Shown here: positions 1 through 64,000 of the stretch, in pieces
Layout: each line of letters begins with the position of its first letter
How positions within the stretch are numbered: position 1 is the first letter of the stretch
NCBI GenBank assembly: GCA_025716855.1
Contig: JAIXMQ010000029.1
Span: 124,001 to 188,000 of the forward strand
Direction: 5' to 3'
Length of the DNA stretch: 64,000 nucleotides
From: Pilaira anomala
Taxonomy: Eukaryota; Mucoromycota; Mucoromycetes; Mucorales; Mucoraceae
Notes under the pieces: model-generated
The model's input: only the letters and a program-made list of their open reading frames with translations
What the model was told of the DNA's origin: nothing
Database searches by the model: none
Translations under genes and position numbers: made by a program

Positions 1-1
1 A

Positions 2-766
2 TTCTGGGGTAAATTAAGTTCGGATGGTTTATTACTTTATGTAAGTTGGACTTGTGCCAATATCCTGGGTTCTCCTCCTCATGAAATCATCGGTACCTCA
101 TTGTATCAATTAATGCGAAGTAACAGAACGACAGATTTAACGCGTGCTTTAGCTGAAGTCAAGGAAGGTAAAATTGTTTATTTGAAGCATGCGCTTTTAA
201 ATAGTGCTGGTATAGAAGTCATGGTCGCCACTACTTTTTATCCAGATGGTAAAGCTTCGATATATGAACAACCTTCATTTGTCTTAATGCAAACGAAAAT
301 CATTGATGAAGAATCCGCTTTAACGGATGAAGAATCTTTATATGTATCCATGGACCCTGATGTTAAGAAAAAGGGTAGAGCCGATTTATCCTTACCTGGT
401 GTAGATAATAATGGACAAACAACTCATAGACAAGTAGAACGTATGGTAGAAGAATTAGATATTGGTAGAGACGCTAATTGGCAATATGAATTACATCAAT
501 TACGTATCAGTAATAAAAAGTTAAGAGATGAATTAGGCTTTCTCCTTCAACGTGCTAAACAGGTAAATAGATCATACATATTACACTTTTTTTTTTAACC
601 GATTCAAAAAAAAAAAAAAAAAAAATAGGCAGGAGATGAAGAGACTGTCTCATGCAGCACTTGTTTTCGCAGACTTCCAGGTTCTGATTTATCTGAATAC
701 CCAACTGATGAACCTGTTTTATGTCCTACATGTGCAATGCGTGATATGCCACCATCAGTCATTTAA
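2..766 (+). CDS. White-collar-1-like PAS-domain protein, C-terminal part
   Basis: The 5' end lies outside the window. The frame is open from base 2 to 562, an intron runs 563-628 (GTAAAT...TAG), and a last exon at 629-766 ends in TAA. The first exon reads as a PAS domain (FWGKLSSDGLLLYVSWTC...ILG...EIIGTSLYQLM), like the last PAS domain of WC-1-type blue-light regulators, followed by a charged helix that could be a coiled coil. The last exon holds two CxxC pairs (CSTC and CPTC) 19 residues apart, at the place where WC-1 proteins carry their GATA finger. It lacks the usual TPEWRRGP and GLRWAK stretches, so DNA binding by a true GATA finger is doubtful. The family acts in nuclear light signalling; that role here is inferred from the PAS domain. 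It could instead be another PAS/zinc-ribbon regulator. Confidence 0.65.
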
Positions 767-899
767 CAAAAAACAAAAAAAAAAAAACAAAAAAAAAAGA
801 CAGAAATAATTAAAAAATACTTAATACATTTTTATTTAATGAAACAAAAAAAAACACTGTGCATTTTCTTTTAAAAGGGTCTTTTTTTTAAAAATTAAT

Positions 900-2115
900 T
901 TACTTGAAGACCTTACCATCAACACAATCCTCAAAGTCCCAAGCGAGGTACTTGTAGAACTCTTCCTTCTTTTCTTCATATTGAGCGGGCTCAATCTTGG
1001 TGAAGTTGTAAGAAGCGAAATCAGCAGCATCGTAGATCTCGAAAGGAACTTCTTGACCACGAACAACAAAGTAACCAGAGATGGTGTTGTTGTTGTTTTC
1101 ACCACGAACAATCATGGAACCGAAAGCGTACTTGTGAGCACGTTCAATACGAGCATAGAAACCACCAATCAAGTTGTTAGACATGAAAGTCAAGGTAAGT
1201 TCATCGTTATACTTGTAATCAACCTTCCAGATAGAGTAACCCTCGGCATCAAAGTTTTCCCAGAACCACTTGATAGCATCCTTGGTCTCGTTGTTAGAGT
1301 ACTCACGCTTCCAGGCATCCAAAACGAACTTAGAAGGAGGTAATAAATCCAACTTGTTCTTGGGCTTAGGTGCAGGCTTAGCCTCTTCTTCTTCAGCAGC
1401 GGCCTTGGGGGCAGCTTCCTTCTTAGGAGCGGCTTCCTTCTTGGGAGCAGCCTCCTTCTTCTTCTCCTTCTTGGGGGGAGTGAACTTGAGAGCGGTTTCA
1501 CAAAGTTCAACATCACCGAGGTACTTCTTGAAGGCAGCCTTAGAAGCAACAGTGGTGAAGTAACGAGTGACGTTCTTGAATTGAGCACGGAAAGCCTTAT
1601 CGAAAACGGTCTTGAAACCGAGGACGAGAGAGGTGACAACAGCAATATCAGCAAAAGTGACAGATTCACCAACGAGGTAAGTCTTGGACTTGAGGATAGT
1701 GTTAAGAGCACCTAAAGATCTCTTGAGGTTCTCAGCAGCAGCATCAACGTTAGGCTTCATGTAGTTAACATAACCCATAAGAGGGTAGACCCAACCACCA
1801 AGAGGGGTGTTGATCTCGGTCTCAGAGAAAAGCATCCATTGCATGATTTCAGCCTTTTCGGCAGCAGTGGAACCTAAAAGAGGGTTGTTTTCCTTTTGAG
1901 CAGCGGCATAGAAAGCAATAGCAGAAGACTCGAAAAGGTTGACCTCAGAGGACTCGAGAACAGGGACCTTACCCATGGGGAACTTGGTCATGAACTCGGC
2001 GGTCTTATCAGTTTCGAAGTTGAAACCCTCAACCTTGAACTCAACACCACTTAATTCAGCCTATATATATATATATATATATTGTATTAGTCTTTTTTTT
2101 TCCAATACAAGATGA

Positions 2116-2150
<35 letters not shown>

Positions 2151-2309
2151 AACTGTAAAACTTACAGCAATTTGAGCCTTGGCAACACGGGGGTTTTGAG
2201 GGTAAGACTTGATAGTCTATTCAATATCAAAAAAAAAAAATCATAATGTCAATAAAAAACACGTTCAGGTTCGAAATAACAAATAGCTACTTACACCAAT
2301 AGGGGCCAT
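900..2309 (-). CDS. Translation elongation factor eEF1B gamma subunit
   Basis: Three exons on the minus strand: 2295-2309 (MAPIG), 2166-2216 and 900-2060, joined in frame to about 408 residues, the normal family length. The product has an N-terminal GST-like thioredoxin fold (TIKSYPQNPRVAKAQIA onward), a GST C-terminal helical part (KSKTYLVGESVTFADIAV), a Lys/Ala/Glu linker (KKEAAPKKEAAPK repeats) and the conserved EF1G C-terminal domain (FVLDAWKREYSNN...WFWENFD) ending GKVFK. It anchors the eEF1B nucleotide-exchange complex that reloads eEF1A with GTP on cytosolic ribosomes. The first coding exon has only five codons, which argues for the start at 2309. Codons are strongly biased to C/G-ending forms such as AAG and ACC, unlike most of the window, as expected for a highly expressed gene. 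Confidence 0.95.
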
Positions 2310-2666
2310 TTTGTAAAAAGTATTAAAGGTAAAAAAAAAAACTAAAACCAAAGCTTCGCTAACCTTTAAGAATCGAAAGAAAGAAAATTTTTTTTCGCTG
2401 TCACGAACGAGCATCAACTCCGTAAACTTCTTTGACAGATCTTTTCCTTTGGTAGTTAACGGAGTTTCATGCCTTTTCGAAGCACAAAACGTTTGTGCAC
2501 TCGTTTATTTGTATGAAGTATTCTTAATTCCTAACTATTACCACTACTAAAAAAAGGGCTTTAAATGTCAAGTGTAAAATCTGGCTTTAAAGAAGAAACA
2601 ATAAACAGTTTCAACCTTATACTTTTGATACATTTTTATTTTAATCAACAAAGAGCATTATTTGAT

Positions 2667-5600
2667 TTAATCATGCTTTTTGTTCCTTTTTGACTTTTTC
2701 TTATTCTTTGTTGGTAAAGTAGGCGATTGCTTTGGTTGCTCAACTGATGCTGGTTTACTTACTAGAGTTGCTTCATCTTCCTCTTCAGTTGATGAAGAAG
2801 TAACAACTGCATCAGATAAAGCTGGTGATCCTACTTTGACTTCCATTGATTTCTCTTGTTGTGATATTAATTTTTCTTCTGCCTCTTTCTGCCTTTGCTC
2901 TTCTTTGACTTTAAGTTCTTCTTTCAGTCTTTTTTCTTCTTTCAGTCTTTCTGCTTCTTTCAGTCTTTCTTCTTCTCTAAATCTCTCTTCTTCTCTAAAT
3001 CTCTCTTCTTCTCTAAATCTCTCTTCTTTAAGTCTCTCTTCTTCTTTAAATCTCTCTTCTTCTCTAAGTCTCTCCTCTTCCTTAAGCCTCTCTTCTTCTT
3101 CTTTAAGTCTCTCTCCTTCTTTGATTCTACTTTCCTCCTTTAGTCTCTCTTCCTCTTCTTCTTTTAATCTCTCTTCCTTCAGTCTTTGTTCCTCTTTCAA
3201 TATCTCTTCTTTCAATTTCTGTTCATTTTGCAATCGCTCTTCCTTTAATCTTTGTTCTTCTTTAAATCTTTCTTCTATCAATCTTTGCTCTTCTTTCTTT
3301 TTCAATTCCTCTTGCATTATATATCTTTCTTTCTCTTTTGCTTCTTGCTCGGCTTTCAATCTTTGTTCCTGTTCTTCTTTTATTCTCCGTTCATCCTCCA
3401 TTTTTATTCTTTCTTGTTCTAATTTTACTTCTATTTCTCTTTCTTCTCTCTCTTTTTTTCCTTTAAGTTCACGTTCTTCTTTTTCTTTAAGTTTACGTTC
3501 TTCTTTCTCTTTGAGTTCGCGTTCTTCTTTTTCTTTAAGTTCAAGCTCTTCTTTCTCTTTGATTTCACGCTCTTCTTTTTCTTTAAATTTACGTTCTTCT
3601 TTTTCTTCGTATTCATCTTTGGCTTCAGTTATTTCAACCTTATTCGATTTTTCAGTAGGTATACCATTCTTCATAATTTGCTTAGCCTCTAATTTTTCCC
3701 TAGCAATGATGCTTTTTGCTCGCTTAATTGTATCAATGTCTTTTTCGTTTCCATCATCATCCTGCAATATATTACGAATATATGAATAAGCATCATTAAA
3801 CATCCCCAAAGAGTCGGCCGGAGAAACTAAAGTTACTTTGTTATTTAAACATTTCCTCGCAATGGAAAAGAATATACTTACTATTTGAGCTAAGGTTATC
3901 TATAGCCCTAACTACATGTCTTTGAACTCCAGAAGGAGACACTTTTCCCATAAATAAAAGGATAGGTAAAACATTGTATGGATCTTTCCTCCCATTATTT
4001 ATATTGGTTCTATTTGTAATCATTAATCTACTATTTTCCTCTACGCTTAATTGTTAGTATCTTATACACCTTTAATATTTTTTTTTAAAAAATACATACC
4101 ATAAAGAGCAAGGTTTGCTAAACATCTAGCTACATGTCTATGAATCTCTTCATGTTTTGGAAATACAACAGGTACATTACAAATATACTTCAGCAAATGT
4201 GGTTGAGACATCAAATTTAATTGCGATTCATCTGTATAAAATAAAATCATTACATAAATTGCCTACTCTTTAAAATAAACACTTACTATTTGTAGCAAAA
4301 TTTGCTAGTGCACAGCATGCATGGGATATAGTAGCCGAGTTTAAAGTTTGATCGGCCCATTGAGCAGTAACTTCTTCCTCTGTTTGAATTTGTTTAGACA
4401 AATAATAACTGAGATCTCTAATTCGAGCTTCTTTATCATTATTATCTTTAAGAGGTAAAATTACGAGAATAGAAACAAGGGCCCGGGAGCCATCACCATT
4501 AAGTAAATTTGGCTTATATTTATCTATCAAAACATCAGAAAAAAAAACTCCTAGCTAGCATAATTTTCATGAAAACTTACCGTTACGAAGAGATAAATAA
4601 GCTATTGTTTTCGCCATATATTTACGTACTTCATCATTACGCGATCTTAGTAGATATGACAGTTTTCCTGAAGTCTGAATCAATTCAATAATACTTGCTT
4701 GAAATGCAACAAGTGAACTAATAGCAGAAATAGCTTTTGCAGCTAAATTCTGAATGATGATCAACCTTTCATTAATCTGTTGCTGCTCGTCTGTCGTAGC
4801 ATCTAAGCAAATCTGATCGAATGAAGCCAGCATAAATAATATATCAAACACTCCTTCTGTCACTACTTCCTTTTGACTGAGAATACCAGCTCTTGAAAGC
4901 TGATACAGAATATGTGTGCAATTAATAATGATTTCCAATATAATACTTTGCCGAGTTTCGTTGGCTGTGATCTCATCGTTGCCTGTGTTACTAGACCGAA
5001 TAGAACTGGGTGGTGACTTCTTTAGTGCAATTTCGGCATTGGTATAGTAACGAATAAGATAGAGTAAAGGAGGTAAAGCCCATTTTGTAATAATGACAGG
5101 TCGAATCGATTCTATATAAATGATTTACTTTTTTAAGTAACAGCTTATTTGTTATTGTCATTATTTATTACCTTTCTCTGCCAACATGGCCAAAATAGTC
5201 GTTGTCAAATGATGAAGTTTTATACTTTTAGAAGTACGGCATAACCAAATAAGGGCATCCACTCCACCGTACGCAACCATATTATGTAAGTCCTTCTCTA
5301 ATCAATAAAAAAAAAATTACGATAAATTCCCCTGTACATACACACGTGTCCCCATCCCCACATATTTATAAGACTTTACCATCATCCTTTTCTGTTAATT
5401 CCAGTAACCCTCTCACACCATGTATCTAAATAAAAGCTAGATGAATATATATATATATAATTCTTTAAAATAAAAGAATAAAGAATGAACACCTTACCTG
5501 TGTTGATATACCATGATCGACATCAAGAGCATATGTTACTAAATATGCAACATCAAAGCAGCCGTTACATACTCGAACAGGCTTTGTTCCGTCACCTAAC

Positions 5601-5921
5601 TGAGGCAAAGGTACTTTACGAGATGAACACTCGTGACAAAATATATTACCACTATTCAAACAAACAAAGTCAGACTACTACAAATATAAGCACTTTTTTT
5701 ATTTTCTCATTACCAGTTCCTGCAATGATGCTATTATTTTAAAAGAAAAAAAAAAGGAAGCGTTGTGAATACATATTAAACAACTCATCTCTATATTTAT
5801 TTACCCGTCGTTTTAAAGGTCCAAAAGCGTTATTACAGGAAGAACAGTAAGATACGTCCAAATCATTTACCCACACAGGTCGTGGTAAAATAAGTGGCGA
5901 GTAATTCTCATTCGTATTCAT
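2667..5921 (-). CDS. FYVE zinc finger + ARM-repeat protein with long charged coiled coil
   Basis: About ten exons on the minus strand make one gene. It starts at 5921 (MNTNEN). A FYVE-type finger is assembled over three exons: WVNDLD...CSSC in 5805-5921, then RR|HHCRNC from a 17-nt exon at 5714-5730, then GNIFCHECSSRK...RVCNGC in 5498-5649. FYVE domains (WxxD, RRHHCRNCG) bind PI3P on endosomes. Exons between about 5440 and 3880 encode alpha-helical armadillo-like repeats (ISHACCALANFATNS, HRHVARCLANLALYG, QRHVVRAIDNLSSN). The last intron (donor near 3879, acceptor near 3832) joins these in frame to a 380-residue tail that begins near GMFNDAYSYIRNIL. The tail is almost entirely K/E/R-rich heptad-like repeats (ERLKEEE type) and ends with a Ser/Thr stretch and a KNKKKSKRNKK basic end. 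An endosome-linked scaffold is the natural inference. I do not recognise a named orthologue. Confidence 0.75.
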
Positions 5922-7211
5922 TTGTATAGTTTTGAAACAAGAAAAAAGAGTGCTTAATCAAAAAAAAAAAAGCAGAAGAGTGGGAACGTGTGTTCAATCA
6001 TGCAATTGTAGACACCGGTAACTTCCCGCCAATCATATTTTACAGGACCTCCTGACCTGCATTTACTTACTGCTTTAAAGTGTCCGTCACATACTCTCTC
6101 GCACCCCTATTATTCCGTATTTCGTTGTCTTGTTCTCTTTCTTTTATCTGGTTACAATTTTTTAGTCAAATCATTGTTCCTAGGTCTTAAACTGATTTTT
6201 TTTATCACTCCAGTTGATATGTACATAGTATATTGTTTACGTAATGTTCTATTTTATTCCTTCACAAAGAAAATGTATTTCTTTATCGACTGATTGAATC
6301 ATTGAGTAATCTAACAGTTGTGAACTACACGCCGGCTTGTGAGCTCTATAATAAATAAGTAAGGGCTTTCAGCTCAAGCTTCCAATATTTTTGGGAGAAT
6401 TAGAAAAAATGTTAATAAAACATCTTTCAATATTTTTTAAACTTTTAGCAAGAAAGTTACGTTTTGTTGGTTGAATACAAAATCTTTCTTGGAAGAAATA
6501 AAAAACTGAAGTGGGTCCCTTTCTTTACAATACTTGGAACCGAGGTCCCTTTCTTTACGATACTTGGAACCGATAAGCCATATTTATGTATATTGGTGGA
6601 CGTTCTATTAGTCTGTTCCTTTGTGTATTCAACTTATGTAACTTATCACTTTGTATTAAATAAAATAGTTACAGGAATACATCAAACATGGATAATTAAA
6701 GAAATGTTTTATAGAAGAAAATGATATAAAAATACCAATGTTAAGCACTTTATAGATAATTTATCACTACTCCTGGAAAACATGATTCCTTTTTTAGAAC
6801 GCAAATTATATGTTACACTGCCTTTGTTATTATAATACATTAAAGAATTGTTTTTTAGCTTTAAAAACAATTACAATGATCATAAGTTGGGAATTATTTT
6901 TTATTAATGCAAATGATTGATCAATTTTAGTAAAATCCGAAAGAAATGATCATAAGCGAAAATCATATATAGCATCACTAGTAGAACGATATGTATGCTT
7001 CCCGGTATTTATGAAGTTTGTGTCAGTATTTAGCTGCATGTATATATTTATAATGTTTGCTTAAATTAAAAGTAACAAAATTATAACGTTCTAATTTTGA
7101 GGATTATCTAAGCTCGCATAATGCATACATATGGAAATCATTTAAAAAGCTGTTTCGTTCTTTTTTTTTTTCTTTTTTTTCATTTAACTATCAGATAAAT
7201 ATTAAAAAAAA
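5922..7211. other. AT-rich intergenic spacer
   Basis: No gene is supported here. The stretch separates the divergent FYVE/ARM gene and the first P450. It holds a perfect-but-one tandem duplication of 30 bp at 6514-6573, inside a weak ORF (6464-6724) that has no other sign of coding. Confidence 0.6.
6514..6573. repeat. Tandem duplication, 2 x 30 bp
   Basis: The unit beginning GGTCCCTTTCTTTAC and ending TTGGAACCGA occurs twice back to back (6514-6543 and 6544-6573), with one A/G difference between copies. Confidence 0.9.
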
Positions 7212-9027
7212 ATGGATCAATCCATTAAACTTTTAAATTCTTTTTCTTTACCAAACTTTGAAAGAAAGGATCATCTATTACCTATTATTAGTATCGCTAC
7301 TGCTATATCTGTAGTGTATGCTTGTTATAAATCATTTGCGCCAAATAAGGAGAGAAAAGATATCAAACCTATTCCTGTTCCAGGATCCGCATATCCTTTT
7401 ATAGGCCATTTGATGTCTTTAGGCGTACTCCCCGGAAAGACTGTTACGGCTTGGCATAAAGAATTAGGTCCTATTATCAGGCTGAAAATGGGTGTTCGAA
7501 ATTGGATTATGGTTAATGATCACAACTTAGCTCATAAAATACTTGTAACACATGGTGCGGAAACATCATACAGGGATTATAATACTTACAATTACAAACA
7601 TTACGGGATGGGGGGAAAGTAATGTATATTTTATTATTTATCCTTCATATATTTTTTAATAGCTTTACATATATTAGGGGAGTTGCATTTTCTCAACCGG
7701 ATGAACGATGGAAAGTCTCCAGATCAGCTGCATTAAATTTATTAGCACCTAAACATATTGAAAAGATAACATTCAAAATCGAACGTCATTCAAAAGACTT
7801 GGTAAACAGACTGATCGAATTTAGCGAGAGAGGCAACGGTATTAATCCATTACCATATTTCAAACTATACGCATTAAATGTTGTCTTCGATACCGTTTTT
7901 GGTAAAGGCTTTGATTCTATTGAGGATCCAGAATTTTTAATGTTGGAAAGATTGGTTGAGTTCAATGTAAAACACAGCGCCTGGGAGAATGATTTAACTG
8001 GTATTCTACCCATCCTTTTCATATATGAATATTTTTTTGGTCACCAAGCCGAAGAAATCGACCATATAGCAAACGAACGTAATCCATATTTCCGAAAAAT
8101 TATCAATGAAGCTGCTGTTAAAGCTGATACAAATTTTATTAAGTCATTAACAGAACATGGATACTCCTTGACTGAGGATGAAATTATAGTCATGACAAGT
8201 AAGTAACATCATACAAATAAATAAATAAAATAAAAAAAATAACCACATATTTATTTAATAGATGATTTCACCGTTGCTGGTACAGATACTGTTTCAGTTT
8301 CTTTGGGGTGGAATATTGCCATACTATGTCGTCACTCTGATGTTCAAGACAAGGTGATATCAGAAATTGACGAATTTATCAAGTTAAATGGACGTCTTCC
8401 TACTTTCAAGGAAAGAAGTCAACTGCCTTATTGTATTTGTGTCATCAAAGAAAGCATGAGACTTAAATCAATCACAACATTTGGATTAGCGCATTCTCTG
8501 CGTGAAGACAGTAAGACAGATATAAAAAAATCTAGACTGATTTACAAACATATACCATAAAAGTTTATGTAGATGGTTATTTGATTCCAAGCGGATCCGT
8601 TATATTTTCCAGCATGGAAAGTATGCACATGCAACCGGACCTTTACCCAGAACCTGAAAAGTTTAAGCCAGAAAGATTTATGAACAATCTCAAAACAATG
8701 CAATCGGCCGCAAACGGCAGACTGGAAGAGCGTGATCATTTTAATTTTGGATGGGGAAGGTACAATAGACAAAATTTGATGTTAAGTTTAACAAAGATTA
8801 ATGTACAGAATTTTTACTATAGACGTAGTTGTCCTGGTATTTACTTGTCCGAATCAGAATTATTCTATGCATTTGTCCAAATATTCGCAAGATGCCGTGT
8901 GGAGCCCACTTCAGATGGCTTACCGGATATAGACAGCGCCGTACATATTGGTCTCACTTCCGCACCTCTTCCATACCGAGTTAAATTTTCTCAACGAGCT
9001 GATTCTCTTTATGAATCAACTAAATAA
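7212..9027 (+). CDS. Cytochrome P450 (array member 1, intact)
   Basis: Five exons: 7212-7618, 7678-8198, 8262-8510, 8564-8759 and 8823-9027, all joining in frame to about 525 residues. The N-terminus (MDQSIKLLNSF...LLPIISIATAISVVYACYKSF) has one membrane segment, followed by the proline-rich hinge PIPVPGSAYPFIGH, so it is an ER-anchored microsomal P450. The C-helix motif is DERWKVSR (Trp and Arg contact the haem propionates). The I-helix is VAGTDTVS, the K-helix ExxR is KESMR, and the haem loop FGWGRRSCPG is split by the last intron just before its second Arg, with the Cys ligand present. The family uses NADPH-P450 reductase to oxygenate small hydrophobic substrates; the substrate cannot be read from sequence. 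The general look suggests the zygomycete CYP509 group (inference). It heads an array of three similar genes on the same strand. Confidence 0.9.
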
Positions 9028-9684
9028 ACACTTGCCTACTTATAACTCTAAAATTAAAATAACTTTTTGAAATACATATATTTATTTTTTAAGCCATGAA
9101 ATAATAACATTTTTTAGTGGAATCAATATATGGATGTCGTTTAACATAAAACAACCGAAAGACAAAGAGAACGAGCAAGTTTTAGCATATTGAGACAGAC
9201 AGATAAGTATCTATTTCAGTATAGATAACGAGTTCTTTGAATAATATGTCTGCCAGCTTAATTTGTACATCTATAATTTTTTTTAACTACTCAGAAAATA
9301 TTATTACCTTAGCAGACCATGTCTAGAGCCAGAATATGTATTCTATAAGGGCAGGGTTTAGCGCTTGCTTAAAAGCTTCTAATGAAATATTGTGAAATCG
9401 TAGGCAACATTTGCTCGTGTGAAGCTAACCAATAAACAAATCCGTGAAGTCGCTCTTTGCAAGTACCTTCCTAAAAACAATGTTTCTATGTAGTAGTTTT
9501 GTGAAAATGGGCATTTGGAGAAGACCAATTTCCCATTATACATACAGCATCATCATTAGACTTTTCCTTGAGCTGTTTATTAGTTTTTCGTTTCCCCATT
9601 GCCTTTTGATATAAGAAGAAAGCTTGAGCTTACATTGCAAAAGGCTACCGAATTATCTCTTACACTTGCTGTGGTATAATGGTC
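9028..9684. other. Spacer between P450 and repeat island
   Basis: AT-rich, no ORF of note on either strand and no RNA gene recognised. It leads into the degraded multicopy ORF that starts on the minus strand near 10690. Confidence 0.5.
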
Positions 9685-10693
9685 TTACGAAGTATCAATT
9701 GCACAAAACCCATTGTCCATGTATTGAAGAAAAAGTTGTGACTTCCAAAGTGTTATAGTTTCGTAGGATACTCTCAATATCTCTTTAATGATCTTTGGTA
9801 TCTTCTGTGATTGGTCTTTAATTTTTAGCATAATAGATTCAACAATATCCTTTTCAAGATGAGCTCTACATTTCTTGTTAAAAACTTCAGTGGTAATTCT
9901 CAGAAATGAAGCAAATCTAAGCGTATAATTATGATAAGGTTCTCCATTATCTGAGAGTATTGGTTTAGAAAAGTAGCACCAGGTGAGTATTGTTACAGCC
10001 TGATCTTGAGCCATATTTAAATCATCAAATAGCAATTGTAATTTGTCATAAGTTTCTATTTCTGTAAACTTAGAGCATCTCCAACGGATTATGAAGTTTG
10101 AATATCTAATAAATGGTTTAGTCAATTATGTTATCTAATTTCTATTTTTTCGGATATTTACCTTCATAATCCATTCGGGATGACTAGGTTATCTAATTAC
10201 AAATTAGGCAACCCGTCAGAGATGCTCTTAGATCTAATTTGTCTGACTTGATACAGGGAAAGTGATATTTCAATTCTACTACAGCCAATATCTTCACTGA
10301 GAAACTTTTGGGTATTTTTAGAGGATTCAGCCGGGTTTAGAAGAAAAGATTTTGTTGAAGTTCCAACCTCTAGTAAATGAAGTGAATCCACTCTAATGCT
10401 TGTATTAATAAGATAGTTGAATTCTGTAGTTCCAATAATTAACTTAGTCCCGTCAGTTGTCTTGTTTGTCATTAGCCAGACATTTTAGTATCTTATGTTG
10501 CTTGGAGGATATGAAATTTGTGGATTCTCAGAATGTGGATCAATGGAGGGCGTTCTTCCATACACTTTGACACTTATAATTAAAAATTCTTTGCTAGTTT
10601 CAAGATTGTATAAAATAGCGCCTTCCATGACTTTTGTGGTGAAGTATTTCATATTGGGACTTGATAGCCAACAGGTATTTAGGAGCGCGCTAA
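9685..10693 (-). pseudogene. Degraded multicopy ORF of unknown function, 3' part (copy A)
   Basis: On the minus strand the coding signal runs from about 10680 (MKYFTTKVMEGAILYN) through MTNKTTDGTKLIIG (10472) to ...QVRQIRS, where a 155-bp MITE interrupts it (10073-10227). It resumes as KFTEIETYDKLQLLF and ends at 9685. Removing the MITE together with one TTA restores the frame exactly. A stop lies near 10495. The gene continues on the far side of the Fanzor element (13772-14480), so two insertions have split one gene. A diverged second copy lies at 33.5-34.9 kb, which shows it is a repeat family. There is no domain I recognise. It is probably a mucoralean repeat-family ORF, possibly itself derived from a mobile element. 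Confidence 0.5.
10073..10227. mobile_element. MITE, 155 bp, PIF/Harbinger-like ends
   Basis: The left end is GAGCATCTCCAACGG. The right end, read as its complement, is GAGCATCTCTGACGGG, giving a ~16-bp terminal inverted repeat. The element is flanked on both sides by TTA (10070-10072 and 10228-10230), a 3-bp target duplication typical of PIF/Harbinger elements. It has an internal inverted motif (GGATTATGAAG / CTTCATAATCC) and no coding capacity. It interrupts the unknown minus-strand ORF. Confidence 0.8.
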
Positions 10694-10695
10694 TA

Positions 10696-11140
10696 CAGAG
10701 TTTCCCACTATTTTTGGGAATTAATATGGGAGTTAATGGGAAAAAAGTTAAAAGTTAATAAAACTAAGTTTGAAAGTTGATGGAATAAATTTTGAAGATT
10801 AATTAAATAAAGTTTGAAAAAGTTAGTTAGTAATGTGATTCTTACATAGATGTTTTAAGGCTTTACCTGTATCAAGGTTTTCCAAAGCGATAACTAAGGA
10901 GGATAATTACTGTTTTTTTCCCCAGTTTAATCGGGTCATAGTTTTTTCTTTTGATTGAGTTTTTTTTTGACTTTTCAAGAATATCGCAGGTTTCAGACCA
11001 GAATCCCAAAATTAAGATACAATCCTTTCCAAATTTTTTTCTGATGTTTTTTGATAAACGTTTGGTTGATTGAATTTCATTGATATTGGCACTGAGCTTC
11101 ATCTTTCTAAAGGGGATTAATTCTTTCTTTCTCTTATTTT
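10696..11140 (-). repeat. Left inverted arm of the Fanzor element, with deleted copy of the Fanzor 3' end
   Basis: Read on the minus strand, this arm contains LIPFRKMKLSANINEIQ...GKDCILILG, matching the Fanzor coding region at about 12930-13045. It then jumps to CDILEKSKK...SIKRKNYDP, matching 13465-13520, so the zinc-ribbon and RuvC-III parts are deleted. It then continues into the shared non-coding arm. The boundary of homology is near 11140. The unmatched upstream residues there (MHDDASRISFLNTIPFQ) may come from another Fanzor-like copy. Confidence 0.7.
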
Positions 11141-11357
11141 TATAAAATAATTGAAAAGGTATGGTATTCAAAAATGAGATACGAGATGCATCATCATGCA
11201 CTGGTTAATTAGTGTAATTGCTTACGTTATAAAATACAAGCAAGTTTTTTTTTACCAGTCCCAAAAACCAATAACCAGTTTGATAAATGCTGTCCAAACC
11301 CTTTCTTTTTTTTTTCTTTCTTTCCTCTTTTTTAACAATTTCTCCCCTGAGTAAAAA

Positions 11358-13558
11358 TGGAGGGATCCGTTGAACAATATACCTCTGTAAGTATTTTTAA
11401 CGGGTTTAAATGTATTATTTTGCTCACATTTATTTTTACAGGTGAATACATTATCAATAAACACTGATGGTAATGGTAAAAAGGTTATGACTGTAAAGTC
11501 TTCAATTACTGGAATAGGATGGAAACCTCAATATCTTTCTATTTTGAAGAAACTTTTCATGACGTTCATGTTATTGTTACCCATACGTATTCGTTTACAA
11601 GATACATATTTATCCAAGAGCTTAATCTTAATTTAGAAGAGTATGCAGTCCAAGTTTTTTACAAGGAAGTGTTTTTATCACTTTTAGACAGCAAAACTGT
11701 GAATGTTAATAGACTATCGGGCAAAGTAAAGGCTTATAGAGAGATGATAAATAAGTATAAAGCATCGTATTGTAGAGATTCATCATTCACGCCAATCAAA
11801 CTACCCTCTGCTCAACAAATAGCCTCATATGAAGCTACAAAAATACAAATTGCTTGTACTAATGCAATCACTAAAGATTTTGGAAATAAGCTGAGAATGG
11901 CTGTCAATAAACTGATTGGACTAAAACAACGTATCTTACAATTGACTAGCGATTTGAAAAAGCAAGGCTACTCAAAAGAGGAAACTAAAGCCAAAATTAA
12001 AAATAACATTCTGGAACCTGCTACACAACTTAAACTGGCTATTTCATCAAGAGATATCAGCCGAATCCCAAAAGAACTCCAAGGTCAAAAGGCTATTACC
12101 AACTGTATTAAGGACAGATTTTCTGCTTAGCCTGAGACTTACGAGTTTAAAAAAGATTCCATTTATTATGATGCTGTTGCAAATCCAGGAAAACACTTAC
12201 TTACTTATTTTAAACTAGCAGAGATATGCGAGGCTAACAAGTCCAAATTATTCCAATGCTTTCCTGTAAGAAAGACTTTTATTCCGTCATATATGACTAT
12301 TGATACTATGATATTGAACAATCGTATATTAAAAAATTCCCAAAGAAGCAAATTGGATAAAGGGTATATCTGGGGAAAAATCCTAAATTTATCTTCAAAA
12401 CCTTTCAAAGATCAAGGCCTAGATAGCTCCATGAAGTTCAGAGGAACTATAATGACAGATGGCATAGGTATTTCTGTTATAAAACAAAATTTCGACACGT
12501 CTAAAGGTGGTACAAGTAATCCCAAGGCCAGTTTAGTGGAAGATGAAGAACTCAAATATATTGAACAAATCCCCAACGAGGAACTACGATCTACAGATGG
12601 AAAATGTGTATTCATTGATCCTGGTCGACGTGATCTAATTTATTGTACGCACGAAGATAGCATAGTCAATAACAAAAAAATTTACTGGTACACGAGAAAT
12701 CAAAAAGCAAAGGAAACAAAATCAACAAAATTTAAAAAGCTGCGGCAACAGTTGAAACCAAAAGACATTCAAGATTGCGAGGACAAACTCAGCAAGTGCT
12801 CGCCACTCACAGTAAAGAAGGAAGCATTTGTTGAATACTTAAAGATTAGAGCTGAAGTTACTTCTAAGATGCAAAAATACTATTCGAATGAAGATGTAGA
12901 GAAGGATAAGAAAAAGAAAGACTTAATCCCCTTTAGAAAGATGAAGCTCAGCGCCCATATCAATAAAATTCAATCAACCAAACGTTTATCAAAAAACATC
13001 AGAAAAAAGTTTGGAAAGGATTGTATCTTAATTTTGGGAAATTGGTCTGCTTCCCGCACAAGGTTTCACGAACCCATTAAAGGAAACGGATTAAGAAAAT
13101 AGCTTACGAAAAGAAGGGTTTAAAGTTTATCTTTTGGATGAATTCAAAACTTCTAGTATCTGTCCTTCTGGTAAAAACAATCTAGCAACTTTTAAAGAAT
13201 GCATTAATCCAAGACCATACCGACGTTCGGCTAATCCAAAAGTAACATGCCATGGGCTTTTAAGGTATTTCTTACATATTTTATATCAATGAAAGGTTTA
13301 AATAACTTGTGTTTTAGATGCTTAAATCAAAACTGTTTGGGGAAACAGGCATTAACTGAAAAGGATCAAGATAATATAAAGTATAGACTATGGAACAGGG
13401 ATCTTGCTGCTGTATTAAATTTTAGGAAGATCGTAATTAGCTTAAGGATTATATCCCAGAAACCTGCGATATTCTTGAGAAGTCAAAAAGATTCAATCAA
13501 AAGAAAAAACTCTGACCCAATCAAACTGGGGGGGAAAAAAACTCGTCTTCAACAATAA
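11358..13558 (+). pseudogene. Fanzor RNA-guided nuclease (TnpB-like), inactivated
   Basis: The likely start is 11358 (MEGSVEQYTS), followed by a short intron (11388 to about 11440). The frame then breaks near 11519, continues to an in-frame TAG at 12128-12130, and runs on in the same frame through 12131-13102. It shifts again near 13100-13125 and ends after a small intron (about 13268-13317) at 13558. Recognisable parts are RuvC-I FIDPGRRDLIYC, the KDCILILGNWS strand, a zinc-ribbon region (ICPSG...CHGLLRCLNQNC, with one expected Cys replaced by Gly) and RuvC-III LWNRDLAAVLNF. Fanzors are eukaryotic relatives of TnpB that cut DNA under guidance of an omega RNA. At least two frameshifts and one nonsense codon make this copy non-functional unless unusual splicing rescues it. 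Confidence 0.8.
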
Positions 13559-13769
13559 TTATCCTCCTTAGTTATCGCTTTGGAAAACCTTGATACAGGT
13601 AAAGCCTTAAAACATCTATGTAAGAATCACATTACTAACTAACTTTTTCCAACTTTATTTAATTAATCTTCAAAATTTATTCCATCAACTTTCAAACTTG
13701 GTTTTATTAACTTTTAAATTTTTTCCCGATAATTTCAAAATTAATTTCCAAAAATAGTGGGAAACCCTG
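13559..13769 (+). repeat. Right arm of Fanzor element; possible omega-RNA region
   Basis: This ~210-bp non-coding segment directly follows the Fanzor stop and is nearly identical, in inverted orientation, to 10696-10906. It contains the conserved block TTATCCTCCTTAGTTATCGC and ends in the terminal inverted repeat. In characterised Fanzor/TnpB loci the guide RNA comes from the 3' end of the gene and the element end, so this is the place to look for it. That it is transcribed is inference. Confidence 0.5.
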
Positions 13770-13771
13770 TA

Positions 13772-14480
13772 GCATCGGTCTATATTTTTATATTTTATTG
13801 TTGTCAAATATATAAAAACATATTTTCATCAACTCTAAATAATGGCGTGTGCTAAGTATTTTAATATATGGCCCGTTAAGGATTTTCAAGCTGAAACCAT
13901 TATCGTTTGATATTTGCTTCATAACTTTTTTACTGTTGGTTGATGTATTTTCATCGTTATCTTCAGAAACTTCAATATCGCGTCTCTTTCGAGATATGAA
14001 TACCTCCTTTCCGTGTTATTCTGAATTAGGAAATTAATATTGCTTTTATTGGATAGAGCTGATATCTCACCATCATTTTCATCATAAATCCCGAAGGGTT
14101 CTAGCTACAATGAACTGGCAACATTTTCTATTTTCCTTTCCATAGAATACGAGCTGGTTTTTATCCAAACAGTCGAGGATACGATCACCACAGGCATTCA
14201 ATAAAAAGTGACGGGATACCTTGTAAGTATGGAGAGCCAATGCCTTCTTCTTCACTAAAAGGGCATTAAGCGCAGTGGATCAGGCTTGTATAAGAGCAGT
14301 TTCCACAGTATAAGGATACTGCGAAGAATTCTCACTACCCCCTTCGCTCGCCGATAAGTACCTCACAATTAACGGATCCCGACGGAATATCTTCAGTGTG
14401 TAACATGTAGTCTTCACAGGAAAGAGCATTTACTATTAAGATTTATTAGAAAATGAATCACGTCTGATAAAATTATTAGA
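13772..14480 (-). pseudogene. Degraded multicopy ORF of unknown function, 5' part (copy A)
   Basis: This is the continuation of the minus-strand ORF on the other side of the Fanzor element. The segment 13836-13930 is clearly similar to 34315-34415 in copy B (both read GGCGTGTG...CCGTTAAGGATT). On the minus strand it encodes a basic stretch ISRKRRDIE, like SRKRRDIED in copy B, which could be a nuclear localisation signal. Similarity to copy B is still visible around 14401-14470 (TATTAAGATTTATTA). There is no intact reading frame. Confidence 0.45.
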
Positions 14481-15263
14481 ATTTTGATGTGACTTACCAC
14501 TGACTCAACCTGCATTAAACAGGTTTCAAAGTTATTTAATTCTTGAAACAATCTCTTGTCACTAGATAATGTATTATGTGGTCAAAGAAGAAGTGATTAA
14601 GACTGTAGCAGTAAGAAAGATTCATTTTGAACTTATATGAAAAAGTGAAAGAAATATATATTGATTTGTGTAATAAAACTAAAAAAAAAAAAATATGTTT
14701 ATATTATGCGTCAAATGCGAACTCCAGCCAAAAAAAAAAAAAAATATCAAAATAACTGTCTAATGTTTTTAGTAATTGTAGGATAGGATTATCTTCTGTC
14801 AATTCAAATGAAGAAACCACTGAATCTTCATATGCTGCTAGATTACTGCATTATATGACTCGGTTATCCAACTCAAGAAAAATGGGAGTGTGTTTTTAAA
14901 TTTTGTAGTGTCAAGTGATGTTCACAAAAAACTGGTGAGAGCTGTGTTACTAAAAAAAAACTGATCTAGTTAGTACGCACAATATTTTCTATATATGCGG
15001 GTTTAGAAGCGTTTCTAGATAGTATATCAACTCTCAAAGTTAAATATTGTATAATATCAATAGCATCAAATTTAAATGTTTTTTTTTGCTCTAAAATTTG
15101 AAATATATAATGCATTTATGTAGGGAATTAGCGTATTTTCGGATCTCTGGTTTAATGTAAACGAGTCTATTCGAGAAACCTTAATCTGTGGGTATATAAA
15201 TACAGGTAATATAATATCGATTCTTTTAATTTTTTTTTTCTTAATAGAGCGAAATCTCGAAAA
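14481..15263. other. AT-rich spacer upstream of P450 member 2
   Basis: No gene is supported. It contains A runs near 14680 and 14730, and a TATA-like element near its 3' end that belongs to the following P450. Confidence 0.5.
15193..15200 (+). promoter_or_regulatory. TATA-like box upstream of P450 member 2
   Basis: TATATAAA lies about 70 bp before the ATG at 15264. Similar boxes sit 90-93 bp before the starts of the third P450, PCM1, ERG4 and GDH, so it is probably a real core-promoter feature. Confidence 0.45.
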
Positions 15264-17277
15264 ATGGAACAATTAATTGAATATTTTCCGTCAGTACTGG
15301 AACAAAAAGAGGTTTTGCTAACAATTAAATTTTTTGCTGCTTTATCAATTTTTTATATATCTTATCGTACATTCAGCGCTGGTCAAGGTGAAAATATAAA
15401 CTTCAAAGAAATACCAGTATATGGTTCCTGTTATCCGTATATTGGTCATATGATGTCTTTGAGAGATCTCTCTGAGAAAAATATAAAAAAAATGGCATAA
15501 GGAACTAGGTCATATAATTAACCTTAGAATGGGCGTTCAGAAATGGATTATGATAAACGACCCAGTCTTAGCACATGAAATATTTGTTACAAACAGTGTC
15601 ATCACATCCAATCGACTGCACAATGTCTTCGCTCGAAATCACTATAGTTAGGCGAGAAGTAAGTATTTACACTATAAATGTGAATACATTAGCGAATACG
15701 ACGATAATTAAAATATTAATAATTTAAAGGTATACCATTCACTCAACCAGATGATATGGTTATATAGCTAGAGCAGCAGGTATTTATATTTTAATGAAAA
15801 ATAAATTCCAAAATCTTATATATATATGTATAGTCTTATTTGTATTAGCACCTAAGCATATTGAAAAGTATAAGCCGACATCGTACTAACTCATTTTCGG
15901 ACAGCTATAGTCCTACCGTAAAGCAAAAAATAAAGATTTATGTTATTCTTTTACGATTTATACAGATTTACGTAAGAGTCCATGTGGCGAAATACAAAAT
16001 GTGTACAGTAGACTTCAGTTAGTAAACATCACATACTTACTGGTAACAAAATTCATCGAGTTTACAGAGAAGGAAGGCAATGTATATCCTTTTCATCATT
16101 TAGCGTTGTTCTCTTTAAACTTTATTATTACAGCTGTATTTGGTAAAAGATTCGAATCCGTTCGAGATCTTGATTTTATAGAGCTAAACGCAATGATTGA
16201 GCAAATTACCAAATATCTTGGATTGGAAAACAATCTTCCTAATTTTTTACCTGTTTTTTCACTTTATAACTTTATCTTCGAACAAAGAGGATTTATTGAA
16301 AGAAAGCGGGACCCCTTAATTCGAAAACTCGTTCAAGATACTAGTATGGCGGAAGGCCCAAATGTTATCAGATCACTTAAAAATATACGTACTTTATCAG
16401 ATGATGATAGTTTGGCTATTACATGTACATATGAATAAAAAAAAACCCCAGATAAAATTGCCAGCTAATGCATACTTGTTACTTGGTGGCTGTTTTGGCT
16501 GTTACTGGTACTGATACAGTGTATATATCTTTGCTATGGAATGTTACTATTATGTGTAATTACTCTGATGCTCAAAAGAAAGCTACTAGTGAAGAGATCA
16601 ATAAATTTATAAAATTAAATGAACGCCTTCCTAATTTCAAAAAAAGAATTCATTTACCTTTTTGTATCTCAATAATGAAAGAAATCATGAGGTTAAAGCC
16701 AAAAGCCTTATTAGGTGTGCCTCATACCACACATGAGAATCGTAAGTTTAACTATGTATAGCATTTTTTTTTCTCTATCTCAACGACTACTAGCATTAAT
16801 TATATATAAACAGTTTATTTCGATGGTTATTTTATTCCCAAGGGATCTACTCTTATCTCTAGTATGGTTAGTATACACATGAGACCAGACATCTATCCTG
16901 AGCCTGAAAAGTTCAAGCCAGAGAGATTCTTAATAATTTAAAAACGATGCAGTCCGCCGCCAACGGAAAACTAGAAGAGCGCGATCATTATAACTTTGGC
17001 TGGGGAAGGTAGTATATACTTAAATATATTAGTTATATGCTGTACATTTCATAAAACAGCAAAAACTCATCACAATCATTGTAGACGTATATGTCCTGGT
17101 ATTTATTTAGCAGAAACTGAAATGTTTTTAGCATTTGTACAACTATTTGCCAGATGCTATATTGAACCTACAAGCGATGGACTACCTGATATTGAAAGCG
17201 CTATAAATGCTGGTTTAACAACCTTACCTGTTAGCTACAAGGTCAAGTTTATTAAGCGTACAGACTCTCTTATATGA
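15264..17277 (+). pseudogene. Cytochrome P450 pseudogene (array member 2)
   Basis: It is clearly a sister of the flanking P450s. It starts MEQLIEYFPSVLEQKEV with a membrane anchor and keeps the hinge, an AVTGTDTVY I-helix, the K-helix KEIMR and the haem loop GRRICPG. It is broken in several places. There is a frameshift in the A-run near 15480-15491, a TAG near 15650 and a disordered region at about 15660-16000 covering the C-helix. The exon at about 16440-16500 has a degraded splice area, and one base is missing near 16931 (CTTAATAATT, where member 3 has CTTAAATAATT). In contrast, the last 450-500 bp, intron included, are almost identical to member 3 (19.32-19.83 kb). Confidence 0.88.
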
Positions 17278-17799
17278 GTACTATAAATAAAAACTACATT
17301 AATTTATTGTTGTTATAATACATTTTTAAAAATCAATAGGATTTGAAAGACTATTTAAATATATAGCATTATGTATGTCTGAAATAAGAATAAAAACTCT
17401 GGAAGCTGTGCTACCATAAAAGAATCGCGTGCTCTTGCATAATCTCGCAAGTCCAATGATTGTACTTGTTGCACCAGAAAAACTGGTCTAATACACCCAT
17501 TGTTTCTCATCTGACATTTTCAAATCACTTACATACGCTATATTTTCATGTGAGCTTTTTAAAAGTGTTTTCAGTGTAGCAAATCTCAAGATAAAATAAT
17601 GTATAATATCAACAGTGCATTGTTTATTAGGTATAAAATTCGAACTGTTTCTAGAGCTAAATACATACTTTGTACTATAAAATTAAAAATCCATCATCTC
17701 ATGTGTATTTCTACAGGAAATCAATTTTTTAGATGTAAACGAATCTACTTGTGCAACCTTAATAAGAATAAGTTTTTTTTTTAGGTTTTTTTCACATAA
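17278..17799. other. Spacer between P450 members 2 and 3
   Basis: The first ~55 bp after the stop are near-identical to the sequence after member 3 (TATAAATAAAAACTA), so the duplicated tract continues into the 3' flank. The rest is AT-rich with no supported gene. Confidence 0.55.
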
Positions 17800-17808
17800 T
17801 ATATAAAA
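17800..17808 (+). promoter_or_regulatory. TATA-like box upstream of P450 member 3
   Basis: TATATAAAA lies about 93 bp before the ATG at 17893. Confidence 0.5.
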
Positions 17809-17892
17809 GACACCCATTTTTTTATTTTTTTTATTTTTCGCTACTTTTTTTTTTTTTTCTTGTATGTATTAATAAAACAAAACCTCAAAAAA

Positions 17893-19780
17893 ATGGAACA
17901 AGCGACAAATTTAATGAGATATTTTCCATCTTCAAAACTGGAACGAAGAGAACTTTTACCAATAGTTAGCATTGTCACTGCTATATCAATTGCGTATCTC
18001 TCTTGTTATATATACAGTGCTGGTAACGATAAAAATAAAAATGTCAAAAAAATACCGGTACCTGGGTCTTCCTCTCCTTATGTAGGGCATATGATGTCTT
18101 TAGGTGATCTTCCTGGAAGAACAGTTTCAAAATGGCACAAGGAGTTGGGACCTATAATCAAACTTAAAATGGGTGTTCAGGATTGGATTATGATAGACGA
18201 TCCAGTTCTAGCTCATAAAATATTTGTAACAAATGGCGTCAACACATCCGATCGTCCGTACAACGTCTTTGCTCAAGATCACTATAGTCTAGGTGGAAAG
18301 TATGTATAATTTAAACAAAATCATATCTTATATATAATAATTAAACAGCTAACATTCATATTCAGAGGTATTTCGTTTGCTCAAGCAGATAGTGTGGGGA
18401 GAATGGCGAGAGCAGCAGGTACATAAGTTCTAACATAATGTAAATTACAAAATCTTATGAAATATGTAGCTTTGTCTGTACTAGCTCCTAAACATATCGA
18501 AAAATATAATCCCTCTCTTGAAAGAGAATCAGCCGACTTAATAACAAGATTTATTGAATCTACAGAGAAGGAAGGTAGTATCAATCCTTTTCATCATTTA
18601 ACATTATTTTCAATGAACGTTATTACTACGGCTCTCTTTAGCAAAAGGTTCGACTCTGTTCATAATCCTGATTTTATAAATTTAACATCGATAATTGAGC
18701 AAGCCATGAAAAACCTTGGATTAGAAAACGACCTGTCCAACTTCTTACCTATTATATCACTTTATGATTATTTTTTTGGGACTCAAGCAGAACAGAGGAA
18801 TTTTGTTAAAAACGAACGCAATCCGTTTTTCAGAAAGCTGATTCAAAACGCAACTACAGCAGAAGGCCCAAATATTATCAAGTCTTTTGCAGAAGATGGA
18901 TTTACATTATCAAACGATGATATGCTAGTTATTACATGCAAGTATAGTCAAGAAAGTTTTTAGATGAATGAAAAAAAAATTAATACAAAATTTAAATTTT
19001 ACAGCTGATTTAGTGGTTGCCGGCACAGATACAATATCCGTTTCTTTATTATGGAATATTGCAATTATGTGTCATCATCCTGACGCTCAAAAAAAAGCTA
19101 GTGAAGAAATTGATAACTTCATCGAGTCAAATGGACGGCTTCCTACTTTCCGAGAAAGAAAACAATTGCCTTACTGTATCTCAGTTATAAAAGAGACTAT
19201 GAGACTAAAATCAACAACACCATTTGGTTTAGCTCATTTTTCACATGAAGATCGTACGTTTAAAATATAAAATTATCTTAGATAGTCGCTAATAACTCGT
19301 CTTTAATATAAACAGTTCATGTCGATGGTTATTTTATTCCCAAGGGATCTACTCTTATCTCTAGTATGGATAGTATGCATTTGAGATCAGACATCTATCC
19401 TGAGCCCGAAAAGTTCAAGCCAGAGAGATTCTTAAATAATTTAAAAACGATGCAGTCCGCCGCCAACGGAAAACTAGAAGAGCGCGATCATTATAACTTT
19501 GGCTGGGGAAGGTAGTATATACTTAAATATATTAGTTATATGCTGTACATTTCATAAAACAGCAAAAACTCATCACAATCATTGTAGACGTATATGTCCT
19601 GGTATTTATTTAGCAGAAACTGAAATGTTTTTAGCATTTGTACAACTATTTGCCAGATGCTATATTGAACCTACAAGCGATGGACTACCTGATATTGAAA
19701 GCGCTATAAATGCTGGTTTAACAACCTTACCTGTTAGCTACAAGGTCAAGTTTATTAAGCGTGCAGACTCTCTTATATGA
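17893..19780 (+). CDS. Cytochrome P450 (array member 3)
   Basis: The start is taken at 17893 (MEQATNLM), matching the MDQ/MEQ starts of its sisters; an upstream in-frame ATG at 17860 is less likely. It has a membrane anchor, the hinge KKIPVPGSSSPYVGH, I-helix VAGTDTISV, K-helix KETMR and haem loop FGWGR|RICPG split by the last intron, and ends at 19780. Two oddities stand out. The intron before the I-helix exon seems to start with GC (GCAAGT...ACAG); only this choice keeps the frame and gives ITSDLVVAGTDT. The C-helix, DERWKVSR in member 1, reads DSVGRMAR here, so the usually conserved Trp is missing, perhaps through a two-base loss. The protein may therefore be impaired even though the frame is open. 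Confidence 0.8.
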
Positions 19781-20126
19781 GTATTATAAATAAAAACTAT
19801 ATTAATTTATTGCTGCTATAATACTTTTAAAAGAATATAAATAGATATGGATATACTTTTATGTAGGTCAAGTGTTAATAGACTTCAAAAGCTCTCAGAC
19901 ACAGAAATAAACGTGTATGCATTATACTTTGAACGAAAATAGCTCAAAATATTTTTATTAGAGAAAATATACGATATTTCTTAGACTCATTTTCATAATA
20001 AAGACCATATCAATGTAATTACGAGTTGCTAAATTCCATCCATGGTGTTCTTTAAACAAGATATACGTTTCATTCCAATTCTTACAGTGCAAGAGTTCAG
20101 TTTCAACCCAGAACTTTTTCTTTCAC
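19781..20126. other. Spacer after P450 array
   Basis: The first ~45 bp resemble the flank of member 2. No gene is seen in the rest. Confidence 0.5.
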
Positions 20127-20541
20127 TTAGTACACGTATATAGTTTTGGTCTTGGTTTTATTGTAAAATTTCAATCCACCATGTGAGCGACAGGTATTAT
20201 TGGCTTTCTTCATATCAAAGATTGAATTGAAAGCGACGTCTTTCTGACGTCTTGCATCTTCTTCGGACTGGACTGGGTTTTTTTCGTAATCCAATATTTC
20301 TAAAGCAATGGGGTCCGCTCTTGTCATCATATGATATAACGATACTGCGTGTATGTCCAAAGCATTTGTTTGTGAAACAGTTGAATATGGACATAATTTT
20401 CTTGTACAAGTGTGAAGAAAGTAGGACTGAGAAATTATTACGATGGACATCAAACGAGACGATGAGAAAACCATAGTCTTGACAACAATATAATTCCAAG
20501 ACTGTGGATACCAGTTTTCCTGAGATAGACGAATCCATCAA
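20127..20541 (-). pseudogene. Degraded ORF of unknown function
   Basis: Two overlapping minus-strand frames look like one protein broken by a frameshift near 20390. The first part begins MMDSSISGKLVSTVLELYCC (20541). The second holds HAVSLYHMMTRADPIALEI and ends GGLKFYNKTKTKTIYVY at 20127. I recognise no domain. Position in a repeat-rich zone suggests a relic of a mobile or multicopy gene. Confidence 0.35.
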
Positions 20542-21139
20542 CTGTAGTCAATTGTAGGGCATGCAGAGCAATTATTCTTTTAAAAAAAATCTATTATGCT
20601 TGCTTTGGATTCAACTATTTTGATTCCCTGTTAAGATCATCCTTTACCTCATACCTACTAGCATTTCTTCTTTTGTTTTTAATAGAAGATTGCTATTTTC
20701 TTTGTTACATGTTACGTAAACATCCTTTTGATTAATTGCACTTTCTATGTAGCTTTCTTCTTTGTGTTTACATCTCTCTCTTCTTTCTTACTCTATTGTT
20801 CCCTCTGAATACAACGTCTTATGGCTTTATTACTTTATATGAAAATTCTCGCAAGAATGCCAAACTACCACAGATTGAATATGATAAAAAACTGAATAAT
20901 CCTGTCAAGTTATACTTTTTAAAATGAGGATATATCGTGTCTTCAACATGAACCAGCTAGACAATGCTAGTCTTTTTATTATTAGTTTATTTATTGGATT
21001 CTTTTTTCGTCTTCCATTGTTATTGAACTGGGTTTTAAGTTGGTGGTGATTTTTCTTTTTTCTATAAGTATGTTTTTTTTTTCTTTTCTTTTCTTTTAAG
21101 TTCTTTCACTAAAATACAAGTATACTTTAATAATAAAAA
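20542..21139. other. Spacer upstream of NOT4 gene
   Basis: Pyrimidine-rich and AT-rich; a short ORF at 20736-20927 has no support. The last ~80 bp are T-rich and presumably hold the NOT4 promoter and 5' UTR. Confidence 0.5.
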
Positions 21140-23186
21140 ATGGATTCTGACGAAGATCTTGATTGCCCTCTTTGTATGGAAGAGTTGGATATTGCCGATC
21201 GTAATTTCCGACCTTGCACTTGTGGATACCAAGTAAGTCTTACCTAACAACTATTTTGTTTATCTGTCAAATAACTCATTTTTTAAAAAAAAAAAAAGAT
21301 TTGTAGATTTTGCTGGCATCATATTAAAACAAACTTGAATGGAAGATGTCCTGCTTGGTAATATATATTTATTTCATACATACATATTCATCATACTAAT
21401 ATAAAAGTTAATACATTAGTCGTCGAGAATATTCTGAAGAAATGGTTGAATTTCGACCAGTGAGTGCCGATGAGTAAGTACCTGTAGTTATGAAAAAAAA
21501 ACAGAACTATATACTCATATTTGTTTAAATAGGTTGTCACGTATAAGAAAGGAGAAAAAGGAAAAGGAACGACAACAAAAGGATATGGAATCAGCCAACA
21601 GACGACATTTGTCTAGTATGCGTGTTGTTCAAAAGAATTTAGTTTATATTATTGGTCTTCATCCTAAATTAGCTACAGAAGAGGTAAAGAATGAAAAAGA
21701 AAAAAAATGAATGAAATAACTTTACTTACTCTGATTTAGATTGTTCGATCTCATGACTTTTTTGGTCAGTTTGGAAAAATCTCTAAAATAGTCATTAACA
21801 AAAGACCAGCACTTCCTGCATCACAAATGTCTTCACAACCTAGTGCGGCTGTATACGTCACTTATTATAGAAAGGAGGATGCTGCGAAAGCTATTGCTGC
21901 AGTGGATGGAAGTGTAATTGCAGATAGAGTATTAAGGTAAGAAAAAAAAACACCTATTTTGTGTTTTTCAGAATTTTAATTCTTATTTTTTTAGAGCTTC
22001 TTATGGTACTACAAAATACTGTACCTACTATTTACGTAATATGACTTGTCCAAATCCAAATTGTCTCTATTTACATGAGCAAGGAGAGGATATGGATACA
22101 ATTTCTAAAGAAGAATTGGCAACTGGGTATGTTATATATATTATTTATGAATAAATACAAGATAAGCTAACATTTTTTTATTTTTATAGTAAACATCATA
22201 TGCGTGGTATGTTGACTACAGACGATGAAGATGAAGCTGAACATGATGAAGATTATCACCACCATATCGGATCCTCTCATCATTCACCTGCACCCGTGTC
22301 AGCAACTGCAACAACATCACGCCGTACGCCTCAATTATCAAACGCCGATTTCCCAGCAGTATCATCCTCATCCAAATCAAAAATTATAGATGACTCACCA
22401 TTACCTGCCTCTGCTTCATGGGCCAAGATAGGTACCAACAGTTCACCTTCTACACCTGTTTTAGCTGTTTCAGATGCGTTTGGACCTACATTATCTGCAG
22501 CAGTTGCAGCTTCTCAACAAAAGACACAATTTCCTCCTATGCCAAAACGTAAGAGCGAAAAGAAGAAGCGAAAGGAACAATTACAACAGCAAAAGTTTAC
22601 ACCTGGATCCAATGAAGAACAAGTTACAGATACAACAAATATAACCCGAACAGAAGCAGAAACAGAAACAACAACAACAACAACAACAACTGCAGCAGGA
22701 AACGAAGAAGAAGAAGACGAGGGAGAAGAGAATACGTCTTCTTCCGGTGCTATGGAACAAGAACAGAGTATATTTGATCAAGGACTTACTGGATTTGTTT
22801 TAGGTCAAGCATATAAAGATTTGTGCCCCTTACCCAATGAAATTAAGGAAGATGAAGAGGATGCAGAAGAAAAATTGACATTGGGTGTATCAGCATTGTT
22901 ACTGGAAGATAATGAAAATAACGTAAAATGTGAGCCATCACCAGCACAAAGACATTTAGAAGCGATTCAATCAGCGGCTGCTTCTCGTGTTTTATTACCT
23001 GTCAATATTCCATCTACACTTGACTTTTTAACTTATTCTACACCTACACCAAAATATACTGGTTTATTTAATCCTTTCTCTCATCTTTCAATGTTGGGTA
23101 CAAATAGTAATAACAACAACGTATTAAATACCAATTTAGATTCTCCAATTCGTAGACACTCTAGATTTGGTTTTGCTCAAGCCTAA
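21140..23186 (+). CDS. NOT4: CCR4-NOT complex subunit 4, RING E3 ubiquitin ligase
   Basis: The gene begins at 21140 (MDSDEDLDCPLCMEEL) and has six or seven exons with introns of 50-70 bp. Domains in order: a C4C4 RING of the NOT4 type (CPLC...CTCGYQICRFCW...GRCPACRREY, residues about 9-56, with the last Cys made across an intron), a basic coiled helix (RIRKEKKEKERQ), an RRM (LVYIIGLHPKL...AAVYVTYYRKEDAAKAI) and a C3H1 finger (KYCTYYLRNMTCPNPNCLYLHE). A long low-complexity tail of 328 residues in the last exon holds His, Ser, Thr and Glu tracts. The family ubiquitinates ribosome-associated and other targets and acts with the CCR4-NOT deadenylase in mRNA decay and translation quality control. 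The gene is convergent with NCA2, with 101 bp between the stops. Confidence 0.92.
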
Positions 23187-23287
23187 AGAAAATATATATA
23201 TATATGCAAAAGATACAATTATATACAAAATCAAAAATAAAAAAATAAAATAAAAAAAGATTATATATAAACAATTTATTCTATATA

Positions 23288-25507
23288 CTACATATGGCAA
23301 GGCCTTAAAAAGTACCAAGATCTTGTCATTCTTTCAATCGTTTCCAATTTTTGTTTTACACTTAATCTTGGGTTCTCAAGGTCTCGTAAATCCTCAATAA
23401 ATAATTCACGAATAGAGTTTCGCATAGGTAATTGAAGAGAATAGGATCTTAAAAGATGAACTTCGCATAATAAAATACCTTGACTTTTACAATCTAAGCT
23501 GTTACTATCACTTGACAAATTGAATAATCTTTCGATACGTCTATTTTAAAATCAAATTTTTTATATTAGTAAAGTATTTTGAATAGATCATGGATATATT
23601 TTACCTCATAGTGCGACGAATAGGTAAACCTATTAAGCCTATAGTACGTCCACTACGTCTTTGCCAAACTCGATTCATCCAAGATAACGTTCCCCAAGTC
23701 ATCAACATGGAAGGCGCCACAGCTAAATATACATTATTAAATAAATTAGAGGATTATAATATATTAAATATGACCATGACTATTTACCTAGAAATGCAAA
23801 GTTAAGTTCATTTGATTTTAAAAGCTTATCCAAAGCAGTCATGGCTAAATCAAGATCCACCTTTGTTTTCTGCACCTGAATCAATAATGTTTGTACAAGA
23901 TCACCTAGAATTGCATTTTTTAAAGGATTCTACATACAAGAAAAAAAAATTAAGTCATAAAACTATGGATCAAAAAGCATTAGTTGGTGATTATTACTTT
24001 GATTTCTTCTTCGTATGCTTTTAAAACAATAGACATGTCACCTTCTCTGACATTTTGAACGACAGTATTTATATTTTGACCAGATAGATGATAACGACTT
24101 TGAGCAAACTCAGATACCATTCTCTCCAAAGACTATTTTAAAAAAAAATTAATGACACAAAATAATTATTTTTTTTTAAAAAAAAAAGGTTACTTACTTC
24201 TATATCACTTTTGAGACCTTCTTTTCCTAATAAACTTAATCTTTCATCTTTTAATCGAATGGTGTCCCATACTTGAAGGACAGGTTCCCAAACCCAATGA
24301 ATTGCAAAATCTCTTACAGTCACGCCCAATTCGCTAAACCATTCAATGATATCATCTTGTCTTTCTGTGACAAATTGAATGGCTGTATTACCAGCGAAAT
24401 AACCAACAACTGCAGGAATCCAATATCTTGTTACAAAGGAAGGTTGGCCATATACGTTTTGCATCGAAGTAATATTGGATCTACACTGGCTCCAATCTTT
24501 TGTAATTTCTAATAGTCCTTTTGCAATATCAATGGGTTGAGAGATAGAAGAAGTTTCTATATAATCTAAAGTCTCATTGACTTGAAATTGATCCATTGTC
24601 TTGATACTTGTGAGTGGTACAATTATATGTCGCATCATGGATAGACATTGATTTGACTGTGTGGCGATATCTTTTACATCCTCCCCTTCTTCATTTATAA
24701 AGGGAGTTAATTTCATCATGAGGCCCAAACGAGAGGCTTGCTGTGTACGAAAGTAATCCAATGTATGTATTTTTTGTCTAATTTCTTCATGTACTAATTG
24801 TTTAAATACTGAAGCCTGTTTGACACTAAAGAACCTAAAAGCTCTTTGTTGTTTCTGTGATGATTTGATCCAGTCTTTGGCGTGCTTTGGAAACATATTT
24901 AGAAACAAATGTTCCGGTGAATCAAATATGTTTTTTAAACCAAGTTGGGTTGTACGCATTTTTTTTACTGTGTTTACACCCAAGTAACCAATACGAATAG
25001 GTAACGCTAAAATGTGTTTGTATGTATTTTTAGAAACAATAATAATAAACTGTCATAATTATTATAATATTTACTCTGTAATGCATAATATGCTTCATAT
25101 CTTTTACTGCCATAAACACCATTCCAATAATGAATTGATTCGGATAAAGGTAAAGTAGAATTTAAAATATTTCTCAACAAATAACCGTAAACTGCAACAG
25201 TACACTTAGCAATGAATAGCCAATTTAAACTGCTAGTAGTGTCGACATTTTTTGATTTTTGATAAAGAGTTGAAGAATACAAGTCTAAATATCTTTGAAC
25301 AAGTTCAATATTAGGTGTATTTGTCAAGTCAATGTCGCGACTAGCTAATGTTAAAAATAATTCAAGATTTCCGTCTTCCTCTAAAGCTTGTATAGGGTCA
25401 GCAGTTAAACTAGACAAGTCCAAGGAATTTAAATTTTGTGAGTTTTCAAATAAATCTAAAAGCGTGTTGTTTAATTTGTTTAGTTGTTCATGAACGAAAT
25501 CTGTCAT
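23288..25507 (-). CDS. NCA2: NCA2-like mitochondrial membrane protein
   Basis: Multi-exon minus-strand gene. The start is taken at 25507 (MTDFVHEQLNKL); the frame is open further upstream to 25654, but that would run through the shared promoter with PCM1. Recognisable NCA2 features are the N-terminal helical region (YWNGVYGSKRYEAYYALQS) and the middle segment with RYWIPAVVGYFAGNTAIQF, probably membrane-spanning. The C-terminal signature follows (RIERLFNLSSDS, GILLCEVHLLRSYS, FIEDLRDLENPRLSVKQKLETIERM), ending at 23288. NCA2 proteins sit in mitochondrial membranes; in yeast the gene affects expression of the mitochondrial ATP synthase subunits ATP6/ATP8. Exons between about 23520 and 24135 are small and were not fully resolved. 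Confidence 0.85.
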
Positions 25508-25693
25508 TATGGTAAATAAGTTGACAAGCAGAAAAACTAAACTGAAAATGTGTGCACGTAATAAATTTGTTGAAAAACCTGGTGCGCGCGTACATAATAT
25601 CTCCCCTTTATTTTTGGGTCTCCCAACACGGTTTAAGCCTATTTTTAGACCCACGTTTCAAGAAAACTTATCAGGTCTGGGACGAACTTCTAG

Positions 25694-25701
25694 TATATAA
25701 A
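25694..25701 (+). promoter_or_regulatory. TATA-like box in NCA2/PCM1 divergent promoter
   Basis: TATATAAA lies 90 bp before the PCM1 ATG (25784), in the 276-bp region shared with the divergent NCA2 gene. Confidence 0.5.
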
Positions 25702-25783
25702 CTTTTTCTTTTTCATTCTTTCACTTTCTTTCTTCCTTCTTTTCCCACTTTTTTTACTTTAGAAAAAAATATATACATATACC

Positions 25784-27643
25784 ATGTCTTTTGATACTGC
25801 TGCCATCAAGAATAATATCATTGCTCACGAAAAGGAAGACTTTGTATACACTTATGGTACTGCTGGTTTCCGTTCAAAGTAAGTTTTTTATTTTTGTTGT
25901 GTTGTACTTTCGTGTACTCATCTATCTTTTCTTTTCTTTTTTTAGTGCTGAAGTATTAGGTTCCGTTATGTATAAAGTTGCCATCTTGGCCGCTTTACGT
26001 TCCAAGAAGTTAAACGGTTCTACTATCGGTGTTATGATTACTGCTTCTCATAACCCTGAAGAGGTAAAATATAGCAAAAAAAAAAAAAAAAAAAAAAGGT
26101 ACAGGCAAAGAAATTAATTCTTTTTTTTTTTAGGACAACGGTGTCAAACTTGTTGACCCTCGTGGTGAAATGTTGGAACAATCTTGGGAAGTATATGCTA
26201 CTCAACTTGCTAATGCTAAGGATGGTGATTCTCTTTTAAACGTCGTTGAGGATATTGTTGCTCAATACAAGATTGATCTCGAGATTCCTGCTAATGTCAT
26301 TTATGCATATGATACAAGGTAAAAAGAAAAAAATATGCGCGCCTTTTCTTTTCATTTAACTAACCCTCTTTGTTTTGTTTATTAGACCTAGTTGCCCTCA
26401 TTTAGTAAAGTGTCTTGAACAAGGTCTCGAAGCTGCTGGTGCAAAGAGTACTAACTTTGGTTTAAAGACTACACCTATGCTCCATTACCTTGTTCGTTGT
26501 ATCAACACTGCTGGTACTAATGATGCTTATGGTGAACCTACTGAAGAAGGTTACTATAAAAAGTTAACCACCGCATTCGCTACTGCTGTTGTAAGTTAAA
26601 AAATAAAGGAGAGGGGTGGAAGAAAAGGGGGGAAAGAATTTAAGGTTAACCTTTTTTTTTTTTTATTCTTTGTGTGTATAGAAAGGAAAGCCTCGTTTGT
26701 CTACATTACACGTTGATTGTGCTAACGGTGTAGGTGCACCTAAGCTTCGTGAACTCACTAAATTCATTTCATCCGATATCTTATCCGTTGATATTGTAAA
26801 TGAAGATACCACCACATTAGGACAATTAAACAAGAACTGTGGTGCAGATTTTGTCAAGACTAACCAACGCGCACCACCTAGTATTTCAATTACTGCTGGA
26901 GATAGATGTTGTTCTTATGATGGTGATGCAGATCGTATTGTATTCTATTATGTCACTGAAGATGGTACTTTCAGACTTTTAGATGGTGATAAAATTGCTG
27001 GTCTTGCTGCTATCTTCATTACTGAGCTTGTACAAGAAGCAGGTATTGACTCTATTAAGGTTGGTGTTGTTCAAACTGCTTATGCTAACGGTAGTTCTAC
27101 CAACTATCTCACCAAAGTTTTGGTAAGTTTTTATTTATTTATTTATTTTATACTTTGATATACTTATACGCGTCCCATTTAGAACGTACCTGTTTCTTGT
27201 GTATCCACTGGCGTTAAACATCTTCATCATGAAGCTGAAAAGTATGATGTTGGTGTTTACTTTGAAGCTAATGGTCACGGTACCGTTCTCTTCAGTCCTG
27301 AAGCACTGAACACAATCAAGACAGCAGAAGCAAAGACTCCTGCACAAAAGCAAGCTATTACTCAACTTTCTGCTTTAACTGAATTAATCAACCAAACTGT
27401 AGGTGATGCTATTTCAGATATGCTTTTAGTTGAAGCTATTCTCACAAGTCGTCAATGGAGCTTTGAGGAATGGGATCAAGCTTATACCGATCTTCCTAAC
27501 CGTCTTGTTAAAGTAGTTGTTTCTGATAGACATATTTTCAAGACTACAAATGCTGAACGTCAATTAGTTGAGCCTGCTGGTCTTCAAGCAGAGATTGATT
27601 CTCTTGTTGCTAAATACAGCAATGGTCGTTCTTTTGTTCGGTA

Positions 27644-27721
<78 letters not shown>

Positions 27722-27889
27722 TTTATTTCGTTTTTTATTTATTTATTCTTCAATTTTAGTGCTTCTGGTACTGAGGATGCTGTTCGTGTTTATGCCGAAG
27801 CTGCTACTCGCGCCGAAACCGATGACCTTGCATTCAAGGTAGCACAACTTGTTTATGATCGTGCTGGTGGTGTTGGTGCTCGCCCTTAA
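25784..27889 (+). CDS. PCM1: Phosphoacetylglucosamine mutase
   Basis: The start is at 25784 (ACCATGTC; MSFDTAAIKNN) and the stop at 27889, with about seven introns and roughly 550 residues. It converts GlcNAc-6-P to GlcNAc-1-P on the way to UDP-GlcNAc for chitin, N-glycans and GPI anchors. Visible signatures: TYGTAGFRS near the N-terminus, the phosphoserine loop MITASHNPEEDNGVK, the Mg-binding loop YDGDADRIV, the sugar-binding loop YFEANGHGT and the phosphate-binding loop RASGTEDAVRVYAEA. The last intron (27641-27759) contains an uninterrupted run of 74 T. It is convergent with the M28 protease gene, with 132 bp between stops. Confidence 0.95.
27646..27719 (+). repeat. Poly-T run of 74 in an intron
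   Basis: A pure homopolymer of 74 T between the GTAAG donor and the acceptor of the last PCM1 intron. Its exact length may be affected by sequencing or assembly. Confidence 0.85.
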
Positions 27890-28021
27890 AAAAAAAACAT
27901 AAATAAACAAACAAATGTTTACATATTTTTCATTACACACACACACACACTCACATTTACATTTAAATAAATAAATAAAAAGTTTTTTGCAACATTTATT
28001 AATGTATTATATGTATATAAT

Positions 28022-31000
28022 TTATAAATCCCAAATTTTAACTACAGAACTTAACCATGTGGTAGTTGTCCAAACAGGTAACGAACGTTGAACAACAGAC
28101 ATAATACCTACACCACCAATAAGACGTTCTTCATTTCTACTAGCAAATCCTTCCTTTTCTAAAGCAGTAAATTCAAATCGAATTTTATATTTACCCTTTA
28201 ATGCTGCCTCATGATCTGATTCAGGTACCTTGACAGAGATATCCATCGTCCAACCATCGTTACCGTAACCGCTAACATGACGTACAACATAATGACTAGG
28301 TACATCTAAAGGTTCTTCATCTTCAATACTCCAATCCACCACATGTCCATCAAACGCAATCACTGTCCAAGTATAAGTAGGTGAAAGACAAAGAATAGAG
28401 AAGGATCTGATACCAGTCTTTGGGTTATAACTATCATTATGAATCTTGACTTCTGGGAATGGACCTGTCAATGAATCAAATAATTCCTCTCCAATTTCTT
28501 TTGTGGCATGTTGACGAATATAAGGTTGAACATCAAATCGATATCCACCCAAGAAAGCACTGAAAGGATAAATGGAATCCCAATCATTCATATTACTTGA
28601 TCCACCACGTACTTCTGCTTCAATACCAAGTTCATTTTCCAAGGATTCAACTACGGTTTGAATATAAGGTCCATGATCAGCTTGTGCAATACCAACCGTG
28701 ACCTCGCCGGATGTTAAGTTCTTTAATTGTTGAATGAATAATCGCTTAGGATGAAGTTCGTCGTATGGGAATGCCCATCCGCCATAGCTACCACCACCAA
28801 CATACACAGCTACCAAAATAGCGGTTTGTGCCAACAATAACAATACAAGTAACTTCTTAAGTACCTTTGTACCAAATCGATGAACATGAGCAACATAAGG
28901 AAGTGTTACCATGAATATAATCATACCATAAATAATTGCAACGATCAAATCAACAGGTGTATCTACTCCCATACGACCTGTTAAAGGTACAAAGATATCA
29001 ATTAATGCATAAGCGTAATCAGAATACAATAAAGATAATGTAAATCCACTCATCACATAAGCTACTGTACCCACTTGAGGTAAGTAGATTTTAGAAGCAG
29101 CAGGGCGAAGACCGAATTCATTCAATGCACATGTGATAAACATAACAAAGCAATAGAGCCAAAACACATAAGAACTAGCTACACCTGTTTGAGTAGTAAT
29201 GGCAGTAGCAGTAGCAAAGAAAAGCATTAATGAATTGAAAGTACCATACTCCATATCAAAATGTTGAGGTCCGGGTAAGAGATAAAACAAGTATTGGATA
29301 CCAAAGGCACCTACAAGTCCCATCGGACTAAAGATAATTGCACCGTACCATTCATGCTTGAACCAAGCCATATGACGATTAAAGTGATCTGAGGTAATTA
29401 AAAATGAAATGGCAATCGGTAAAAGCATACAGCACACCATACTGAGACAAACGGCTAAAACAGATTTGGTGTAAGAAATCAAAATGGATCCAATGGATCG
29501 GTAAGGAGAGGAAGTATGTGTCTTTGTGACAATAAAGCCAAAATATCCAAAAGCTAAAAGTACAGTAGACATTTGAATCGCATAGGCTGTGCTCCATGAA
29601 TAGACGACAAAGAAAAGGCCTTGGACATCGAAAAAGACAACATCGCTAGCTATTTCAATACCTGTCAAAGTAGCATTTTGTGCTAAATAGTTAATAATAG
29701 CTAAAGTATTCGCTCCCAAATGTTGAAGTGATCCAGGTTGTAAATGTTCAGTGATGTCCAAATGTGTGTGATATAAATAAGAGTTTTTATAGATTGCCAT
29801 ATCGATACCAGTTAAATTACCATATTGTACAAATTGTCTAAAATCTGTATCAGATAAAATCAATCCAGTTCGGAAAACATCATTAGCCTATAAATGGAAA
29901 TGTTAATTTCGAGCTTGATAACCTAAATTTTTATGATTTCATTACCATGACAGTTCCATGAGGGTAAGGTGCTTGTTTGTATGCTTCGATCATTTCACGG
30001 GAATTTGCTTGAAATAAAATTTCTCGGCCCGTAGTTCCACAAGCATCAATATTAACGACGGAACGAATTCTAGAGAATACGTTAGATCCAAAGCAAACAA
30101 CAATAGAAAAATAATTGAGTAGACTTACGAATCTTTCAACTCATGCATGGTAATAAAAGCGTGTGAAGCATCTTGCAATGATTCCTCGGCTCCGTTAAAC
30201 ACTAATATATTTTAAAGATTAGGAACCCCGTTTGTGCAGAAACCAATATTTACTTACAAAAGACAATAGCGTTTTTATAACTAGTCCAATCACGTCTACT
30301 TAATACACGAATAATATCCATCATAACAGCAGTACCTGAACCATCATCGGTAGCACCGGGAGAACCCAATGTGGTATCAAAATGAGAATTCAAAAGAACT
30401 GCATTTTCCTCGCATCCACGAGATTCAGGGTTTTCGGGATCAATTGGACAAGATAAACGTACAATGATATTGGTGATATTGGTATAAGCCTTTAAGACCA
30501 CTAATACAAAAATATATACAAATTAGTTTATCCGCTTAGAAAGATAGAATATGTCCTCGGATTATTTATACGTTACTTTTATCCATAATATCAAACCTAT
30601 GAGAACTTGTGCCATGTTGTACCCAAATATCAAACTTTGGGGAATTGAGTACACCTTCTGCTTCATTTTTGTATTGAGTAATGACTTGTTCGATATATTC
30701 ATAAGATTGTTTTTCTTCAACTGTACCCACAATACCTATAAAGATAATCATTGTTTAATATTTACAGATAATTTTAAATGATAATAATACTTGCGATATC
30801 CAATAGTGTCACTTAAATGAGATACAATTTGAATAGCGTTATGCTCGGAAAAGTCTGACAAGCCAGTTTTGGAGTTATAACCGTTATGGTTAGTAGGAGC
30901 AGGTACCTTGTAATGAAAGTGAAAAGCAAGTGAAATACCAAGCAAGGTACTCAAGATCAATGTTAGCCAAGATGTCACTACTTTCTTTGTTGTCCTTTCT

Positions 31001-31035
31001 TCTGCGCCAATACCAGGCAACTTTCGACCCGCCAT
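28022..31035 (-). CDS. M28-family membrane metallopeptidase (PFF1/ERMP1 type)
   Basis: Minus-strand gene starting at 31035 (MAGRKLPGIGAEERTTKK) with an N-terminal membrane segment (WLTLILSTLLGISLAF). The lumenal M28 peptidase domain shows the zinc and catalytic set SHFDT, GATDDGSG, the Glu pair in the exon after NAIVF, and YHTHLD. About eight hydrophobic segments follow (for example VLLAFGYFGFIV and LLLLAQTAILVAVYVGG), then a soluble C-terminal domain ending at 28022. The large last exon (28022-29863 and beyond) encodes 613 residues. The family contains the yeast vacuolar membrane protease Pff1 and animal ER metallopeptidase ERMP1; the compartment here cannot be settled from sequence. Five or more small exons lie upstream. 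It is transcribed in the same direction as the sirtuin gene behind it. Confidence 0.88.
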
Positions 31036-31375
31036 TTTTTTCTTTTTATTATATTAGGAAAGTGAAGAGAAGAGAAAGATAAAAAAGATAATTGAAAAAA
31101 AAGTTTAGGAAAGCTTCACTCAAATTGTAGCGGAGCTGACACGCTTCAAATTCAACCTTAAAAGAAAATATCGTTGTACATACGTGTGAGCTAAAATAAA
31201 CAACATGAAATAAATTCGTTTTAATGTTCAAATATTATAAAAAAAAATGTATACGTGTAATAAAGTAGCGTTTGGTGCGTAAAAAAAGGTGGGCGGGTAA
31301 GTGAAAAAATATATATAAATAAAAAAAAATAATGTTTTTTTTAAAAAAAAAAAGAGAGAAAGAGAGCGAGAGAAT

Positions 31376-32613
31376 CTACACACATTTCCCAACTTTTGTG
31401 CAAGCACGACGTTTAGTAACACGAAAATTTTGAAGTGTAGTTTGTGATTTTGATATTGCTCGCTTAAGTGGTGGATGCTTTGAATTAGAGGATTTAATGG
31501 TGATAATCGTAGCTTTTTTAGTTTTACTAGGTTTCTTATTTTCTTTTTCTTCTTCTTCCTCCTCTTCTTCTTCTTCTTCTTGTTGTTCTTTAGCAATACG
31601 TCTCAACTTATTTGCAGTTTGATTCATTAATTTTTCGTTAGCAATTTTTTTATTTGTAATTTTAACCCATTCATCTGAATCACCAAGAACTTCATAATCA
31701 AATACTTTTTCCCATTCTTTTGTTGGACTAGTACGGTTCACAAATACAACACATCCACCTGGCTTTGAATGAATGATACGAGCGGCTTGTTTAATGAATT
31801 TTTTAAGTGCCGGGATCTTTAAAGAAGTACCCATTACAATCATAAGATCAGGTTTCTTTTTCAAATCACTGACCTGCAGCTGACCAATGGATTCACCATT
31901 TGGATGGTTTTCATTATAAAGCACAATGGCAGGTCGAAGTGTACCTACTGCTAATTGTCTTTTACCAAGTCGAGTTCTTTCTAAATCAATCGATTCACAA
32001 CGGGGACAAAGAGGTGCTTCTCCGTCACGGAACATTTTTTCGTATTCGTCAGTGAAATCATAATTTGAAGAACAAAGGGTACATTTAACTTCTTTCATGG
32101 TGCCGTGTAATTGAATGGTTGGAATATCTAAATCTTCTTCTAAAAAATCAATGTTTTGTGTATAGCAGCGTAATAATTGTCCCTTGTTGGTTAATGACTG
32201 AATAAACTCATGTGTCAATGTTGGATTTGCTTTGGAAATGAGTGATCGTAATTCAGCCATAAACGTATAGAAACATTGAATCGTCTTTTCGTTTCGAAAT
32301 AACGTCGCGTCAAACAGTTCTTGTCCACGTAAGACTATATCTGGATGTTGTTTTTTCACTAGATTATATAAACCATCGGCAGAACGAAAGTCCTTTTTTT
32401 TCAAAGTTGATGAGCGCGTTTATTTTTTTTTATATAGATGATGTTTTTTTTTTTTTTATTTATTTGGTAACTTACGGGAATGCCACTGCTACAAGAGATC
32501 CCTGCACCTGTTACAATCAATGCACGCTTACTTTTTGCGATGAATGAAGATAAATCAGTAAGAAGAGGATCAATAACTTCTGTAGGTTCAGAAATGGCTA
32601 TCTTGACCTTCAT
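31376..32613 (-). CDS. Sirtuin NAD-dependent deacetylase (HST3/HST4-like)
   Basis: Two exons: 32476-32613 and 31376-32392, split inside the NAD-binding loop (GAGISCSSGIP|DFRS) and joining in frame. The catalytic core is complete: TGAGIS, the TQNID NAD-binding motif, the general base in QLHGTMKEV, four zinc cysteines (CTLC and CPRC), RPAIVLYNE and VMGTSLKI. The C-terminal ~90 residues hold a pure Glu tract (EEEEEEEEEEE) followed by Lys/Ser-rich sequence, probably nuclear. Within the family the class with this spacing and a C-terminal tail resembles the yeast Hst3/Hst4 histone H3K56 deacetylases; that subfamily assignment is inference. About 340 bp separate it from the start of the protease gene downstream. 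Confidence 0.9.
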
Positions 32614-33500
32614 TTCAACTTAAAAAAAGGACTTATAGAAAAAGGAAAAAGAGGAAAAGAAAAAAAAAACTTTTTTTCTTCGCTGTTGTAATTTCCCTTT
32701 CTCTTTTTAAGGTCAAAAAAAAAAATTATGATGATGAATGTTGTGTAATAAGGTCTCACAAAAATGTCATTTAAAACTAATGTAAGGAGAAAGAAAGAGA
32801 CTGAATGTACCTAAAAGGCATAAATTTTCCGTTAAACAGATGACCATAGCCTTTTCTGTGTTTTGTTTAGTTCATCCAAAGGATCTACTTCTTTTGACGT
32901 AATGGTAGTATTAAATGTATACATATGTACCTAACAACGAGTATCAATGAAACCAAAACATTGAATTAATTAATGCGAATAGCCAATGATATAAAATGCT
33001 CTTTTTTTTTTCTTTTTTTTTTCTTTAATCTGTCCGTATATTGCTTATTTCGATTCCCCTCTTTCTCTCCTCTATACATAAATGACTTAAAACGGGGAAC
33101 ACGTTTATGGTCAATATACGCATACAGTATAATGCTACGCAACAAAATATACCCTGTCTTTCTCTCTTTATAATTACATGCAATTTTTGTGTAAACGTAA
33201 AAGAAAAAAAAACCTCACTTGCTCTTGAGATGTATCATTTTAAGATTGAAAAAGAAAACGTTTCCCTTACTTGTAAAGAAAATTAGCCGCATTTGTAGAT
33301 CCGTGCTCATGTTTATTTTAGAGTAACAAACTAAAGTTTTGTGTATCTCTCCCTCTCCTTTTTTACTCACTTGATACACGAAAAACCCACTCTACGGTAT
33401 TTGGTTTAAGCACCGCGCACAAGGCCCAAAACACTATTTTACATACCTAAAAATGTAAGTCTATATTTATACCTGAACATGTATTTGGACTAAGGTCTAT
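32614..33500. other. AT-rich spacer
   Basis: No gene is supported. The first 100 bp hold A/T runs that may be the sirtuin promoter; the rest has only short random ORFs. Confidence 0.5.
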
Positions 33501-34880
33501 CTGTATGTTTCCCTTTCTAGAATTAAATTGCTTCAATTTATCATCATAAAAGTCTATAGAATATCTTTTGATACACCAAAACTCTTCAATAGCTTGTCGT
33601 ATGACATTGGAACAAACTTACGCGTCACATCAATAATACCATTGATGATGGTGCTTATAATAGCTTCGATTCCCTCGTCAATAGTTCGTTTAAAAGATAT
33701 CATGTTTTGGGACTATCTAGAAAGATTTTCTTAAGTGACGCGGCTGTTCTGGTCTGGTCATTTTATTTATTTATGGGTCACTCAAAAATCCCAAGGTGTT
33801 TACAGATGTATATTAGTATGAAGATGTAATAGGTTTTTATTATAATATTTAGTTTATAAGCCTGAACTACCCATATATTTTTAAGTAGAGATGTTGCAAA
33901 CACGACACTATCAAAAACTTTGCGTTTATTTACTTTTGGTTTATTTCAACAGTCTTGTTGTGATATAGAATAGATTTAATAGAAATAAAAGATAAAAACT
34001 AAATAAGTAGTTTGAGACTGTTTACAATAGTTTTATTAGAGTAAAAAGAGGAAGAAAATTCTATTTACTTAATTATTTGAGAGAGTATTTATACGGTAAC
34101 TTATATAACTTAGAGGATACGATACATCCGGATTTTTGCAATGTGCATCAATAGATGTCATTCTTCCATACACTTCGTCACTTGTAATTAAAAGTGCCTG
34201 GTTAGTTTTAATATTGTATAAAATAGCGCCTTCCATGACTTTTGTGGTGAAGTATTTCATATTGGGACTTGATAGTCAACAGGTATTTAGGAGGGCGCAA
34301 ATATCATCTGTCAACTCAAAATAATGGCGTGTGTGCTAAGTATCTTAGCATATGGTCCGTTAAGGATTCTCGAGCTAAACCCATTGTCATTTGATATTTG
34401 CTTCATGACTTTTTTTTTTTTTTTGATCTATCCTCCTTATCTTCTTCGGCATCTTCTATGTCTCTTCTCTTCCTGGAGATAAAGACTTTCTTTTCGTGAT
34501 ACTTCTCGATTAAGGTATTGTTGTAATGAATCGATAGTTTGGGAGGGAGTAGCTGGTAACACATTTTGTAACCTTCCTTTCTTTTATCTTTATTGGATAT
34601 TGATGAGGAATTTATTTTAGTTAAGACTGATTTACAAGTTAAAAACAACAGTGCTTGGAAAAAAAATTAGGTATTGGTGTTGACCTTTGTCTTTTAGGGG
34701 AAGATACGCGCACCACATTTAATCATTTTTTTTTTTTTGCCATCTCACCACTAACGGGTTGGGACAGAATATCCTCTCTATCTAATACATGCAACCTGCA
34801 CATAAAATAGTATTTTCTATTAAGATTTATTAAACAATGGATCACTTATTTTTGATAAAATTGTTTGTTCAGATGAATAG
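33501..34880 (-). pseudogene. Degraded multicopy ORF of unknown function (copy B)
   Basis: A second copy of the minus-strand repeat seen at 9.7-14.5 kb. Reading from high to low coordinates: a basic stretch KVFISRKRRDIED (34648-34403), then the segment matching 13836-13930, then a frame beginning MKYFTTKVMEGAILYN (34260), which is the same peptide start as in copy A. A weak helical frame at about 33740-33540 ends it. Copy B has no Fanzor element at the corresponding place (about 34295-34310), so it records the pre-insertion state. No frame is intact. Confidence 0.45.
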
Positions 34881-35454
34881 AAACGTGTCATGGACACGGA
34901 TGGAAATACTTCCTCTATTCTTCAGTGTGCTTCATAGAGTAGATCACAAAATAAAATATGTTTGATCTAACAGGATGGTGCCATTGTTTATGTTTCTCTC
35001 AAATTAATAAATCAGGTTTAAAGAATAAATTCGTATACATTAAATGATGAGAATTACCATGTTTGCTTATAGATACACAAAAGATAGATTTTTAATTTTA
35101 GAGTAAAAAATATTAAGGTTTAGGTAACAGTTTAAGTCTAACATAAAATAAGCGAAATACACTAATGTCGACATTTTACATAATTTACCTTGAGGGTCAC
35201 TACACTGAAAATACTTCTAAGCTCACATGCAGGTATGGCGTATTTAAGTGATATGAAATGGGAAACAAGACCAGTTTTCTTGATCCATTTCAAGTGGAGA
35301 TTAAATTACCTAATTTTTAAAAAAAAAAAAAAAAAAAAAAAAAGGTACCACAGTTGTCATGTGCGACATGATAGTGTAAACTTGCTTTGAGTAAAGTGTG
35401 AGAGAGTTTTCTCTTTTCTATCTTTCTTAATTTATTGTCTTATTCTGCTAAATT
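34881..35454. other. AT-rich spacer with A-run
   Basis: No gene is supported. A run of about 24 A lies at 35320-35343. Confidence 0.5.
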
Positions 35455-36577
35455 ATGGGACAAGCTAAAAGCAGAGAAACACAAGAAAACAACTTGTTGT
35501 CTAAAAAGACTCATTGTAAGAGTGAACTCTACTACTTATACATCATCTTGATGGTCTTATCTTTTTAAAAATTCTAGTTTCTAAAAAGGAGATTCATGAC
35601 CTTCGACATAAAGTTGACTCTAAAGCGAATATTACTCCCCAAGTGTTTAAAGAAGTAAAAAAAAAAAAGAGTTTTTATTGTTTTACATAAAAGGAGATAC
35701 TAAAACTTTCTTTTAAAACAGACGGTAAAGAAATATGTACCTTCAGTATCTTCAAATGACGATGTTTTCTTGAACCAGTTGTATTCAGCATTTAATAACG
35801 ATAATAAAAAAGCTATGGAATTCAGTGAGTTTGTCGATGGTCTTAGTATATTTATGAAGGGCAACCAGGAAGAAAAGTTAACATGTAAGTTATGAATATG
35901 TATACTTTCTTTGTGTATATATATATATAAATTAAAGAACTTGTTTTTTTCTCAGTATCTTTCAAGCTGTATGATATTAATCATGATGGTTTCTTGACAA
36001 AGTCAGAGTTGGAACGAGTCATGTTAAAATTGGTAAAGTAGTCAAGAAAAAAAAAGAACAAAAACAAATAAATTAACGGGTGATATAAATCTATACAATT
36101 TAGTCTGGAACGTTCTCAAAAGACGATCAAACAACTGAGATAAAGGAAATGATTGAACATATGTTTAAAGACTTTGACGTTGATAATGATGGTCGTTTGG
36201 TAAAATACATAGAGGGAAAAGTGATTTTTTAATGACAAAAAATTGTATTAACGTGAGAAAATATAATATAGTCCTTTGAAGAATATAAATTATCAGCTAT
36301 GAAAGAACCTTTAATTGTGGACTTTTTAGAACAGTTTCTATCGGAGCATCATGTATCTGGTAATCCTCGCTCAACATCTCGTGCCGAATCAGTTCGATCT
36401 CATGGATCTACTACCCGATCACCTTCTTCTTCCCGACTTTCAGTGAGATTATCACAAGCCGAATTACTGGATTATAGTCATCATAAACGTTTAAGTAGGC
36501 CAACAAGTATGACTAGTCTTGATGCTGCTTTAACATCGATGGAAGTAGGTGCAACATTATCTAATATTACAAAATAA
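35455..36577 (+). CDS. N-myristoylated EF-hand calcium sensor (calcineurin B/NCS-like)
   Basis: The start is at 35455 (MGQAKSRE); Gly2 with Ser6 fits an N-myristoylation signal. Five or six exons. The N-terminal EF-hand pair is degenerate (HDLRHKVDSKAN; FNNDNKKAMEFSEFVDGL). The C-terminal pair is canonical (DINHDGFLTKSE and DVDNDGRLSFEE), with the last one completed across an intron (GRL|SFEE). After EPLIVDFLEQFLSEH comes a Ser/Arg-rich tail of ~75 residues (SRAESVRSHGSTTRSPSSSR). The arrangement resembles calcineurin B, CHP and neuronal calcium sensor proteins. The Ser-rich tail is unlike standard calcineurin B, so I prefer a CNB-like sensor over the phosphatase regulatory subunit itself. 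It is convergent with the next gene, 18 bp between stops. Confidence 0.8.
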
Positions 36578-36595
36578 TAATAATAAACAACTTTT

Positions 36596-38104
36596 TTATT
36601 GTTTTAAATTATCTGCTTTACGAGCAATATTATCAATTTGGTTTGAAATTGTCTTTTTCCAATTTGAACTAGATAAAAACATGGCATGTTCTAACCCTTC
36701 CATTAAACGAACATCTACACCACGTTGAGACAAGTAATCATAAATAACAGAACTACCAACAATACCATCTTTTTCAGATAAAAACACAGTGGCATTAGCT
36801 AAAGTACTTTGAGTATCTAATGGAGAAGGCAGCTTTGGTAATTTGGGTGTTGTATTTGGTTGAGAGAAATAGATGGTTTCAAACCATTGAAAGTGCCTAG
36901 AGATATAATTGCTGATATACAATTCGCGAGAAGCAACATAATATAATATATGCTATATAAAAAGAAGAAAGTTGTTAGTAAATATAAGATGCACAAATAG
37001 AGAAAAAACTTACTTGCAATAATGTCTTGGGAAGACGATGAACAAAATTAAATGCAACATGATGATAATGTAGTAAGAAACAAATAGGATCAATCATGAC
37101 TAACCCAGCAACAGTTTCAGGTGCTTTATTCATAATCCAGCTTGAAACACCTGTACCTAATGAATGAGAGACATATACAGCATCTTGATAACCAAATCTA
37201 TTCAACATCAATTTAATTTCTTCAACAGTCTCAGAAGCAGAAGGAACGTCATCTACCATATGCATGGCCACATAAGGTAACTCTACCAAGAAAATAGGTC
37301 GATCTAATCGATTTAAATAATGTATAAATTCTGCGTAGCAAAGAACTCCTGCACCGATACCATGTAAGAAGACAAGTGGTGTCTGATTATTTGAAGAGGA
37401 TGGTCGATAAAAGTAAGAAAGGTTGCTGAAATGGTCTTGTTTTTTATCTTCAAAAAATTGGCGTACTGTATCATCTATTAAGCCCAAGATACCACCCCAA
37501 ACTGCATTTGAACTAGTGTGTTTTGAAGGAATAAATGACCAAGCCCATTGTAAACACACAAGGTTAAATAATTTTGTTAAACAATAAACTCCAACGTAAA
37601 GAAGTAAAGGTCGATGACAAGCTTGAACGGGATCGAGATGAAGTCGAATACATTGTAATTCTTTATTTTGTCCCGGTGGGAATTTAATATGAAACCAGTC
37701 TTCGGCAGAACTTAACATCCATTCCATTTCAATAGCCCATGCCTCATTGCTCATTACATTGTCGAGATGGTCATGCCAAAAAGCCCAAGCAAACCTATTT
37801 ATAGAAAGTCAATTCACAAATGAAAAAAAAATGCACAGACGTTGTGTCACCTTTACCATACAGCCAAATTATCTCTTTGGATATCTTTAAATTTTGGATG
37901 ACTATAGTCTTTTTTATAATAAAACCATCCTTCACTCCAACTTGAAATGTCATCAATTGTTTGTAAACAATTCCAAAATAAGTTTGATCTTTCTAATTGA
38001 CTTAATGGGATTTTGGGTTTGGTTTGTGCTTGTAATCTATTTCGTGAATAAACAAAATAGAAATAAAATAATATTTCAAAAATACACCATAAAAAAATCA
38101 CCAT
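36596..38104 (-). CDS. Membrane-anchored alpha/beta hydrolase
   Basis: Three or more exons on the minus strand. The start is at 38104 (MVIFLWCIFEILFYFYFVYSRNR), a signal-anchor-like hydrophobic segment, and there is a second hydrophobic patch (PLLLYVGVYCLTKLFNLVCL). The hydrolase fold shows the oxyanion-hole loop FLHGIGAG, the nucleophile elbow VSHSLGTG, an acid region (LSEKDGIVG) and a catalytic-His candidate in LEHAMFL near the C-terminus. It ends at 36596 (KADNLKQ). The family covers lipases, esterases and acyltransferases; substrate unknown. Total length is about 460 residues. Confidence 0.8.
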
Positions 38105-38200
38105 TGCAGTTATGCTTCAGAAAAATAACAAAAAAGAAAAGTTCACGTATATAAGAAAGTGTTTTTATATGAAAAAAAATATATATAAAGGAGTTGAATT

Positions 38201-38232
<32 letters not shown>

Positions 38233-38339
38233 GTGTTCACAAGTTGCACGTGTATATGTTTTTTAAAAATCAATTGATATAAGTCAATTCTAAGTAAAAA
38301 TAAAACAAAACAAATCATTAAAAAAAGAAAAAGTTGATA

Positions 38340-40896
38340 CAGATCAAAAAAAAAAAACAAACCTCTTAATCTTGCTCTTAATGTGTCTAGTTCTGGTATA
38401 GGTCTATTAAAGTGATACTAAAAGTATAGAAGTTAATATTTTTGAAAGGATTTTTTTTTTAAATATATTTCTAATTATCACATTACATTTAATTGGGATG
38501 ACACTCTTGGTACAACATTGTCAAGAATAAATGATACATTTATCGATGCAGTTGCACGCTAATAATAATAATAAAAAAATGGGTTCATTAAATAATTATT
38601 GATGTCACATATCAATTTTCTTCCTTACTTGTTCTCTAGGTAGTTCTCTTTTACGAACTTCTTTTATCATGGATCTCAAATAATGTTCTGTTAAATTACA
38701 TACACTATTGATGACAGTAGCATACAACTAATAGCAATAAAAAGAATGTATGATGAGTTTATATATATACTATGTCTAAAAAAAAAAAGTACAAACCTGC
38801 AATTTGGAGAGTAAGCAGATATCATTAGAAAATTTAACCAACATGTTATAAAAGCTCACAACACTTGAAGTCACTCTCACATCTGTCCCTAACCCTTGTC
38901 CAGACACAATATTAAAGTTATCATTACTGATAAACTTTTCAATCTTTTCCATGTTTCTCTTTTCATAAGTTACTACTGTTTCCTTTGCATTTTCCAAAAA
39001 TAAATCCTCTAACATGAATTTTAAATCTAGGCCTACTTTACGAAGCTGTACATATGTAGATATTCAGTTGAGGGCGTATATATATATAAAAGGAGTGAGT
39101 AAAAACTTACAATTGAACATTGATCTACCGTAGATTTAAAGCAATCAGCAATCACTTGACAACTTAATTGACTTTGACCAAATACTTGTCGTTTATAAAT
39201 ATCGGCATAAATTTCCGCCTGTTCTCGAACCCATGTTACAAATCCCGAAGCCATTTCGTTCTGTTTAAATGAATCTCGATACCATTCACATGTATTACGA
39301 ATCAATGTAAACACAACAAGTGCTAATTCACTAATATAAGTTGTAATGTCACCTCCAAATACTAATTGTCTGTATATATACATTTAACATATAAAGGGTG
39401 TTAATATCATATAAAATGATCTTCTTTTTTCGGTTTATCTTACCGAATTCGTTTTTTGATAATCAATGTTCTAGTACTCAAAAATACTTGACGTGCTCTC
39501 TCGCTTTTACCCAATCGAAGTAGCCAATTAACATATCGTTGAAATTGAATTTTGGTCAGTAATGTGTTACTAAGGTCTCGACTGATGATGGTACTAAGTA
39601 TATCTGTATATTGCTCAATATGATCTCTTGCTTCTCTCACAATAGGTAATGAGCTTGAAGAAGAATTGATAATTTGTCGTGTCTTTTCAATGTACACTAC
39701 ACTCTTTTCAAATTCTCGAAGCGCAATTAATACTTCTAATTGATCCGGTAAATCCACAAGCCATCTCTCCTTATCAGGATGCATTGTATTGGTATCACGA
39801 AGCTTAAAAAAAAGGTAAATACAAACTCTATTGTTTTTTTTATTATTATTAATATTATTACCTTTCGAATGTCAGCAGATTGAGGCGCATCTAATTGTCG
39901 ATCATCATTTTCTTCAATCAATCTTCTATAAGCATTCAACAGCTCCATTTTATCTTCTGTCCGTTCCGAGCGAAAGATAAACGTATCAGGATAAACAACA
40001 ATTCTTAAAGCATTGGTCAAATCCGAAGAATCTCTAACATCCACAATAGTAATATCTTGGATATCCCAACAGTATTCTGCAATCAACTTGTTGGATCTTC
40101 TTCGTGCAACTAACAAACAATCATTCAGTAAGAACAAATGCACGGCATGCTTTGGTTGTAAAGTACGTGGATTGATATCAAAAAAATTGACACATTCTCT
40201 CACAATATATCTATTTTCGGCTTGCGTAATAAAGCGATGTGATCCTTCGACGTTGTCCCACAGGGCCATGATTTGTGCTCTGTACATACCATCACTACTA
40301 ATACCGTTATTGGTGCGTTGTTGTGAGGCAGAAAAGATACTTTCGACGGCGTTATGACTGTGACTGAACTCAGACGAATTGGTCGTTATCAAAAAGGATT
40401 CCCAAATAGATTTCAATTCGTTCAAGTATTCTTTTACGCTGAGCACATCCGCATCCAGATTAACAATCTCTTTCGAGATGGAAACAAATTCGGTATAGTT
40501 TCGATAGACATTACGCTGTAAATCTCCACCCACTACATGTTTTGCATCAAGTAAAGACTTGTAAAAACTTCGAATGCCTTCTTCGTTTGTATCTCCCAAT
40601 GAACGACGTACGACTTGAAAAAAAAAGGTTTAGTTAAATAATCTCTTGATTTTTTTTAGGTAAAACTTACAATCCTCTGGTTGTAAATTGTCATCTGCAA
40701 AACGATGTAAATCAACAGTAATAGGTGCTTGTTGGACAGGTCGAGCCATAGGTGGTGTGGCTGTTACGCGTGGTGTTGAAACTGAACTGGAAGCAGGCGA
40801 AGGTGACGAAGAAGGCGAACCCTTGGCCTTGTCCTTCTTCATAAAGTGGTCCACTCCCCCTAACCCTTTTTTACGAAGCGTACCTGCTGTTTTCAT
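38340..40896 (-). CDS. EXO84: Exocyst complex component EXO84
   Basis: Minus-strand gene with about eight exons, starting at 40896 (MKTAGTLRKKGLGGVDHF). The N-terminal Ser/Pro-rich region is followed by a Vps51/EXO84 helical segment (GIRSFYKSLLDAKHVVGGDLQRNVYRNY...EIVNLDADV). Next is a PH-like domain (HAVHLFLLNDCLLVARRR...IVDVRDSS...DTFIFRSERTEDKMELLNAY) and long helical bundles of the CorEx part (WLVDLPDQLEVLIALREFEKS; FTLIRNTCEWYRDSF). Small exons encode ATVINSVCNLTEHYLRSM, RATASINVSFILDNVVPRVS and finally FNRPIPELDTLRARLRG. The last exon boundary is uncertain: the frame runs on into T-rich sequence near 38340. EXO84 helps tether secretory vesicles to the plasma membrane during polarised growth. 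Confidence 0.87.
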
Positions 40897-41520
40897 CGTT
40901 TTTTGTTAAAAAAGGTAATAAAAAGATAGAATGCGGGGTTTTTTACTCGAGTACAAAAAAAAAGGGGGGGAAGGCAGAGGCATTTTGCTTTTGCATTACA
41001 CACTTTAATGGACTGCTCACTACTCTTTAAAATAATTATATGCTTTAGTAATTATAAGTTGAAGAATAAGTTGGTTCTTTATTGAGTCACTTCAACGTGT
41101 GAAAACACTTTTTAGTCTAAAAGGATTCGAAACACTATTATATTAGTAAAATGATGCATTTATTAGTATTATTTAAAGAGTTACATTTGCGTGATGACCA
41201 TATATATGAAGTATTTACTGTCAATAGTCTCGATACAGGCTTAGCTATTTTGTGTTGAGATAAGAACAACTCTTATTAACAAAAATAAGTTATTCATGTA
41301 TCAATATTAAATAACACTATCTAATCGTATACATAGGATCAACGGATAATATGGTCAATTCGAAAGAGTAGGACGTATTAATCCAAAGCAGAAGAGTGGG
41401 TATTAGATTTATTTAAACCTATCAGAAAATATGCTCCTTTTCAAAGACAATTATTGGGGCATTCCAGATGTAAAAAGATTATTTTATTTTAGTTTAGAAG
41501 AGCTCTTTCGATTTTATTTT
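40897..41520. other. AT-rich spacer upstream of EXO84
   Basis: Contains a short poly-A/poly-G stretch at about 40955-40970 and no supported gene. Confidence 0.5.
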
Positions 41521-42400
41521 ACTTAATAAATTAACCCTCAATCATTTCTGATTGTCCAAAACGTCTAATATTAGACACGTCTATACCTTGGAGATCAGCC
41601 GTTCTAGCCGAGAAGCCAGGGTTTACATAAGATTCTTGGATTAAATAATCATATAAGCCTTGAAGGATTCGGTAATTGTGGCCAAGTGACTATGGCACGT
41701 CCATTCCTCTTTAGGATCATGCATATATGTTTAAGCATTTTGCTATTGAACCTATCGCTATATTTCTCAAACGTTGGTAAAGACTCTCCTTGTAGAGCCT
41801 CGCGAAAAGGCACATACCAATCATCATGAAAGGGCATATTTCTACTCTTGGGTTGCAAAGACATGCCCCGATTTCCAATATTTCAAATTTGTCTGTTTTG
41901 TCTTGTCGCATAACAAGTACAATGACAGGACAAGCTCCAAAACCTTCATATTCAACATTGTCTACTTGCTAAAGATGTCAGTCCTTTGTACATGAGATAC
42001 ATAGTTGGCGGGAAGAACCATTGCAAGCATTTGTAAAGTTAAACCCTATTATAATATAAGGTTTCCACTTTAAATTAAATACTATAATCACATTTGACTG
42101 TCTATATATGCTCATTCACTTACGGGAAGTAATTAAAGAAACACTTCTGATATCATATTTCTTGTAAGGTGCAATTTTCAACAATCGTAGAAGTATATAT
42201 TTCATTATTTTTGGAGATTTTTCATTGACTCAAGAGAGAATTTGGTATTGTATTCTTCATCAATTTTGGGCCTTCGACAATTCCAAGTTCATGACTGCCA
42301 TATTTCATTAATTGATCAGGTCTTTTTGTTGTTACTTTTCTTTGAATGGGTTTGATACTTGACAGCTTTCTTTCCATTTTTACTTGATCATTCGTAAATT
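41520..42400 (-). pseudogene. Relic of an unknown repeat-family ORF
   Basis: Broken minus-strand frames are strung together. One near 42377-42230 begins MERKLSSIKPIQRKVTTKRPD and has HELGIVEG; others follow at 41995-41720 and 41864-41649. Each is short and none joins without frameshifts. The RxD...E.G..E pattern reminds me of a hypothetical-protein family common in Mucoromycota genomes, but this is memory and not a match I can show. Confidence 0.3.
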
Positions 42401-42527
42401 GGCAATATACTTCTCTATAATTACTGTAAGTGGGTTAAGCCCAAAAATATATACAAATCAAACATATTCTCGAATTTTGATGCCACCTTCATCAAAAGCT
42501 AGTAAATTAACTGCCAAACTGGTCTTA

Positions 42528-42802
42528 GAGCATCCACAGTCGTGTAGCTAAATCCTTAAACTATCTAAAGTAGCGAAAAAGTTTAGCACAACATATACGC
42601 AATTATATAGCGGTACTTATTTACTTAAAAATATGTCATAGAATAATACGTTTGATATTTTTTTGTAGGGGATTTTTTTGAATAACAGTAAAATAGCATA
42701 GTAAATAGCTATACGACAGGATATCATTTTGAAATTTATTTTAGCTAATAATAAATAGACTCTATTTTAGATAAAAATTTAACTACACGACTGCGAATGC
42801 TC
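42528..42802. mobile_element. MITE, 275 bp, PIF/Harbinger-like ends
   Basis: The left end is GAGCATCCACAGTCGTGTAG. The right end, as its complement, is GAGCATTCGCAGTCGTGTAG: 20 bp with two mismatches. Flanking TTA on both sides (42525-42527 and 42803-42805) is the target duplication. It has no coding capacity and its outermost six bases are the same as those of the MITE at 10073-10227, so both may be moved by the same transposase. Confidence 0.82.
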
Positions 42803-42965
42803 TTATATCGTTGTAATCGAGTTCAGTTCTTATCAAGGAAACTTTAAATCTCTTTTGGATTTTAAACTCGATTTGTGTATCCCCTTCTCCGCCAAAAAAA
42901 AAGAAAAAAAATTTATTCTCGTTGTCATGGATACACTTGTTTTCTACCTTTTTTTTTAAAAAAAA

Positions 42966-43842
42966 ATGCACAGTCCACAATCCACTGTTATTTTTGTTCA
43001 TTCCACTGCTCATTGGGAAGCTATTCAAAAGCAAAGAGCACAACTCTTAGGTGTGAAGCCAGAACCAGAGCCGGCCGTTAAAAAGGAGAAAAAGACTCCA
43101 CCGCCTCCTTCTGTTAAAAGTAGAAAGTATAATGTTGGAAGTGAAACAAGTCGTCGTCGTAAAAGATGGGTGAATAGTAAATAGACAAGCAGAGATATTA
43201 TATGTGAAAAAAAAACGGTATATACTAACAGCAAAAAAAAAATTATGTGACTGTAGACAACTTCTCAGATCATCCACAAGCAGTTTTGTATGCTGAAGAC
43301 CTTCGTCCGCCTGGTTATGTTTATAAACATCATGATGCATCAATTTTGGAAGGAGATGACATAGTGATAGAACCTACCACAGTACAACCTGTTGTATTAC
43401 CCACCATCTTATCAAGACATATTCGACACAATTTGAAAAAGACGCATATTTCTCAAGGATTGGTATCCAAATATGAATCGCAGTTTTTGGAATTCATTGA
43501 TAGTTGGTTAGATGATCCAGAACGATTGGATAAAGTGTGTTTACAAATTGCATCTGAAAATCAATTTGAACGCTATGTATTACACACCATGAGCCAATAT
43601 TATGGATTTCAATCTTTTAGTAAGTATAAGAGAAATACAGTACATATTTACAAATAATTCATGCTGATTTTCTCTAAAAAAAAGGCCAAACAAATGATCA
43701 TAATATTCGTACAACATCTATTTTTCATCCTGCATACATGAATTATATCACCAAAGACATTAAAGAAGAGATCGATTATTTAGATGCGGCAGACTGGATC
43801 ATGCCTGAAAACTCGTTTTTTGATTACTTGTTTAATAAATAA
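42966..43842 (+). CDS. R3H-domain protein (R3HDM4-like)
   Basis: Three exons. The first starts at 42966 (MHSPQSTVIFVHSTAHW), the intron after RRRKRWVN splices to NNFSDHPQAVLYAEDLRPPGY, and a second intron after FQSF splices to SQTNDHN; the stop TAA is at 43840-43842. The arginine-rich RRRKRW segment followed by acidic/proline sequence looks like the R3H-associated N-terminal region. The C-terminal part (FIDSWLDDPERLDKVCLQIA...FERYVLHTMSQYYGFQSFS) looks like an R3H fold, a single-stranded nucleic-acid-binding module, and the gene ends in FDYLFNK. Function beyond nucleic-acid binding is unknown. An upstream ATG at 42875 is in a different, T-rich frame and is rejected. Confidence 0.7.
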
Positions 43843-43979
43843 CTTAAAGTTTCTCTGTTGCTCAATGAGTTGTTATTCTTACCATAATAATACATATATA
43901 TTCTATACTCTTTACATTGGTTTAATATCACAAAAAAAAAAGATAAAATGTTTTGCATGCGTCATTTTTGTACTTCTTT

Positions 43980-43988
43980 TATATAAAA
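43980..43988 (+). promoter_or_regulatory. TATA-like box upstream of ERG4
   Basis: TATATAAAA lies 93 bp before the ATG at 44073, at the same spacing as in P450 member 3 and GDH. Confidence 0.5.
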
Positions 43989-44072
43989 GCAAGCTTCCTT
44001 TATACTTCTTTTTAATATATATAATTTCTTTTTTTTTTTTTTTTTTTTACAGCAACCACAAAAAAAGTGAAA

Positions 44073-45611
44073 ATGTCCAGTGAGCCACTACTTGGTCATA
44101 ACAAGAATAGAAATGGAGTTCCTCTCTTCAAACAAAGATTAACCAAACTAGATGTCAAAATAGATAATGAAGTTCATTATGAATTTGGGGGTCCAGTGGG
44201 TGTGTGTGCCATGATGGTTGGATTTCCATGTTTAATGTATTACTTTTGGGTATGTCTCGAATACCATCAAGGTAAATTGATTTATCCTACTAGTATGTTG
44301 GAAGTGAAACCTTGGATTATCAGTGAAATTTGGGAAAAGGTCAAGTTAGGTGCCTATCCATCCTTATGGGCAACGCAAGTATACATGGGTTATGCTCTAT
44401 TCTCATTTATCTTGGCTTACTGTATGCCTGGTCCTGTTGTGGAAGGTTTGCCTATTCCATCATTAAATGGTGAACGAGTAAGGTTTTTTATTTATATTTT
44501 ATTATTTTATTATCATCTAATCAAAAATATTACAGCTCAATTATCTTTGTAATGGTCTTTCTTCGTGGTATCTGACATTAATCGTTTCCTTTGTCTTGCA
44601 TTTCACAGGTCTCTTTCGTCTTACACATATCGTTGATCATTTTGGAGAATTGATGACGGTCGCTATCATCTGGGGATTTTTCATGTCAACTATAGTCTAT
44701 ATAAGTGGCCTGTTATCTGAAAAGACGCATCGCATGTCTGGTAATTTTTTCTATGATTATTTTATGGGTTCTTGTTTAAATCCCAGAATTGGTCAAGTCG
44801 ATCTTAAGATGTGGGCAGAAATTAGAATACCTTGGCCTGTTTTGTTCTATCTCTCTTTGTCCTGTCTTTTAAAACAATATGAAACTTATGGAACTGTCAC
44901 TGCCCCTGCAGTTTTTATGGTTTTGGCTCATTTCTTGTATGTAAATGCATGCCAAAAGGGTGAAGAGTGTATACCTACATCATGGGATATATTTTATGAA
45001 AAGAATGGTAATATACAAAAAAAAGTAGCTATCTATTTTAATAACATGTTTGTGTTTATATAGGATTTATGTTAATTTTTTGGAATATGGCTGGTGTACC
45101 ATTTACATACTGCTATTCATCCATTTACCTCATGAAATATCAATTGACTACGGGACATGCCATTACACACAGTACAATATATACTCTGAGCTTGTTCACT
45201 ATATTGCTCGTGGCTTATTACATATTTGATACAGGAAACTCACAAAAGAATCGGTTTCGTATGGAACAAAATGGATCTTTTTTTGTACGTAACGCATTTC
45301 CTCAATTACCATGGGGTCATATTCAGAACCCAACCTATATCAGAACGAAGCATGGCAATCTATTATTGACATCTGGATGGTGGGGTATTTGTCGTAAACC
45401 GCATTATACTGCCGATTTAATGATGGCTATTTCTTGGGGACTAATTACTGGTTTTGAATCTTTCTTGCCTTACTTTTACTTTTTCTTCTTTTTATGTGTT
45501 CTTGTACATCGTGTCTCGAGAGATATGGATCGGTGTGCTAAAAAGTATGGCGAGGACTGGGTTAGGTATTGTGAGCGAGTTCCTTATATTTTTATTCCTT
45601 ATGTGTTTTAA
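44073..45611 (+). CDS. ERG4: Delta(24(24(1)))-sterol reductase (C-24(28) reductase)
   Basis: Three exons (introns near 44478-44535 and 45007-45062). The start is the ATG at 44073 (MSSEPLLGHNKN). The protein has eight or nine hydrophobic segments and the ERG4/ERG24 family marks: YEFGGPVGV near the N-terminus, LLSEKTHRMSGNFFYDYFMGSCLNPR, and AEIRIPWPVLFYLS. KNGFMLIFWNMAGVPFTYCYSS, WWGICRKPHYTADL and the C-terminal DRCAKKYGEDWVRYCERVPY follow. KQYETYG and the CQKGEEC segment favour ERG4 over the C-14 reductase ERG24. It would catalyse the last step of ergosterol synthesis in the ER with NADPH. Confidence 0.9.
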
Positions 45612-45888
45612 GACTATTACTGTATCTATCCATTTTTAATGAATTAATCTATTTTATATTTTCTATTTCTCTTTTTACGCATTTTTATAATGTTCAGTTT
45701 AAAATTGTAACCAACATATTGACATTTTTAGCAAAAAAAAATTTCATTTAAACAAATTGAATTTAATAATAATGATAATAAAATATAGAGTTGGGAAAAT
45801 AGTGTATGAAACGTGGTTTTTCTTTTAAATAGGTAATAAAGTAATAAAAAAATCTAATAATCTAAGGTGTGGTAAAAAAAAAAGTTTT

Positions 45889-46659
45889 CTAGTTGATAGT
45901 CAAACCGGGAAGGCTAAGGAGACCGGTAGCTCTAACAACAGTGGTAGTAGTGCTTTCAGAAGTTGTAGTAGCGACTGTAGTAGTGGTTGAAGTGGCCTCA
46001 GTGAGGGTTTCAGTAGACAATGAAACAGAGCTTTCAGAGCTTTGAGAGCTTTGAGAGCTTTGAGAACTTTGAGAGCTTTGAGAGCTTTCAGAGCTTTGAG
46101 ATGTTTGAGAGCTTTGAGATGTTTGAGAAGGTGCTTCTGCAGTAACAGTTTGGTAAATGTACCAGTTCTTCTTTCCACCCCAAGGTTTACCACCTTGACC
46201 ACCTTGACCACCTTGACCACCTTGAACGCCTTGACCCCATTGACCGCCTTGGTTGCCTTGGTTGTTTTGGTTGCCACTCCACTTTTCGTTATTACCACCT
46301 TTACCGCCATGGCTACCACGACCACCACGACCACCACCGTGCTTGTAGTCTTCTTCTTCTTCATCTTCATCATCATCGTCTTCATCATCGTCATCGTGCT
46401 TGTCATCATCATCATCATCATCATCATGCTTGTCATCATGCTTGTCATCATGCTTGTCATCATCATCGTCATCGTCGCCTCCACGCTTTTGCAAGTTACT
46501 ATTGAATTCAGCAATATCAACGTCAAGAGGAGAACCCATGAGTTCGACAGCACTAGGAGAAGCCTTCATTGCAGATACAGATGCAGAAGCAGAAGCGGGT
46601 GCAGCAGTAACAGCAGTAGCCAAAAGGGCAAGAGAGATTAAAGAAAGAGTCAAACGCAT
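45889..46659 (-). CDS. Secreted Asp/His-rich, Gly-rich, Ser-rich protein with Kex2-type site
   Basis: Single-exon minus-strand ORF of 256 residues starting MRLTLSLISLALLATAVTAAP, a clear signal peptide with an Ala-Pro cleavage region. A pro-segment follows to LQKR (residues about 56-59), a Kex2/furin site. Then come a long acidic block with repeated DDKHDDKHDD units, a Gly-rich block (GGQGGQGGQGG, GGRGGRGSHGGKGG), a short WYIYQTVTAEAP segment, QSSQSSQSS repeats and a Thr/Ser-rich C-terminus. The Ser/Thr regions should be O-glycosylated and the Asp/His block could bind divalent metals; both are inference. No GPI signal is evident (end LLSLPGLTIN is only weakly hydrophobic). I recognise no family. 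Confidence 0.75.
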   Translation of the reverse strand: MRLTLSLISLALLATAVTAAPASASASVSAMKASPSAVELMGSPLDVDIAEFNSNLQKRGGDDDDDDDKHDDKHDDKHDDDDDDDDKHDDDDEDDDDEDEEEEDYKHGGGRGGRGSHGGKGGNNEKWSGNQNNQGNQGGQWGQGVQGGQGGQGGQGGKPWGGKKNWYIYQTVTAEAPSQTSQSSQTSQSSESSQSSQSSQSSQSSQSSESSVSLSTETLTEATSTTTTVATTTSESTTTTVVRATGLLSLPGLTIN

Positions 46660-49600
46660 TTTTTTATATAAATTAAATTAGCAAATGTATGGAATATAAA
46701 AAGTATGTAATAGATGAGACTATACAAGAATATAAGATGTATAAGTTAATAAAAAAAAAAGAGCTGGTAAGAATTTTTGATGTATTTATATCATAATTAT
46801 TTTGTATTTGTTATTTAACACATAGCGTTTGGTTTTAAACTAGGTAGAATTTAACAGCTTTTTTCAACTTTTTTTTTTTTTTTGTAGATTAGACCAAGAA
46901 TTTTCCTTGTCAATTAAGCTTGTATTTTTTCTTTTCTTTTTTTTATGAGCAGATGCTATTTAGTACAAGTTTAACTCGATTTCGTTTACATGAAAATCAT
47001 TGAGCACGTTGAATTTGATTTTATTGCGGTCCGCTTTGTTAAACATACTGCGTCAAATTCACAATTCGGAGTTTATTTAGCAGTAATAAGGGCATATTTC
47101 TCCGTTGCTTTTTTTTTTTTTTTACCAGAAAACGGTTGTTGGTTTGCGCACGATCGGATGTTTACAAGATATGTATCTAAACAATACTCTTATTATTTCA
47201 ATTTATTATACATCTTTTTTTTCTTGTTATTACAAGGCTTCAAAGATAAATCTATGAATATTTATAATGGAATTTTTTCTTATCGAAAAATTCTTAACAT
47301 CAGGTATCAGGTCCAGTCACTTATTTTTTATTATGATTTATAAGATTGGCTTTATATAAATTACCATAAGCATTATATTAAAAAAAATCTTTAGACATGC
47401 AAATATGCTACACTCAATCCTTGGTAAAGCTTATTTTGTCTCTGAATGAAGATCTTTATTTAATATACTCATGCGCTGTAAACTATCGAAGAAAAAGAAA
47501 ATAATACCTTTAAAATAGTGATAAGTGGCGTATGAGAAAGCAGAAACAGTCTGCAATATTAATTCATGATTTTTCTGTCAATATAAAGCTCGTCATATGT
47601 ACTAAATCTCTTTGTCCCTCCTTAACGGTGTACAATGAGAGAGCTTACAAATAAAACTACATGGTCTCATTTTCGGTTTTTAACTGAATATGATATTAGC
47701 AAACATAAAAAAAGTACCAATAGAGCATTTTTTTTATTCTGCAAAAGATTATCAAACCCATTCTCAAAAAAAAAAGCCCCTTATTACGAAACTTTGCTGG
47801 TTCTGTTAGTTTAAATTTATAATTAATTATTCCAGTAGGTTTGAAATTTTTTTATCGTGGTTGCTTTTAACATAAGATAAATATTGCCTTTTTTCTTTTC
47901 ACCTTAGCTTTATTTTTAAAGGTAGCATCTATTAAAGTATATAAATAAACTTATCTAGTAATTTCATGTGAAATTAGATTTATTTTGGCAGAATCAAACT
48001 GAAAACAATTATAAAGCAAATAAACATGTTTGCTAATCTTGTTGTACACCTGACTAGATTGCTAACTGTACTGCAAAATTAAAGCCGACAACCCATCCAA
48101 ATATAAAACCATTATGATGTATCATTTTTTAAAGAAATTTGTATACTCTATTTCGTTTGGATGTAGATAGCCTAAATGAACATATATTAAATAAAAATTA
48201 AAATCATTTTACTCCTTTCATGCAACAAAGAAAGAATAAATTGCTCTAGTTAGCAATGAAATTAGTGATACGTTTGTTTTGACATTTATGTGTGTAATTC
48301 ATTATGTACTGAGAAAAAATAAGTCTTTTAAATTTTTCTTTCCAAAGCTAATTGTGAGTACTCATTTACCAAGAAGCCATGAAACTTTAAGAAGTTAATA
48401 TTTTTCATCAATCATTCATCCAATGATTCACTTGCTTTAGGATTTTTTTTTTTTTTTTTTTTTTTTTTGGGGAAAAAATGACGATTGAACTAATTGCAAA
48501 TATTTCCTTTTCATTACTTGGCAAATGATAATAAAAGGCTCTTCGACACTTGTTAGCCTCCATCTTAGCACAGGACTCTTTAATAGGCTTTAACAGGCAA
48601 TATCGTTTTAACAAAACTATACCAACAACCTGTCGCAAGATGCTCTTCACCTTCTGTGGTAATATTTTTTTACCGTTAGCCACGTTGTCAAAATATGATA
48701 CAATATCAATCTTTTGGCATTTCATAGTAAGTGGAAAGCATATGGGCTCTATTGGTAAATATGTATTATTCATATTCTGAAAATTACTTGTATCTAACTA
48801 CTCATTGGGTTTAAATATAGATTACAAATAATAAAGGTTCAAAAAGTACTAGTAGTGTAAACTTTTTAAAATTTCTCTTGGAATAAAATCCAGCTCACTT
48901 TTATAACGATTTTGAGCATCATAAATCTCTAACTTATATCTAATCCTCTTAAAGCTTAAAAACCTGTCCATTTAATCTTTATCAAGCCCACTTCTCAGCG
49001 GGAGCTGTTGTTACATATTAATTTTTCTAACGCATCTAAATTTCCAAATCACAACTTTAATTCCCAAAATTCTACTATTTTGACAGGTTGTCACTTACAA
49101 CATGTCCTTTCTATTATTTCATTAATTTTTATTGGTTGTATTTCTATCAGGCCATCCCACATTTTATTTTAGGTGTTAAATTTATTATATCATTTTTTAC
49201 TTTCAATTTATTAAGACTTGTTCAACATCATTCAATACTTTATTAACAAGCTATCATTTTAGTTTACCTATTATTTTTCTATTACATACTGCAGTACGAT
49301 ACTAAATGTATCATTAATATGTACCTCAAGTATCCATTTTATTTCACTTGTATTATGTATATCTTTCTTTTAAAAGAAGGGAACTAAGTATCTATAAAGG
49401 TACATTAAATTCTTTATTCAATAAATAAATTATTAGCTAATAAAAATACTCTTACTTTTCAGTACAATAAAATTCAATTTACTTTTGTCTCAAACTGAAT
49501 CATTTAATAACTTTATATCTAAAGTCTCTTAAATACTAAAAAAAAACCTACTCATTGTATATTTATTTAGAAACTATTCATTTATCTATTTACCAAGTCG

Positions 49601-49717
49601 TTCTACATGTCAACAGGAACAGGTACTTATTTTTTTAACGTTTGCCTTATTATCTTTTGATTAACAATCGCATTAATACTATCTACATACACCACACCGA
49701 AGTAAAAACAAAAGAAC
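46660..49717. other. Long AT-rich gene-poor stretch
   Basis: About 3 kb with no gene I can support. A minus-strand ORF at 48408-48773 (MNNTYLPIEPICFPLTMKCQ, 121 residues) includes a poly-Lys end that comes from a T-run and is probably a relic or chance. Short T-rich blocks lie at 46866-46885 and 48445-48470. Confidence 0.5.
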
Positions 49718-49788
49718 TGCTGGTAGCAGGAATCGAACCTGCGTCGACGCGGCCACAACACGATGTACTGCCACTATACTATACCAGC
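49718..49788 (-). tRNA. tRNA-His (anticodon GTG)
   Basis: 71 nt on the minus strand that folds as a cloverleaf: acceptor GCTGGTA/TACCAGC (7 bp), D-stem GTAT/GTAC with AGTGGCA loop, anticodon loop TTGTGGC with GTG at 49754-49756, and T-arm GCAGG-TTCGATT-CCTGC, with discriminator A at 49718. The anticodon stem TCGTG/CGCGT has one T-T mismatch at its base and a G-T pair. There is no intron and no encoded CCA, as expected; G-1 would be added after transcription. Its 5' flank has been replaced by LINE sequence starting at 49789. Confidence 0.88.
49774..49788. repeat. Target-site duplication, copy 1 (inside tRNA-His)
   Basis: CTATACTATACCAGC, i.e. the first 15 nt of the tRNA gene in complement. 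Perfect copies occur at 50061-50075 and 50924-50938, immediately after each LINE 3' end. Confidence 0.93.
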
Positions 49789-50060
49789 ATATGATCTGCC
49801 ACCCTGACCAAGAATTCTCTTCTGCTGCTCTGGATGATACTGGATATAGTCTACTACTTAAATGGTACCCCGTTTAATTGTAGTATTACTATGCTCTCTC
49901 TATTCCTGTTTCTTCTATATTTTTTTACTAGTTTTAATTAGTTTTTTTCGATCTTAAATCCTTTTAAAAAGTTTTATTTTTTTATTTAATATGCACTTAG
50001 GGAGGCCAATTACCCCATAGGGAGGAGGCTAGTCACCCCACAATAAAAGCTTAATTTCAT
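49789..50060 (+). mobile_element. 5'-truncated non-LTR retrotransposon, copy 1 (272 bp)
   Basis: Starts abruptly at ATATGATCTG and runs through the ORF end (...LLLKWYPV stop) and the 3' UTR to TTAATTTCAT, with no poly-A tail. It is nearly identical to the last ~270 bp of copy 2 (one T-run length difference and a C/T change), so both are recent. It is flanked by the 15-bp tRNA-derived duplication. Confidence 0.88.
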
Positions 50061-50075
50061 CTATACTATACCAGC
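50061..50075. repeat. Target-site duplication, copy 2
   Basis: CTATACTATACCAGC between LINE copies 1 and 2. Confidence 0.93.
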
Positions 50076-50923
50076 TCCAACTGATACTCTGCTCTCCGTG
50101 GTTACTCGAGAGTGTACTCGCCGGACTTTTCTCTGGCCTAAGCTACAAGAATCGTGTGTTCTCTGGTCCTCTCTCTCTCCTAGGCTTAAGGCTATCTTAA
50201 CTGAGTGTGTTGATCCTGGAATTGTTGACTCTCATGCAAAGAAACGGCGCCAAGAAATTCTTGATAGTATTCGTGCTGGTCCGGATCCTCCTGTTCTTCT
50301 TTCTGCCTGCCGACCTAAGCTTGGTATCGATCCTATTCTGTATCTGCCAATGTCACTATATGAACGTAGTCGATTAGTGCGCTGGCGCATGGGGTGGCTA
50401 CCTGCTCGTCCTGTTGGTTGTAATAAGTGTTCCCACACTCATGCCTCGCGCCGTCATCTGATAGCTTGTCTCTCGGTTGCTACTCGTCTTGGTGTCTCTG
50501 AAACTTCTCTTCCTAATCCATTGGATTATTTTCTTAACAGTTACCTGCCAACACGGAAGCCAATTCTTGCTAGTTCTATGTACATGAATCCCAAACAGAA
50601 ACATCTAGTCAAATACTGGCCTGTTCTCTGTGCCATCATGCTCGAGATCGATATGATCTGTCACCCTGACCAAGAATTCTCTTCTGCTGCTCTGGATGAT
50701 ACTGGATATAGTCTACTACTTAAATGGTACCCCGTTTAATTGTAGTATTACTATGCTCTCTCTATTCCTGTTTCTTCTATATTTTTTTTACTAGTTTTAA
50801 TTAGTTTTTTTCGATCTTAAATCCTTTTAAAAAGTTTTATTTTTTTATTTAATATGCACTTAGGGAGGCCAATTACCCCATAGGGAGGAGGCTAGTCACC
50901 CCACAATAAAAGCTTAATTTCAT
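50076..50923 (+). mobile_element. 5'-truncated non-LTR retrotransposon, copy 2 (848 bp)
   Basis: The frame is open from the truncation point to the stop at 50739. It encodes the C-terminal end of a LINE ORF2-type polyprotein, with RWRMGWLPARPVGCNKC followed by SHTHASRRHLIAC, a CCHC-type zinc knuckle typical of the region after the reverse transcriptase. The reverse transcriptase and endonuclease themselves are missing. The ~185-bp 3' UTR contains GGGAGGCCAATTACCCCAT and GGGAGGAGGCTAGTCACCCC, which look like paired stem sequences, and ends TTAATTTCAT directly before the next tRNA-derived 15-mer. Confidence 0.85.
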
Positions 50924-50938
50924 CTATACTATACCAGC
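50924..50938. repeat. Target-site duplication, copy 3
   Basis: CTATACTATACCAGC followed by TGCCATGATACTG, probably the original 5' flank of the tRNA-His gene. Confidence 0.9.
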
Positions 50939-50999
50939 TGCCATGATACTGATTTATATTTTATATAATATATATATGGCAAAACAACTTTAAGTTATT

Positions 51000-51039
51000 A
51001 TCACGTGATATCACGTGATATCACGTGATAGTCATGTGA
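51000..51039. promoter_or_regulatory. Array of TCACGTGA palindromes
   Basis: TCACGTGA occurs at 51001-51008, 51011-51018 and 51021-51028 in exact 10-bp steps, with a fourth, TCATGTGA, at 51032-51039. CACGTG is the core of bHLH sites (Pho4, Cbf1/CDEI, SREBP-type). Confidence 0.55.
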
Positions 51040-51082
51040 TTTGTCTTTGTGTTGGTCAGTTGCATAAAGTAGAATTATGTTA

Positions 51083-52422
51083 TACAGTCGGAGTGAATAA
51101 AGATATGGATTTTTTGAAAGTTCAGTTTTTTTATTGTAAGGGTCTATTACTTTTATTTTAAGTTTGAATCACTTTTCGAAACACGATCGCTTTAATAATG
51201 CAAGACATCACTAACGTACAATACCAAAAGTATAAGGATCTCACCGATTACCAATACGGTCAGATCTCGGGTGCATATGAGTTCGGTAATTGTAAGATTG
51301 TGGACATTGCACGAAAAATGAATCTCAATACTTCAACCGTGTTTGGTTGTATAGAGCGAATCAAGAAAAATGGTACTGCCATACCAAAAAAAAGTACTGG
51401 AAGACCAAGAAAAGTTTCTGATAGAGACACAAGAGCTATAGTTCGAAGTGTGAAAAGTTTTCCTTTTGAGCCACTTCGGGTTCATAACGCACTATTGGCT
51501 CAAACAGGTATCAATATCTGCATTCAAACTCTCAAAAAATATTTGGAATTTACACACCAGCACGCAAACCAAGTTTAACACCTAAACATATGAAAAAGCG
51601 ACTCGAATGGTGTAAAAAAAGAGTTGATTGGTCGTTTGACAAGTGGGCATCTGTCATCTGGTCAGATGAATCTAGATTCACGGTTACAGGTAATGATGGA
51701 GGTGCTAAGGTAATCAGACGGGTTGGTGAGAGGTACCAGGAAGACAAAATCATTGGAACTCATAAGTTTGGAAAGGGATCAGTGATGATTTGGAGTTGCT
51801 TTTGGGCTGGTGGTATCGGCCCTCTTGTCATTTTAGATGAAAATGTTTACCAGGAAAGATACGCTAACCTTTTATCCTCCAGTTTCATCCCGTATCTCCG
51901 CAAACTTGAAGAGGATACCAATAGAAAGTTTATCTTTCAGGAGGATAATGCTCCTTGCCATGTCGTCAGCTATAGCACCTGGTATAAGGCAAGATGGGAG
52001 ATATACCCATTTGATTTCTGGCCTGCACAAAGTCCAGACCTCAACCCAATTGAGAATATCTGGACAAAGCTTGATAGCCTGATATCGAAACGCAGAGACT
52101 CCATTAACAGCAAGAATGACTTAAAGAGAGTCCTCATTGAAGAATGGGCGACAATTGATGTCAATTATTCAAGAGTTCTTGTTGAGTCAATGCCGAGTAG
52201 ATTGAAGGCAGTAATTGAAGCGAAGAGTGGGCACACAAAATATTAACCTTTTTTAAAATAAACTTTATTTTATACCAATAAACTCTTAAGCTACTTTGTG
52301 TTAAAATATCAATGAATTTAGTCTACATTTTATTATATAGTTTATTCATTTGAAATTAAACGATGTAGTTCGAATAATTTTTAAAAAATAAAAAATCCAT
52401 ATCTTTATTCACTCCGACTGTA
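51083..52422. mobile_element. Tc1/mariner-type transposon (1.34 kb)
   Basis: Element 51085-52420 with ~31-bp terminal inverted repeats starting CAGTCGGAGTGAATAAAG and flanked by TA on both sides (51083-51084 and 52421-52422). It contains one transposase reading frame with a single frameshift. Confidence 0.9.
51198..52246 (+). pseudogene. Tc1/mariner-type DDE transposase, frameshifted
   Basis: The N-terminal part (51198-51578) has helix-turn-helix segments (KIVDIARKMNLNTSTVFG and RKVSDRDTRAIVRSVKS). The C-terminal part, in another frame (about 51545-52246), has the DDE catalytic core VIWSDESRF, EDNAPCH and SPDLNPIENIW. One base appears to be lost near 51545 in an A/T-rich stretch, since either frame is clean on its side. 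I count 35 residues between the second Asp and the final Glu. Such elements cut and paste at TA dinucleotides. The single lesion suggests recent inactivity or a sequencing error. Confidence 0.88.
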
Positions 52423-55400
52423 TATATTCTACTGAGAAGCATACATGTATTTATATTATTATTACATTGTAGAAATTGTTGTTAATACTACTTGACTAAA
52501 TAAAAAAGTTTGTATTGTGTTTCGGCAAAGATTTTTTTAACTTAATTTTTGCTAGTAGTAGTTTGAAAGCTAGAGTTCCAAAAACTAACAAACGAAATAA
52601 TATAAACAAAAAAAAACTAAAATATCACAGGAAGAATAAATAAAGAAGATAGATGTACGATAATTTTTTAGCGTATAATGTGATATGTGACTGATTCAGA
52701 AGTTTATCAAACTGTTACGAATCGATAGCACTGAGATGTTCGAGCTATAAATGAGATAGAACAAACGAAAATAAAGTGCAATAAAAATATATAACAAAGG
52801 TTAAATAATCAGACTGCAAAAATAAACTAAACTTTATTAAAAGATACAAAAAGCATCTTAGTATATATAGTAAAATAGTAATTAAAGAGGCATTGCATGA
52901 ATAGTGAAACCTGACCTAGGTTTTGACCATCAGTTTGCCCACGTTGCATGTCATGGATAAACTAGTTCCTGAAGATTAACCAAGTTAATGTAACTGGCTG
53001 CTGTACCTGATAATTAATATAAAAGGAGATTTGCGTCAATAAATACGATGATGTGATTTATATGAAAGAACCAATTAAGTAATCAGAGTAGATAAACTTG
53101 TTGTATAGAAAAATAGAAGGAAGTTGAGAGCATATGATAATTATATGAGAATATAATGTGCTCGTTCACAACAAGCACTATAGATCTCATCATTAAAAGG
53201 ACAAAATGACTAATCATCAAAAGGGTTTTGTTAGAATCAGTTAATTTCAATAAATATAAACTTTCAACCACAAGTCAGAGATCCACAAAGTGATCGATGA
53301 TTATTCCTCCTTGTACAACATGTTTTTATGGATGATGATACATAAAACCTGTTCAAAAGAAAAAATACATAACAGATCGGGTAAATATTATATTATAGGT
53401 TCATTTTCGCCATTGGATTATAATCGCAACCTTGATACGTGTAAAGGGCTATTCTTGATTTTTTGCCTGATTTTATTTATTATTTTGTATTGTGATTAAT
53501 TCATAATATAAATAACAGTAATGAGAGTGGAAAGAAGTTCGATTTGTTGGAACCAACTAAAAATATAATATATAATAAAAGGAAATATAATTTTCTTGGA
53601 ATCAATACATAGACATAATTTATCAATACCCCAAACTTGTTTTTGATGAGTAGACAAGTAATACGTCAAAAGTTTATATGTTAATGTAATCTGTTAATTA
53701 AAGTTACTCATTTAGAAGCATTGCAGAAGATCTGATCTATTACATCTTGTTGTATAACTTCGATCATTGGTTGGCTTTTGAAAATGGAAACATTGAATGT
53801 AGGACAGTATACAATAATGGTATAATTATATATTTATCACCACCTGCACTTGTTATATTATTTTTGTTGTCGAATTCCGATTCCCTTTTAAGACTTTTAG
53901 AAAGGATAATATATATGTCAGTCTGTAACACTTTTAAGCGATATTAATTCAATTTCTATTATTGGTACCTTTTGGTAATACATTTTTTTTTAGAGTTCGA
54001 TTCATACATTTCCTTGACTATACAAAACATAAACAATAAGCATATTTGTAAATAATAGTTAAGTTTTGTATAGAAAATAAAAGAAGGTAATTTCTGAAAT
54101 ATATTCATGTTATCAGATTAAGAAGCCGAAATCGTTAGCTCAATTATACATGTTTTGTCATCTCCCCGACTACAAGACTGTATAATTGCGACAAATGGTA
54201 ATTATTTAGACGTATTGATTCAACGAAGAATATATTTTATGATCCCGAGAGAGTTTTATCGCACCCGAGAAAATAACTTTAAAATTTAAAAAAAGTAACC
54301 CAAATAACCAAATAGGTGCATTTTGTTATCATTACCTCATATAGAGACTGTGGTTGTATGGAGAAAGAAGAGAGGCAAAAAATACAAGGTAATTTAATAT
54401 GTATAGAAATTTACAAAAACAGCAAGCAGGCATGTGGTTTATAATTAATATCTATTTGAAGTGCGGCTACATAAATCAAGATTTAATATGATTAGATGGA
54501 GCCCATTCATTCGTATTTGATAAGATATGTGCTACTACCAGTGAATAAATCAGTCCCTTTTTTTTTCATGATTTAAATAACGCCATTAGTTAGACTAATT
54601 GAAAAAAAAGCTTAACTGCAACAATTATTGCAAAATTTGGTAGTTTATGATCGTATCGAGCGAGATCAATTTTTTTTAAAGTGTAAGATAGCGCAGCTGA
54701 AAAAAATAAAAAACTTATAAAGCATTCTTAAATTTCTATCGCAATGGTAACACACAGTTAAATATTATCAATGTGTAAAAACATGAAATATTATAATATG
54801 ATGTTTTCATTAATAAAACCACTCGGCTTATTTCTAAATTAAATAGTAGAACCGCAATAGAGTACATCATGTGCTGCGTAAGTAGGAACTGAATATAAGA
54901 TGCGAAGAGAAAAGCGATCCTTGAGGTAATTGATTGAAGTTCTTCTTACCGGCTTTTGGCGAACAAAGATAACATCAGCGTATATTCAGACAGACCAGAA
55001 ATGTTAGCAATTCCCGGTTATGAAATTATAAAATGTAAATGACGAAAGAAAAAGATAAAGAATAAAAGAAGTAATTCTTAAATGTTTAATATCAAAAGTT
55101 TAAGAAATACATACTCATTTCATTCTATATTTACATAAAAACGAAAAAAAGTGTCATTGATAAAATTCGTTTAACAACATAGTTTTATTGGCTGGAAAGA
55201 TCCTATTTTTCGAAATACCCTTTTCGAATTATACCTGCCTTAAAATGGCAACAAATAAGATAACTGGGCGGGGATTGAGAATAGATAAACCTTTTAAGTT
55301 TTTTTTTTTTGAAAACTCTAAGCAAAAGGGCTCAAACATAATTCCATTCTAGATGGTTTTTCTTACTATTTATTCATTCTGAACCAAACAATTGATGATC

Positions 55401-55709
55401 TTACCTCGTGAGAAGAAACAATTTAATTATGGAAAATGATTCCCACGGGTAAGCTAAACATACTCTTTATAGTAAAAAAAGCGAATTCAAGCTTTCCGTT
55501 TTCTTCCACACTACTTGCAATACTCATAAAGACTTAAATATTCATACAAGATAGATATCAAATAATACTACCAATTCTAGTGAAATAAAAGAACAAATTG
55601 CACCGGTGGTTTTTGGTGCATTTTGTCGTTATTTGGACTTCAAGAAACTATTCCCGTTTTATCCGAGTTTTTTTTTTTTTTTTTTTTTTTTTTCTAATTT
55701 TTTTTTCGG
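52423..55709. other. Long AT-rich gene-poor stretch
   Basis: About 3.3 kb without a gene I can support; only short random ORFs (for example 53290-53499 and 53747-53947) with no recognisable motif. The last 100 bp form the T-rich promoter of the GDH gene. Confidence 0.5.
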
Positions 55710-55717
55710 TATAAATA
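55710..55717 (+). promoter_or_regulatory. TATA-like box upstream of GDH
   Basis: TATAAATA lies 93 bp before the ATG at 55803. Confidence 0.5.
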
Positions 55718-55802
55718 CTTGTCCCTTTTTTTTGAATTTTTTGAATTTTTTCTTCTTTATAAGTTTTTTTTTTTCACCTCTTTTTATATTCATAAATCAA
55801 AA

Positions 55803-57793
55803 ATGGCTTTTCTCTTGAAGCGTTTGCCGTAAGTTATAAATAATTTTTAGGGATCAATTGATAAATTAAATTCAATTTTATTATATCTATTTAGCGCCAC
55901 TGCTCGTCCTTTAGCCACTCTTAACAGAACATCATTTCCTTTAGCTGCAAGATACTTGTCTACACGTAAGCTCTTAGATCGGTTATTGAATAGTCAAATT
56001 AGAAGGAAAAAAAAAAAACTGACCATATTCTTTTTTTATTTAATAGCTGCTACTCAAGTTGCTTGTAACAGTGAAGAACCTACTTTCTTACAATCCGTTG
56101 AAAAGTACTACGATCATGCTGCCAACTTGAGTGAAGTTCAAACTCATACTCTTGCACATCTTCGTGCTGTTGACAGTGTTCTTCGTGTCACTTTCCCTAT
56201 TGAAGTTGAAAATGGCAAATATGAAGTCATTGAAGGTAATTTTTTTTGCTCAGTTTCATTTTCAATGACGTTTTTTAACTCATTTATATTAAAAAATAGG
56301 TTATCGTGCCCAACATTCTCGTCATCGTTTACCTGTCAAGGGTGGTATTCGTTTCTCTGAAGAAGTTGATTTACAAGAAGTTGAAGGTAAAAAAAAAAAA
56401 AAAAAGAAAAAAAGAAACTAAATGGGATATACGCGCTTGTTGTACAAAAAAAAAGTTTATTAACCGGAGTTTTTATATTTTAGCTTTGGCTTCTCTTATG
56501 ACCTATAAGTGTGCTGTTGTTGATGTTCCATGTAAGTAATAGACGCGTCTTTTTTTATTTTTATTTTTTTTGACTTGAAACTAATTTTTTTTTATCTTTA
56601 AATAGTCGGTGGCGCTAAGGGTGGTATTAAAATTGATCCTAGCAAGTACACTGTTGCTCAATTAGAAAGAATTACTCGTCGTTATACTATGGAATTATGC
56701 CAAAAGAAGTTTATTGGTCCTGGTATGTTTGTATATCATTTCTTTTTGATTTCTTAATATGGAAACATTTGACTAACTCGTTTTTCACAATAAAGGTCTT
56801 GATGTTCCTGCTCCTGATGTTGGTACTGGACCCAGAGAAATGGCTTGGATTATGGATACTTATGCTCAATTCAATGTTGGAGATGTTAACGCAGCTGGTT
56901 GTGTTACTGGTAAGCCTTTATCTATGGGTGGTGTTCGTGGTCGTACCGAAGCCACTGGTTTGGGTGTCTTCTACGGCATTCGTGAGTTCTTAAACTACCC
57001 TGAAGTTCAAGAAAAGACTGGTCTCACTGGTAGCATGTCTGACCGTACTGTTGTCGTTCAAGGTTTCGGTAACGTTGGTTACTATGCCGCTAAGTTCTTT
57101 GAAGAAGATGGTGCAAAAGTTGTTGGTGTCGGTGAAAGAGATTGTTCCATCTATGACCCCAACGGTTTAAACGTTGAAGACCTTCACAAGTACTATCGTG
57201 CTAACAAGACCTTCCGTGGTTACTCTAGCACTGCCACCATTTTTGATGAATCTACCAAGATCCTTGAAGTTGAATGTGATATTCTTATTCCCGCTGCTCT
57301 CGAGCGTCAAATTGGTATGCGTAACGTAGCTAACATCAAGGCTAAGGTCATTGGTGAAGGTGCTAACGGTCCTGTTACACCTGGTGCTCATGAAGCTCTT
57401 GAAGCCTCTGGTAAGGTTGTCATCCCTGATTTACTTTTAAATGCTGGTGGTGTTACTGTTTCATACTTTGAATGGTTAAAGAACTTGTCTCATGTCCGTT
57501 TTGGCCGCATGAACAAGAAGTGGGATGAGCGTGCTCGTTCCAAGGTTGTCGCACTTGTTGAGGAAAACGCCGGTCGCTCCTTAACTGAGGCTGAACGTAA
57601 GGCTATCGTACACGGCGCTGAAGAAGCTGATTTGGTCTACTCTGGTCTTGAAGATACTATGATTCAAGCTTGTCAAGAAACCAGACAAACTGCTAACCTT
57701 AAGAAGGTCGATTTCCGTACTGCTGCTTACGTAAATGCTATCCAAAAGATTGCTGCTGTATATGAAGGATCTGGTATGCTCTTCATGCACTAA
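55803..57793 (+). CDS. Mitochondrial glutamate dehydrogenase (hexameric, ~500 aa, animal-like type)
   Basis: Seven or so exons with short introns; the start is at 55803 (MAFLLKRLP). The N-terminus ([28 protein letters not shown]) is a basic mitochondrial presequence. Catalytic features are the substrate-binding [15 protein letters not shown], the [16 protein letters not shown] stretch made across an intron (Lys of GGAKGG), [33 protein letters not shown], the dinucleotide fold [16 protein letters not shown] and EGANGPVTP. It ends MLFMH at 57793. The enzyme interconverts glutamate and 2-oxoglutarate plus ammonium. Length and motif style are those of the compact mitochondrial enzyme of animals, not the ~1000-residue NAD-GDH of yeasts. 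Codon use is biased to C-ending forms, suggesting high expression. Confidence 0.93.
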
Positions 57794-58257
57794 TTTCTCT
57801 CTCCCTCCTTGGTGATTTATATCTTTCTTTTCGTATAACTTCTCCTATTACCTACATATCACCCAATTCAACTATAAATATAATTAAATAAATAGAAAAA
57901 AAAAGATAAATGTATACACAAATATATCGTCTCAAAATTAATGTAATTATTTTCCGTACACCTATTATATTTTTACTACTAACCACACTATAATTGCAGA
58001 TGAAGGATCTGCAGAATTAATTTAACCTGGATCAATAGCTTTTCTTTTAGATGTTCTTTACATTAATTAATAGTGTTCCTTCTAAGTATCCATTCATTAT
58101 CGATAAGGATGATGGAACATCCTATGGTCAATGTATTACTGATGACATCACAAATATGTGTTGCAGTGCAATTTGACCCCCAGCCAGACTTTTCACTAAC
58201 TTTTTTTTTCTCTTTCTTTTACCAACTCCCCACACTTTTAAATACATTAAGAAAAAG
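57794..58257. other. Spacer between GDH and COX6
   Basis: 3' flank of GDH and promoter of COX6; no other gene. The segment before 58257 is T/C-rich, as in other promoters here. Confidence 0.6.
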
Positions 58258-58762
58258 ATGCTTCGTACTGCCGTCACCAACATTGCTCGCGCCACTGCTG
58301 TTCGCTCAGTTGCCAACGTCTCTCGCCCCATGAGTAAGAATTGAAGCTGTTTTATTTGATATTTTTTTGATTTACAGAATCTAACAATTGAATAAAAAAA
58401 ATTTTTTTTTTTTCATTCAAATAGTCATGGGCAGTCGTTTCTACTCTGCTGGTCATGAGGATGAAAGTTTCGAATCTTTCACCGAACGTTACGTTAAATT
58501 CTTCGATAATGTTGAAGATCTCTTTGAACTTCAACGTGGTTTGAACAACGCTTTCGCTTACGATCTTGTTCCCGCCACCTCTGTCATCGAGTCAGCTTTG
58601 AAGGCTTCTCGTCGTGTTAACGATTTTGCTACCGGTGTTCGTGTTTTCGAAGGTCTTAAGGATAAGGTCGAGAGCGATAAGCAATACCAAGAATATCTTA
58701 CTGAATTAGAACCCATTCGTAAGGAATTAGGTCTCTTGACCAAGGAAGAGCTCTCTCTTTAA
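58258..58762 (+). CDS. COX6: Cytochrome c oxidase subunit VI (Va in mammals)
   Basis: Two exons: 58258 to 58331 encodes the basic presequence (MLRTAVTNIARATAVRSVAN), and after a short intron (donor GTAAGA, acceptor at 58424-58425) comes IMGSRFYSAGHEDESFESF. The mature part matches the COX5A/COX6 family (FTERYVKFFDNVEDLFELQRG...YDLVPATSVIESALKASRRVND...RVFEGLKDKV) and ends KEELSL at 58762. It is a small peripheral subunit of respiratory complex IV on the matrix side. The total of about 140 residues is normal. Confidence 0.95.
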
Positions 58763-59529
58763 ATTCGTTACATCTTTTCTTCTCTCTTTCTCTCTCTCTC
58801 TCTCCCATATAATTATTTCCGCAAAAGAAAATCCATTTCTCTCTTCTTTTTAGATATTTATTAATAAAAGAAATAAACCTATTTACCAGTTAAAATGATC
58901 CGCATAGAACTTCTTGTTTGTTTTGTTCATATCATTTTTAGCTCATGTAATTTCTCCATCATGCTCAAGTGTTTGCCTTGCAAAAATAGCAGAATGAAGA
59001 TCATTTTGTGTGTTTCAAAAGACAAGATTTCGGGCACGGCACTTCAAGATGATCCAAAAAATCCAAAAAAGGATGATATTTAGAACATTGAAGAAAAACA
59101 AACTAGATCAATAGGAGTCTTCACTCAATTACAATCAAAATAGTTACTTTGTCCTTCTTTTTGCGAGCGATACCAAAATTTTAGCAGACTCTTATCGGGA
59201 GAACCTCAATCGCGTTATCCCATTGCTCGACTTATTCTGAAAAGAAGACTGACGAAGCTATTAGTTTTTGTCCAACCAATACTTTCTTTTGGTCTGTTTC
59301 CCCATAGAGAAAATAGTATACCAGCTTGGTCTTAAACAACGTAATTCTATAGCTTGTCAACGTAGATATTTCGAAGCTGACATTTTGCATATTCATTCCA
59401 TTGAATGCGAGTCACCAAAAACTGTCGTTTTTTTGACTTACGCACGTGAGCGGGACTGGTTTAATATAAGAAAAAACGCCATGTAAAAGAACGTCAAAAG
59501 GATAAGTTTTAACTTCCCTTCTTTATTAA
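58763..59529. other. Spacer between COX6 and AFG3-like gene
   Basis: A CT-dinucleotide tract follows COX6 (58780-58804). The remaining ~700 bp have only short ORFs (58895-59083, 59268-59486) without support. Confidence 0.55.
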
Positions 59530-61801
59530 ATGTTATCTCGCTTATCTAGTACAGCAGCAAGATATGCTGTACGTAGTACAACTGGTCTCCGCCAACGTGC
59601 TATATTACAAAAACGTTTATATACGGACAAAAAACCAGAGGAACCTTTGAATGTCCCTAAAGGATTTGAAGGATTCTTTGGTAAAAAGAACAAGCCTTCA
59701 CCTAATGCCTCAAAGCAAGCTCCTCACAATAATTCCAAGCAACCCAATAACAAGTATCCCAAGTCTACACCACCACAACCAGATATGCCAAACATGAATA
59801 TCATTTTAGGTACCGTTTTTGGTACATACTTTTTATATCGAGCCGTAGCACCTTCTGAAAATTCGAAAGAATTAACATGGCAAGCATTCAGAACACAGTT
59901 GTTGGATAAGGGACTTGTGGATAGATTAGAGGTCTTGAATAAGAACAGAGTACGAGTGTATTTAAGAAACGAAGCCAATTCATTAGGTGTATCGCCTTCC
60001 ACCACATTTTATTTCTCTATTGGTTCAGTAGATGCTTTAGAACGTAGTTTGGATGAAGCACAAAAGGAATTAGGTATCCCTTCCAATGAGCGCGTACCTG
60101 TTGCTTACCATGAAGAAATTAGTGTCGGACAAACGATCCTTCATTTTGCTCCTACGCTTTTAATTATTGGTGTCATTTATTACATGACCAAAAAAGGTCC
60201 TGGAGGTGCTGGTGGCGGCATCTTTGGTATTGGTAAAAGTAAAGCAAAGATGTTTAACCAAGAAAATCAAGTGAGTGTTAAATTCAAGGATGTGGCTGGT
60301 GCAGATGAAGCCAAACTTGAGATTATGGAATTTGTAAATTTTTTGAAAAATCCAGAAATTTATGAAAAGTTGGGAGCTACTATTCCCAAGGGTGCTATCC
60401 TTTCCGGTCCTCCCGGTACCGGTAAAACTCTTTTAGCGAAGGCTACTGCGGGTGAAGCAGGTGTTCCATTTTACAGTGTCTCTGGTTCTGAATTCGTTGA
60501 GATGTTTGTAGGTGTAGGACCATCTCGTGTGCGTGATTTGTTTGCTACAGCAAAGAAGAATGCACCTTGTATTATCTTTGTGGATGAAATTGATGCAATT
60601 GGTAAAGCAAGAGGTAAAGGTGGACAAATGGGTGGTAATGATGAAAGAGAAAGTACTTTAAATCAATTGTTGGTTGAAATGGATGGGTTTGATTCAAGTC
60701 AACATGTTGTTGTTTTAGCAGGTACAAATCGTCCTGATGTATTAGATCCAGCTTTAATGCGTCCAGGTCGTTTTGATCGTCATATCTCAATTGACCGTCC
60801 TGATATTGGAGGTCGTGCAGAAATTATCAAGGTTCATTTGAAGCCTATCAAGACTAAGGTTGATATTGAACAACTCTCTCGTAAATTAGCTGCTTTAACA
60901 CCTGGTTTCAGTGGCGCTGATTTAAGAAATGTTTGCAATGAAGCAGCTTTAATTGCAGCTCGTCGTATGAAGGAAGAAGTCGAAGAAAAAGATTTTGAAG
61001 ATGCTATCGAACGTGTGATTGCAGGTCTTGAAAAGAAATCTCGCGTTTTATCACCCGAAGAAAAGAAGACGGTTGCATATCATGAAGCAGGTCATGCGGT
61101 TGCTGGTTGGTATCTTGAACACGCTGATCCTTTACTCAAGGTTTCTGTCATTCCTCGTGGTTCTGCAGCATTAGGTTACGCACAATATTTACCTAAGGAT
61201 CAATATCTTTATTCAAAGAAACAATTATTGGATCGTATGTGTATGACGTTGGGTGGTCGTGTTTCAGAAGAAATATTTTTTGATTCAATCACTACAGGTG
61301 CTCAAGATGATTTACAAAAGATTACCAAGATTGCTTATGCTCAAGTCACTACTTATGGTATGAATGATAAGGTTGGACCTATTTCATTCTCTGATCCTTC
61401 TGGTGAACAACAATTCCAAAAGCCATATTCTGAAAAGACTGGTACTTTAATTGATAATGAAGCTCGTAAATTGGTCACAGATGCGTATGCTCGTACATTA
61501 TCATTATTAAATGAAAAGAAGGAAGATATTGAAAAAGTAGCTCAATTGTTGTTAGAAAAAGAAGTTTTAACTAGAGAAGATATGGAGAATTTATTAGGTA
61601 AAAGACCTTTTGTTGAACATACTGTATATGATGAATATGTTAGAAGACCAGCAACAGGACACCAGGTAAATAAATTAAAGATTTAATATAATAGTGGTGT
61701 TTTTTGGTTATTTATTTTTTATTTTTCATTTTTTATGTATTTAGTCTGAAGAAGCACCCCCAGATTTCCCTTCAAAGTCGGACGATGGCAGTGTTCAATA
61801 A
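59530..61801 (+). CDS. AFG3: Mitochondrial m-AAA protease subunit (AFG3/YTA10-like)
   Basis: A single long exon from 59530 ([18 protein letters not shown], presequence), then one intron (61667 to 61744, donor GTAAAT) and a last exon [18 protein letters not shown] ending at 61801. It has an Asn/Lys/Pro-rich N-terminal segment, a first membrane span ([18 protein letters not shown]), an FtsH extracellular-type domain and a second span ([17 protein letters not shown]). The AAA domain shows Walker A GPPGTGKT, Walker [13 protein letters not shown] and the [21 protein letters not shown]. The M41 zinc-protease site is HEAGH. The subunits form a hexamer in the inner mitochondrial membrane that degrades misfolded proteins and processes MrpL32. 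The early membrane topology and C-terminus favour AFG3 over YTA12. Confidence 0.93.
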
Positions 61802-61838
61802 TAATAATAATAAATAAAATAGAGAATTGTGTATTTAT

Positions 61839-62885
61839 TTATTTATTTTCACTTTCATGTAATGCTTTCATGGCTTCCACTACCCTTTGAGCTTGTTCCT
61901 CTACAGTTTCTTCTTTTTGAGTTTTTTGTTCTGATGGTGAAGATGGTGATACTGTTGATACTTCGTGTATAGTACTTTCTTGTTGTTGTTGTTGTGATGG
62001 TAATGTTGATGTCTCCTCTTGTTGTTCAGAATTCTTATGTTGTTGTGCAGCATTTTGTATTATGTTTTGTATATCAATTTGTAAATCAATATGTTGTTCT
62101 TGATTATCCATGTGCTCAACTTGGTATAAGATATTTCCTGAAGCATTAATTTTATTATTTTTTGGATTAAAATGAGTTTGTCTTAAGTTCGCGATATCTT
62201 TTCTAACAACATTTCTGATTCCTTTTAAGCTGAGGTATTTAACAATCATTGTATTTGTTGATCCAGAGCGCATAAGACGAACAATCAAATTTCGTGTCTC
62301 TTCATCCAACTTTCGATGTTGTGCATATGCTTTGCTGTCAGTTGCCATAGGATGATTATGTTCTAATGACATCTTATAAATAACCCATTGATCACCTTTG
62401 ACAGGTTTTGCTCTGATTTGAAAAGGGCATTGAATCTTTCGACTAACTTTTCTACGAGTACGTTTTTGTATAGCAGTTGCTCCATCATCTACTTGTTGTA
62501 AAGCAATAGCAGGTAAAGAGTTTTCAGGTTCTCTGGTCGTATCAGATTCTTCAACAATCGCTTTCTTTGTTCCTCTATAAGTACCAGAGTGTTTACAAGC
62601 TAAAACCAATTGCCTAGCACCACTTCTTAATGTAGATACAGCAAATTTACGTCTTCTACCATATTCAATAGCTGCTAAACGAACTTCTCTCATACTGTTA
62701 TACTTTTTATCAATTTCGATCGTTTCTTCCTCACTTCCTTCAGAGTCTTCTTCAACTTCTCCTTGTATACTCTGTTGATTTTCCATTGCATTCATTTCAT
62801 TCATTAATTGTTCACAACTTCTTGTTAAAAGTTGTGGATCCGATCGAATGATCTTCATCTGTTCATCAAGTAAAGTTCCTTCCAT
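61839..62885 (-). CDS. FAR1/WRKY-GCM1-type DNA-binding protein
   Basis: Single-exon 348-residue ORF on the minus strand starting MEGTLLDEQMKIIRSDPQ. The N-terminus is acidic. Residues about 60-185 form a FAR1-like zinc-binding DNA-binding domain: SMREVRLAAIEYGRRRKFAVS, a Cys in LVLACKHSG, then KIQCPFQIRAKPV...WVIYKMSLEHNHP (C-C-H-H set), preceded by a basic stretch KRTRRKVSRK. After it comes a helix-turn-helix-like segment (RKLDEETRNLIVRLMRSG) and a Gln-rich tail (HQ, SQQQQQES). No transposase catalytic core is present, so this resembles a FAR1-type factor derived from a Mutator-like element. It is convergent with AFG3 (37 bp) and divergent from TAF5 (192 bp). Confidence 0.75.
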   Translation of the reverse strand: MEGTLLDEQMKIIRSDPQLLTRSCEQLMNEMNAMENQQSIQGEVEEDSEGSEEETIEIDKKYNSMREVRLAAIEYGRRRKFAVSTLRSGARQLVLACKHSGTYRGTKKAIVEESDTTREPENSLPAIALQQVDDGATAIQKRTRRKVSRKIQCPFQIRAKPVKGDQWVIYKMSLEHNHPMATDSKAYAQHRKLDEETRNLIVRLMRSGSTNTMIVKYLSLKGIRNVVRKDIANLRQTHFNPKNNKINASGNILYQVEHMDNQEQHIDLQIDIQNIIQNAAQQHKNSEQQEETSTLPSQQQQQESTIHEVSTVSPSSPSEQKTQKEETVEEQAQRVVEAMKALHESENK

Positions 62886-63077
62886 AGGTCAAATAACTTG
62901 AAAAAAATTTTTTTTCTTTTGTTATGTATAAAAAAAAAAGGTAGGATATGCAATTTGAACTTTTTAAAATATAAATTTTTTTTAATGACGTCGACTCTCA
63001 TGATTTTTCTTTTTTTTTTTTTTTTTTTTTTTTTGATTTGTGCCCCGTTTTTTTATTCTTTTCTCTTTTATCCACTC

Positions 63078-64000
63078 ATGAATCACAACGAAATGCAACC
63101 CACCATGCCTTCTAGTCATGATGTGGATAAGATACTATCAACCTACTTTCTAAAAAAAGGTTATAGTTCGACAGAGCTCGCGTACATTCAAGAATCAGCA
63201 GAACATAATATGGTTTCACTTGAACAATTAACCAAGAAATTCAACGCATCACCTAATTTACCCAACCACGTACAGTTAATAAAACAAGATCCTGAACAAG
63301 GTGGTGGCGATTTGGACGCTACAGTACAAAGCTTCCAAAGTTTAAGAGAATGGATATTAAACGCTCTCGATTTATACAAAGTAATATCGACATGTTCATA
63401 TATACATAAAAAAAAAATTAACTTTTTTTGTTTCATCCCAATTAGCATGAACTACAATCCATATTATATCCCTTGTTTGTTCATGTCTTTCTAGACTTGA
63501 TGTCTAAAGGACTCGTAGAACACGGTATGCATTTTTTTTTTTGATACGTAAGAGCTCGATATTTTTTTTCTAAGCTTATAATTTTTAGGTTTGGACTTGT
63601 TTAATCAATACAAGGACGATCATATACATCATCATAGTACAGATATCGAAGCACTAAGTAAAATTAAATCAACACAAGATCTGAAAGAGAATGAAATAGC
63701 CACATTGTATCTTACCAACAAATACAATATTCGTATATCCTCTATCCCATTCGAACTCTTACTTTCTTATATGCAAGAAAATAAGTTTTTAAATTTAATA
63801 CGCCTTGTCAATTTGCATTTAAATATACATCTCGTTACTGGAAAAATATCACCGGCATCTGCAGGCGGAATATCGGAAGAAGAAGGTATTGTTGGACATT
63901 ACAATGATCAAATTGAAGAATTTCACGAAATTGACAACATTCAGGTAAATTACAAAGTTACAACTTTTTCATTGAAAACCTCTTTAATTTTTTTTTTTCA
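63078..64000 (+). CDS. TAF5: TFIID/SAGA subunit TAF5, N-terminal part
   Basis: Starts at 63078 (MNHNEMQPTMPSSHDV) and runs off the window. A LisH motif (YFLKKGYSSTELAYI) is followed by the TAF5 NTD2 domain spread over exons: FQSLREWILNALDLYK | HELQSILYPLFVHVFLDLM | LDLFNQYKDDHIYIHHSTDIE, then KENEIATLYLTNKYNIRISS and FELLLSYMQENKFLNLI. Introns lie near 63380-63445 and 63525-63587. The C-terminal WD40 repeats would be beyond the window. An upstream ATG at 62898 is separated by a poly-T run and is rejected. TAF5 is a scaffold of the TFIID and SAGA transcription complexes in the nucleus. Confidence 0.9.

Follow-up and report, generated by a model that had tools for sequence, protein, structure and literature searches.

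The window analysed here, a 64,000-nucleotide stretch of the Pilaira anomala genome, raises the question of how two truncated LINE copies came to end at the identical base beside a tRNA-His gene that is itself intact. The initial annotation explained this arrangement by two separate target-primed insertions of a non-LTR retrotransposon at one fixed site within the gene. The genome searched for related junctions comprises 34.25 Mb in 225 contigs, and labels such as C1 and C12 denote these contigs. The features of the locus are as follows.

49717-49789, minus strand: intact tRNA-His(GTG) gene as called by ARAGORN; placed by Rfam at 49718-49788 on the same strand
49774-49788, no strand: target, by sequence match the reverse complement of tRNA-His nt 1-15; position 49774 pairs with nt 15
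49789-50060, plus strand: LINE copy 1, 5′-truncated, 272 bp, with the final ORF2 codons and the 3′ UTR; 100% to the C143 element
50061-50075, no strand: target-site duplication of nt 1-14; the initial C may be the last base of the element
50076-50923, plus strand: LINE copy 2, 5′-truncated, 848 bp, with the C-terminal approximately 220 residues of ORF2 and the 3′ UTR; match to the C143 element
50924-50938, no strand: outer target-site duplication, by match to CTATACTATACCAGC
50939-51027, no strand: flank that originally lay upstream of the tRNA-His gene, by comparison with four of four uninserted tRNA-His genes; CACGTG at 51002, 51012 and 51022

The 15-mer CTATACTATACCAGC is present at 49774-49788, 50061-50075 and 50924-50938 with 0 mismatches, exactly as annotated. 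No fourth site occurs in the window even when one mismatch is allowed, and at least three matches were obtained in 0 of 100 shuffles. Both LINE copies have the 3′ end ...TTAATTTCAT directly before the 15-mer and differ at their 5′ ends, which agrees with the original description. Copy 1 is identical to the last 272 bp of an element on C143, and copy 2 matches the last 847 bp of the same element with 99.65% identity (two mismatches and one gap in 848). The window copies are not autonomous because only the ORF2 C-terminus is present; no endonuclease or RT domain was found in copy 2.

One insertion followed by local tandem duplication of the LINE together with its 15-mer, an alternative already named by the initial annotation, would also place two copies at this site and would fit the 157 identical bases, 15-mer included, that are common to the 3′ regions of copies 1 and 2. 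The 5′ ends of the copies are unlike, however (272 versus 848 bp), the sequences beyond the two 15-mers are unrelated, copy 1 agrees with the C143 element at 272 of 272 bases yet differs from copy 2, and the same type of junction recurs at unrelated loci and isotypes. Such a duplication is highly improbable. Very likely, the locus reflects two target-primed insertions, one after the other, of an L1-like APE LINE whose target is the tRNA A box. Copy 1 should be the younger of the two, in line with its 100% match to the C143 element. Inside the displaced tRNA upstream flank lies a Tc1/mariner-like DNA transposon (51081-52424) with 35-bp perfect inverted repeats and with DDE_3 and Tc3-type HTH matches, its coding sequence split between two frames. 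Ordinary host genes in the window encode an EF1-gamma with GST domains (903-2060, minus strand), a SIR2 family protein (31379-32419, minus strand) and an FtsH-like AAA/M41 protease (59530-61683, plus strand).

The initial annotation had proposed to classify the RT and endonuclease of a full-length element. In the element on C143 the frames of both ORFs are open, ORF1 with 504 aa and ORF2 with 1183 aa, the latter with Exo_endo_phos and RVT_1 matches (Pfam). A profile of 12 ORF2s (C143 and 11 homologues) was colinear with human L1 ORF2p from the endonuclease through the RT (E 5e-37) and also reached the L1-EN (2v0r) and TRAS1-EN (1wdu) structures; the endonuclease part alone, used as a single-sequence query, gave no PDB match. 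Thus, the element has the N-terminal APE-like endonuclease followed by RT that defines APE-type (L1-like) non-LTR retrotransposons, and the copies display the fixed 3′ end, variable 5′ truncation and target-site duplication of this class. No Pfam family of restriction-like endonucleases, the hallmark of the NeSL/LIN elements, was detected in ORF2. ORF1 matched no Pfam family at E 0.1; six homologues of it were found. The genera named for homologues are Mucor, Rhizopus, Phycomyces, Gilbertella and Dichotomocladium. A collection of genome contigs yielded 14 far relatives with at most 29% identity, and no relatives with flanking DNA were confirmed among viral contigs. At the gathering score, Rfam reported nothing but tRNA, and no 5′ ribozyme, in the window and in the loci L026, L024 and L028.

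The genome-wide junctions were used to decide whether LINE copies of this type end at one site or next to unrelated sequence, as the initial annotation had asked. The 15-mer has 10 matches in the genome, namely six tRNA-His genes and four LINE 3′ junctions (C148 twice, C54 and C12). In total, 26 LINE 3′ ends were compiled: seven with a 144-bp 3′-end query, six, two and four with three queries taken from the 3′ UTRs of other branches, five read from flanking sequence, plus C157c and C75. The tRNA 5′ end (reverse complement of nt 1-14) adjoins 24 of these 26 ends, so that most copies lie at one defined site, as expected of a site-specific LINE. The idea of a fixed tRNA target was therefore upheld, but its restriction to tRNA-His was not, since about 11 isotypes are used: His at four junctions, Glu at one, Asp at two, Thr at three, Lys at two, Trp at one, a Phe-like tRNA at one, Tyr at one, Ala at five, Leu at two and Gly at two. 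Specificity for tRNA-His alone was ruled out by the C143 element, which matches both window copies over their length (100% and 99.65%) and has a tRNA-Glu 3′ junction.

At 20 junctions the match to tRNA nt 1-14 is complete (14/14); it is 13/14 at C160, C157b and C157c and 11/14 at C97 (Phe). The tRNA identities were obtained by ARAGORN on genes taken from the genome. ARAGORN left one target, with the anticodon gtag and an intron-like insert, without an isotype, and we read it as Tyr; C157b and C157c were assigned to Ala by a junction match with one difference from tRNA-Ala, the adjoining gene itself lying outside the sequence read. The two exceptions among the 26 ends are C145 and C75. The C145 end belongs to a 79%-diverged copy, which terminates in ...CTTAAACTGAGAAAGGG with no recognised tRNA adjoining; at this locus (L079, C145:56440-56800) CTGAG is the sole stretch common with the tRNA targets. 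The C75 copy (L101, C75:19280-19900) ends approximately six bases short of the end of its subfamily and is followed by unrelated sequence; AAGCCATGGGC comes after this 3′ end and might represent a damaged tRNA-like junction. The count of 26 leaves out C68, C156, C85, C35:4954, C54:555-1442 and the last C90 element, whose 3′ ends lie outside the sequence read. At C136, C182, C44 and C78, where the 3′ end is not recognisable, none of the 17 tRNA 14-mers tested was found within 1.5-1.7 kb downstream, and C70 lost its 3′ end early, which makes it likewise unrecognisable.

The junctions also locate the cuts. At targets with A15 (tRNA-Trp at C158 and a tRNA-Ala gene at C193 with two junctions), the downstream copy carries C and not T; C90, C157b and C157c fit the same pattern only if the Ala gene targeted there is likewise of the A15 type. 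Because the A15 targets show this downstream C, we assigned it to the 3′ end of the element, and from the sequences compared the most plausible place for the nick in the primer strand is between A14 and R15. The nick predicted by the initial annotation thus remains within the A box but moves by one base, from 15/16 to 14/15. The second cut had been placed at the tRNA 5′ boundary, and this part of the prediction was retained. The start of the element lies 0-3 nt from tRNA nt 1 at C1, C158, C35, C157a, C54, C68 and C90, 8 nt from the tRNA at C97 and 22 bp from tRNA-Lys at C143; these distances place the second cut at the 5′ end of the tRNA. At C54, C12, C112 and C141 (L024, L025, L028 and L055), approximately 8-17 nt resembling the 5′ tip of the element follow the target duplication before unrelated sequence begins, and these stretches are possibly remnants of older insertions.

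Taken in the order that we infer, the ORF2 endonuclease would introduce a nick between A14 and R15 on the tRNA-sense strand, and the freed 3′ end (tRNA nt 1-14) would serve as the primer from which the LINE RNA is reverse-transcribed, starting at the fixed 3′ end of this RNA. The opposite strand would then be cut across from the tRNA 5′ boundary, and repair would leave a 14-15 bp duplication restoring nt 1-14/15. Since nt 1-14/15 are restored, the tRNA gene is left whole, its target is re-created and the spot can be used again. The proposal that the duplication rebuilds the host gene holds for the structure of the locus: all six tRNA-His genes, including the two inserted ones (C148 and C54), are identical over 71 nt. 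This identity is no proof of continued function but is consistent with it.

A later insertion would enter between the gene and the older copy, giving a head-to-tail stack with the youngest element adjoining the tRNA. Another element does follow directly after nine of the 24 tRNA junctions (C148 copy 1, C97, C192a, C59, C193 twice, C90, C157b and C144b). A tRNA was also seen on the 5′ side of 14 copies or stacks. It agrees with the 3′ target in 10 of them (C148, C54, C1, C158, C35, C157a, C59, C193, roughly at C97, and at C160 from a distance of 1.3 kb); for C158, C1 and C97, a single element is assumed across 2.7, 1.5 and 0.6 kb, respectively, of partly unread sequence between the tRNA and ORF2. 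In the remaining four, the 5′ and 3′ tRNAs differ: Lys/Glu at C143, Pro/Asp at C112, Met/Tyr at C183 and Gly/Ala at C90, where the stack continues past the end of the contig.

Simple TPRT does not yield mismatched flanking tRNAs. As an addition to the main explanation, we prefer, with little more than even confidence, recombination or one-ended joining between elements residing at different tRNA loci. The C112 element is a mosaic, with its first approximately 400 bp 99-100% identical to C143 and the remainder only 68-88%, as recombination would produce. For a Dada transposon that lies between pieces of two different tRNAs, the report describing it gives one-ended transposition as the explanation (PMC3706591), which provides a parallel for one-ended joining. 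The same picture could arise without recombination, through misassembly or from co-transcripts that read through a stack. The C54 and C143 elements are 98% identical over the first 200 bp and 76-83% over the next 1400 bp. Similarly, L024, L026 and L028 are 98-100% identical over their first 200-400 bp and otherwise about 68-95%, and a CTTTCNCTT-like 5′ tip abutting the tRNA is common to several subfamilies. Such near-identical 5′ ends and the common tip may reflect either constraint or exchange of 5′ ends.

To assess what is recognised at the target, the junctions were compared with a tree of 20 ORF2s, all from the Pilaira anomala genome, in which 15 of 17 inner branches were starred and C144_Gly sits on a long branch with an unsure place. 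For the 16 ORF2s with a known target, the class of A-box core required three changes for four classes, the smallest number possible and one that 0 of 1000 shuffles reached; the classes were defined post hoc, with the junctions already seen, and the shuffles keep class sizes, the largest class holding 10 of the 16 rows. Isotype required 12 changes, and 486 of 1000 shuffles needed as few. Close relatives reside at different tRNAs that have the same core, namely Leu(AAG)/Leu(CAA), Thr/Trp, Phe/Lys and His/Glu. From these comparisons, the LINE clades appear to track the A-box core and not the isotype. Because the clades sort by core and close relatives share it across isotypes, a reading of the A-box sequence, probably by the endonuclease itself, is favoured over recognition of the isotype and over pure tethering. 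Tethering of the element to pol III factors bound at the gene would account for the many isotypes, every target being a pol III gene, and has a possible precedent in TRE5-A, whose ORF1p may bind TFIIIB subunits as described in PMC5006619. We nevertheless consider it unlikely that tethering replaces reading of the A box, as the junctions are base-exact with no spread over a window and the clades sort by core sequence. Tethering combined with a local sequence preference would be compatible with the data.

CACGTG repeats lie roughly 50-80 bp upstream of all four uninserted tRNA-His genes. In the window, CACGTG (51002-51027) starts 64 bp past the outer 15-mer and is now about 1.2 kb from the tRNA-His gene; its displacement beyond the LINEs indicates that insertion took place between the tRNA gene and its upstream region. 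At the 15 junctions not followed by a next element, CACGTG starts 55-66 bp past the duplication in 12 but not in C54, C112 and C157c. The idea that CACGTG marks only targeted genes was ruled out, since it also lies upstream of uninserted tRNAs. With up to two mismatches, CACGTGATNTNCACGTGA has 287 matches in the genome versus six for a reversed control. Among the 100 matches listed, 18 (at 17 tRNAs) are located 53-69 bp upstream of a gene from a list of 61 tRNA genes, and none lies at this distance downstream of these 61 genes. In Pilaira anomala, CACGTGATNTNCACGTGA seems to accompany tRNA genes in general as an upstream element.

Mutsu, Keno and Dewa are members of Tx1. They are described as LINEs aimed at small-RNA genes (5S, U2 and a tRNA-Leu spacer, respectively; PMC3706591), and the Tx1 clade is reported to have an APE-type endonuclease (PMC4640811); compared by description, they resemble the Pilaira clade in targeting small-RNA genes but have other targets. 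The initial annotation regarded LINEs aimed at the body of a tRNA gene as rare. Precedents do exist, as NeSL-1_TV (tRNA-Pro), LIN15_SM (tRNA-Arg) and LIN25_SM (tRNA-Glu) are described as non-LTR elements specific for a tRNA gene (PMC4640811). In contrast to the APE-type Pilaira clade with its about 11 isotypes, these belong to the restriction-like-endonuclease lineage and are listed with one tRNA each.

The accompanying statement that the Dictyostelium TREs land beside tRNA genes is borne out by the accounts of these elements, in which TRE5 and TRE3 integrate approximately 50 bp upstream or approximately 100 bp downstream (PMC5006619) and TREs and NLTR-A/B adjoin tRNA genes (PMC5006619, PMC5911963). 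Dictyostelid TREs are tied to tRNA genes and have an APE endonuclease, as the Pilaira clade does, but stay outside the gene, whereas the Pilaira junctions lie at nt 14/15 and nt 1. Dp_NLTR-A is described as sitting 2-6 bp upstream of the mature tRNA and as having an RNase H domain, and the terms 'target site duplication' and 'TSD' are absent from the main text of PMC5006619; should the tRNA 5′ end fall within its duplication, it may, by analogy, work like the Pilaira clade. Dada DNA transposons are reported to insert inside tRNA genes as well, in the A box or the anticodon region depending on the family (PMC8869645, PMC3706591). Unlike the Pilaira clade, they use a DDE transposase and make a 6-7 bp duplication, which would presumably not rebuild the gene. 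Grem-LINE1 of Mucor is, like the Pilaira clade, an L1-like LINE of Mucorales; compared by description, it differs in being pericentric and in being drawn with a zf-RVT domain (PMC7377519). The word tRNA is absent from the main text of two Mucor transposon papers (PMC11943222, PMC7377519).

Searches of open-licence papers turned up no LINE clade of APE type directed at the A box across many tRNA isotypes. As far as these limited searches show, a multi-isotype, A-box-directed and gene-restoring APE LINE clade is new; LINEs inside tRNA genes were already known.

On balance, we think it probable that a diversified L1-like clade of Mucorales has adopted the A box, and not one gene, as its landing site, with endonucleases that diverge by core class. 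Each insertion would rebuild its own target, the many isotypes would serve as renewable safe havens, and the gene would be severed from its upstream CACGTG. The clade shows how a LINE can enter the genes of an essential family and leave them undestroyed, at a site where insertions stack. Its related APE endonucleases also form a natural series that sorts by A-box core, which makes the acquisition and switching of targets in APE LINEs directly testable.
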